A DNA stretch of 36,034 nucleotides from Nitrospinota bacterium (lineage in GTDB: Bacteria; JADFOP01), in NCBI GenBank assembly GCA_022562795.1, contig JADFOP010000017.1:1-36034 (forward strand). Reading direction: 5' to 3'. Position 1 is the first letter of the stretch; each line of letters begins with the position of its first letter. Under the pieces are notes generated by a model, which saw nothing but the letters and a program-made list of their open reading frames with translations, had not been told where the DNA came from and made no database searches. Both the position numbers and the translations under genes were made by a program. Positions 1-36,034 of this stretch are shown in pieces.

Positions 1-43
1 CCTTTCCTTGAGTTTTTGCGAGACGGACCGGCGAGCTGTTCAC

Positions 44-80
44 AAAAAAACCGCACGGCGTACAACAGACGCCTGTGCGG
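44..80 (-). terminator. Rho-independent terminator on the minus strand with no matching gene
   Basis: On the minus strand, 80-70 pairs with 60-51 (CCGCACAGGCG with CGCCGTGCGG, one bulged base) around a 9-nt loop, and a run of seven T follows (50-44). This is a textbook intrinsic terminator. A minus-strand transcript should reach it from the right, but no credible minus-strand gene lies between 81 and 784. It could serve a degraded gene, an unrecognised small RNA, or work bidirectionally for a plus-strand gene left of the window. Confidence 0.7.
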
Positions 81-784
81 TGGCCTGTCGTTCTTGCGTC
101 GTTCTTGCCTAGTCTATCTCTTGCTCTCCAAACAATAGGACAAATGTCGGAAGAAAGCAAGACTTATTTTTGGGTCTTAGCGGATAATATTTTCCCAGGT
201 AATCTTAACTCTGGCCATCAACCGGATTGTTTTGACCTGGACGCCTACCTAAAGACTAAAGGTTAAACTATATATAACGTTCTGAAGTCGGAACCACCTG
301 ATGGCGTGGCGAGAGTGCATATTTCATCTGAAATTGCCCCTGAGCCCCAACGGTCACGAGTGATGATTACATCGTGAAGTTGATATACGGGTTGCCCTTG
401 ATTGAATAAAATTAATGGGGCCGGGTAGGTGTCCTGCCTTTTCCGGCGGCCGTCCGTAGGCCCCCCCAAGACATACCACTAACCTATCAGGTAAAAGTCA
501 ATGGCTCAAGTTAAAGGCCAACGGTCCTAACATGGAAGAAATAGAGCGGGACATCAGGAAAATGTGGGGCGTGGCTTCACTCCCGGTATCATTGGGCCAC
601 ACAGTGACAGGGTAGGCGTCCAACAACGGTTTATCGAATCGAGCCCCATGTGATTGAGTGGAGGCGAAGGGGGAACGGTGACGTTCTATTCCTTTTGGAA
701 GGACAAACTATCCCTTTGGCAAGCGCAACTTGAATGCATGCGGTTGCCGAGTGTCAAAAAGAGAGCTTGAGGGTCCGTACTACC
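81..784. other. Gene-poor decayed region
   Basis: No open frame here looks like a conserved protein. The stretch contains a short copy of the mosaic repeat (198-219 and 231-283), a degenerate comM-like sequence just after it, and a displaced piece of the same repeat (318-375). A 27-codon frame at 532-615 on the plus strand (starting MEEIERDIRKMWG) reads like protein but ends early and may be a gene remnant. I see nothing else I can name. Confidence 0.5.
231..283 (+). repeat. Mosaic repeat, copy 1 core
   Basis: This 53-bp core, from TTTGACCTGGACGCC to TATATATAACGTTCT, recurs almost unchanged at 1331-1383 and 2463-2516. A second shared block, beginning GGTAATCTTAACT, lies just upstream at 198-219 and matches 2324-2345. 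Here the middle block found in copy 3 is missing and instead appears downstream at 318-375, so this copy is rearranged. The sequence after the core, around 284-320, weakly resembles the comM fragment that follows copies 2 and 3. Confidence 0.8.
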
Positions 785-1057
785 CTATGAGGCAGCGTTC
801 TTGAGCGCCTTAGCCGCCTTGAAAGTAGGCACCCGCCGGGCCGGAATGTGAATAGGCTGACCCGTTTGAGGGTTGCGGCCCATCCTGGCGGCTCGATTAG
901 AGATGCCGAAGGTTCCGAGGCCGGCGAGGGCGATTCTTCCCCCTCCACCCAAAGTGGTCTGGATGGAGTTGACGATGTAATCCACCGCTTGGCCTGCCTT
1001 CGCCTTGGTGATGCCGCACTCATTAGCGAGGAGACTGACGAGTTCCGCCTTGGTCAT
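785..1057 (-). CDS. HU family DNA-binding protein
   Basis: This encodes a 90-residue HU/IHF-family protein, a dimeric nucleoid-associated protein that bends DNA. It starts MTKAELVSLLANECG, has the helical N-terminal half, and carries the family signature around residues 46-70, including GLGTFG and the RNPQTGQPI arm that enters the minor groove. I chose the ATG at 1057 because AAGGAG lies about six bases upstream and the length is typical; a longer frame starting at 1183 would add 42 residues unlike HU. It sits alone in a degraded region, so it may be a chromosomal HU paralogue or belong to a lost mobile element. Sequence alone does not separate HU from IHF here. Confidence 0.95.
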   Translation of the reverse strand: MTKAELVSLLANECGITKAKAGQAVDYIVNSIQTTLGGGGRIALAGLGTFGISNRAARMGRNPQTGQPIHIPARRVPTFKAAKALKNAAS

Positions 1058-1151
1058 TTCCTTCTCCTTCGTTCCATGGAGAAGAGCGCTTAAAAATGAC
1101 TCCCGTTGCACGCTGGCCGAGCGGACATGACTCCCTCTATGGTAACTCACA

Positions 1152-1183
1152 ATTATAAGACGACACATGGAACCACTTGTCAA
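1152..1183 (-). promoter_or_regulatory. Possible promoter of the HU gene
   Basis: On the minus strand a perfect TTGACA (1183-1178) precedes a perfect TATAAT (1157-1152). The 20-bp spacer is longer than the usual 16-18, so the pair may not work as one promoter. It lies about 95 bases upstream of the HU start. Confidence 0.4.
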
Positions 1184-1270
1184 GCAAAAAATGCCGTCAC
1201 GACGGGCTTTCCGCCCGACCTGCTCCTTCTGAGGGCCGAAGGGAGATTAGCTTAAGCTGAGGCGTTAGGG

Positions 1271-1383
1271 GCAACTTCATCGTAAATCCTAACTTGGCAT
1301 GGGCAAGCTGGAAGGCCAGGACCGGGTTGATTTGACCTGGACGCCTACCTAAAGACTAAAGGTTAAACTATATATAACGTTCT
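1271..1383 (+). repeat. Mosaic repeat, copy 2
   Basis: These 113 bp match 2403-2516 with only a handful of differences and include the core shared with copy 1. The following bases, about 1377-1420, read in one frame as NVLLIGPLGTG then VLARS, close to the [13 protein letters not shown] Walker A region of ComM but with the lysine region deleted. The element therefore again ends against comM-like sequence. Confidence 0.8.
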
Positions 1384-1470
1384 GCTCATCGGCCCCCTGG
1401 GGACGGGCGTGCTCGCGCGATCCTTAGTGTAAGGCTACTCCTGCCTCGCCCACCACCAAGCTGGTTTCCG

Positions 1471-1818
1471 CTATCCCCATATAGTGTAGTTCCTATCGAC
1501 TATATCTGAGCCAGTTGCTGTGGGCGGCCATTCCCGCTCTGTATCAATGAGTTCTTCCTTCAGGGTTTTATCGTCCTTAACAATCGCTATGTACAGGAAT
1601 TTGCCTGTGGGGCTATGGCCCTTCGCCTCTTCGTAAGAAAAGGGTCCTAGCCTGTAAAGCTTGTCTCTGCTGTCACCGTAGCCCAGGATATATTTCACGC
1701 CTGCCTCTTTGGACCCCACCGGTGGTTTGCTGGGCAGCTGCAACGTAGCCGAACCGGTGGGGTGGTTGAAACGGACCACAAAAGATAGAAAAATTTCTGA
1801 CACATTATGTTCGCTCAT
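1471..1818 (-). CDS. Hypothetical protein, 115 aa
   Basis: I do not recognise this protein. It starts MSEHNVSEIFLSF and has no signal peptide or membrane segment. The composition looks soluble and mixed, with a central stretch KYILGYGDSRDKLYRLGPF followed by FSYEEAKGHSPTGKFLYIAIV, compatible with a small alpha/beta fold. The start at 1818 is favoured by GGGGAAGGA about eight bases upstream; a frame from 1854 would add 12 residues. It follows the 80-residue gene on the same strand after 62 bases that hold a 5-bp hairpin (1861-1874), so the two probably form an operon. Good ribosome sites and intact frames argue these are real genes in an otherwise eroded region. Confidence 0.6.
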   Translation of the reverse strand: MSEHNVSEIFLSFVVRFNHPTGSATLQLPSKPPVGSKEAGVKYILGYGDSRDKLYRLGPFSYEEAKGHSPTGKFLYIAIVKDDKTLKEELIDTEREWPPTATGSDIVDRNYTIWG

Positions 1819-1880
1819 GTTGAATCCTTCCCCTACCCCTGCCGCGCCCACCATCAGGCGACCCTATTGAGGGTAGAGCC

Positions 1881-2123
1881 TCAAGGCGGGCCCTCCTCTC
1901 GATCCACCCAAAACTTTCCCATGGAGATGGAGCGCTTGATTGCTTCGCCCTTGTCTTTACAAACATGTGATTCTTGGTCCTTCACGACCTTCTCTAGTGT
2001 TTTTCCCGCTTCGTACTTCCAAGCTCTAAACCGGGCAATCCAGCCACCTCCATCAGGGTTTCTGACCGGCATAGCCTTGATAATATGGTTCCTGTATTTG
2101 ATTTTATCTATATCCTCAGCCAT
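1881..2123 (-). CDS. Hypothetical protein, 80 aa
   Basis: I do not recognise this small protein. It starts MAEDIDKIKYRNHIIKAMP, continues with VRNPDGGGWIARFRAWKYEAGKT, and ends in a charged tail. The pattern of a short beta-rich segment with GGGWIARF, followed by a helix, resembles many small antitoxin-like or phage-derived proteins, but that is only an impression. GGAGGAGGG lies just upstream of the ATG at 2123, which decided the start; a frame from 2240 lacks such a site. It is the first gene of a likely two-gene minus-strand unit with 1471-1818. Confidence 0.6.
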   Translation of the reverse strand: MAEDIDKIKYRNHIIKAMPVRNPDGGGWIARFRAWKYEAGKTLEKVVKDQESHVCKDKGEAIKRSISMGKFWVDREEGPP

Positions 2124-2165
2124 TAAAAGCCCTCCTCCGTGCCCAGGCACGCTCTTTGCTACGCG

Positions 2166-2177
2166 CGTGCGCGCACG
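2166..2177. promoter_or_regulatory. 12-bp GC palindrome upstream of the small-gene pair
   Basis: CGTGCGCGCACG is a perfect palindrome 43 bases upstream of the start at 2123. It may be an operator, but alternating GC sequence of this kind can also arise by chance in a GC-rich genome. I found no clear promoter next to it. Confidence 0.25.
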
Positions 2178-2323
2178 TTCTTTGATATAAGGTTGCGGCT
2201 GGGCAGAAACCTTCTTTGCCACGATGTGACCTGCCCCCATTCATTGTACCACCTTTAGAGTTAGAGTTTGGTGGTTTTTCGTCTCCCTATGAGCTGGTCT
2301 TGGCCACAGGTTCGATTATCCTA

Positions 2324-2516
2324 GGTAATCTTAACTATGGCCATCCGACCGAAAAGTTCATATTTCAACAGTTATTGCCCCTGAGGTCTAATCGAGTCAG
2401 TAGCAACTACATCGTAAATCCTAACTTTGCATGGGCAAACTGGAAGGCCAGGACCGGGTTGATTTGACATGGACGCCTACCTAAAGACTAAAAGGTTAAA
2501 CTATATATAACGTTCT
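2324..2516 (+). repeat. Mosaic repeat, copy 3 (fullest)
   Basis: This copy joins three blocks in one order: 2324-2345 (shared with 198-219), 2359-2415 (shared in diverged form with 318-375) and 2403-2516 (shared with 1271-1383, core 2463-2516). It runs without a gap into a comM fragment at 2509. I find no terminal inverted repeats or target duplications, so I cannot assign it to a known transposable-element class. Confidence 0.75.
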
Positions 2517-2670
2517 TCTTATCGGCCCGCCGGGGGCGGGCAAGAGCATGCTGGCAAAGCGCCTGCCGACGATCCTTCCGGCCATGAGCCTGGAAGAGGC
2601 GATCGAGGCTACAAAAGTCCATTCCGTAGCGGGCCTGACCCGGAGCAATGGCGCCCTCATCACGCGGTGG
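2509..2670 (+). pseudogene. Fragment of ComM/YifB-type Mg-chelatase-like AAA+ ATPase
   Basis: Reading from 2509 gives 54 codons starting [20 protein letters not shown], then [20 protein letters not shown] and AGL. This is the Walker A region of the ComM/YifB family, helicase-like ATPases that aid branch migration in natural transformation. A stop codon lies a few codons upstream, the family's next segment (the RPFRSPHH region) is lost after about 2670, and no start is present. Only the P-loop part of the roughly 500-residue family remains, so this is a pseudogene piece. Similar but worse fragments follow repeat copies 1 and 2. Confidence 0.8.
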
Positions 2671-2837
2671 CCAAGCGTTTGCGCGCCGGGGCGTTTGAAT
2701 TTGCGTCGCCCGGGGTCGTCTCCCTCCTTATCTGAGAGGCGAGGATTATCGAATCGAAGGCGTCCGGGCATATCATCAACGCCGCCTTGGGTAGTTGACA
2801 AGGCCCTATCTTAGATGGTAGAAGAAAGCCCCGATTG

Positions 2838-2857
2838 GGCCCGCCCTAGGGCGGGCC
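2838..2857. promoter_or_regulatory. 20-bp perfect palindrome upstream of the bio operon
   Basis: GGCCCGCCCTAGGGCGGGCC is a perfect inverted repeat about 90 bases upstream of bioF. No T-run follows on either strand, so it is a poor intrinsic terminator. A TTGACA at 2795-2800 lies just upstream, so an operator or attenuator role for the bio genes is possible. It does not resemble the known BirA operator half-sites. Confidence 0.4.
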
Positions 2858-2943
2858 TTGCACTATTCGGGGGCCGCCGAGAGTGCAGCCGCCCCTCTTT
2901 TTGGAGGCCGCGCTCGTGCTCCATTCCTTAATTGAGACCATCG

Positions 2944-4146
2944 ATGAACGCTGAGCCTGATACCGCCAGCGCGCCCTGGGCCAGGGCCCTAGAGGCGTTA
3001 GAGCGTCGGGGCCGCAGGCGCAGGATGCGAATAGTCGATCTTGGAGAGGACGGCCGCTGGGTGGTTGACGGCCGGCCCGTAATCCACCTCTCCAGCAACG
3101 ACTACCTGGGTCTCGCCCGACACCCGGCCGTGTTGGAGGCTGCCGAGGCGGCCCTTCGCCGCTGGGGGGCCAGCGCGTCATCGGCCCGGCTCATCGCGGG
3201 GAACCTCGAGCCTCACCGGGAGATCGAGGAGGCCCTGGCGGCGTTCGAAGGGACCGAGGCGGCCCTGCTATACTCGACGGGCTACATGGCCAACGTCGGG
3301 GTCATCGGCGCGATCGTCGGGCCGGGCGATGCGGTTTACTCCGACGAGCTCAACCACGCCTCCCTGATCGATGGCTGTAGGCTGGCGGGAGCAAAGCTAC
3401 GGACCTATCCCCACGCCGACGCCGGGGCCTTGGAGGCGATGCTGGCTGAAGATGAAGAGGCAGGCCGGTATCGAAGGCGGCTTCTCGCCACCGACGGGCT
3501 TTTCAGCATGGATGGAGACGTTGCTCCCCTGGCCTCCCTGGTAGATATAAAGGAGAGGTACGGCTGCTGGATGCTGGTCGACGAGGCCCACGCCACGGGG
3601 GTCCTGGGGGAGGGGGGTCGCGGGAGCATCGAGCAGTGCGGGGTGAGCGGCCGGGTGGAGTTCGTCGTGGGCACCCTGGGAAAAAGCCTGGGGAGCTTCG
3701 GCGCCTACGTGGCCGCCGAGCGGGACGCCATTGACTACCTGGTAAATCGGTCGAGGAGCTTCATCTTCACCACCGCTCCTCCTCCGCCGGTTGTAGCAGC
3801 CGCCCGGGCCGCCCTTGCGGTGCTCGAGGCCGAGCCCGAACGAAGGGAGCGCCTCTGGGAGAACATCCGCCGGATGGCAGGGGGCCTTGAGGCCATAGGC
3901 GCCGAGACGATGGGATCCACCACACAGATTTTTCCCCTCCTTGTGGGCGGCGACGCCGAGGCCATGGCCTTCAGCGACGCTCTTTTGGAGGCGGGGCTCT
4001 TCGCCCAGGGGATTCGGCCGCCGACGGTGCCCAAGGGGACGGCGCGCCTTCGCCTCACCGTGACGGCGGCTCTGGGGTCGGACGAGATCGGCCGCGCCCT
4101 TGAGATTATTGAGAAGGTGGGCAGGCGGCAGGGGGTGATTCGTTGA
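2944..4146 (+). CDS. bioF: 8-amino-7-oxononanoate synthase
   Basis: BioF condenses pimeloyl-ACP or pimeloyl-CoA with L-alanine to give 8-amino-7-oxononanoate, the first committed ring-precursor step of biotin synthesis. It is a PLP-dependent alpha-oxoamine synthase in the cytoplasm. The 400-residue protein has the family motif SSNDYLG near residues 50-56, VDEAHATGVLG around 212-222 (cofactor-binding Asp213 and His216), and GTLGKSLGSFGAY with the PLP lysine near residue 247. The ATG at 2944 is preferred over an in-frame TTG at 2932; neither has a strong ribosome site, so the start is uncertain by four residues. The stop overlaps the TTG start of bioA, which implies translational coupling. 2-amino-3-ketobutyrate ligase is a close relative, but the neighbours settle the call. 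Confidence 0.96.
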   Translation: MNAEPDTASAPWARALEALERRGRRRRMRIVDLGEDGRWVVDGRPVIHLSSNDYLGLARHPAVLEAAEAALRRWGASASSARLIAGNLEPHREIEEALAAFEGTEAALLYSTGYMANVGVIGAIVGPGDAVYSDELNHASLIDGCRLAGAKLRTYPHADAGALEAMLAEDEEAGRYRRRLLATDGLFSMDGDVAPLASLVDIKERYGCWMLVDEAHATGVLGEGGRGSIEQCGVSGRVEFVVGTLGKSLGSFGAYVAAERDAIDYLVNRSRSFIFTTAPPPPVVAAARAALAVLEAEPERRERLWENIRRMAGGLEAIGAETMGSTTQIFPLLVGGDAEAMAFSDALLEAGLFAQGIRPPTVPKGTARLRLTVTAALGSDEIGRALEIIEKVGRRQGVIR

Positions 4147-5507
4147 GCCGGGGCGAGGAGCACCCTTTGGAGCGGGCCGACAAGGCCTACGTCTGGCATC
4201 CCTTCACGCAGATGTCCGAGTGGGCGGCCGAGAGGCCCATTATCATCGAGAGCGGCGAAGGGGCGACCCTGACCGACATCCACGGGGTCACGTACCTCGA
4301 CGGGGTGAGCTCCCTCTGGGTCACCGTTCACGGCCACCGCCACCCGGAGATCGACCAGGCCATACGCGACCAGCTCGATAAGGTGGCTCACTCCACCCTG
4401 CTGGGGTTGGGCAACGTTCCGGCCGTGGAGTTCGCCGAGGCCCTCGTCGCCGAAGCCCCACCGGGCCTCACCAAAGTCTTCTACTCCGACGACGGCTCCA
4501 CGGCGGTCGAGGTGGCCCTCAAGATGGCTTTTCAGTACTGGCGGCGTCGGGAGCCGGAGAGCCGCCGCACCCGCTTCGTGAGCCTTAGGGGCGGCTACCA
4601 CGGCGACACCTTGGGGGGGGTGAGCGTGGGTGGCATCGACCTCTTCCATGCGGCCTTCCGCCCGCTGCTTTTTCCCACCGAGCAGATCCCTGGCCCGTAC
4701 TGTTACCGTTGCGAGCTGGGGCTCACCTACCCGGAGTGTGAGCTCGCATGCGCTGAGGCCTTGGGCCCCGCGCTGGAGCGTCTTGAGGGGGAGGTGGCGG
4801 CGGTCATCGTCGAGCCGGTGGTCCAGGGCGCTGCGGGGATGGTCACCGCCCCGCCCGGGCACCTTCGCAAAATTCGTGAGCTCTGTGATGCTCACGGGAC
4901 CTTGCTCATCTGTGACGAGGTGGCGACGGGGTTCGGCCGCACGGGGACCATCTTTGCCTGCGAGCAAGATGGGGTGAGTCCCGACATCCTTTGTTTGGCC
5001 AAGGGTATCACGGGGGGCTACCTTCCCCTCGCCGCGACCCTTGTGACCGAAGAGATTTACGAGGCCTTCCTCGGGTCATATGAGGATCAGAAGACCTTTT
5101 TCCACGGCCACTCCTATACGGGCAACCCCTTGGGGTGCGCGGCCGGGCTTGCGAGCCTCAGAATTCTCCAGCGCCCGGCTACAAAGGGTCATCTGAAGGC
5201 CCTTATCGAAAGGCTGGCCTTGGGGCTGGAGCGTATCCGGGGGCTGGCCCACGTAGGAGAGGTCCGCCAGCGGGGTCTGATGGTCGGCATCGAGCTGGTC
5301 CGAGACAAGGAGAGCCGAGAGCCTTACGGGTGGGAGGAACGGATGGGCATCAAGACCATTCTGGAGGCTCGCGCCCAGGGAGTCATCCTTCGTCCTCTCG
5401 GCAACGTAATCGTGCTCATGCCACCCGTGGGTATGACCCTTGAGCAGTGCGACAGGCTCCTTGAGGTGACCGAGGCCTCCATCCAGGCGGCAACAGAGGA
5501 GGAATAA
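4143..5507 (+). CDS. bioA: Adenosylmethionine-8-amino-7-oxononanoate aminotransferase
   Basis: BioA transfers an amino group, normally from S-adenosylmethionine, to 8-amino-7-oxononanoate to form 7,8-diaminononanoate, the second step after BioF. The 454-residue protein is a class III PLP aminotransferase. It has the early WHPFTQM motif (residues 19-25), FYSDDGSTAVEVALKMA around residues 114-130, ICDEVATGFGRTG, and the PLP lysine in CLAKGITGGYLPLA near residue 287. The start is a TTG whose bases overlap the bioF stop, consistent with coupling; a GGGGGTG stretch lies just upstream. The length is slightly above the usual 425-450. Whether SAM or lysine is the amino donor cannot be read from the sequence. 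Confidence 0.97.
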   Translation: MSRGEEHPLERADKAYVWHPFTQMSEWAAERPIIIESGEGATLTDIHGVTYLDGVSSLWVTVHGHRHPEIDQAIRDQLDKVAHSTLLGLGNVPAVEFAEALVAEAPPGLTKVFYSDDGSTAVEVALKMAFQYWRRREPESRRTRFVSLRGGYHGDTLGGVSVGGIDLFHAAFRPLLFPTEQIPGPYCYRCELGLTYPECELACAEALGPALERLEGEVAAVIVEPVVQGAAGMVTAPPGHLRKIRELCDAHGTLLICDEVATGFGRTGTIFACEQDGVSPDILCLAKGITGGYLPLAATLVTEEIYEAFLGSYEDQKTFFHGHSYTGNPLGCAAGLASLRILQRPATKGHLKALIERLALGLERIRGLAHVGEVRQRGLMVGIELVRDKESREPYGWEERMGIKTILEARAQGVILRPLGNVIVLMPPVGMTLEQCDRLLEVTEASIQAATEEE

Positions 5508-5512
5508 TAGGG

Positions 5513-6229
5513 GTGAGCCGGGGACTTTTTGTCACGGGGACTGATTCGGGGGTCGGAAAGACCCTCGTTGCCGGCGGCATAGCGGCGGCCCTCTCCGCCC
5601 GGGGGGTTGATGTGGGAGTGGTGAAGCCCGTCGAGAGCGGCTGCGTTCGGACCTCCAACGGGCTTTTCCCGGCCGACGCCGCCTTCCTCAAGCGGATGGC
5701 CGGCGCACAAGAGCCCTTGGAGGCCATCTGCCCTGTGCGGCTTGAGGCTCCCCTCGCCCCCGCCGTGGCAGCGGAGCGCGAAGGGGTGACGATCAGCCTT
5801 GAGGAGCTGGAGGCAGCCGTCCGGGCGGTCGCTTCGGGCCATGCCTTCACCCTGTGCGAGGGGGCCGGGGGTCTCTATGTCCCCCTCGACGACGACAGAG
5901 GATGCGTCATCCACCTTATCGAGAGAGTCGCATTTCCTGTCCTCGTTGTGGGTCGGCTGGGCCTGGGGACCATCAACCACACGACCCTTACCGTGCGGGC
6001 ACTCCAGGTCGCCGGAGCGTCGGTGGCCGGAATAGTCCTCTCCCAAACCGCTCCAGTGCGAGGTCAGGCGGAGGAGACGAATCCGGGCGTGGTTGAGGGG
6101 TTGACGGGCATTCCCCTCCTGGGCGTTGTTCCCTATCTGGAGGAGTTCAGTGACGGACAACGGATAGAGCGGGGGGTCCTGGCAGGAGTCATCGAAGAGG
6201 TGCTCGACCTCAGCATGGTTTTAATGTAA
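5513..6229 (+). CDS. bioD: Dethiobiotin synthetase
   Basis: BioD uses ATP and carbon dioxide to close the ureido ring of 7,8-diaminononanoate, giving dethiobiotin. The 238-residue protein has the P-loop GTDSGVGKT at residues 9-17, KPVESGC with the conserved substrate-binding lysine near residue 37, and CEGAGGLYVPL around residues 114-124. The start is GTG at 5513, preceded by GGAGGAATAATAG, five bases after the bioA stop. bioF-bioA-bioD form one operon; bioB, which completes the pathway by sulfur insertion, is not in the window, nor are bioC and bioH. The AT-rich end of the gene leads directly into the promoter region of the next gene. Confidence 0.97.
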   Translation: MSRGLFVTGTDSGVGKTLVAGGIAAALSARGVDVGVVKPVESGCVRTSNGLFPADAAFLKRMAGAQEPLEAICPVRLEAPLAPAVAAEREGVTISLEELEAAVRAVASGHAFTLCEGAGGLYVPLDDDRGCVIHLIERVAFPVLVVGRLGLGTINHTTLTVRALQVAGASVAGIVLSQTAPVRGQAEETNPGVVEGLTGIPLLGVVPYLEEFSDGQRIERGVLAGVIEEVLDLSMVLM

Positions 6230-6299
6230 TATATAAGGTCAACGATTATAATTAATTGATAATTAAGATTATAACTTACCGCATAGTGGAGCATTAAAT
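6230..6299 (+). promoter_or_regulatory. AT-rich spacer, likely promoter of the branching enzyme gene
   Basis: These 70 bases are about 75% AT in a GC-rich setting. They contain TATAAT at 6247-6252, TATAAC at 6272-6277 and a repeated GATTATA. No good -35 box sits at the right spacing, so only the region, not the exact promoter, is supported. Confidence 0.35.
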
Positions 6300-8045
6300 G
6301 TGACGGAGCCGATGGGGTACTTTACCTTCGTTTTGCACGCCCACCTCCCTTATGTCGTCGGCCACGGCCGTTGGCCTCACGGGATGGACTGGCTCAATGA
6401 GGCCGCGGCCGAGACCTACATACCATTGCTCAACGTCCTCTACTCCCTCGTGGATGAGGGCATCTCACCCGGGGTAACCATGGGCCTCACCCCGGTACTC
6501 TGTGAACAGCTTCGGGACGGGACCTTCATCGCCGAATTTCAGGAGTATCTGGTGATGAAGATGGAGGCGGCAGTTTCCGACGAGCGGCACTTCGCAAAGA
6601 TTGGCGATGCCCCCATGTTGCGCCAGGCGTCCATTTGGCGCGATACTTACCAGGGCCTGCTTAGAGACTTCACCGAGCGCTACGGCCTGGATATCGTCGG
6701 GGCCTTCTCCGCCCTCCAGGAGGCTGGCCATATTGAGATCATTACGAGTGGGGCCACCCACGGCTACCTTCCGCTCCTAAGCCAGGACCGCTCAATCCAG
6801 GCCCAGGTTCGCCAGGGCATTCGGAGCCATGAGCGCCACTTCGGCCGACCGCCCCGGGGGATGTGGTTGCCCGAGTGCGCCTACCGGCCTGGGTACCCCT
6901 GGAAACCGCCTATTGCCGGGTTCTCCGATGAGCCGTACCCACGAAAAGGGGTGGAGGAGTTCCTGTCGGAAAACGGCATTGACTATTTCATCATCGATTC
7001 CCACATGCTCAAGGGCGGCCGCCCCATTGGCGTCTACCTATCCCGCTTCGAGGCCCTAAAGCAGCTATGGGGCCAGTTTGAGAAGTCTTACCAGCCGCTG
7101 CCCGAGGACGTGACGAAGACGGCCTACGAACCCTTCCTCGTCTCATCCAGCCTGAAAAGCCAGAGGCCCGTGGCCGTATTCACTCGTGACCCGGAGACCG
7201 GCGTTCAGGTTTGGAGCGGGGAGGCGGGGTACCCGGGTGACGGCAGCTACCTCGATTTCCACAAGAAACGCTTCCCCGGTGGGCTTCGCTATTGGAAGGT
7301 CACGGGCCCCAAGACCGACATGGCCGACAAGGAGGTTTACGATAATGGGGCCGTCGAGGCGCGGATTAAGGAAAACGCCTCCCACTTCGTCGGGCTCGTT
7401 AAGGGTGTATTATCGAAGCACCGCTCCGAGGCTGGAAGCCCCGGCATCCTTACGGCCCCCTTCGATGCGGAGCTCCTCGGACATTGGTGGTTCGAGGGCC
7501 CCCGGTGGCTCTATTATGTCCTTAAGTGGTTGGCTGCCGACCCGGAGCTGGAGCTCACCACCTGCGGGAAATATCTCGAGAGGCGCCCGACGAAAACGGA
7601 AATCTCCATCCCCGAGGGTTCGTGGGGCGAGGGAGGCTTCCACTGGATTTGGCTCAACGAGTGGACCGAGTGGAGCTGGAGACACATCTACGCTGCCGAG
7701 GAGCGTATGATGAAGATTGCCGGGGATTATGCCGACAGGACCGAGGACTCGTACCTCCAGCGGATTCTCAAGCAGGCCGCCCGCGAGCTGCTTCTCCTCC
7801 AGGCCTCCGACTGGCAGTTTCTCATATCCACCTGGAGCGCCAGGGACTACGCTGAGCTTCGGCTCGCCTTGCATGCCGAGGACTTCAATCGTTTGGCCGC
7901 GATGGCTGAAAGCATGGGCAGTGGGAAGGGGCTTGGCGAAGGCGATGAGGCGTTTCTGGAAGCTTGTGAGGCGCGAGATAAGCTATTCCCTGACATTGAT
8001 CCTCAATGGTGGGCCCGCCTGGATTATCCGGCGGGGGAAGAGTAG
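6300..8045 (+). CDS. 1,4-alpha-glucan branching enzyme, GH57 family
   Basis: This 581-residue protein belongs to glycoside hydrolase family 57 (DUF1957 type), which makes alpha-1,6 branches in glycogen. It begins with FVLHAHLPYV (residues 9-18), a GH57 hallmark. TSGATHGYLPLL follows, then WLPECAYRPG with the expected nucleophile Glu near residue 192, and TAPFDAELLGHWWFEGP with the acid/base Asp near residue 389. A C-terminal helical domain of about 150 residues completes it. The start is GTG at 6300; an ATG four codons on is equally possible. GH57 branching enzymes are common in thermophiles, cyanobacteria and some deltaproteobacterial lineages. No other glycogen gene is adjacent, so substrate is inferred from family only. 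Related GH57 amylases are a less likely alternative. Confidence 0.88.
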   Translation: MTEPMGYFTFVLHAHLPYVVGHGRWPHGMDWLNEAAAETYIPLLNVLYSLVDEGISPGVTMGLTPVLCEQLRDGTFIAEFQEYLVMKMEAAVSDERHFAKIGDAPMLRQASIWRDTYQGLLRDFTERYGLDIVGAFSALQEAGHIEIITSGATHGYLPLLSQDRSIQAQVRQGIRSHERHFGRPPRGMWLPECAYRPGYPWKPPIAGFSDEPYPRKGVEEFLSENGIDYFIIDSHMLKGGRPIGVYLSRFEALKQLWGQFEKSYQPLPEDVTKTAYEPFLVSSSLKSQRPVAVFTRDPETGVQVWSGEAGYPGDGSYLDFHKKRFPGGLRYWKVTGPKTDMADKEVYDNGAVEARIKENASHFVGLVKGVLSKHRSEAGSPGILTAPFDAELLGHWWFEGPRWLYYVLKWLAADPELELTTCGKYLERRPTKTEISIPEGSWGEGGFHWIWLNEWTEWSWRHIYAAEERMMKIAGDYADRTEDSYLQRILKQAARELLLLQASDWQFLISTWSARDYAELRLALHAEDFNRLAAMAESMGSGKGLGEGDEAFLEACEARDKLFPDIDPQWWARLDYPAGEE

Positions 8046-8054
8046 GGTGGCGAC

Positions 8055-8080
8055 TTTTTCCACAACATATTGTGGAAAAA
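8055..8080. repeat. Perfect 11-bp inverted repeat TTTTTCCACAA upstream of mutL
   Basis: TTTTTCCACAA (8055-8065) and TTGTGGAAAAA (8070-8080) are exact inverted arms around a 4-base loop, ten bases after the branching enzyme stop. The T-run precedes rather than follows the stem on both strands, so it is not a standard terminator. A second perfect inverted repeat CACGGA/TCCGTG lies at 8081-8094. The two may bind a protein upstream of the mutL promoter. Confidence 0.6.
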
Positions 8081-8122
8081 CACGGAAATCCGTGGAAAAA
8101 ACGCAATATATAGCAGTTTCCC

Positions 8123-8151
8123 TTGACAAAGAAGGCGTCCCCGATTATATT
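8123..8151 (+). promoter_or_regulatory. Sigma-70 promoter of mutL
   Basis: TTGACA (8123-8128), a 17-bp spacer and TATATT (8146-8151) make a near-consensus promoter. Transcription should start near 8158, about 40 bases before the mutL ATG. Ten-base-phased A-tracts lie at 8076-8101, upstream of the -35 box. Confidence 0.8.
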
Positions 8152-8197
8152 GTTGAACATTCGGCGCACTCGAAGCAACCTTTCGTGTAGACGTCTT

Positions 8198-9985
8198 ATG
8201 GCCACCGCAACGTCAGGTCGCCGCATCCACATTCTCCCACATTCCCTGGCCAATCAAATCGCCGCCGGGGAGGTGGTGGAGCGGCCGTTCTCTGTGGTCA
8301 AAGAGCTCGTCGAGAACGCCCTCGACGCCGGCGCCACCTCTGTCGAGGTGACAGTCGAGGGGGGAGGGGTCCGCCTTATCCGCGTGGCCGACGACGGCTG
8401 CGGCATGGGCCCAGAAGATGCGCAAGTCGCCTTCGAACGCCATGCCACGAGCAAAATCTCATCGGTCGATGACTTGGAACGGGTAGCCAGCCTGGGCTTC
8501 CGAGGAGAAGCGCTTCCCTCCATCGCCTCTGTTTCCCGATGCACCCTGACGACGGCGCTGCCCGAAGATGTGGGTGGAACTCGGGTGGAGGTTGAGGGGG
8601 GACGGCTTATAGAGTCCAAGCCGATGGGGTGTCCACCGGGCACCGTCGTTGAGGTCCGCGACCTCTTCTTCAACACCCCCGCCAGGCGCAAGTTCCTGCG
8701 CGCGCCGGCTACGGAGCTGGCCCAGATAGCCCAGACGGTGACCGCTCTGGCCCTGGCCCACGAGGGGGTGGCATTTAAGCTGGTCAGCGCCGGGCGCTCC
8801 GTGATGGCTATCCCGGCGGTCGAGACCCTGGCCGAGCGGATCGCGAGCCTCTTCGGCAGGCAAATGGCCGAGGCCCTCCTCCCTGTGGATGGAGAGGGGG
8901 AATGGCTTAGTTTGCGCGGCATGGCATCACCTCCCACCATCACCCGCTCCAGCCGCGACCACCAGCACCTCGTTCTCAACGGGCGTCCTTTCCGAGATCG
9001 CCGGCTCGCCTTTGCAATCTCTAAAGCGTACGAGGGGCTCCTGCCGCCGGGCCGTCATCCGGTGGCCGTCATCAGGCTGGCGGTTGACTCTGACATGGTG
9101 GACGTCAATGTACACCCGACCAAACAGGAGGTGCGTTTCCAGAAGCCGGGGGAGGTCTTCGACCTCCTTCGCGGCTCGCTGAAGGCGTCCCTGGAGGGAG
9201 TGCGGCCCGTGCCCGCCCCGGCTCCTCCTCCGCGTCCTCTAGCATCGGAGTCCGAGAGGCGCCAGAGGGTTGGGCAAGCAATCGAGAGCTTCTTGGCCCG
9301 GTCTCGCCCGTCCGGAGAGGCCCTCCATCCTGAGCGCCCAGGCCTCGGGGCGCTTCGGCAGCCGACCCTCTCTATCGCTCGGCCCCAGGAGGAGCTTCCT
9401 TCGGTCCTCGACGGAGGCCGCTACGTGGGTCAGCTGTACAAGACCTACCTCTGCTTCGAGACGGAGGCCGGGCTGCTCCTTGTAGACCAGCACGCGGCCC
9501 ACGAGCGGGTTTTGTACGAGCAGTTCGCCTCCCAGAGTACCGATGATCGTGTGGCGACCCAGGAGCTCTTGGTGCCCCTGTCCCTGGAGGTTTCTCCTGC
9601 CGAGGCGGCGGTCCTGGAGGACCGGGCGGAGATTTTAGGCGAGATGGGCCTTGGGGTGGAGCCCTTCGGGGGCCAAACGGTGCTGGTCAAGCGGGTGCCC
9701 GCCCTGTGGGGCGAAGACTCCGTGGAGGAAAAGGTCCGCTCCCTTTTTGAAGCCCTCATCGCCCTAGACGGCGCTACCCCCGAGGAAGAGGCCAGGGAAA
9801 AGGTTCTCATCGCCACGGCCTGCCAGGCGGCGCTCAAGTCTCGCCGCACGATGGGCGAGGCCGAGGCCCGCTCGCTGGTTGAAGCCTTGGCCGACTGCCG
9901 CTCCCCGCTGGTCTGCCCCCACGGCCGGCCGGTCGTCCTTGTAATGGAAAGAGCTGAAATGGAGCGGCGCTTTCAGGTAAAATAG
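8198..9985 (+). CDS. mutL: DNA mismatch repair protein MutL
   Basis: MutL links mismatch recognition by MutS to strand removal. The 595-residue protein has the GHKL ATPase signature: IAAGEVVERP at residues 21-30, catalytic Glu36, Mg-binding Asn40 in ELVENALDAGA, then DDGCGM and GFRGEALPSI. The C-terminal half carries DQHAAHERVLYE near residue 430, ACQAALKSRR and CPHGRP, the motifs of MutL proteins with intrinsic nicking endonuclease activity, so this organism probably lacks MutH. I start at the ATG at 8198, because the promoter at 8123-8151 would put an upstream TTG start inside the promoter. No clear ribosome site is visible before 8198. No mutS is in the window. Confidence 0.97.
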   Translation: MATATSGRRIHILPHSLANQIAAGEVVERPFSVVKELVENALDAGATSVEVTVEGGGVRLIRVADDGCGMGPEDAQVAFERHATSKISSVDDLERVASLGFRGEALPSIASVSRCTLTTALPEDVGGTRVEVEGGRLIESKPMGCPPGTVVEVRDLFFNTPARRKFLRAPATELAQIAQTVTALALAHEGVAFKLVSAGRSVMAIPAVETLAERIASLFGRQMAEALLPVDGEGEWLSLRGMASPPTITRSSRDHQHLVLNGRPFRDRRLAFAISKAYEGLLPPGRHPVAVIRLAVDSDMVDVNVHPTKQEVRFQKPGEVFDLLRGSLKASLEGVRPVPAPAPPPRPLASESERRQRVGQAIESFLARSRPSGEALHPERPGLGALRQPTLSIARPQEELPSVLDGGRYVGQLYKTYLCFETEAGLLLVDQHAAHERVLYEQFASQSTDDRVATQELLVPLSLEVSPAEAAVLEDRAEILGEMGLGVEPFGGQTVLVKRVPALWGEDSVEEKVRSLFEALIALDGATPEEEAREKVLIATACQAALKSRRTMGEAEARSLVEALADCRSPLVCPHGRPVVLVMERAEMERRFQVK

Positions 9986-10107
9986 GGCGGCTGCGTAGTT
10001 GGGAGCATCTGAAAATCTAAAGACTGAGGCGGGGTGGGACGGCGCCTCGCCGGTTGTGGTGGCAACGCAGGAATAGCTATCATTCCTTGGAAGAGGAGTA
10101 TTCACCA

Positions 10108-11574
10108 ATGTTAAACCCCGAGGAGCTTACCGAAGGGCTCACCTTCGACGATCTGTTGCTCGTTCCGGCCCACTCGAAGGTTTTGCCCGGCGATTGTGAC
10201 ACCTCCACCCAGCTGACCCGCTCGATTCGGCTCAACATCCCCCTTGTGAGCGCTCCGATGGATACGGTGACGATGGCGCGCCTGGCGATCGCACTGGCCC
10301 AGGAGGGCGGCATCGGCATCATCCACCGGAACCTCTCGCCGGAGGCGCAGGCAGGCGAGGTGGATAAGGTCAAACGCTCCGAGAGCGGCATGATCGTAGA
10401 CCCCATCACGATGCGGCCCGACCAACTGGTCTCCGAGGCCCTCGAGCTAATGGCCCGCTACCGCATCAGCGGTGTGCCCATCACAGAGGGCCCCCGGCTT
10501 GTCGGCATCCTCACCAACCGGGACCTTCGCTTTGAGACCGAGATGACCAAGAAGGTCAGTGAGGTCATGACCAAGGAGGACCTCATAACGGCGCCCGAGG
10601 GCACGACCCTCGATGATGCCATTCGCCTGCTTCACGAGCACCGGATTGAAAAGCTCCTCGTCGTGGACGACGACTTCAACCTCAAGGGATTGATCACCAT
10701 CAAGGATATCGAGAAGCGCCGCAAGTACCCCCTCGCCTGCAAAGACTCTCTGGGGCGGCTCATGGTCGGAGCCGCCGTTGGGGTCGGCCCGGAGATGGAA
10801 TACCGTCTCAAGGGCCTTGTCAAGGCCGAGGTGGACGTGGTGGTGGTGGATACCGCCCACGGCCACTCCGAGCGAGTCCTGGAGGCGGTGGAGACCATCA
10901 AGGGCTGGTACCCCGACCTTCAGGTGGTGGGCGGCAACGTGGCGACGGCCGAGGGGGCCGAGGGCCTAATCCAAGCCGGGGCCGACGCCGTCAAGGTGGG
11001 CATCGGACCAGGCTCCATCTGCACCACCCGCATGATAGCCGGCGTGGGGGTGCCCCAGATGACAGCCATCATGGATGCGGCACAGGCCGCCGAGCGCCAC
11101 GGGGTGCCTATCATCGCCGACGGAGGCATCAAATTCTCCGGGGACGTAACCAAGGCAATGGCCGCAGGGGCCTATTCGGTAATGATCGGGAGCCTCTTCG
11201 CCGGAACCGAAGAGAGCCCCGGCGAGATGGTTCTCTATCAGGGCCGCTCCTACAAGGTCTACCGGGGGATGGGCTCCATCGGGGCGATGGATGAGGGCGC
11301 CAGGGACCGCTACGCCCAGGAGGAAACTTTCGAGGCCTCGAAGCTCGTGCCCGAAGGCGTGGAAGGCCGCGTCCCCTTCAAGGGCTCCGTGGCCGATAAC
11401 GTCCGCCAGCTCGTCGGTGGCCTCCAGGCCGGAATGGGCTACTGCGGGTGCCAAACCGTCGAGGAGCTAAGGCAGAACGCCCGCTTTATGCGGATAACCC
11501 AAGCGGGGCTCCGCGAAAGCCACGTCCACGACGTCATCATCACCAAGGAAGCGCCCAACTACCAACGCGAGTAG
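10108..11574 (+). CDS. guaB: Inosine-5'-monophosphate dehydrogenase
   Basis: GuaB oxidises IMP to XMP with NAD+, the committed step of guanine nucleotide synthesis. The 488-residue protein has the usual layout: an N-terminal barrel segment with [13 protein letters not shown], two CBS domains at about residues 93-205, and the rest of the barrel. [11 protein letters not shown] holds the catalytic Cys near residue 305, and the mobile flap contains the RYAQE segment. The ATG at 10108 follows AAGAGGAG by about ten bases and matches the family N-terminus. It is followed after 3 bases by guaA, so the two form an operon. The 122 bases after mutL hold no strong promoter that I can see. Confidence 0.98.
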
Positions 11575-11577
11575 GAC

Positions 11578-13179
11578 ATGGACGACTCCGCCTGCTACCG
11601 AGACCGAATCCTTATACTTGATTTCGGCTCGCAGTACACCCAGCTTATCTCGCGGCGGGTCCGCGAAGCCGAGGTCTACTGCGAGATAGTCCCCTACGAC
11701 TGGCCGCTCGAAGAGATTCAGGCGTGGGCCCCTCAAGGGCTCATCCTCTCGGGAGGGCCGGCAAGCGTCACTGACCCAGCATCACCCAGCCGGGGGGCTG
11801 AGATTTTCGACCTGGGAGTTCCCGTCCTCGGCGTCTGCTACGGGATGCAGCTTATGGCCAAGGAGCTGGGGGGCGAGGTCGAGGCCGCTGGCGAGAGGGA
11901 GTACGGCCGGGCCCACCTTGCCGTGGACGACGAAAGCGACCTCTTCGCCAATCTTCCTCCCGACGCGTTTGTGGCCGACGAGGCCCTCGATCCAAGCGGG
12001 GCTCGGCCCATCGTACCTGTCTGGATGAGCCACGGAGACCGGGTCGCCCGCCTGCCGGAGGGTTTCGAGGTCATCGGCCACACGTCGGGTTGCCCCGTGG
12101 CGGCTATGCGTCATCGGGCCAAACGGCTCTACGGCATCCAATTCCACCCGGAGGTGGTCCACACGCTCGGGGGGGCCGAGATGCTGAAGAACTTCCTCTA
12201 CGGCGTCTGCGGCTCTAAGCCCTCCTGGACCGTGAGCTCCTTCGTCGAGGCGGCCACCGAGGCCATCCGCGGGAAGGTGGGTGGCGAGCGTGTGCTCTGC
12301 GCCCTGTCCGGCGGGGTCGATAGCTCGGTAACCGCCGCCCTCCTCCACCGCGCCGTGGGGGATAAGCTGACTTGCGTCTTCGTCGATAACGGCCTGCTTC
12401 GAAAGGGCGAGGCCGACGAGGTCATGGAGGTTTTCTCCGACCACTTCAACATGGACGTCCGCCTGGTGAAAGCCGCCGGGCGATTTTTAAGCCAGCTCAA
12501 GGGGGTTGAGGATCCGGAGGAGAAGCGCCGCCGGATTGGCGCTGAGTTCATCGCCGTCTTCGAGGAAGAGGCCAGGAAGCTCGGCGGCTTCGCCTTCCTC
12601 GCCCAGGGGACCCTCTACCCGGACGTCATCGAGTCGACCTCCACCCGGGGCCCCTCGGAGACGATTAAGACCCACCACAACGTCGGAGGGCTGCCCGAGG
12701 AGATGGAGTTCGAGCTCGTCGAGCCCCTGCGGGAGCTCTTCAAGGACGAGGCGCGGGCCGTCGGAAGCGAGCTGGGTATCCCCGAGGTCATCGTGGGCCG
12801 CCACCCGTTTCCGGGCCCGGGCCTGGCCGTCCGCATCCTCGGCGAGGTGACCGAAGAGCGGTGCGACCTGCTTAGGGAGGCCGACGCCATCTTCATCGAG
12901 GAGCTACGCCGTAGCGACCTCTACGATAGCTGCTGGCAGGCATTCTGCGTTCTGTTGCCGGTCAAGAGCGTCGGGGTGATGGGCGACGAGCGGACCTACG
13001 AGCACGTCGTCGCCGTCAGGGCTGTGACCAGCGTGGATGGGATGACGGCCGACTGGGCTCATCTCCCCCCCGAAGTCTTGGGACGTATATCCAACCGGAT
13101 CATCAACGAGGTCAAGGGCGTCAACCGCGTCGTCTACGACATCTCCTCCAAACCCCCCGCGACGATTGAGTGGGAGTAG
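11578..13179 (+). CDS. guaA: GMP synthase (glutamine-hydrolysing)
   Basis: GuaA converts XMP to GMP with ATP and glutamine-derived ammonia. The 533-residue protein has an N-terminal class I glutamine amidotransferase with LGVCYGMQ (nucleophile Cys near residue 87) and [11 protein letters not shown], then an ATP pyrophosphatase domain with the PP-loop LSGGVDSS at about residues 243-250, and the C-terminal dimerisation domain with [14 protein letters not shown]. It starts at ATG 11578, three bases after the guaB stop, so translation is probably coupled. The length is a little above the usual 510-525. The next gene starts 19 bases downstream but differs sharply in base composition. Confidence 0.98.
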
Positions 13180-13198
13180 GGGAGGCACATTAGGAAGC

Positions 13199-14404
13199 AT
13201 GCCTCTTTTACAGAAACCGGTAAGTGAAATTGGAGAAGCTGAACTTCAAGGGCTTTGTGATGCACAGGTTCCTGAAGGACCTACATTAGAGTTCAAGGGA
13301 ACATCATACTCACGTTCCGACCGTGACACACGTGAGATGATACGTGACATATCTTCGTTTGCAAATGCATCCGGTGGACACATCGTAATTGGAATATCTG
13401 ATAAAGATGCTAAAGCGGACGAGCTTGTCGGAATAGAGGACGCAGAGTCTGAATTGTCTCGTATAATATCTACTGCCTTGGCTTGTATTCAAGAGAGAAT
13501 ATTTGGGCTGGATTTTAATGTTGTTAGCTTAAGTTCTGGGCGTGAAGCAATTGTAATACGCATACCTCGGAGCGCAAGGCGACCACATATGGTTACTTTC
13601 AAGGGAGAGAATCGATTTTGGAAACGCCACGGAAACCAAAAGTCTCGGATGACCGTAGATGAAATCCGAGAACTTTTCAATCAAACTTCTGGCATTCAAG
13701 AAAACATTGAAAAGTTCTTAGAAGGGCGAAGGGGGATTCGTTCATTTGGCGATATTCCGCCCGATGGATTTCAATTATCATCCACTCCATTAAGTTTAAG
13801 CCCAGGGCTAGTTAACCCTCTTTCAAGCCAGATTAAGCAGCTCTTCACGAACCCTCCCTACGTGCAAGAAGGATATAATGTTACTTCAGTGGAGATGGTG
13901 AGACCATTCCTTCATGGTGCTTCTCAAGAAAGAGAAAACCAACAGCGACTTGAAGTATGGAGAAATGGCCATGTTGAACTCAGCGTTGCGGGTGATTATT
14001 TATTGTTGCGTAGTATTGACCTTGGTGATGAAAAGCAAGCTCAAGAAGAATCGTTATTACTTGATCCATATGCTGTATGTGGATTCATTCTAAGCTTTCT
14101 TCACTTCTCTAAGGCAGTATACGAACAAAGTTCAATTTATGAGACACTCGTAATAAGAGCTAATATGCCACAGGCCATAAAATGGGTTTTAAGAGAAGGG
14201 CATCCAAAATCTTATGCTTATCGACCCGGGCCAGGTACAATTGGTAAGTATAATCTTCGAGAAGGGCTATATGTGGAGCTTTTTCAGGTATCTCCCGCTT
14301 TCGTTCCTGGCAAGGTGGCAGCGGAGATATCTGATCGAATATGGAATGCCTTTGGCATAGAAACATGTCCAATGTTTGATGATAATGGTGAGTTAATAAG
14401 GTAA
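13199..14404 (+). CDS. AlbA_2 (Schlafen-type) domain protein, likely horizontally acquired
   Basis: The 401-residue protein has an N-terminal AlbA_2 domain: LEFKG at residues 30-34, SFANASGGHIVIGIS at 53-67, and a strand-rich end near residue 150 with ENRFWKRHGN. This domain occurs in Schlafen-like putative ATP/nucleic-acid-binding proteins, some tied to phage defence or transcription control. The remaining 250 residues are not recognised; no membrane segment is evident. The start at 13199 has AGGAAG just upstream. The gene is clearly AT-richer than guaA and dnaE on either side and uses many A/T-ending codons. It separates guaA from dnaE with 19 and 28 bases of spacing, and the dnaE ribosome site lies in its AT-rich tail. 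It looks transferred; function is unknown. Confidence 0.8.
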   Translation: MPLLQKPVSEIGEAELQGLCDAQVPEGPTLEFKGTSYSRSDRDTREMIRDISSFANASGGHIVIGISDKDAKADELVGIEDAESELSRIISTALACIQERIFGLDFNVVSLSSGREAIVIRIPRSARRPHMVTFKGENRFWKRHGNQKSRMTVDEIRELFNQTSGIQENIEKFLEGRRGIRSFGDIPPDGFQLSSTPLSLSPGLVNPLSSQIKQLFTNPPYVQEGYNVTSVEMVRPFLHGASQERENQQRLEVWRNGHVELSVAGDYLLLRSIDLGDEKQAQEESLLLDPYAVCGFILSFLHFSKAVYEQSSIYETLVIRANMPQAIKWVLREGHPKSYAYRPGPGTIGKYNLREGLYVELFQVSPAFVPGKVAAEISDRIWNAFGIETCPMFDDNGELIR

Positions 14405-14420
14405 TAATAACTATTATTTT
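14403..14420 (+). repeat. Small AT hairpin between the AlbA_2 gene and dnaE
   Basis: AATAAT (14403-14408) and ATTATT (14413-14418) form perfect arms around AACT, followed by TT. The stem is weak, so strong termination is doubtful, and AAGGGA right after it probably serves as the dnaE ribosome site. Confidence 0.35.
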
Positions 14421-14432
14421 AAGGGATAATTA

Positions 14433-17400
14433 GTGCGCCACTCGGATTTCGTTCATCTCCATCTCCACACGCAGTATAGCCTGCTGGATGGGGCGATTCG
14501 GCTGGGGCCGCTCTTTGAGCGCCTAAACGAGCACCGGATGCCGGCCGTCGCCGTGACCGACCACGGAAACCTCTTCGGCGCCATCGAGTTCTACCGGAAG
14601 GCCCTCGATGCCGGCATCAAGCCCATCATCGGCTGCGAGGTCTACGTCGCCCCCGGCGACCGCCGTGAGCGCTCCCAGGCGTCCGGCGGAGAGACCAACT
14701 ATCACCTGACCCTGCTCGCCAAAAACCTCACTGGCTACAAGAACCTGGTCAAACTCGTCTCGGAAGGGTATCTGACCGGGTTTTACTACCGGCCACGCAT
14801 AGACAAGGAGCTCCTCAAAGAGCACTCGGAGGGGCTCGTCTGCCTTTCGGGGTGCATGAGCGGGGAGATCGCCACCAACTTCGTCCGCGGCCAGCCTGAT
14901 GTGGCCCGACGGGCGGCCCTATTTTACCGGGAGCTTTTCGGCGACCGCTTCTACATTGAGCTTCAAGACCACGGTATCGCCGCCCAGAGGGAGCTCAACG
15001 AGACCCTGCGCGGGCTCGCCCGCGAGCTCGGCTCGCAGGTCGTCGCCACCAACGACTGCCACTACCTGAGCGGCGACGACGCCCCGGCCCACGAGGTGCT
15101 GCTCTGTATCCAGACCGGCAAGACCATGAGTGACCCGGGACGGATGCGCTTCGCCACAGAGGAGTTCTACGTCAAGAGCGCCGAGGAGATGAAGGCGACT
15201 TTCGGGGCGCTTCCCGAGGCGGTAGAGAATACCCTGGCGGTGGCCGAGCGTTGCAACCTGGAGCTTAGGTTCGACCAGGTAAACCTTCCCCGCTACGCCG
15301 TCCCCGACGGCGAGAGCCTCGACGGCTACCTCGAAAAACTCGCAGCCGAGGGGCTCGAGCGGCGACTCGCCCACATCCGTGATAAGGAGGGCCGTCGGAC
15401 CGACGAGGCGGCCTACCACGCCCGTCTTGAGAAGGAGCTCGCCACCATCACCGGGATGGGCTACGAAAGCTACTTCCTCATCGTTTGGGACTTTATCGAC
15501 TACGCCAAGCGCCGGGGCATCCCCGTGGGGCCGGGACGCGGAAGCGCCGCAGGAAGCCTCGTCGCCTACGCCCTGGGAGTCACCGACCTCGATCCGCTCA
15601 GCTACGGGCTGCTCTTCGAGCGGTTCTTGAACCCCGAGCGCATAGGCATGCCCGACATCGACGTGGACTTCTGCGTGGAGCGCCGGGACGAGGTCATCGA
15701 ATACGTCGTCGGCAAGTACGGCCGCGACAACGTGGCCCAGATTATCACGTTCGGCTCCATGATGGCCAAGGCGGTTATCCGCGATGTGGGCCGGGCGTAC
15801 GATATGCCCTACGGCGATGTGGACCGGATCGCCAAGCTCGTCCCCGACCGGCTACAAATAACCCTCGCAGAGGCCCAGGCCGAGCAGCCGCGCCTGAAGG
15901 ACCTAAGGGAGCGCGACGAGCGGACCGATACGCTTCTCGGCACCGCCGAGCGGCTTGAAGGGCTCCTCCGCCACGCCTCGACGCACGCAGCAGGGGTCGT
16001 AATAAGCCCCTGGCCGCTGACCGAGATGGTCCCTCTTTATAAAGGGGCCAAGGGCGAGGTGACCACCCAATACGCCATGCACTACGTAGAAGCCCTGGGG
16101 CTTTTGAAGATGGACTTCCTGGGTCTCAGGACCCTCACCCTCATGGCAAACGCCCTGAGGCTTATCGAGGCCTCCCGAGGGCTCAAGCTCGCCCTGGCCG
16201 ATATCCCCCTGGATGACCCTGCCGCGTATCAATTGCTATCCGAGGCCCGCACTTTCGGCGTCTTCCAGCTTGAGAGCCGGGGCATTAGGGAGCTGCTTAG
16301 CAAGCTAAAGCCCACCGCGATAGATGATGTCATCGCCACAGTGGCCCTCTATCGTCCGGGGCCCCTGGGAAGCGGGATGGTTGACGACTTCATCCTCCGC
16401 AAGCACGGACAGGTTGATATAACCTACGAAGTCCCGGAGCTCGAAGAAGTGCTGCGCGAGACATACGGCGTCATCGTCTACCAGGAGCAGGTCATGGAAA
16501 TCGCGAGCCGCCTGGGGGGCTTTACGCTCGGGGAGGCCGACATCCTCAGGCGGGCCATGGGAAAGAAGCGTCCTGATGAGATGGCCCTTCAGAGGGAGCG
16601 ATTTCTCAAAGGGGCCGCCGAAAGGGGCATCGATCAGGCCAAAGCCGAGCGCATTTTCCAACGGATGGAGTATTTTGCGGGCTACGGGTTCAACAAGTCC
16701 CACAGCGCCGCCTACGGGCTCATCGCCTACCAGACCGCTTTTCTAAAGGCCAACTACCCGGTTGAGTTCATGGCGGCCCTGCTTACGAGCGAGGCCGAAA
16801 ACACCGACAAGGTCATGGTCTACATGGGCGAGTGCCGCGAGATGGAAATTACCGTCTCGCCCCCCGACGTCAACGAGAGCGACAAGCAATTCACCGTCGT
16901 TGGAGATACGATTCGATTTGGCCTTGCCGCGGTCAAGAACGTAGGCGGGTCGGCCGTGGACGCCATTTTGTCGGCTCGCGCCGAGGGTGGGGCATTTACG
17001 AGCCTGGCCGACTTCTGTCGCCGGGCGGATCTCAGGGCCGTCAACCGACGGGTGGCCGAGAGCCTCATCAAGTGCGGGGCATTCGATTCCCTGGGCCTGA
17101 GCCGACAACCCCTCCTTCAAGCTCTCGAGGCTACGATGGAGGCCGGCCAGCGCCTTCAACGCGACCAGGCGATAGGCCAGATGGGGATGTTCGCGCCTGA
17201 GGCGGGCGGCCTCGACGAACCCTCTCTGGAAGGGCCCGAGTGGAGCGACGCCGAGAGGCTCGCCAACGAGAAAGAGGCCCTCGGTTTCTACATCACTGGC
17301 CACCCCCTTGCCGCCTACACCAAGGCCATCCGCCGATTTGCGACGGCCACCACCGCCTCGGTTGCTGAGATGAGCCACGGCGAGGAGGTCGCCATTGGGG

Positions 17401-17894
17401 GCCTCGTCGTCAAGAATCGAATTCTGACGACCAAACACGGCGACCGCATGTCCTTCATCACCCTGGAGGACCTCCACGGATTCCTGGAAATAGTTGTGTT
17501 CCCGGAGCTCTTTAAGCAGGCCGAGGAGCTCCTAATGGCCGTCGAGATGGGAGAGGAGCAGCCGGTGATGGTCCGCGGCACGGTAGATGTCGCCGATGAC
17601 GCTGTCAAGGTGATCGGCGCGGCCGTCACCCCCCTGAGCGAGTACGCCGAGCGGGTGGCCACTCGTGTCGCTGTTCGGGTGCCTACGACGGGGCTCACCA
17701 GTAAAGACTTGGCGGAGCTCAAGTCTATTCTTAAACGCCATCCTGGGGATGCTAGGGTAGAGCTCAAGCTCACCAGCGCGGACCGACGCCAGACGACTCT
17801 CGCCCTCAACCGCGACCTCGGAGTCGCCGCCTCTTCGGAACTCATCGAGGAGGTGGAGGCCCTATTGGGCCAAAACCTAGTTCATTTCGACTGA
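14433..17894 (+). CDS. dnaE: DNA polymerase III subunit alpha
   Basis: DnaE is the replicative polymerase catalytic subunit. The 1153-residue protein has a PHP domain at the N-terminus (HLHLHTQYSLLDGA, residues 8-21), the C-family palm with PDIDVDF giving Asp408 and Asp410 near the active site, and KMDFLGLRTL holding a further catalytic Asp. GYGFNKSHSAAYG lies in the fingers, followed by a helix-hairpin-helix region and an OB-fold segment (EVAIGGLVV) near residue 990. Length and order match the DnaE1 type. The start is GTG at 14433 with AAGGGA seven bases upstream. accA follows after 88 bases, an arrangement known in several deltaproteobacterial genomes. The C-terminal tail does not carry an obvious extra domain. 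Confidence 0.98.
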   Translation: MRHSDFVHLHLHTQYSLLDGAIRLGPLFERLNEHRMPAVAVTDHGNLFGAIEFYRKALDAGIKPIIGCEVYVAPGDRRERSQASGGETNYHLTLLAKNLTGYKNLVKLVSEGYLTGFYYRPRIDKELLKEHSEGLVCLSGCMSGEIATNFVRGQPDVARRAALFYRELFGDRFYIELQDHGIAAQRELNETLRGLARELGSQVVATNDCHYLSGDDAPAHEVLLCIQTGKTMSDPGRMRFATEEFYVKSAEEMKATFGALPEAVENTLAVAERCNLELRFDQVNLPRYAVPDGESLDGYLEKLAAEGLERRLAHIRDKEGRRTDEAAYHARLEKELATITGMGYESYFLIVWDFIDYAKRRGIPVGPGRGSAAGSLVAYALGVTDLDPLSYGLLFERFLNPERIGMPDIDVDFCVERRDEVIEYVVGKYGRDNVAQIITFGSMMAKAVIRDVGRAYDMPYGDVDRIAKLVPDRLQITLAEAQAEQPRLKDLRERDERTDTLLGTAERLEGLLRHASTHAAGVVISPWPLTEMVPLYKGAKGEVTTQYAMHYVEALGLLKMDFLGLRTLTLMANALRLIEASRGLKLALADIPLDDPAAYQLLSEARTFGVFQLESRGIRELLSKLKPTAIDDVIATVALYRPGPLGSGMVDDFILRKHGQVDITYEVPELEEVLRETYGVIVYQEQVMEIASRLGGFTLGEADILRRAMGKKRPDEMALQRERFLKGAAERGIDQAKAERIFQRMEYFAGYGFNKSHSAAYGLIAYQTAFLKANYPVEFMAALLTSEAENTDKVMVYMGECREMEITVSPPDVNESDKQFTVVGDTIRFGLAAVKNVGGSAVDAILSARAEGGAFTSLADFCRRADLRAVNRRVAESLIKCGAFDSLGLSRQPLLQALEATMEAGQRLQRDQAIGQMGMFAPEAGGLDEPSLEGPEWSDAERLANEKEALGFYITGHPLAAYTKAIRRFATATTASVAEMSHGEEVAIGGLVVKNRILTTKHGDRMSFITLEDLHGFLEIVVFPELFKQAEELLMAVEMGEEQPVMVRGTVDVADDAVKVIGAAVTPLSEYAERVATRVAVRVPTTGLTSKDLAELKSILKRHPGDARVELKLTSADRRQTTLALNRDLGVAASSELIEEVEALLGQNLVHFD

Positions 17895-17909
17895 ATTAGC
17901 CGGAAGGAC

Positions 17910-17938
17910 TTGACTTTCTAGTCCCCCTGGAATATCAT
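17910..17938 (+). promoter_or_regulatory. Sigma-70 promoter of accA
   Basis: TTGACT (17910-17915), a 17-bp spacer and TATCAT (17933-17938) each match the consensus at five of six positions. The promoter lies in the 88 bases between dnaE and accA, so accA can be expressed apart from dnaE. Confidence 0.65.
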
Positions 17939-17982
17939 TGGCTTTTCGTTTATCAAACTTTCCATAACTAGGAGCTATTATA

Positions 17983-18942
17983 ATGCCTCTTCAATCGGTT
18001 GAATTTGAACGTCCTATCGTTGAGATTGAGAAGAAGATCGAGGAGCTGAGAATTATCGCCAACGGCGGCGGGATGGATGTGGACGAGGAGATACGCCGGC
18101 TGGAGAAGAAAGCCCGGCAGATGACCCGAGACCTCTACCTCAAGTTGAACCGCTGGCAGCGTACCCTCTTGGCCCGCCACCCCAAACGGCCGTACACGCT
18201 CGACTACATCCGGCTTATGTGCTCGGATTTCATTGAGCTCCACGGCGATCGCTCCTACGCCGACGACCGTTCCCTGGTAGGGGGCATGGCCTGGTTTGAA
18301 GGCGTGCCCATCATGGTAATGGGCCAGCAAAAGGGACGCACCACCAAGGAGAAGGTCTACCGCAACTTCGGCATGGCCCATCCCGAGGGCTACCGGAAAG
18401 CCCTGCGCTTGATGAAGATCGCCGAGAAATTCGGCCGACCGATTCTAACCCTGATCGACACCCCCGGCGCTTACCCAGGCATCGGCGCAGAGGAGCGTGG
18501 CCAGGCCGAGGCGATCGCGCGGAATCAGTTTGAGATGGCCACCCTCCGAGTGCCTTTTATCGCCGCCGTCATAGGCGAGGGGGGCAGCGGAGGCGCCTTG
18601 GCCCTTGGCGTCGGCAATCGGGTCATCATGCAGGAGAACGCCATCTACTCGGTCATATCCCCAGAAGGCTGCGCCTCCATCCTCTGGCGCGACACCGCCA
18701 AGGCTCCCGAGGCGGCTGAGGCCATGAAGATTACGGCCAAGGACCTTTCAGAGCTCGGGGTTGTGGATGAAATTGTCAGAGAACCCATGGGAGGGGCCCA
18801 CCGCGACCACAATCGGGCCGCCTCGCTGCTGCGCCGGGTCATCCGCCGCCACCTGGGGGAGCTCATGGCCATGAGCCCCGAGGAGCTTATCGCCCATCGC
18901 TACGATAGGTTCCGACGCCTGGGTGTCTACACCGAAAAATAA
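17983..18942 (+). CDS. accA: Acetyl-CoA carboxylase carboxyltransferase subunit alpha
   Basis: AccA and AccD form the carboxyltransferase that moves the carboxyl group from biotin to acetyl-CoA, giving malonyl-CoA for fatty acids. The 319 residues match the family length. It begins with the coiled helical region FERPIVEIEKKIEEL, then has LIDTPGAYPGIGAEERGQAEA and GEGGSGGALALGVGNR, which form the oxyanion-binding crotonase-type core. Tail helices with RVIRRHLGEL complete it. TAGGAGC lies about eight bases before the ATG at 17983. accD is not in the window. Biotin is the cofactor of this complex, so the bio operon in the same window is a sensible, though not necessarily linked, companion. Confidence 0.97.
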   Translation: MPLQSVEFERPIVEIEKKIEELRIIANGGGMDVDEEIRRLEKKARQMTRDLYLKLNRWQRTLLARHPKRPYTLDYIRLMCSDFIELHGDRSYADDRSLVGGMAWFEGVPIMVMGQQKGRTTKEKVYRNFGMAHPEGYRKALRLMKIAEKFGRPILTLIDTPGAYPGIGAEERGQAEAIARNQFEMATLRVPFIAAVIGEGGSGGALALGVGNRVIMQENAIYSVISPEGCASILWRDTAKAPEAAEAMKITAKDLSELGVVDEIVREPMGGAHRDHNRAASLLRRVIRRHLGELMAMSPEELIAHRYDRFRRLGVYTEK

Positions 18943-19012
18943 GGTCCGGCTTCCCGCTGCTGGGTTATTCCTAAAGACCCTCCACGGGCTTCTTTCCTCG
19001 ACCCGCCGGACC
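18943..19012 (+). terminator. Long-range stem just after accA, possible terminator or 3' element
   Basis: GGTCCGGC (18943-18950), starting at the base after the accA stop, pairs perfectly with GCCGGACC (19005-19012). Inside it, CCCG pairs with CGGG and GGGT with ACCC. No clear T-run follows, so Rho-independent termination is uncertain. The remaining bases to 19207 show nothing I can name. Confidence 0.4.
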
Positions 19013-19207
19013 TGTTACCGTTTCATATGACCCCCGATATTCCTTCCAGGGACCGATAGGCTAAGCACGGTTGCTCTCTCATAGCAAGGAAGCATTTCTA
19101 GGAGAGACAGGACCTCTGCCCCTTATTCGTGGAAAAGCCGGCGGGGGAAATCTACATCAGATGGGAAGCCCTCATCCCTGGCTGTCTCGCAGTGGGTAGA
19201 GGTGTTC

Positions 19208-19639
19208 CTAATAGAGGCCTTGCTCCAGGTACCTGAGCTCCAGCTCAAGCTCCAAGGTACGGGCCCTGGCGCGCTCCCGCTCGATCTCCAGCTCCAGATA
19301 CCTCTGCTGGTTAGCCTGGACAACCACCACCTGCGGCTGGGCCGTCGGATGGGGCTGGTTGACCAAGGAGCCTACGACGAGCCCTAGCATCGTTCCGCTG
19401 GCCAGCGCGACAAAAGCGGCTCCGTTGTCATGCCTCTCGATGATTGTGGTGGACGATGAATGGATGGGGATGGCATGGTGGCGACCGCGGAAGCCGTGAT
19501 GGCCGCGGAAGCCGTGGCCGCCGTGGATAGCGGAACCACCGCGGATACCGTGGCGACCGTTACGGGCCCAGGCCGAGCTCATGGGTGCCAAGCAAAGGCT
19601 AACAACCAGGGCGAGAGTCGTCGTCTTTAAGAACTTCAT
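19208..19639 (-). CDS. Small secreted His/Gly/Arg-rich protein with glycine-rich hydrophobic segment
   Basis: The 143-residue protein starts with a signal peptide (MKFLKTTTLALVVSLCLAP, ending near SSAWA at residues 21-25). It then has a His/Gly/Arg-rich stretch (GHGFRGHHGFRGRHH), a hydrophobic segment with small residues around residues 78-92 (AAFVALASGTMLGLVVG) that could insert in a membrane, and a charged helical C-terminus rich in Glu/Arg/Leu. The last part, from about residue 110, may be a coiled coil. GGAGAGGAC lies before the ATG. It is a paralogue of the next gene to the right: both share near-identical signal peptides and leader DNA. The His-rich part could bind metal ions; that is inference. 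I do not recognise a named family. Confidence 0.75.
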   Translation of the reverse strand: MKFLKTTTLALVVSLCLAPMSSAWARNGRHGIRGGSAIHGGHGFRGHHGFRGRHHAIPIHSSSTTIIERHDNGAAFVALASGTMLGLVVGSLVNQPHPTAQPQVVVVQANQQRYLELEIERERARARTLELELELRYLEQGLY

Positions 19640-19678
19640 GATGTCCTCTCCTAACTAAGCGTCTGCCGCATTATGGGG

Positions 19679-19990
19679 TCACCTCGGGAAACGATGACCG
19701 CGGAAGTCGTGGCGGGCGCGGAAGTCGTGGCGGGCGCGGAAGCCGTGACGGGCGCGGAAGTCGTGGCGGGCGCGGAAGTCGTGGCGGGCGCGGAAGCCGT
19801 GGCGATGGTGGAAGAAGTGGCGACGGTGGGTTTTGTGGTGACCGTGGATTCCGTGGTAGGGGTGGAAGGCGTGAAGGCCAATGATACCGTGCCGGCTGTG
19901 GCGACCGCTACGGGCCCAGGCAGGGCTCATGGACGCCAAGCTGAAGCCAACAGCCAGGGTGAGAATCGTGAGGGTCTTAAAGGTCTTCAT
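19679..19990 (-). CDS. Small secreted His/Arg/Phe repeat protein
   Basis: The 103-residue protein starts at the ATG at 19990, with AGGAGAAGAC upstream, and has a signal peptide (MKTFKTLTILTLAVGFSLAS, cleavage likely after the SPAWA segment). The mature part is very basic and His-rich. It has HGIHGHH and HRRHFFHHRH, then about five hexapeptide units of the form H-D/G-F-R-A-R near the C-terminus. These come from 18-bp tandem DNA repeats (19701-19808). The signal peptide and first mature residues closely match the neighbouring 19208-19639 protein, so the two arose by duplication. The hydrophobic and coiled parts of that protein are missing here. A longer frame from 20035 lacks a signal and is not preferred. 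Confidence 0.7.
   Translation of the reverse strand: MKTFKTLTILTLAVGFSLASMSPAWARSGRHSRHGIIGLHAFHPYHGIHGHHKTHRRHFFHHRHGFRARHDFRARHDFRARHGFRARHDFRARHDFRGHRFPR
19701..19808 (-). repeat. 18-bp tandem repeats inside the His-rich gene
   Basis: About six units of 18 bp, each close to CGGAAGTCGTGGCGGGCG on the plus strand, lie end to end. On the minus strand they encode the six-residue repeat H-D-F-R-A-R with HGF variants. Two related 18-bp units lie in the paralogue near 19486-19520. Unit number probably varies between strains by slippage. Confidence 0.85.
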
Positions 19991-20087
19991 GATGTCTTCT
20001 CCTCTATGTGAGCCTGAATCTAAGGCTTCTGCCAAGAGGAACCCACGGGGTTTAAGAAAGTTGCGGCAGGTAAGGAGAAATAATTGC

Positions 20088-20528
20088 TCAGCGGTATCGA
20101 GGAAGGAAGACGGAGGGCCTACGGGGCTGGTTGAAGGTACGGTTTCTAGGAACGATGGGGTTGCGGGGCGGAATAATCACGGGAGGCCGGAAGGGAGGTC
20201 GCTGTTGTTCGATTAGACTGCGGCGCTCCCTGTGCGGAAGCTCGCGGAATTGGTGATACTTCCTTCGCATGTGGGCCCTCTTTTCCGCATTCATGTCCTG
20301 CCATTGATTCCAGCGGCGGTTGAACTCGAGCTTCTCGTCGCCCGGGAGCCCCTGATATTCCCTCCACAGATTGATTAGACGCTGACGATCTACGGGTGAA
20401 AACGCTCGCCATCGCTCCAGGCGGCGCTGGTAGTCTTCCAGCGTCGGGCCACGTTGAGCGAATGCCGGAGCGGCGAAGAATCCTACAACCAGGGCCAATG
20501 CGGTAAGCTGACGCCATGCTCGTTTCAT
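20088..20528 (-). CDS. DUF3106-type secreted protein
   Basis: The 146-residue protein has a signal peptide (MKRAWRQLTALALVVGFFAA, cut near AFA at residues 23-25). It then has repeated helical units rich in Trp, Arg and Glu: RRLERWRAFSPVDRQRLIN, LWREYQGLPGDEKLEFN, RRWNQWQDMNAEKRAHMRR and KYHQFRELPHRERRSL. The W/F-x-x-L/M-P/S-x-x-x-R-x-x-L pattern is typical of DUF3106, periplasmic proteins of unknown role often found beside ECF sigma factors. A Pro/Arg-rich tail ends the protein. AGGGAG precedes the ATG at 20528. It lies in a minus-strand series with an anti-sigma and a sigma factor, suggesting an envelope function. Similarity to Spy/CpxP-like helical chaperones is only an analogy. Confidence 0.85.
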   Translation of the reverse strand: MKRAWRQLTALALVVGFFAAPAFAQRGPTLEDYQRRLERWRAFSPVDRQRLINLWREYQGLPGDEKLEFNRRWNQWQDMNAEKRAHMRRKYHQFRELPHRERRSLIEQQRPPFRPPVIIPPRNPIVPRNRTFNQPRRPSVFLPRYR

Positions 20529-20676
20529 CAGGGCTCCCTTGCCTGGGCTTGACGTCGACATAGGGGGTTCCTCAGCTGAAGGGTTCTGGGCTTCGTCCCA
20601 CAGGGGAGTCTAGCAAAACCAGGATGACGAGGATTGATCCTCGCCGCTTCCAAACCCTCCAAATCCACAAGTCGCC

Positions 20677-21171
20677 TCACTGTTCCCGGACCACATCCTG
20701 GTGCTCCGGGAGGTCGATTTTCTCTAACAGGTCGAAATATTTAATGATGTCGTACTCTTCGAGGAGATCGAGATTAGCCACCACCTGACGCTCCTCAACT
20801 GAGAGGCTCGCCAGCTGTGGCGCCTCCCGGGAGGTACGATGGAGGTCGAAATCCCCGAAAATTATCAGCACCGCCGCTGCCGAAGCGAGGGCCAGGGCGG
20901 CCCACCGGTACCAAGTTGGGAATCGAGGAACCCTGCTCAGCCCGGAACGACCCTCGTCCCGTGCCCGCTCGAGCGTGCGGCGGGCGAGGTCGGGCGGGAC
21001 CTCCACAGGCTCGTCGTCGGCCAAGAGCTCCCATACGCCGGTGAGGCGGTCGGCCTCGGCGCGACAGGCCTCACATATGGAAAGATGCTGAGCGACCTTC
21101 GCCGCCTCCGGGGGCTTCAAAAAGCCCTCGCTGTAGGCGGCAAGCTCGTTGCGAATCTGCTCACACGACAT
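20677..21171 (-). CDS. Anti-sigma factor with zinc-finger (zf-HC2) domain
   Basis: The 164-residue protein starts MSCEQIRNELAAYSEGFL and has the anti-sigma zinc-binding pattern: Cys3, then His and two Cys in QHLSICEACRAEAD near residues 33-46. One membrane segment follows at about residues 97-115 (WAALALASAAAVLIIF). The periplasmic part ends with VVANLDLLEEYDIIKYFDLL, a pattern common in anti-sigma proteins that accompany DUF3106. It would hold the ECF sigma factor encoded just upstream at the membrane until a signal releases it. I chose 21171 because the ten residues before it lie upstream of the family's usual start. AGAGAGG precedes it. The gap to the sigma gene is 61 bases. Confidence 0.9.
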   Translation of the reverse strand: MSCEQIRNELAAYSEGFLKPPEAAKVAQHLSICEACRAEADRLTGVWELLADDEPVEVPPDLARRTLERARDEGRSGLSRVPRFPTWYRWAALALASAAAVLIIFGDFDLHRTSREAPQLASLSVEERQVVANLDLLEEYDIIKYFDLLEKIDLPEHQDVVREQ

Positions 21172-21232
21172 AATGGGCCTCTCTAGTCCCGTAAACTCCA
21201 TAGGGAGGTGAAAGTTTCGTGTCTCTTATCGA

Positions 21233-21808
21233 TTATTTGTCTCCCTCCACCAACGGAGCAAGGCGCTTCGCCAAGGTGCGGCGTGCTCGAACCAGAAGAC
21301 TTTTTACCGCCGAGACCGTTGTTCCCAGCGCTTGGGCAATCTCCTCGTACGAAAGCTCCTCGTATCGTCGGCAGATTACTGCCATCCGCTGGGCCGGGGG
21401 GAGGTCTTGAATGGCCGCCCTTACTAACGTAGCCCGCTCGGCCGAAAGGAGCCGATCTTCAGGTAGCGGTTCCTCCGAGGCCAGGCGGGCTATTCCTCCA
21501 CCGGACGGGCCCTCGCCGAGCTCCTCGTCGATGGAAACTTCCCGTCCGACGCGGCGCAACTCATTCCAACATAGCCGCCTTACGATTGTAAATAGCCAGG
21601 TTCGGAACGCGGCGGTCGGCTCGTAACGGGGAGCCGCCCGCCAAACTCGGAGGAAAACCTCCTGGGTCAACTCTTCGGCCCGGCCCGTATCGCCCACGAA
21701 CCGTCGGATCGTATTTAGTACGACCGAGCTGTGACGGGCGATCAGCTGTTCGAAGGCCGCCTCGTCGCCAGCCGCCAAAGCCTCCATCCAACGATGTTCT
21801 GGCTCCAT
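21233..21808 (-). CDS. ECF-family RNA polymerase sigma factor
   Basis: The 191-residue protein has the two ECF domains. Sigma-70 region 2 (residues 20-85) contains EELTQEVFLRVWRAAPRYEP and FRTWLFTIVRRLCWNELRR. Region 4 (residues 130-182) contains LPPAQRMAVICRRYEELSYEEIA and the DNA-reading helix TTVSAVKSLLVRARRTL. It starts ATG at 21808. It is followed on the same strand by its likely anti-sigma factor, a DUF3106 protein and two secreted His-rich proteins, so it probably directs an envelope-stress regulon including them. I did not find a convincing shared ECF promoter upstream of these genes, so that link is inference. The signal sensed is unknown. Confidence 0.95.
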   Translation of the reverse strand: MEPEHRWMEALAAGDEAAFEQLIARHSSVVLNTIRRFVGDTGRAEELTQEVFLRVWRAAPRYEPTAAFRTWLFTIVRRLCWNELRRVGREVSIDEELGEGPSGGGIARLASEEPLPEDRLLSAERATLVRAAIQDLPPAQRMAVICRRYEELSYEEIAQALGTTVSAVKSLLVRARRTLAKRLAPLVEGDK

Positions 21809-21947
21809 CCGTCAATCTCGCTTTATTCCGACACACCTCTCCACGCCTCCGTTAAATACAAACCCATCGGCCGAGAGGAAGTTGCGTAGAATTCGAAGCG
21901 CCCGACTTCTTAGTCCTTATCTAACCCGACAAGCGATTGAAGGCCCT

Positions 21948-21975
21948 TTGATCCTGGTGCTGGCTCAGATATTGT
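21948..21975 (+). promoter_or_regulatory. Weak promoter candidate for the intergenic RNA
   Basis: TTGATC (21948-21953), a 16-bp spacer and TATTGT (21970-21975) each match the sigma-70 consensus at four of six bases. Alone this is weak. It gains value only from the structure and terminator that follow on the same strand. Confidence 0.3.
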
Positions 21976-21981
21976 GACCCC

Positions 21982-22214
21982 TGTAGCCCTTGCACATGCC
22001 GCAAGAGCATGTACCTTCCAGCGTGCAGCATTTATTTGAGTACCCAAAGGATGAAAGGGTTGAATCCAGCAGCGGGTTTTCTCCTGGAACGGAGGAAAGG
22101 ACGACGTAAGGGCAGACCTAGGCGATTAGTCGTTCGGAAGGGGGCCAACGGCCCTCTGCTGAATTATCAATATTCACGGGTTCGGCTATCTTGAGTTATT
22201 AACTCTTTCATTTT
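21982..22214 (+). ncRNA. Candidate structured non-coding RNA, novel
   Basis: By hand the sequence folds into a hairpin ACATGC/GCATGT with a 7-nt loop (21994-22012). A four-way junction follows, closed by 22067-22072 with 22156-22161 (CAGCAG/CTGCTG, with two more pairs beyond a mismatch). Three hairpins lie inside it: 22077-22084 with 22091-22098 (8 bp), 22099-22105 with 22129-22135 (7 bp, one GU), and 22141-22146 with 22150-22155 (6 bp, one GU). The first two abut and could stack. GAGTT/AACTC followed by TTTCATTTT (22193-22214) could end it. It does not match tmRNA, RNase P, 6S or SRP RNA signatures that I know. The 5' end is estimated from the weak promoter. Confidence 0.4.
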
Positions 22215-22280
22215 AAGGCGTTTAGGGGAGATGATATCGTCAAAATATGTCCATTAAATAGATTTGCGCTTATGCATAGC

Positions 22281-22311
22281 AAAGGGCCGGGCCCTTTCCA
22301 GGACCCGGCCC
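22281..22311 (-). terminator. Terminator of the FBP aldolase/phosphatase gene
   Basis: On the minus strand an 11-bp GC stem (22311-22301 with 22294-22284) closes a 6-nt loop and is followed by TTT. One position is a C-A mismatch on the plus strand but a GU pair in minus-strand RNA, which supports the minus orientation. It lies 33 bases after the stop of the gene. Confidence 0.65.
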
Positions 22312-22343
22312 ATATCCACTTAGCTACTTTTTGAAACGTCTTC

Positions 22344-23450
22344 TCAGCGGACTTTGAACTTAGTCTCCAGCTTTCCAAGCCGCTCGACGATGCCTCCGTA
22401 CTCGAGTTCCGAGTATGGGAGCATCGCCACGCCCGAGAAGCCCTGGGTGCGGATTTCGATGGCCTTCTGGCTTACCAAATCTCTAACGTGGTCCCAGAAG
22501 GGGTGGTCGAAGACGTCGGCCGCCTCGGTAAACTTGCCGTTGTGGACGCAGAAAGCGGCAGACGAGACGATTGGTGGCCCGTCAAAGAAACTGATGGAGG
22601 AGTTTTGCTTAACCGGCATCAGGGGCCCTGTGTGGCTGCCCCGCATGTAGCCGGCCACGTAGTGACCCAGGCGGAAAGGGCTTAGGATCTCGCCGGTGGC
22701 TGGAAAGGCCCCCTGGGTGCGAACGAGCATGACCGGGTCGTCCTTGCCTGTGTAGCGGCCGGCGATGAGGCTTAGGCGGGTCGTGGAGACCGACACACAC
22801 TGCTCCATGTTGGTCCGGGAGTGGATGCTATCTACCACGAAGCGCTCGTTGTCGCGCAAAAGAGCCGTAATATCGTAAAGGTCCTCGGGGGCGTTGAGCT
22901 CGATTACCTTGTCTCCCTCGGTGTGTGTCACATCCATGATGGTGAACTGGAAGCCCTCGCTCATGGCCGGCGAAAGCATGAGGCCTGTATTGTGCATAGG
23001 GTCGGCGAAGGAGAGGTAGATCGGGAGGTTGTAGGCACCCGGGTCTGTCTTGTCGGCAGCGAAAAAGAGGAAGGGCTCGTTGGGCCGCTCGACGAACTCC
23101 AGCTCAGCCACCGCCGGGCCCATCCCCTTGATGTTGCCGCTGAAAGAGTCTTTGAGGAGGTCCTGGCCCGCCCCGTAGAGGCCTTGCTCCTTGGCCGTCT
23201 CGGTGCCAACCAAGAAGGCGTCCCAGGCCATCTTGTGGATCGCTTCGTCCTCCACACCCCGATCGTGGGCCATGAGGATGGCGATGTCGTCGCCGGTGTG
23301 GGAGATGAAGGAGTCCGTAATCAAGCCCCGGCCCTCCTGCTCGACGAACTCGGTGACCCGGTCGAGCAAACGCTGGGAGGGCTTGATGTGTCCCCCGATG
23401 CTCCCGATATCGGCTTTGATTACGCTGATGGTGGTTTTGCCTTCCGCCAT
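22344..23450 (-). CDS. Fructose-1,6-bisphosphate aldolase/phosphatase, archaeal type
   Basis: This bifunctional gluconeogenic enzyme both condenses triose phosphates into fructose-1,6-bisphosphate and removes the 1-phosphate, giving fructose-6-phosphate. The 368-residue protein begins with the family start TTISVIKADIGSIGGH, has the metal-binding SHTGDDIAILM, DPMHNTGL and DVTHTEGD segments, and RYTGKDDPV at residues 232-240. Tyr233 and Lys236 there correspond to the residues used for the aldolase Schiff base. The ending SGVAMLPYSELEYGGI is also typical. AAGGAGGCG lies seven bases before the ATG. The family is nearly universal in archaea and occurs in scattered, often deep-branching or autotrophic, bacteria. 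It is unrelated to classical FBPase. The gene is divergent from a thioredoxin gene. Confidence 0.96.
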   Translation of the reverse strand: MAEGKTTISVIKADIGSIGGHIKPSQRLLDRVTEFVEQEGRGLITDSFISHTGDDIAILMAHDRGVEDEAIHKMAWDAFLVGTETAKEQGLYGAGQDLLKDSFSGNIKGMGPAVAELEFVERPNEPFLFFAADKTDPGAYNLPIYLSFADPMHNTGLMLSPAMSEGFQFTIMDVTHTEGDKVIELNAPEDLYDITALLRDNERFVVDSIHSRTNMEQCVSVSTTRLSLIAGRYTGKDDPVMLVRTQGAFPATGEILSPFRLGHYVAGYMRGSHTGPLMPVKQNSSISFFDGPPIVSSAAFCVHNGKFTEAADVFDHPFWDHVRDLVSQKAIEIRTQGFSGVAMLPYSELEYGGIVERLGKLETKFKVR

Positions 23451-23613
23451 TTGACGCCTCCTTGGCCTTTAGGGTAGGCTTGATGAGAGGCTGGCCGGCC
23501 TTGCGCCGGCTGCTCGCGTGTAGCGAGAACGATAGCCTGCCCCGGAGCGATTGTTTGGTTCGCTATGGATTTCGACATCCCTGTTACGTCTGTGGATTGT
23601 ACGCTCGATGGAC

Positions 23614-23642
23614 ATAATACGCTACCCCGGGTTGAAATGCAA
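23614..23642 (-). promoter_or_regulatory. Promoter candidate of the FBP aldolase/phosphatase gene
   Basis: On the minus strand TTGCAT (23642-23637), 17 bp, and TATTAT (23619-23614). The -10 matches at five of six bases, the -35 at three. The predicted leader is about 155 bases long. Confidence 0.4.
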
Positions 23643-23644
23643 GC

Positions 23645-23659
23645 CTCCCCTAGGGGGAG
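23645..23659. promoter_or_regulatory. Palindrome CTCCCC-TAG-GGGGAG between divergent promoters
   Basis: Left arm 23645-23650 and right arm 23654-23659 are exact inverted repeats. The site lies directly between the two -35 boxes (23642 and 23664), where a bound protein could affect both genes. Confidence 0.45.
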
Positions 23660-23663
23660 TCCC

Positions 23664-23692
23664 TTGACAGTCGGGGACCGAACCTGATAGAA
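23664..23692 (+). promoter_or_regulatory. Promoter candidate of the thioredoxin gene
   Basis: A perfect TTGACA (23664-23669) is followed after 17 bp by ATAGAA (23687-23692), or after 16 bp by GATAGA; both -10 boxes are poor. The -35 also lies within GTCCC...GGGAC inverted arms. Confidence 0.4.
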
Positions 23693-23768
23693 GGTGTAAA
23701 CGCGGCAGGGGCTCTTCAAGGTGGTCTAAAATTGTTGATAGACGTAACGGTAAAGGAGCGTTCCAGCT

Positions 23769-24095
23769 ATGAGCGGTAATATTCTTGAGCTGACTGACGA
23801 GAACTTCGACGAATTTCTAATACAAGACGGTTTGCCCACGATGGTTGATTTTTGGGCCGAGTGGTGCGCCCCCTGCAAGACCCTCGCACCCGTGGTCGAA
23901 GACCTGGCCGAAGAGTACGCAGGCAAGCTCAGGGTGGGCAAACTAAACGTTGACGATAACCCGAAAACCGCATCCCGATTTTCCATCCGTGGTATCCCGA
24001 CTCTGCTTATTTTTAAGGGTGCGGACGTCCAGGAGCAGATTGTCGGCGCCCAACCCAAGGGCTCCATAAAACAGTCTATGGACAAGGTAGTTTAA
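23769..24095 (+). CDS. trxA: Thioredoxin
   Basis: Thioredoxin is a small cytoplasmic disulfide reductase, recycled by thioredoxin reductase. The 108 residues match the family size exactly. It has FWAEWCAPCK at residues 28-37 with Cys33 and Cys36, the buried Asp27, and the cis-proline loop RGIPTLL near residue 77. The active site is WCAPC rather than the usual WCGPC, a variant seen in many bacteria. AAAGGAGCG lies about nine bases before the ATG. It is divergent from the FBP aldolase/phosphatase gene across a shared control region. Glycolytic and gluconeogenic enzymes are redox-controlled in some organisms, but no such link can be claimed here. Confidence 0.97.
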   Translation: MSGNILELTDENFDEFLIQDGLPTMVDFWAEWCAPCKTLAPVVEDLAEEYAGKLRVGKLNVDDNPKTASRFSIRGIPTLLIFKGADVQEQIVGAQPKGSIKQSMDKVV

Positions 24096-24125
24096 AAGTT
24101 AAATTTTAGTCTAAACATGTCCTTT

Positions 24126-24290
24126 GCAAGAGCTTGATATAGTGCATGTAACACGGGCTAGAACACTTATTTCATGGTCTCCCCTAAAGGCTCTTGCGCC
24201 GACCTCGTTCATCGCTTTCCATAAATCCTAAACGAGCTCCTCGAGCGGTCGATCCAGCCCTTGCCTGCCTGAGCAGGTTCAGGGACAAGC
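24126..24290. other. Structured intergenic region between convergent genes
   Basis: After the trx gene, GCAAGAGC (24126-24133) pairs perfectly with GCTCTTGC (24190-24197), CTCGTT (24204-24209) with AACGAG (24231-24236), and CCTGC (24264-24268) with GCAGG (24273-24277) inside CTTG/CAAG arms. None ends in a clear T-run. It could be a 3' structure, dispersed repeat or RNA gene. The strand is undetermined. Confidence 0.3.
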
Positions 24291-24375
24291 GCTCAGCTTG
24301 CGATTATCCTCGTCATGAAATCGAGGGAGGGGGAGGATTGTCACGTTTTTATGAAATGGGAAGGTTAAGAGAGGG

Positions 24376-24918
24376 CTATGGGATGGACTCCAGGAATCCC
24401 TTCACTACTTCGTCCGGGTCGAGCCCCAGACACGAGGCGTAGGTTTTTAGAAAGCCTCGGAGGAAGAAAGGGCCGGGAAGGGCTTCAATATCTTCGGCCT
24501 CGATGGCTTCAAGATGGCTAACTTTAATCTTCGTTTCGTAAGAGATTGTCTCCAGGTTGATTCCTAGGGCCTCTCGGTGGCGCTTTAAGTTTGGGCCTCG
24601 GAATTTCTTGGGCGCCTTTGTAGGGGTTATCGGCTTCGCCTCAACAAATTCAGCTGTTTTCGGCGCTGATTCATCCTCATGGCTTAGGGAGTGGTCGTAC
24701 CTGGCCCGGCTTCCGGAGTCCATGAGAGTTCGGTAGGCTACGTAGAGCTGCTGGCGCATTATCGCCCTCTCCTCCTCCTCCACAACGTTGTGTGCGGCGA
24801 TGGAGTCGGGCCCGTAGGTTGCGAGCCCAGCGTGGTAAGCTCTCTGAATTTCCTTTGCGCTGGCCCATAGCTCTACGTTGAGCAGTTCGTAGCAGGTGAG
24901 CTCTGCTAGGGGTTTCAT
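24376..24918 (-). CDS. Degenerate J-domain plus RodZ-like HTH protein
   Basis: The 180-residue protein has two parts. Residues 7-75 resemble a DnaJ J-domain (CYELLNVELWASAKEIQRAY and, at the end, YRTLMDSGSRARYD), but the HPD motif that stimulates Hsp70 is replaced by GPD, so normal J activity is doubtful. After a linker, residues 108-178 form a Cro/RodZ-type HTH_25 domain with LKRHREALGINLETIS, HLEAIEAEDIEALPGPFF and LRGFLKTYASCLGL. There is no membrane segment, unlike RodZ. The ATG overlaps the stop of the upstream MinD-like gene by four bases, so the two are coupled. Such pairs occur in deltaproteobacteria; roles in cell polarity, motility or envelope organisation are possible but unproven. 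Confidence 0.85.
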   Translation of the reverse strand: MKPLAELTCYELLNVELWASAKEIQRAYHAGLATYGPDSIAAHNVVEEEERAIMRQQLYVAYRTLMDSGSRARYDHSLSHEDESAPKTAEFVEAKPITPTKAPKKFRGPNLKRHREALGINLETISYETKIKVSHLEAIEAEDIEALPGPFFLRGFLKTYASCLGLDPDEVVKGFLESIP

Positions 24919-25886
24919 CGGCTCTGCTCTACAGCGTTAATTCTGCGGCCGCCTTGCTCCGTCATGCTGAGCAGAGTGCGGGTTATCGTCTCGATGGATG
25001 CGGCCGACCGGCTGGCCGGATACTCTGTCAGCAGCGGCTTAAACCGTTTGATGGCTAGGTGAACCTGCTCGTCGTATGGGATGGCCCCAACGTATCGGAG
25101 GTCAACCCCCAGGTACTTCCGAGCGATGTCTTCGATTGCCTGGCCCAAATCGATATCCTCTTCGCGCCGGGTTTGGTTTAGAATAAGGACAGGGCGGAAC
25201 TCCCGCATGGCCCGCTCCAGGCGTTCGGCGACGACCCCGTTGTATGGCCGGACCTGTTGGATTAGGTCGTGAATGGTCTTGATCTCTTGGCCGTTGGCTT
25301 GGGCGAGAGCCTTTCGCATGGTTTGTTTGAGGTCGCGCCCGTCGGCTGTCCGGTAGAGCTTGCGAAGGATGGCGCTCTTTAGAAATCGGTAGGCGTTCTC
25401 CACGCTGGTGGGCTCTGGGTTGGTGAGCATAATTCCTGTATTGGCGCTAAGGAAGAAGTCCACGATGTTGAAACTTGACCCCCCGCCGATATCGACGATG
25501 ATGAACTCGGCGGGCAGCTTCTGGATGTGGCGAATCAGGCGCAGCTTTTGTTGGAACCTGGGGTTGGCGATTTCGAAAACGTCCCTGGCGGCGCTTATGA
25601 GCTTGAGCCCCTCGACGGGCGTGTCCAAAAGGAGCTCTTCAAGGGAAGGGACGTCGCCGGAGAGAAAATCCGCCAGAGTCGCCTTGGGCGACTTGATCCC
25701 CAGGCAGGTGTGGAGATTGGCCGCCCCCAGGTCGGCGTCTACGATGACTGTATTTCGGCCGAGCCGGGCAAGCTGTATGCCCAGGCTGGCCGTAAGAAAG
25801 CTCTTTCCCGTACCACCCTTACCGCCGCCGACGGCCCAGGTGTATTTCCTCTCCTGGAGGGCAGGGAGAGCCTCTTGGCCGGCCAT
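24915..25886 (-). CDS. MinD/ParA-family P-loop ATPase
   Basis: The 323-residue protein has the deviant Walker A motif GGGKGGTGKS (residues 20-29, with the signature Lys23), the switch I-like DADLGAANLH, and the Walker B-like FIIVDIGGGSS. These mark the MinD/FlhG/ParA group, which form ATP-dependent dimers and position cell structures. The usual C-terminal amphipathic membrane helix of MinD is not obvious; the end is polar (INAVEQSR). The region around VVAERLERAMREFRPVLILNQ resembles FlhG/MinD proteins found beside J-HTH proteins in deltaproteobacteria. It is first in an operon with that gene. GAGAGG lies about a dozen bases before the ATG. Flagellar genes are absent from the window, so FlhG function is not supported. 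Confidence 0.92.
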   Translation of the reverse strand: MAGQEALPALQERKYTWAVGGGKGGTGKSFLTASLGIQLARLGRNTVIVDADLGAANLHTCLGIKSPKATLADFLSGDVPSLEELLLDTPVEGLKLISAARDVFEIANPRFQQKLRLIRHIQKLPAEFIIVDIGGGSSFNIVDFFLSANTGIMLTNPEPTSVENAYRFLKSAILRKLYRTADGRDLKQTMRKALAQANGQEIKTIHDLIQQVRPYNGVVAERLERAMREFRPVLILNQTRREEDIDLGQAIEDIARKYLGVDLRYVGAIPYDEQVHLAIKRFKPLLTEYPASRSAASIETITRTLLSMTEQGGRRINAVEQSR

Positions 25887-25908
25887 CCGATGCCATCCTC
25901 TCTGCTAC

Positions 25909-25924
25909 GATACCTGACGGTATC
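25909..25924. promoter_or_regulatory. Inverted repeat GATACC-TGAC-GGTATC before the MinD-like gene
   Basis: The arms are perfect 6-bp inverted repeats around four bases, lying just upstream of the ribosome site and within the predicted leader. It could be a small hairpin that affects translation, or an operator. Confidence 0.4.
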
Positions 25925-25997
25925 GGCCGCGCCCATGCAGGGAGCGAATTTAGCTTTGAGAACGTTAATTTACGCGCTTGAGAGATTCTGCGAAACC

Positions 25998-26026
25998 ACT
26001 ATACCAGCGTTAATTCGGAAAATCAA
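25998..26026 (-). promoter_or_regulatory. Sigma-70 promoter of the MinD-like operon
   Basis: On the minus strand TTGATT (26026-26021), a 17-bp spacer and TATAGT (26003-25998). The -10 matches at five of six bases and the -35 at four. Transcription would start near 25991, with a leader of about 105 bases. Phased A-tracts lie upstream at 26051-26086. Confidence 0.6.
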
Positions 26027-26050
26027 GGAAAAAGATTGTAGGTCGATATT

Positions 26051-26086
26051 CGGAAAATCGCGGAAAATCGCGGAAAAAACGAAAAA
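26051..26086. repeat. Ten-base tandem A-tract repeats
   Basis: CGGAAAATCG occurs twice in tandem (26051-26060, 26061-26070), followed by CGGAAAAAAC and GAAAAAAGAG. A further CGGAAAATCA lies at 26017-26026. A-tracts spaced one helical turn apart bend DNA. The block 26061-26081 matches 8083-8103 upstream of mutL at 18 of 21 positions. Confidence 0.75.
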
Positions 26087-26127
26087 AGAGCGAAAATGGA
26101 CCGGTTGGACGAGCGTGTCGCCGAACC

Positions 26128-26814
26128 TCAATCGCTCAAGCGATATCTGACGAGGGTCCAGAGCGCCACAAATCCGTCACGCCAGGTGATTTTCTTCCCC
26201 TCGTCGTAACTGCGGCCGTAGTAGGCGATGGGCACCTCGAACACCCGGCAGCCGCGTTTCAGAACCTTCGCCGTCAGCTCCGGCTCGATGTCAAACCGGT
26301 TGGCCTTGAGCTTTAGGCTCTTGAGCAGCTCGGTCCTGAAGACCTTGTAGCCGGTCTCCATGTCCGAGAGGGTGGAGTTGAAGAGGAGGTTTGTTACGAA
26401 GGTCAGGAACTTGTTGCCCACGTAGTGCCAGAAGAGATGGACCCTTTGGACCTTGCCCCGCGCCAGGCGGGTGCCGTAGACGACGTCGCACGGGCCTTTG
26501 CTAAAGGGAGCGAGGAGGTCGGGATAGTCGTCGGGGTCGTACTCGAGGTCGGCGTCCTGAATGATGGTCAGCTCGCCGGTGACGTGGGCAAGGGCCGTCC
26601 GGATGGCGGCGCCCTTCCCCCGGTTGCTTGGATGGTAGATGACCTTGATTCCGCCCTCCGCCTCCAGCTTAACAAGGACCTCCCTGGTGCCGTCGGTCGA
26701 GCCGTCGTCAACCACGATGATCTCTTTATCAATCGGGACGGCCTCGACGCGTCGAAGGATCTCCTCGATGAAGGCCCGCTCGTTGTAGGCAGGGACGATG
26801 ACTGAAAGTTTCAT
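26128..26814 (-). CDS. Glycosyltransferase family 2, dolichyl-phosphate sugar synthase-like
   Basis: The 228-residue protein is a GT-A fold transferase. It begins MKLSVIVPAYNERAFIEEIL, has VDDGSTDGT (nucleotide binding, near residues 36-44), NRGKGAAIRTAL, and the metal-binding QDADLEYDPDDY near residues 84-95. DMETGYKVFR further on is typical of the polyprenyl-phosphate mannose/glucose synthase group. It has no C-terminal membrane helices, so it is the short, soluble form. It probably moves a sugar from a nucleotide donor to a lipid carrier such as undecaprenyl phosphate. I start at the ATG at 26814; a frame from 26853 adds 13 non-conserved residues. Sugar specificity cannot be read. Confidence 0.92.
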   Translation of the reverse strand: MKLSVIVPAYNERAFIEEILRRVEAVPIDKEIIVVDDGSTDGTREVLVKLEAEGGIKVIYHPSNRGKGAAIRTALAHVTGELTIIQDADLEYDPDDYPDLLAPFSKGPCDVVYGTRLARGKVQRVHLFWHYVGNKFLTFVTNLLFNSTLSDMETGYKVFRTELLKSLKLKANRFDIEPELTAKVLKRGCRVFEVPIAYYGRSYDEGKKITWRDGFVALWTLVRYRLSD

Positions 26815-26952
26815 TCGGCTGCGCTCTCTTTCCTCAAAGCATCCAAACTCCACGAGCTCTCTTTCAGTATACCAGCCCCGCCTCGGAGGAGGGAAGGGGA
26901 TTAAGCGGTCCGGGTAATTCCGCCTCAGGCGGACGACATCGTCGTGTGCCTT

Positions 26953-27015
26953 TGTAGGGACAGGGTTTACCCTGTCCGTGGGTTAGACGGGCAGGTCGCT
27001 GTCCTAAAGGCCGGA
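26953..27015 (+). repeat. Dispersed palindromic repeat, copy A
   Basis: This 63-bp unit begins TGTAGGGACAGGGTTTACCC, continues with TGTCC, and recurs at 27075-27137 with two differences. Its start holds an inverted repeat, GGACAGGG/CCCTGTCC, able to form a hairpin. GGACAGCCTAAAGGCTGTCC lies between the copies (27036-27055) as a further hairpin. Such REP-like units are common between genes in large environmental genomes; function is unknown. Confidence 0.8.
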
Positions 27016-27074
27016 GACCCCCTGTTCTAAAAGCCGGACAGCCTAAAGGCTGTCCCTACATGGTTTTGTGCCCC

Positions 27075-27137
27075 TGTAGGGACAGGGTTTACCCTGTCCG
27101 TGGGTTAGACGGGCGGGTCGCTGCCCTAAAGGCCGGA
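27075..27137 (+). repeat. Dispersed palindromic repeat, copy B
   Basis: This is the second copy of the 63-bp unit at 26953-27015, in the same orientation, 122 bases further on. The palindrome CCGCCTCAGGCGG follows at 27148-27160. Confidence 0.8.
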
Positions 27138-27259
27138 CACCGACAATCCGCCTCAGGCGGAGACCCTGACTCCACATCCCCCTTGCGCCGGGTCCGCTCT
27201 GGGTGGTTTAATAACCGCTGGTTTTTGGGGCGCATGGCCGCACGCTCGTCGAGGAAACT

Positions 27260-28363
27260 ATGCCGATCCCCGCCTTCGATCTCACCCGCCAGTACGCCTC
27301 CATGAAGGAGGCCATCGACGGGGCCGTCCGCCGGGTCGTCGAAAGCGGCCAATTCGTCTTAGGCGAGGAGGTCGAGGCGCTGGAGGCGGAGGTCGCGGCC
27401 TTCTTAGGCGCAAGCCACGCCGTGGGCGTGGCCTCCGGCACCGACGCCCTACACCTGGTCTTGCGGGCCGCAGGCATAGGGCCGGGCGATGAGGTTCTCG
27501 TTCCCGCCTTCACCTTCATCGCTCCGGCCGAAGTGGTCGTCTACTGCGGCGCCACGCCCGTCTTTGTGGACATCGACCCTTCGACCTTCGCCCTCGACCC
27601 CGATGCCGCCGCCGCAGCTCTTACCGCCAGGACGAAGGCCATCATCCCCGTGCACCTCTTCGGACACCCCGCTCCTATGGAGGAGATCGGCGCCCTGGCA
27701 GACCGGCACGGACTCGCCGTCGTGGAGGACGCCGCCCAGGCCTTCGGCGCCCGCTGCGGGGGAAGCATGGTCGGCTCCCTGGGGCTCGCCGGTTGTCTTA
27801 GTTTCTTCCCGACGAAGAACCTGGGGGCCTACGGCGACGGCGGCATGGTGATAACGAACGATACGGCCCTGGCCGACGAGGTCCGCCGGCTTCGCGTTCA
27901 CGGCTCGGCCGAGCGCTACCTCCACCGGGTGGTGGGATACAATAGCCGCCTAGACGCACTCCAGGCGGCCATTCTTCGGGCGAAGCTCCCTCACCTCGAG
28001 GGGTGGAACGACGCCCGGCGCCGAATCGCCTCTGCATACACGGCCGGGCTTGAGAAGGTTGAGGGGCTCATTTGCCCGAAGGAGGCCGAGGGGGCGTATC
28101 ATGTATACCATCAGTACACAGTCCGGACTCCCCGACGCGACCTCCTTAAGGAGCGATTGGCCGAGGAGGGCATATCCACGGCCGTCTACTATCCCGTGTC
28201 GCTTCCGGCCCAGGAGGCTTTCGAGGGGGAGGGCTACCGGGAGGGGAGCTTCGTCGAAAGCGAGCGGGCGGCCAAGGAGGTCTTGAGCCTTCCCATGTTT
28301 CCGGAGTTGACGGATGAAGAGGTCGAGCGGGTGGTGCGGGCCGTCCAAATCATGATGTCATAA
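27260..28363 (+). CDS. DegT/DnrJ/EryC1/StrS family aminotransferase
   Basis: The 367-residue protein is a PLP-dependent sugar aminotransferase that adds an amino group to a nucleotide-linked ketosugar. It has the family start IPAFDLTRQYASMK, GVASGTDALHLVLRA near residues 55-69, AFTFIAPAE, VEDAAQAFGA (cofactor-binding Asp), and FFPTKNLGAYGDGG holding the PLP lysine near residue 187. SRLDALQAAIL follows. GAGGAAACT immediately precedes the ATG. Such enzymes supply amino-sugars for O-antigen or exopolysaccharide, which fits the neighbouring genes. The exact sugar product cannot be told. A WecE- or PglE-like role is possible. Confidence 0.94.
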   Translation: MPIPAFDLTRQYASMKEAIDGAVRRVVESGQFVLGEEVEALEAEVAAFLGASHAVGVASGTDALHLVLRAAGIGPGDEVLVPAFTFIAPAEVVVYCGATPVFVDIDPSTFALDPDAAAAALTARTKAIIPVHLFGHPAPMEEIGALADRHGLAVVEDAAQAFGARCGGSMVGSLGLAGCLSFFPTKNLGAYGDGGMVITNDTALADEVRRLRVHGSAERYLHRVVGYNSRLDALQAAILRAKLPHLEGWNDARRRIASAYTAGLEKVEGLICPKEAEGAYHVYHQYTVRTPRRDLLKERLAEEGISTAVYYPVSLPAQEAFEGEGYREGSFVESERAAKEVLSLPMFPELTDEEVERVVRAVQIMMS

Positions 28364-28377
28364 GCAGGTTGGCCTCT

Positions 28378-28401
28378 CCGCCTTAGGTCCGCCTAAGGCG
28401 G
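28378..28401. repeat. Perfect 10-bp inverted repeat after the aminotransferase gene
   Basis: CCGCCTTAGG (28378-28387) and CCTAAGGCGG (28392-28401) pair around TCCG. It is related to the CCGCCTCAGGCGG palindromes upstream, so it is probably the same repeat family. It may also act as a 3' hairpin, but no T-run follows. Confidence 0.65.
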
Positions 28402-28486
28402 AACCCCCTCCCTACATATCTCAGCGTTGTGCCTGAAGAGATGGTCGAGTACAATTTGGGTTCGTTGTTCAATCGAGGGACGGCGA

Positions 28487-29521
28487 GTGAAACGAGGCCA
28501 CGTCATTGCTGGATTTGCGCTGAGCATCCTCCTTTTAGGCTGGGTACTTCGAGGGGTTGGGTGGGCCCAGCTCCGCCTGGCCTTCACACACATCCGGCTG
28601 GAGTGGCTGGCGCCAATGGCTGCCCTCAGTGCGGGAGTCATCGGCATTCGGGCGTGGCGGTGGACCTATCTTCTGAGGCCGGTCCACCCGTTGGGGCTCG
28701 GCCTGTGCATCCGGGCCACGGGGATCGGGTTTCTCGGAAACATGGTGCTCCCCGCCCGGGCGGGCGAGTGGGTGCGGGCCGTGGTGGCAGGGGAGGGAGG
28801 TGGCGTGCCGACAAGCAGCGTCTTCGCCACCGTGGTGTTGGACCGCCTTGTAGACGCCATCTCGTTTCTGCCACTGATGGTCCTCGCCCTGGGATGGGTC
28901 GACCCACCCTTGATGGGCTCCGCCGTGAAGTTTTCGATGCGGGTAGGCGCGGGGATCTTTGGCGCCGTCGCCCTCATCGGTGGGCTGGTACTGTGGGGGA
29001 TGGCTCGAAGCCCTGAGAGGACCTCTTCTGTCCTGCGCCGGGCCTTGAGCTTTCTTCCCGCCCCGTGGGTGGAGAAAGTGGTTGGGTGGGGGGAGGATTT
29101 TGTCGGTGGTCTCCGTGGCGTGCCAGCAGCCAGAGATATGCTTCCCTTTCTCTTCCTGACTGCGCTCATCTGGGGGATGTTGTTGGCCATCAACCTCTGC
29201 CTCTTCAGGGCGTTTGACGTGGCCCTTCCGCTCTCGGCGGCTATCATCCTTCAGTTCCTCCAGATCCTGGGGGTGAGTCTCCCCTCAGCGCCTAGCTCCG
29301 TCGGGACCTTGCACGCCGCCACCATGGGCGGGCTGCTCCTCTATGGGCTGCCCCGCGCTCAAGCCCTCTCAGCCGCCCTGGTCTACCATGCTGTCGTTTC
29401 CGTGGCCATTGTCCTCGCTGGCCTTGCCTGCCTCCTGGCGGAGTCGGTATTGTCCGGCCGGCGCCTTAAGCTCACGGCGCTGGCGCGGGCCGGCTCGGCG
29501 CCGGGCCCTGAGGCGCTCTGA
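28487..29521 (+). CDS. Lysylphosphatidylglycerol synthase TM-region family (UPF0104/YbhN-like) membrane protein
   Basis: The 344-residue protein is a multi-pass inner-membrane protein with about eight hydrophobic segments, the first at residues 5-21 (HVIAGFALSILLLGWVL). Family hallmarks are GIGFLGNMVLPARAGEWVRA near residues 77-96 and GVSLPSAPSSVGTLHAA near 264-280. The family includes the MprF N-terminal flippase part and AglD-like proteins, and members near polysaccharide genes may move or use lipid-linked sugars. I start at the GTG at 28487, with CGAGGGA upstream. A longer frame from 28427 adds a polar segment without a ribosome site. Substrate is unknown. Confidence 0.85.
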   Translation: MKRGHVIAGFALSILLLGWVLRGVGWAQLRLAFTHIRLEWLAPMAALSAGVIGIRAWRWTYLLRPVHPLGLGLCIRATGIGFLGNMVLPARAGEWVRAVVAGEGGGVPTSSVFATVVLDRLVDAISFLPLMVLALGWVDPPLMGSAVKFSMRVGAGIFGAVALIGGLVLWGMARSPERTSSVLRRALSFLPAPWVEKVVGWGEDFVGGLRGVPAARDMLPFLFLTALIWGMLLAINLCLFRAFDVALPLSAAIILQFLQILGVSLPSAPSSVGTLHAATMGGLLLYGLPRAQALSAALVYHAVVSVAIVLAGLACLLAESVLSGRRLKLTALARAGSAPGPEAL

Positions 29522-29632
29522 CCCCTCGCCCTATATGAATTGGATATCGTCTCAAAAGTGTCGCCCGTGGTCGTTTGCCGCTCCTTTTGTGGCGACTTCT
29601 CTCACCATTTCCCAATAAGCTCGATTTTCCCC

Positions 29633-29660
29633 TTGACACTATTTTATAAGCGGTTATAAT
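29633..29660 (+). promoter_or_regulatory. Near-perfect sigma-70 promoter before the EPS-type regulator
   Basis: TTGACA (29633-29638), a 16-bp spacer and TATAAT (29655-29660) match both consensus boxes fully. Transcription should begin near 29667. It is the best promoter in the window, so tight control by a repressor or leader RNA would make sense. Confidence 0.85.
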
Positions 29661-29661
29661 C

Positions 29662-29676
29662 GTTCAAAAATTGAAC
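29662..29676. promoter_or_regulatory. Operator-like palindrome at the transcription start
   Basis: GTTCAA-AAA-TTGAAC is a perfect 15-bp inverted repeat that begins one base after the -10 box and covers the predicted start site. A protein bound here would block the promoter. The HTH regulator encoded downstream is the obvious candidate, for autoregulation, but that is inference. Confidence 0.6.
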
Positions 29677-29844
29677 ACCCCCATCTACCTGGGGTTGTTC
29701 AGGGGGGCTCCTACCGCCGGGGATGTGAGGGTTGCCATCCTTGGTCGCGGGAGCAGCGCCACACCCGTTTCCTCTAGTTTTCGGTTACAAAGCCCTGTAA
29801 CCCACGGGGCGAAGCTGTGCCGCCTCTCATCAATAGAGCCCCCC
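29672..29844 (+). ncRNA. Candidate structured leader RNA (possible riboswitch)
   Basis: By hand the leader folds into two adjacent domains. First is a hairpin TGAACA...TGTTCA with CCCC/GGGG inside (29672-29701). Second, starting at the next base, is a domain closed by 29702-29710 with 29836-29844 (9 bp). Nested within it are 29722-29730 with 29823-29831 (8 of 9 pairs), 29753-29757 with 29814-29818, 29764-29768 with 29804-29808, and a hairpin GGTTACA/TGTAACC (29783-29802). No riboswitch consensus I know fits. It ends 59 bases before the regulator ATG. It may control that gene, or be an independent small RNA. No terminator is evident. Confidence 0.4.
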
Positions 29845-29903
29845 TCCCAAGAGCTCTCTCTCCAAGCATTAGGTTCCCACACGGGGCCCCAGTTTAAAGG
29901 ACT

Positions 29904-30497
29904 ATGGATAAGGAATACCTCCGCACACTCCAGCTCTTGACTGAGATTGAGAGCGACGTCAAGATTACTCAGCGTTCGCTTTCGAAGTCGCTGGGTATCG
30001 CCCTTGGTTTGACCAATGCCTACCTGAAGCGTCTCATCAATAAGGGATTCGTCAAAATTCACCGGGCGGGCGCCAATCACATCCGCTACATTCTGACCCC
30101 TTCGGGACTCATGGAAAAGTCCCGTCTTACCTACGAGTATCTCCAATACTCCTTGAGCTTCTATCGGAACGTGCGCCAGGAGATCCAAAGCCGCATCGAT
30201 GCTCTGCGGGGCCGGGGGGTCAAGCATCTCGCATTTTACGGAGCCGGCGAGGTGGCGGAGATTGCTTACGTCTGTATGCATGGGTCGGACCTGGAGATTG
30301 TTGGTGTTGTCGATGACCGCCGGGCTGGAGAGACCTTTTTTGGTCATCCCGTCCATGAGCGGTCGGCGCTGCACGAGCTCATCTTCGATGTTGTCTTCGT
30401 AGCCTCGCTGGAGCACGAGGCGCCGATGATCGAGAACCTCCTGAGCATGGGGATCCTGGAAGAGAACATTGTTCACCTTGGGGAGAAGAGCGAGTGA
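29904..30497 (+). CDS. Winged-HTH regulator fused to a Rossmann-type sugar-nucleotide-like domain
   Basis: The 197-residue protein has a winged helix-turn-helix at about residues 6-68 (TQRSLSKSLGIALGLTNAYL, then LINKGFVKIH), like MarR-type regulators found with exopolysaccharide genes. After a helical linker, residues 108-192 form a Rossmann-like unit: KHLAFYGAGEVAEIAYV, IVGVVDDRRAG, FFGHPVHE and FDVVFVAS. This resembles the N-terminal domain of FlaA1/CapD and PglD-like proteins. It could sense a nucleotide-sugar or cofactor and tune the downstream genes. AAAGGA precedes the ATG. The stop overlaps the GTG of the O-antigen ligase gene, so they are coupled. Target sites are not proven; the palindrome at 29662 is a candidate. 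Confidence 0.8.
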   Translation: MDKEYLRTLQLLTEIESDVKITQRSLSKSLGIALGLTNAYLKRLINKGFVKIHRAGANHIRYILTPSGLMEKSRLTYEYLQYSLSFYRNVRQEIQSRIDALRGRGVKHLAFYGAGEVAEIAYVCMHGSDLEIVGVVDDRRAGETFFGHPVHERSALHELIFDVVFVASLEHEAPMIENLLSMGILEENIVHLGEKSE

Positions 30498-31771
30498 AGA
30501 GCAGGCCGGTTTCTCTCGGCACCCCTCTCCCGTTTGCCATTCCCCATTGGGCGTCGCATGCGCTAGGGCATCTCGAAGCCGGCCAGTTCGTCGCCCTCGC
30601 TATCATGATTGTCGCCCTGCCGCTCAGCGAATCGGTCAAAAATGTCGCTTTCGCCCTGGCGGTGGGCTGTTGGATTCTACGCCTTCTGATTGGCGATGCG
30701 CCACGTGCCCGGCTTACGGTGGTAGGCGCCGCTCAGGCGCTCATAGTGGCCGTCGCCGTTGCAAGCGCCTTTGTGGCCCTCAACCGCCTGCAGGGGTTCC
30801 GAGGCGCGTGGGATATGGCTCGGGCCTGGTTAACCTTTCTTCTGGTCCTGAACACCGTGACCTCGTGGGAGAGGCTCAAGAGGTGCTGGGCCCTCTTTGG
30901 TGGGGCCGCCGCTGTGGGGTCCATTGTGGGGCTGTGGGGGTTTCTCGCCCGGCTCCCGCAGGCCATCGAGGCTCGAACTCATGCCGACGCCGTCGCTGTG
31001 AAAGTCCTCTCCTTGGGCCATCCCAACCACACGGCGACATATCTCCTTATGATGATCGCTTTGGCCTTGTCCTACCTCATTTTTTCAGGGGACCTCAAAG
31101 AGCGACGCTACTGGTGGTTGTTCGCGCTAGGAGCGGCGGTAATGATTCCCTCGATGTTCTTCACGTTTTCGCGCTCGGCGGGCCTCACCTTCCTCGTTAT
31201 TCTCCTCGTCCTTGGGTTAGCCAGGGGTAGGGGTCGGCTTGCGATGGGGGTGGTGGCGGCCCTGCTCGTAGGTTCCGTCGGGGTCACCTACCTTCCGGTC
31301 GTCAAGCGACATTTTCTCAGCGCTTCTCACCCTTTCTACACGGGGGCCATTACCGTCCGGCTTAAGACGTGGCGGGGGGCGTTGCTCTTCGCCGACGAGC
31401 GCCCCCTTTTGGGGGCTGGGCCGCGCAACTTTAACTATATTGATAGGCAGCGCTACCCGGTAAATAGGAATATGAACCACGCCCACAGTCTCTACTTCAA
31501 CGTCTTGGCGGAAATGGGGTGGCTCGGCGTAGGCGCTCTTGCCCTCTGGTTAGGCTCTATCGTGGTTGTGGGGTGGCGGTCCCGCCGATTCTTCACTACG
31601 CCCTGGGGACAGGTCGTCTGGATGGGAACCCTGGGGTGCTTTATCACTATCACGCTCTCCGGCGTTATGACTACGACTTTTCACACCGAAGGCGCTATGG
31701 CCTTTTCCGCGATTATCGGCCTATTGCTGGCCGCTCCCCACCTACCGGCAGAGGAGCCTGGGCATCCGTAG
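30494..31771 (+). CDS. O-antigen ligase/polymerase family membrane protein
   Basis: The 425-residue protein has 10-12 hydrophobic segments across its length and the Wzy_C/WaaL signature. A large periplasmic loop lies around residues 265-340, containing RLKTWRGALLFADERPLLGAG and NHAHSLYFNVLAEMGWLG, the pattern typical of O-antigen ligases. Such proteins attach O-antigen to lipid A-core or join exopolysaccharide units. The start is GTG at 30494, overlapping the regulator stop. Ligase and Wzy polymerase are hard to tell apart by sequence, so I keep the family name. Confidence 0.88.
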   Translation: MKSRPVSLGTPLPFAIPHWASHALGHLEAGQFVALAIMIVALPLSESVKNVAFALAVGCWILRLLIGDAPRARLTVVGAAQALIVAVAVASAFVALNRLQGFRGAWDMARAWLTFLLVLNTVTSWERLKRCWALFGGAAAVGSIVGLWGFLARLPQAIEARTHADAVAVKVLSLGHPNHTATYLLMMIALALSYLIFSGDLKERRYWWLFALGAAVMIPSMFFTFSRSAGLTFLVILLVLGLARGRGRLAMGVVAALLVGSVGVTYLPVVKRHFLSASHPFYTGAITVRLKTWRGALLFADERPLLGAGPRNFNYIDRQRYPVNRNMNHAHSLYFNVLAEMGWLGVGALALWLGSIVVVGWRSRRFFTTPWGQVVWMGTLGCFITITLSGVMTTTFHTEGAMAFSAIIGLLLAAPHLPAEEPGHP

Positions 31772-31897
31772 CCTTGGGTCATCGTCGCTTGAGCATAGTT
31801 TGTCTGAGCCACCTTGCTGAGTGGACGTCCAGTTAATTCAACGCATAATTCTACAGGGTTTAACTTCTTCGCTATGAAACGGGCCTTTGGTTAGGGC

Positions 31898-33037
31898 ATG
31901 AACGTCCTCATCGTCACTGGAATTTTTCCACCCGATATCGGTGGCCCAGCGACCTATGTGCCTCAGGTATCAGCGGCCCTTTCCGAGCGGGGCCACGATA
32001 TTACCGTAGTGACGCTGAGCGATAGTGTGGACCCCCATCACGATAACGAAGATCACCCTTTTCGGGTGGTGCGCATCCCACGGCGGATGTTTAGGCCGTG
32101 GCGTTGGCTCCGCACCGTCGTAGAGATCATCCGATTGGGGCGAGATACCAGTCTACTATTCGTGAACGGGATGTGGATGGAGGCGGTTTTGGCCAATATT
32201 TTCCTACGGAAGCCCTTGGTTCACAAGGTCGTGGGGGACCACGCCTGGGAGCGAGCAATCAACCTAGGCTGGGCAAGCGACAACTTTGAGGACTTCCAGA
32301 AAAAGCACTATGGCGTGAAGGTGGAGGCCCTAAAAGCGCTGCGGTCATGGTGGGCACGAAAAGCCGACATGGTCGTTGTTCCCAGCCGCTACCTCGCCCG
32401 ATGGATCGTCAGATGGGGCGTAGCCGAGGAGAGGCTGGTCGTCATTTACAATGGGGTAGAACCGCTCAACGGCGTCCAGCCTGCCGAAGTACCCTTGTCG
32501 ACTCCGATAAACCTTGTAACGGTCGGACGGCTTGTCCCTTGGAAACGTGTGGATATGGTGATCGAAGCCATTGCGCGACTAGAAAATTCTGGCTTGATCG
32601 TTGTAGGGGATGGTCCCGTGCTTAAGTTTCTCCAGGGGTTGGCGCGGAGGTTGGGAGTTTCCGACCGGGTCTATTTTGCTGGGCGGCGGAGCAAAACGGA
32701 GACGCTAGCCTTGATGGCGGCATGTGACATTTTCGTTTTGAACTCCACCTACGAGGGCTTTCCCCATGTGGTCTTGGAGGCGATGAGCCTTGGCTTGCCT
32801 GTCATTGCCACAGCCGTGGGCGGAATACCTGAGATAGTGCAGGATGGGGACAATGGGCGATTAATTGCGCCAACGGATGAAGAGGCGCTTTCTGGGGCCC
32901 TTTTGAAACTCGTCTTTTCTCCATGGGAACGACAGCGTCTGGCTGACGGGGCAAAGCGCACGGTTCATAAATTTAGCCGTTCTAACATGGTTGTGGAAAC
33001 TGAACGCGTCCTTAAATCAGTTTCTAGGAGACAATAG
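31898..33037 (+). CDS. Glycosyltransferase family 4
   Basis: The 379-residue protein is a GT-B fold retaining transferase. The N-terminal domain begins MNVLIVTGIFPPDIGGPATY, whose GGPA loop lines the acceptor site. The C-terminal domain has VGRLVPWKRVDMVIEA near residues 209-224, VVGDGPVLKFLQGLA, and the donor-binding YEGFPHVVLEAMSLGLPVIA with two Glu seven apart. It probably adds a sugar to a lipid-linked glycan in the cytoplasm. A 126-base gap separates it from the ligase gene; no clear ribosome site is visible. Donor sugar cannot be assigned. Confidence 0.93.
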   Translation: MNVLIVTGIFPPDIGGPATYVPQVSAALSERGHDITVVTLSDSVDPHHDNEDHPFRVVRIPRRMFRPWRWLRTVVEIIRLGRDTSLLFVNGMWMEAVLANIFLRKPLVHKVVGDHAWERAINLGWASDNFEDFQKKHYGVKVEALKALRSWWARKADMVVVPSRYLARWIVRWGVAEERLVVIYNGVEPLNGVQPAEVPLSTPINLVTVGRLVPWKRVDMVIEAIARLENSGLIVVGDGPVLKFLQGLARRLGVSDRVYFAGRRSKTETLALMAACDIFVLNSTYEGFPHVVLEAMSLGLPVIATAVGGIPEIVQDGDNGRLIAPTDEEALSGALLKLVFSPWERQRLADGAKRTVHKFSRSNMVVETERVLKSVSRRQ

Positions 33038-33043
33038 TCCCCC

Positions 33044-34441
33044 ATGAAGAATTCCGCTAAAGGGATGACCGCTCAAGCGCTGTCTTGGCAGGGTCTATGG
33101 GAGGCCTTCCGTGCGAAATTCGTCGGGCGGAAGTTTGTCCAGGACGTGGGAGTGCTGACGGCAGCCAACGCAGTGGGGGTTGTCTTAAGTTTCATCCAGG
33201 CTATCCTGGTAGCCCGCTGGCTGGGCCCGAAGCTCTACGGCGTTGCGGCCCTGGTTATGGCCTACCCCTCCGTTTTATTCGGCTTTGTTGACACACGTTC
33301 AGGCGCAGCGTCTGTTAAGTATCTTGGAGAGTTCGAGGCGAAACGGGACTCGGCGCGGGCCCTGGCAGTATGCAAACTGGGCTACACGGTGGACATGGCC
33401 GTAGCGATATTGGCCTTCATGTTGGTTGCAGCCACGGCGTGGTGGGCAGAGAAACGGATTGTCCAGATGCCTGGCATGACGTCCCTAATGATTCTCTACG
33501 CGGCGGCATTTCTCCCCAGCTCCCTCGCTAGGACTTCTTCGGCGGTTATGAGGACCTTCGGCCGTTTTCCAGCCCTGGCGAAGATAGACGGCATTTGCTC
33601 GGTCGTTCGGACAACCCTGGTGGTAGGGCTGGTTTGGATGGGATACGGCGTTGCTGGGGTGGTTTGGGGGAGCGCTTTAGGCCTGGCTTTAAGAGGACTG
33701 ATGCTCAGCCTCATCTCGTACCCTGTGGCGAAACAGGCCTGGGGCTCGTCTTGGCTCTGGGGCCGGTGGCATACGCTCCGAGGGGTGCGCAGGGAGATAG
33801 CGGGGTTTTTCTTTTACAACAACCTGAATGCGGTAATGGGTGTCTTCGTAAGACGGCTTGACCTCATCATTTTGGGTTACTTCCGAGGCCCTACAGAGGC
33901 GGGATACTATAGTTTGGCCAAATCTGTTGGGGCCGTGCTAAACAACCTTCGAGGTCCGTTACGATCGGTTTCTTATCCACGTCTGGCTAGATTGTGGGGA
34001 GGGGGCCAGTATGATGAACTGAGGGGGACAGTAAAGCGGTATGCATTGTTGGGTGTGGGGATATCTTTCGGGGCATTGGCGTTGGTAGCCGTTCCGCTGC
34101 TTCCAACAGCCATCGGTATTGTGGTCGGTGAGAAGTACCTACCAGCTGCTTTTGCCAGCCAGATTCTCTTTCTTGCAGGAGCAATCTATCTTGGAATGTT
34201 TTGGGTCAGGCCCCTTTACCTGGCCGCCGGAAAGGTCCGATCTTGGTTTGGACTCGGTTTAATAAGCGGCGGCTTTGCAATTATGGCGTATCCTGTAGGA
34301 GCTGTGCTTTGGGGAGCTAGCGGCGTGGCCTTAGGTCGAATGGCGGCGGGCATAATTCGTCTCGGTTTAGCCACTATTCAGATCTTACGAGGACGAGTGT
34401 ACCATGAAAGTACAACCAGCGCTGAAACGGTTCATTCTTAA
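33044..34441 (+). CDS. Polysaccharide flippase (Wzx-like, MATE/MVF-type)
   Basis: The 465-residue membrane protein has about 12 hydrophobic segments and the oligosaccharide flippase pattern: DVGVLTAANAVGVVLSFIQA followed by ILVARWLGPKLYG near residues 31-66, then PSSLARTSSAVMRTFGRF, and FFFYNNLNAVMGVFVRRLDL with IILGYFRGPTEAGYYSLA near residues 250-290. It would turn lipid-linked glycan units across the inner membrane. It starts seven bases after the glycosyltransferase stop. Its end overlaps the sulfotransferase gene by 38 bases. Confidence 0.93.
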   Translation: MKNSAKGMTAQALSWQGLWEAFRAKFVGRKFVQDVGVLTAANAVGVVLSFIQAILVARWLGPKLYGVAALVMAYPSVLFGFVDTRSGAASVKYLGEFEAKRDSARALAVCKLGYTVDMAVAILAFMLVAATAWWAEKRIVQMPGMTSLMILYAAAFLPSSLARTSSAVMRTFGRFPALAKIDGICSVVRTTLVVGLVWMGYGVAGVVWGSALGLALRGLMLSLISYPVAKQAWGSSWLWGRWHTLRGVRREIAGFFFYNNLNAVMGVFVRRLDLIILGYFRGPTEAGYYSLAKSVGAVLNNLRGPLRSVSYPRLARLWGGGQYDELRGTVKRYALLGVGISFGALALVAVPLLPTAIGIVVGEKYLPAAFASQILFLAGAIYLGMFWVRPLYLAAGKVRSWFGLGLISGGFAIMAYPVGAVLWGASGVALGRMAAGIIRLGLATIQILRGRVYHESTTSAETVHS

Positions 34442-35282
34442 ATCGCGGATTGGCAGGAAAATTGTCAATCTCCTTAAACACCGGATTGGCAGGAAAATTG
34501 CCAATCTCTACCGTCACTATCATACCGATTGCTATGTAATATCATATCCAAAATGTGGCAGAACTTGGCTTAGGGTAATGCTAGCTAAAGCTCTCGCTCT
34601 CTACTTTGGAGATCCGAGAGATATAGTATTCGACCCTATAGATGTGATCCGTAATAACTACCAGCGGGGGCCTCTCATCCGGTTCACCCACGATGGTATT
34701 TTTAAATCCCCAGCCATAGTAACCAAACCGGGCGAGAAGCGATACCAGCAGTATACCCGCAAGAAAGTTGTTTTTTTGGTCCGGGACCCTAGGGACGTCT
34801 TGGTTTCAAATTACTTCCAACGGGCCAGGCGCAGAAATGAAAGCTACGATCTTGGATATTTTGTTAGACATCAGTGGTGGGGGATAGATAGAGTCGTTGC
34901 CTTTATGAAAGGATGGTATGAACACAGGCATGTTCCTTCAGATTTCCTCCTTGTCCGATATGAAGACTTGCACCGTAATCCTGCTGGGGAGCTTCACAGG
35001 ATACTCACATTCGTCGACCTAGAGGATGTCTCAGACGAGATAGTCAGAACCTCTGTTGATTACGCCAGCTTCGACAATATGCTCAAGATGTCATTGAACG
35101 AGTTAAGTGAGGAACCTAGACTTGCGCCAGCAGATCCGCAGGACCCAGAGAGCTTTAAAATGAGAAGAGGGGAGATTGGGGGGTACAAGAGATACTTGTC
35201 GGCCGCTGATGTGGAGTATGTCGAAGAGAGAATTCGCCGCGAATTACCTTTGTCTTTTGGATACACCCATTCTGGATCGTGA
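34404..35282 (+). CDS. Sulfotransferase domain protein
   Basis: The 292-residue protein has the PAPS-binding motifs of sulfotransferases: YPKCGRTWLRVML (5'-phosphosulfate loop, residues 48-60) and VVFLVRDPRDVLVSNYF (3'-phosphate site, about residues 122-138). LLVRYEDLHRNPAGELHRIL and a C-terminal MRRGEIGGYKRYL follow, as in cytosolic-type enzymes. It would transfer sulfate from PAPS to a sugar or lipid, so the glycan made here may be sulfated. Residues 14-37 contain a tandem duplication of RIGRKI-V/A-NL, from a 36-bp-spaced DNA repeat. The gene is AT-richer than its left neighbours, which suggests transfer. GAGGACGAG precedes the ATG. Confidence 0.9.
   Translation: MKVQPALKRFILKSRIGRKIVNLLKHRIGRKIANLYRHYHTDCYVISYPKCGRTWLRVMLAKALALYFGDPRDIVFDPIDVIRNNYQRGPLIRFTHDGIFKSPAIVTKPGEKRYQQYTRKKVVFLVRDPRDVLVSNYFQRARRRNESYDLGYFVRHQWWGIDRVVAFMKGWYEHRHVPSDFLLVRYEDLHRNPAGELHRILTFVDLEDVSDEIVRTSVDYASFDNMLKMSLNELSEEPRLAPADPQDPESFKMRRGEIGGYKRYLSAADVEYVEERIRRELPLSFGYTHSGS
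34446..34508 (+). repeat. Direct repeat inside the sulfotransferase gene start
   Basis: A 27-base unit beginning CGGATTGGCAGGAAAATTG occurs at 34446-34472 and 34482-34508 with one difference, 36 bases apart. It keeps the frame (12 codons) and duplicates the RIGRKI segment. Confidence 0.85.
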
Positions 35283-35472
35283 TGATAAAAGTAGACTGGA
35301 ACGAGTATACCTCCAAACTTAAAGGTGCTACCGGAACTGATATTGAGTTGATACAACAGGTAATGCAAAGCGACATTTTGTACTAGGTAAGATTTCAGAT
35401 GCATCCTCTGAGAGAATAAAAAAAGGAGTCAAGCAAAACAATTTTTTTAAATTGACTTCAGCCTATTACTAA
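35282..35472 (+). pseudogene. Small frame, likely frameshifted gene remnant
   Basis: An ATG overlapping the sulfotransferase stop (TGATG) opens 34 codons, MIKVDWNEYTSKLKGATGTD then IELIQQVMQSDILY, ending at 35386. From 35383 a different frame continues in protein-like fashion (GKISDASSERIKKGVKQ and NNFFKLTSAYY) to a stop at 35472. This suggests a short gene with a frameshift, or the start of a lost gene. It could also be a real 34-residue peptide coupled to the upstream gene. I do not recognise it. Confidence 0.4.
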
Positions 35473-35531
35473 ACGGATTATGGAAATCCTTAAGGGCAGT
35501 AAACAGTATAAGGAAGGGTGCTTATAATCAA

Positions 35532-36034
35532 ATGAAAGCAGTGTTTATTGGAGGTTGTACCAGGAGTGGTACCACGATGCTGGGGGCAATGCTGGGTGCC
35601 CATTCAAATGGTTTGTGCGTTCCGGAAATGAGGTTTAAATTTTCCGCGCTGCGCCGGTGGGAATGGGACAATACGGGTGTCAACACATTAAGTGTACTGA
35701 AGTGGCTTCAAAACCATTGGCGATTTAAGATTTGGGAATTGGATATAGACCTATGTTCTGTGATCCCCAATGAAGTGACCTACCGAGAGTTTATAGAGCT
35801 GATCGTTAAACTATATGGTGAGAAGGCTGGTAAGCCTACACCGAAATTCTGGATTGACCACACTCCGGTGAATATAATGTATGCATGGACAATATTTAAC
35901 GTGTTTCCGGACGCAAAAATGGTTCACATCGTAAGAGACGGTCGCGCGGTAGCGGCTTCTGTTATGCCATTAGACTGGGGACCAAATGAAATACACAGAG
36001 CTGCACAATTCTGGGTGAGAGGGATAGCGTATGG
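35532..36034 (+). CDS. Sulfotransferase family protein, partial at the window end
   Basis: At least 167 residues are visible before the window ends. The protein begins MKAVFIGGCTRSGTTMLGAM, a typical Sulfotransfer_3 5'-phosphosulfate loop (TRSGTT), and has MVHIVRDGRAVAASVMPLDW with the 3'-phosphate-binding Arg/Ser near residues 136-146. The segment between contains WIDHTPVNIMY, typical of these proteins. It is unlike the upstream sulfotransferase in detail, so it is a different subfamily, often linked to glycan or lipid sulfation. AAGGAAGGG lies about 14 bases before the ATG, which is far; another start is possible. The DNA is clearly AT-richer than the core genes. Confidence 0.85.
   Translation, partial: MKAVFIGGCTRSGTTMLGAMLGAHSNGLCVPEMRFKFSALRRWEWDNTGVNTLSVLKWLQNHWRFKIWELDIDLCSVIPNEVTYREFIELIVKLYGEKAGKPTPKFWIDHTPVNIMYAWTIFNVFPDAKMVHIVRDGRAVAASVMPLDWGPNEIHRAAQFWVRGIAY

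Follow-up and report, generated by a model that had tools for sequence, protein, structure and literature searches.

Region 29633-29903 of the window, the whole stretch of 36,034 nucleotides analysed here, is located upstream of a gene encoding a 197-aa regulator that is followed by polysaccharide genes, and it raises the question of which signals control this operon and at which stage of transcription they act. The window is contig C17 of its own genome (G000, 2.15 Mb), and three genomes of this sparsely sampled phylum were compared: G000, G001 from the same genus, and G002 from another family of the same class. The initial annotation had proposed stacked control layers in front of an EPS-type regulator; this part stands, but its suggestion of an unknown riboswitch built on a multi-stem domain is not borne out. 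We consider it likely, from the sequence comparisons, that the unit exerts a two-step control of the polysaccharide operon, which combines a repressible promoter with an ops-like site for pausing and UpxY loading. The features are collected in Table 1.

Table 1. Features of the regulator leader and the genes downstream (window coordinates).
Feature	Position	Strand	Remarks
Sigma-70 consensus promoter TTGACA-16-TATAAT	29633..29660	+	12/12 consensus match; spacing same in G001
Putative operator GTTCAAAAATTGAAC (GTTCA-N5-TGAAC) of MarR_EPS-type regulator, over predicted start site	29662..29676	.	seen upstream of homologues
5'-end RNA hairpin; left arm holds right half of operator	29673..29700	+	all 10 pairs kept in G001
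Multi-stem domain of the initial annotation, closing stem 29701-29710/29836-29845	29701..29845	+	not conserved
Hairpin GGTTACA-AAGCCC-TGTAACC, immediately 5' of core	29783..29802	+	stems identical in G001
Extended conserved element TGTAACCCACGGGGCGAAGC	29796..29815	+	pattern TGTRASYNANRGGGCGRAGC
Ops-like core of 12 nt, GGCGAAGCTGTG; candidate site of pausing and UpxY loading	29808..29819	+	ops likeness
MarR_EPS-like regulator, 197 aa: winged HTH, long helix, Rossmann-like domain	29904..30497	+	TIGR04176, AlphaFold2
Polysaccharide genes (ligase-like, GT4 glycosyltransferase, MOP flippase)	30494..34441	+	putative targets of leader control

The promoter, previously described as near-consensus, is in fact perfect and is the sole match in the scanned 1-kb region, where shuffled sequences gave 0.3. 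Its G001 counterpart is TTGACA-16-TATTAT, followed by the palindrome GTTCAATAATTGAAC. The perfect 15-bp palindrome reported on the transcription start site was also confirmed, with a similar one in G001; it begins 1 nt past the -10 box and thus spans the expected start site, predicted at about 29667. The pattern GTTCA-N5-TGAAC was found within 330 nt upstream of the gene in 18 of 27 usable regulator-homologue loci from several phyla, a count which takes in the window gene and its G001 orthologue, while Markov shuffles gave 0.01 and the downstream control 0. In loci of other phyla it typically lies 24-90 nt ahead of the coding match, and some loci (L005, L006 and L016) show two copies. At 13 of the 23 operator sites, those of the window and G001 included, 20-24 nt separate the end of the -35 (a TTGACA-like box) from the operator, so that the protein, once bound, would sit over the -10/start region. 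The palindrome is therefore very probably, as far as comparison of homologous loci can tell, an operator of the MarR_EPS-like family, and gives this little-studied regulator family a candidate binding site. Autorepression is the simplest reading, in which the regulator would bind upstream of its own gene and act negatively.

Just 5' of the MarR_EPS-type gene of L035 (G152), the operator position is occupied by the variant palindrome TGTCCAATAAATGGACA, which suggests a co-varied operator. The exact GTTCA-N5-TGAAC pattern is found at one further place only in the own genome (C13); this copy and one in G001 (C99) were rejected as operators because both are located 3' of orthologous small genes. 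In these two sister genomes the palindromes (L010:1501-1515 and L011:1501-1515) lie 60-70 nt past the genes, the G000 copy is followed by a T run and resembles a terminator, and both are probably terminator hairpins.

The regulator reaches 70.3 bits against the MarR_EPS model TIGR04176, under the curated cut-off of 88, and the match corresponds to the winged HTH domain (89 residues). The AlphaFold2 model (pLDDT 87) consists of three parts, namely winged helix, long helix and Rossmann-like domain. In the PDB it matched MarR proteins and 2g6t and also, though weakly and with poor superposition, Rex, an NADH-binding repressor. It shares with MarR_EPS proteins the winged HTH, the EPS setting and an operator common to members below and above the cut-off (among the latter L014, L016 and L017), but differs from them by its sub-threshold score and the additional C-terminal Rossmann-like domain. 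According to the model, this domain may possibly sense a ligand, nucleotide or sugar-nucleotide.

Ligand sensing had also been proposed at the RNA level, with a hairpin adjoining the operator and a multi-stem domain. Leader comparison was made with one close orthologous leader, that of G001, which shares the promoter and operator and is of similar length. The adjoining hairpin is borne out at 29673-29700 and shows in G001 two two-sided and two one-sided changes with 0 broken pairs. The closing stem of the multi-stem domain (AGGGGGGCTC/GAGCCCCCCT) is complementary in 10 of 10 pairs in the window, yet 7 of 9 scorable pairs are broken in G001; an inner hairpin at 29716-29745 keeps 8 of 10 pairs there. 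The multi-stem domain as such is probably not a functional unit, and most homologues of other phyla have short leaders with too little space for it. A riboswitch of a new kind, sensing a sugar nucleotide or a second messenger, would agree with the length of the leader, the stability of its predicted stems and a folding energy slightly better than that of shuffled sequences (z -1.83; 12 of 200 shuffles equally good), but the broken closing stem and the short leaders of most homologous genes make it highly improbable. The Rfam covariance-model search of the leader, at gathering or relaxed thresholds, gave no relevant family, which also speaks against it and agrees with the initial annotation, where no known riboswitch could be matched. 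Conservation in the leader falls instead on an ops-like element tied to genes of UpxY-type NusG paralogues, which points to antitermination rather than to RNA ligand sensing.

This conserved segment, TGTAACCCACGGGGCGAAGCTGTG at 29796-29819, had been overlooked in the initial annotation. Its extended pattern shows 19 matches in 16 of 386 genomes, and the reversed-pattern control gave 0 in all of them. UpxY-type genes were sought in the same 386 genomes and found in 78, which include 15 of the 16 genomes with the extended pattern (hypergeometric P=1.6e-10, an optimistic value because the pattern was derived from UpxY-flank loci, several of which are among its matches). Matches away from any UpxY gene, which were no input to the design of the pattern, occur on C19 of the own genome and in G093, G360, G365, G164 and G303, and mostly adjoin polysaccharide genes. 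In the own genome, this second extended element (C19:14242-14261; L160:5243-5262) belongs to a large second polysaccharide locus, where it lies between wzc-like and Wzy-like genes, and contig C85 of G002 (L169) has a near copy, TGTAATTTAGAGGGCGAAGC, in the same slot.

Scanning of the flanks of 66 UpxY-model loci for the core GGCGRAGC gave 19 sense and 0 antisense matches, against 1.54 (sd 1.24) in shuffles; four of the 19 (that of G139 and three of G086) helped to suggest the pattern and 15 are new, which makes the test partly non-independent. The scanned flanks of the other 47 loci lack the core, and some of these loci may be housekeeping NusG. In G139, TGTAACCGAGAGGGCGGAGCTGTC lies between an UpxY-type gene and a MarR_EPS gene, in the order operator, UpxY gene, element, MarR_EPS gene, and MarR_EPS and UpxY genes also adjoin each other in G172, G262 and G336. 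Furthermore, a similar core is located 3' of the regulator genes at L005 and L034, and 5' of three NusG paralogues in G086. Used alone and with one mismatch allowed, the core gave about equal counts in the controls of these G+C-rich genomes, and it was rejected as a genome-wide marker; specificity is confined to the extended form. A minus-strand core match at 1949 of the window lies inside an ORF and was set aside.

T occupies position 11, which the search had left free, in 29 of 34 core instances. Together with G1, G2 and often G12, this T11 fits the consensus pause, of which ops is itself an example (PMC5995543), as expected if the core were a mere pause site for ribosome coupling or for housekeeping NusG, with no dedicated UpxY partner. 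This reading is very unlikely, since UpxY genes adjoin the core besides co-occurring with the element, and since the centre of the core is conserved here but variable in the consensus pause (PMC5995543). We regard it as quite likely, on the genomic associations described, that the element is an UpxY-linked elongation signal.

The core allows a possible mini-hairpin with the pairs G2:C8 and C3:G7, a sheared G4.A6 and a single loop base, and d(GCGAAGC) is an unusually stable DNA mini-hairpin. The pairs are invariant, so covariation is uninformative on the pairing. A stem around the core (CACGG/CUGUG) pairs, by eye, in some instances only and was dropped. The E. coli ops, GGCGGTAGCGTG, has TG at positions 11-12 and pauses RNA polymerase at U11 (PMC5995543); in the paused ops complex, the non-template DNA forms the pairs G2:C9, C3:G8 and G4:A7, and the loop bases G5 and T6 serve to recruit RfaH (PMC11001881). 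The window core GGCGRAGCNNTG keeps the 12-nt frame, the GGCG start and the AGC past the loop, and GGCGAAGCTGTG has TG at 11-12, a likeness at the level of sequence. In addition, as for ops, the element is found in leaders and gaps of long polysaccharide operons, and a NusG paralogue is encoded in the genome. In contrast to ops, the loop of GGCGRAGC is one base shorter (G-R-A instead of G-G-T-A), the window core has no counterpart of T6, a flipped-out base that RfaH reads, and the element bears the conserved upstream TGTRACYSASRG and accompanies UpxY-type proteins of other phyla. The element thus resembles ops without carrying the sequence that defines it, and its assignment as an ops site is not warranted. 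A classic tetraloop ops core, GGCGGTAGC, was observed on the sense strand just 3' of NusG-type genes at L116 (G189) and L119 (G023).

The upstream arms of 20 element instances sum to 117 pairs, compared with 103.9 (sd 2.7) in shuffles, none of 1000 of which was as high. This excess would agree with a reading in which the element acts as nascent RNA, the hairpin at 29783-29802 and TGTAACYSASRGGGCGRAGC being read by a NusG paralogue or by RNA polymerase, in the manner of antitermination RNAs, and no DNA hairpin being involved; the TGTAAC part would trail the proposed pause by about 17-23 nt, at a point where the RNA is leaving or already out of the exit channel. Nevertheless, the upstream hairpin is absent from several of the instances, and T11 is near-invariant, as in ops, a site read on non-template DNA (PMC5995543, PMC11001881), which leaves the nascent-RNA reading unlikely. 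That the element is read as a non-template DNA hairpin has, in our view, about an even chance.

The own genome yielded two NusG-family proteins. One of them is a 349-aa fusion of a shikimate kinase and an UpxY-type NGN-KOW protein (L064:8323-9372, minus strand; G000:C20), encoded directly 3' of miaA, whose UpxY domain, taken as residues 180-349, reaches 120.7 bits against NF033644, over the cut-off of 100. G002 carries the same fusion (L067:8699-9724; G002:C26), also directly 3' of miaA; such a fusion of an enzyme and an elongation factor is unusual, and it is present in two families of the class. UpxY antiterminators have been studied in Bacteroides capsule loci. The protein of the own genome resembles them in its NGN-KOW domains and above-threshold score, and differs from them by the fusion to shikimate kinase and the location past miaA, outside a polysaccharide operon. 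In G001, an assembly 85% complete, zero NusG-family genes were found.

According to the two-step reading, the operator covers the strong sigma-70 promoter from the -10 edge across the start, and the product of the first gene, MarR_EPS-like, would bind it and repress its own operon at initiation. During elongation, RNA polymerase would reach the core, preceded by TGTAACCCACGG and the hairpin, about 140 nt into the transcript, pause near T11 and load an UpxY-type NusG paralogue, which would let the long operon be read to its end. The loaded factor would probably be the shikimate kinase-UpxY fusion, acting in trans from another contig; that no UpxY gene adjoins the window operon counts against this loading model. 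Since the element is present in the window and in the C19 locus, the fusion would serve at least two operons of its own genome in trans, like RfaH. A similar arrangement, a NusG paralogue acting on long operons, is that of LoaP in Bacillus, which differs in its reported action at intrinsic terminators (PMC7819879).

Among NusG paralogues, RfaH has the best-understood DNA recruitment signal, and the authors of the ops-complex structures pose the question of whether hairpins like ops but with different loop bases might bring in further elongation factors (PMC11001881). The element described here has a shortened loop, is widespread and goes with UpxY proteins, and it is a concrete candidate for such hairpins. 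In the literature searched, which leaves most subscription journals outside, we found neither a DNA element of this kind assigned to UpxY nor a description of this ops-like variant. The more general proposal, that UpxY paralogues of many phyla have a recruitment signal of their own, the triloop ops relative TGTRACYSASRGGGCGRAGCNNTG, which would fold in non-template DNA into a GNA mini-hairpin and be used in cis beside upxY genes, in trans in further polysaccharide operons and even by a phage-borne UpxY, with the factor fused to shikimate kinase in the present lineage, seems to us as probable as its opposite. The element itself would offer UpxY factors a predictable target, and their operons could be found by sequence.

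A blind scan of viral contigs gave seven matches to the element, six of which are chance-like, without an UpxY ORF alongside, and were discarded. The remaining one (L184:7226-7245, minus strand) is located at the 5' end of an UpxY-family ORF with 100.2 bits against the cut-off of 100, and a lysozyme-like ORF is found downstream on this putative phage contig, which possibly carries a phage-borne antiterminator.
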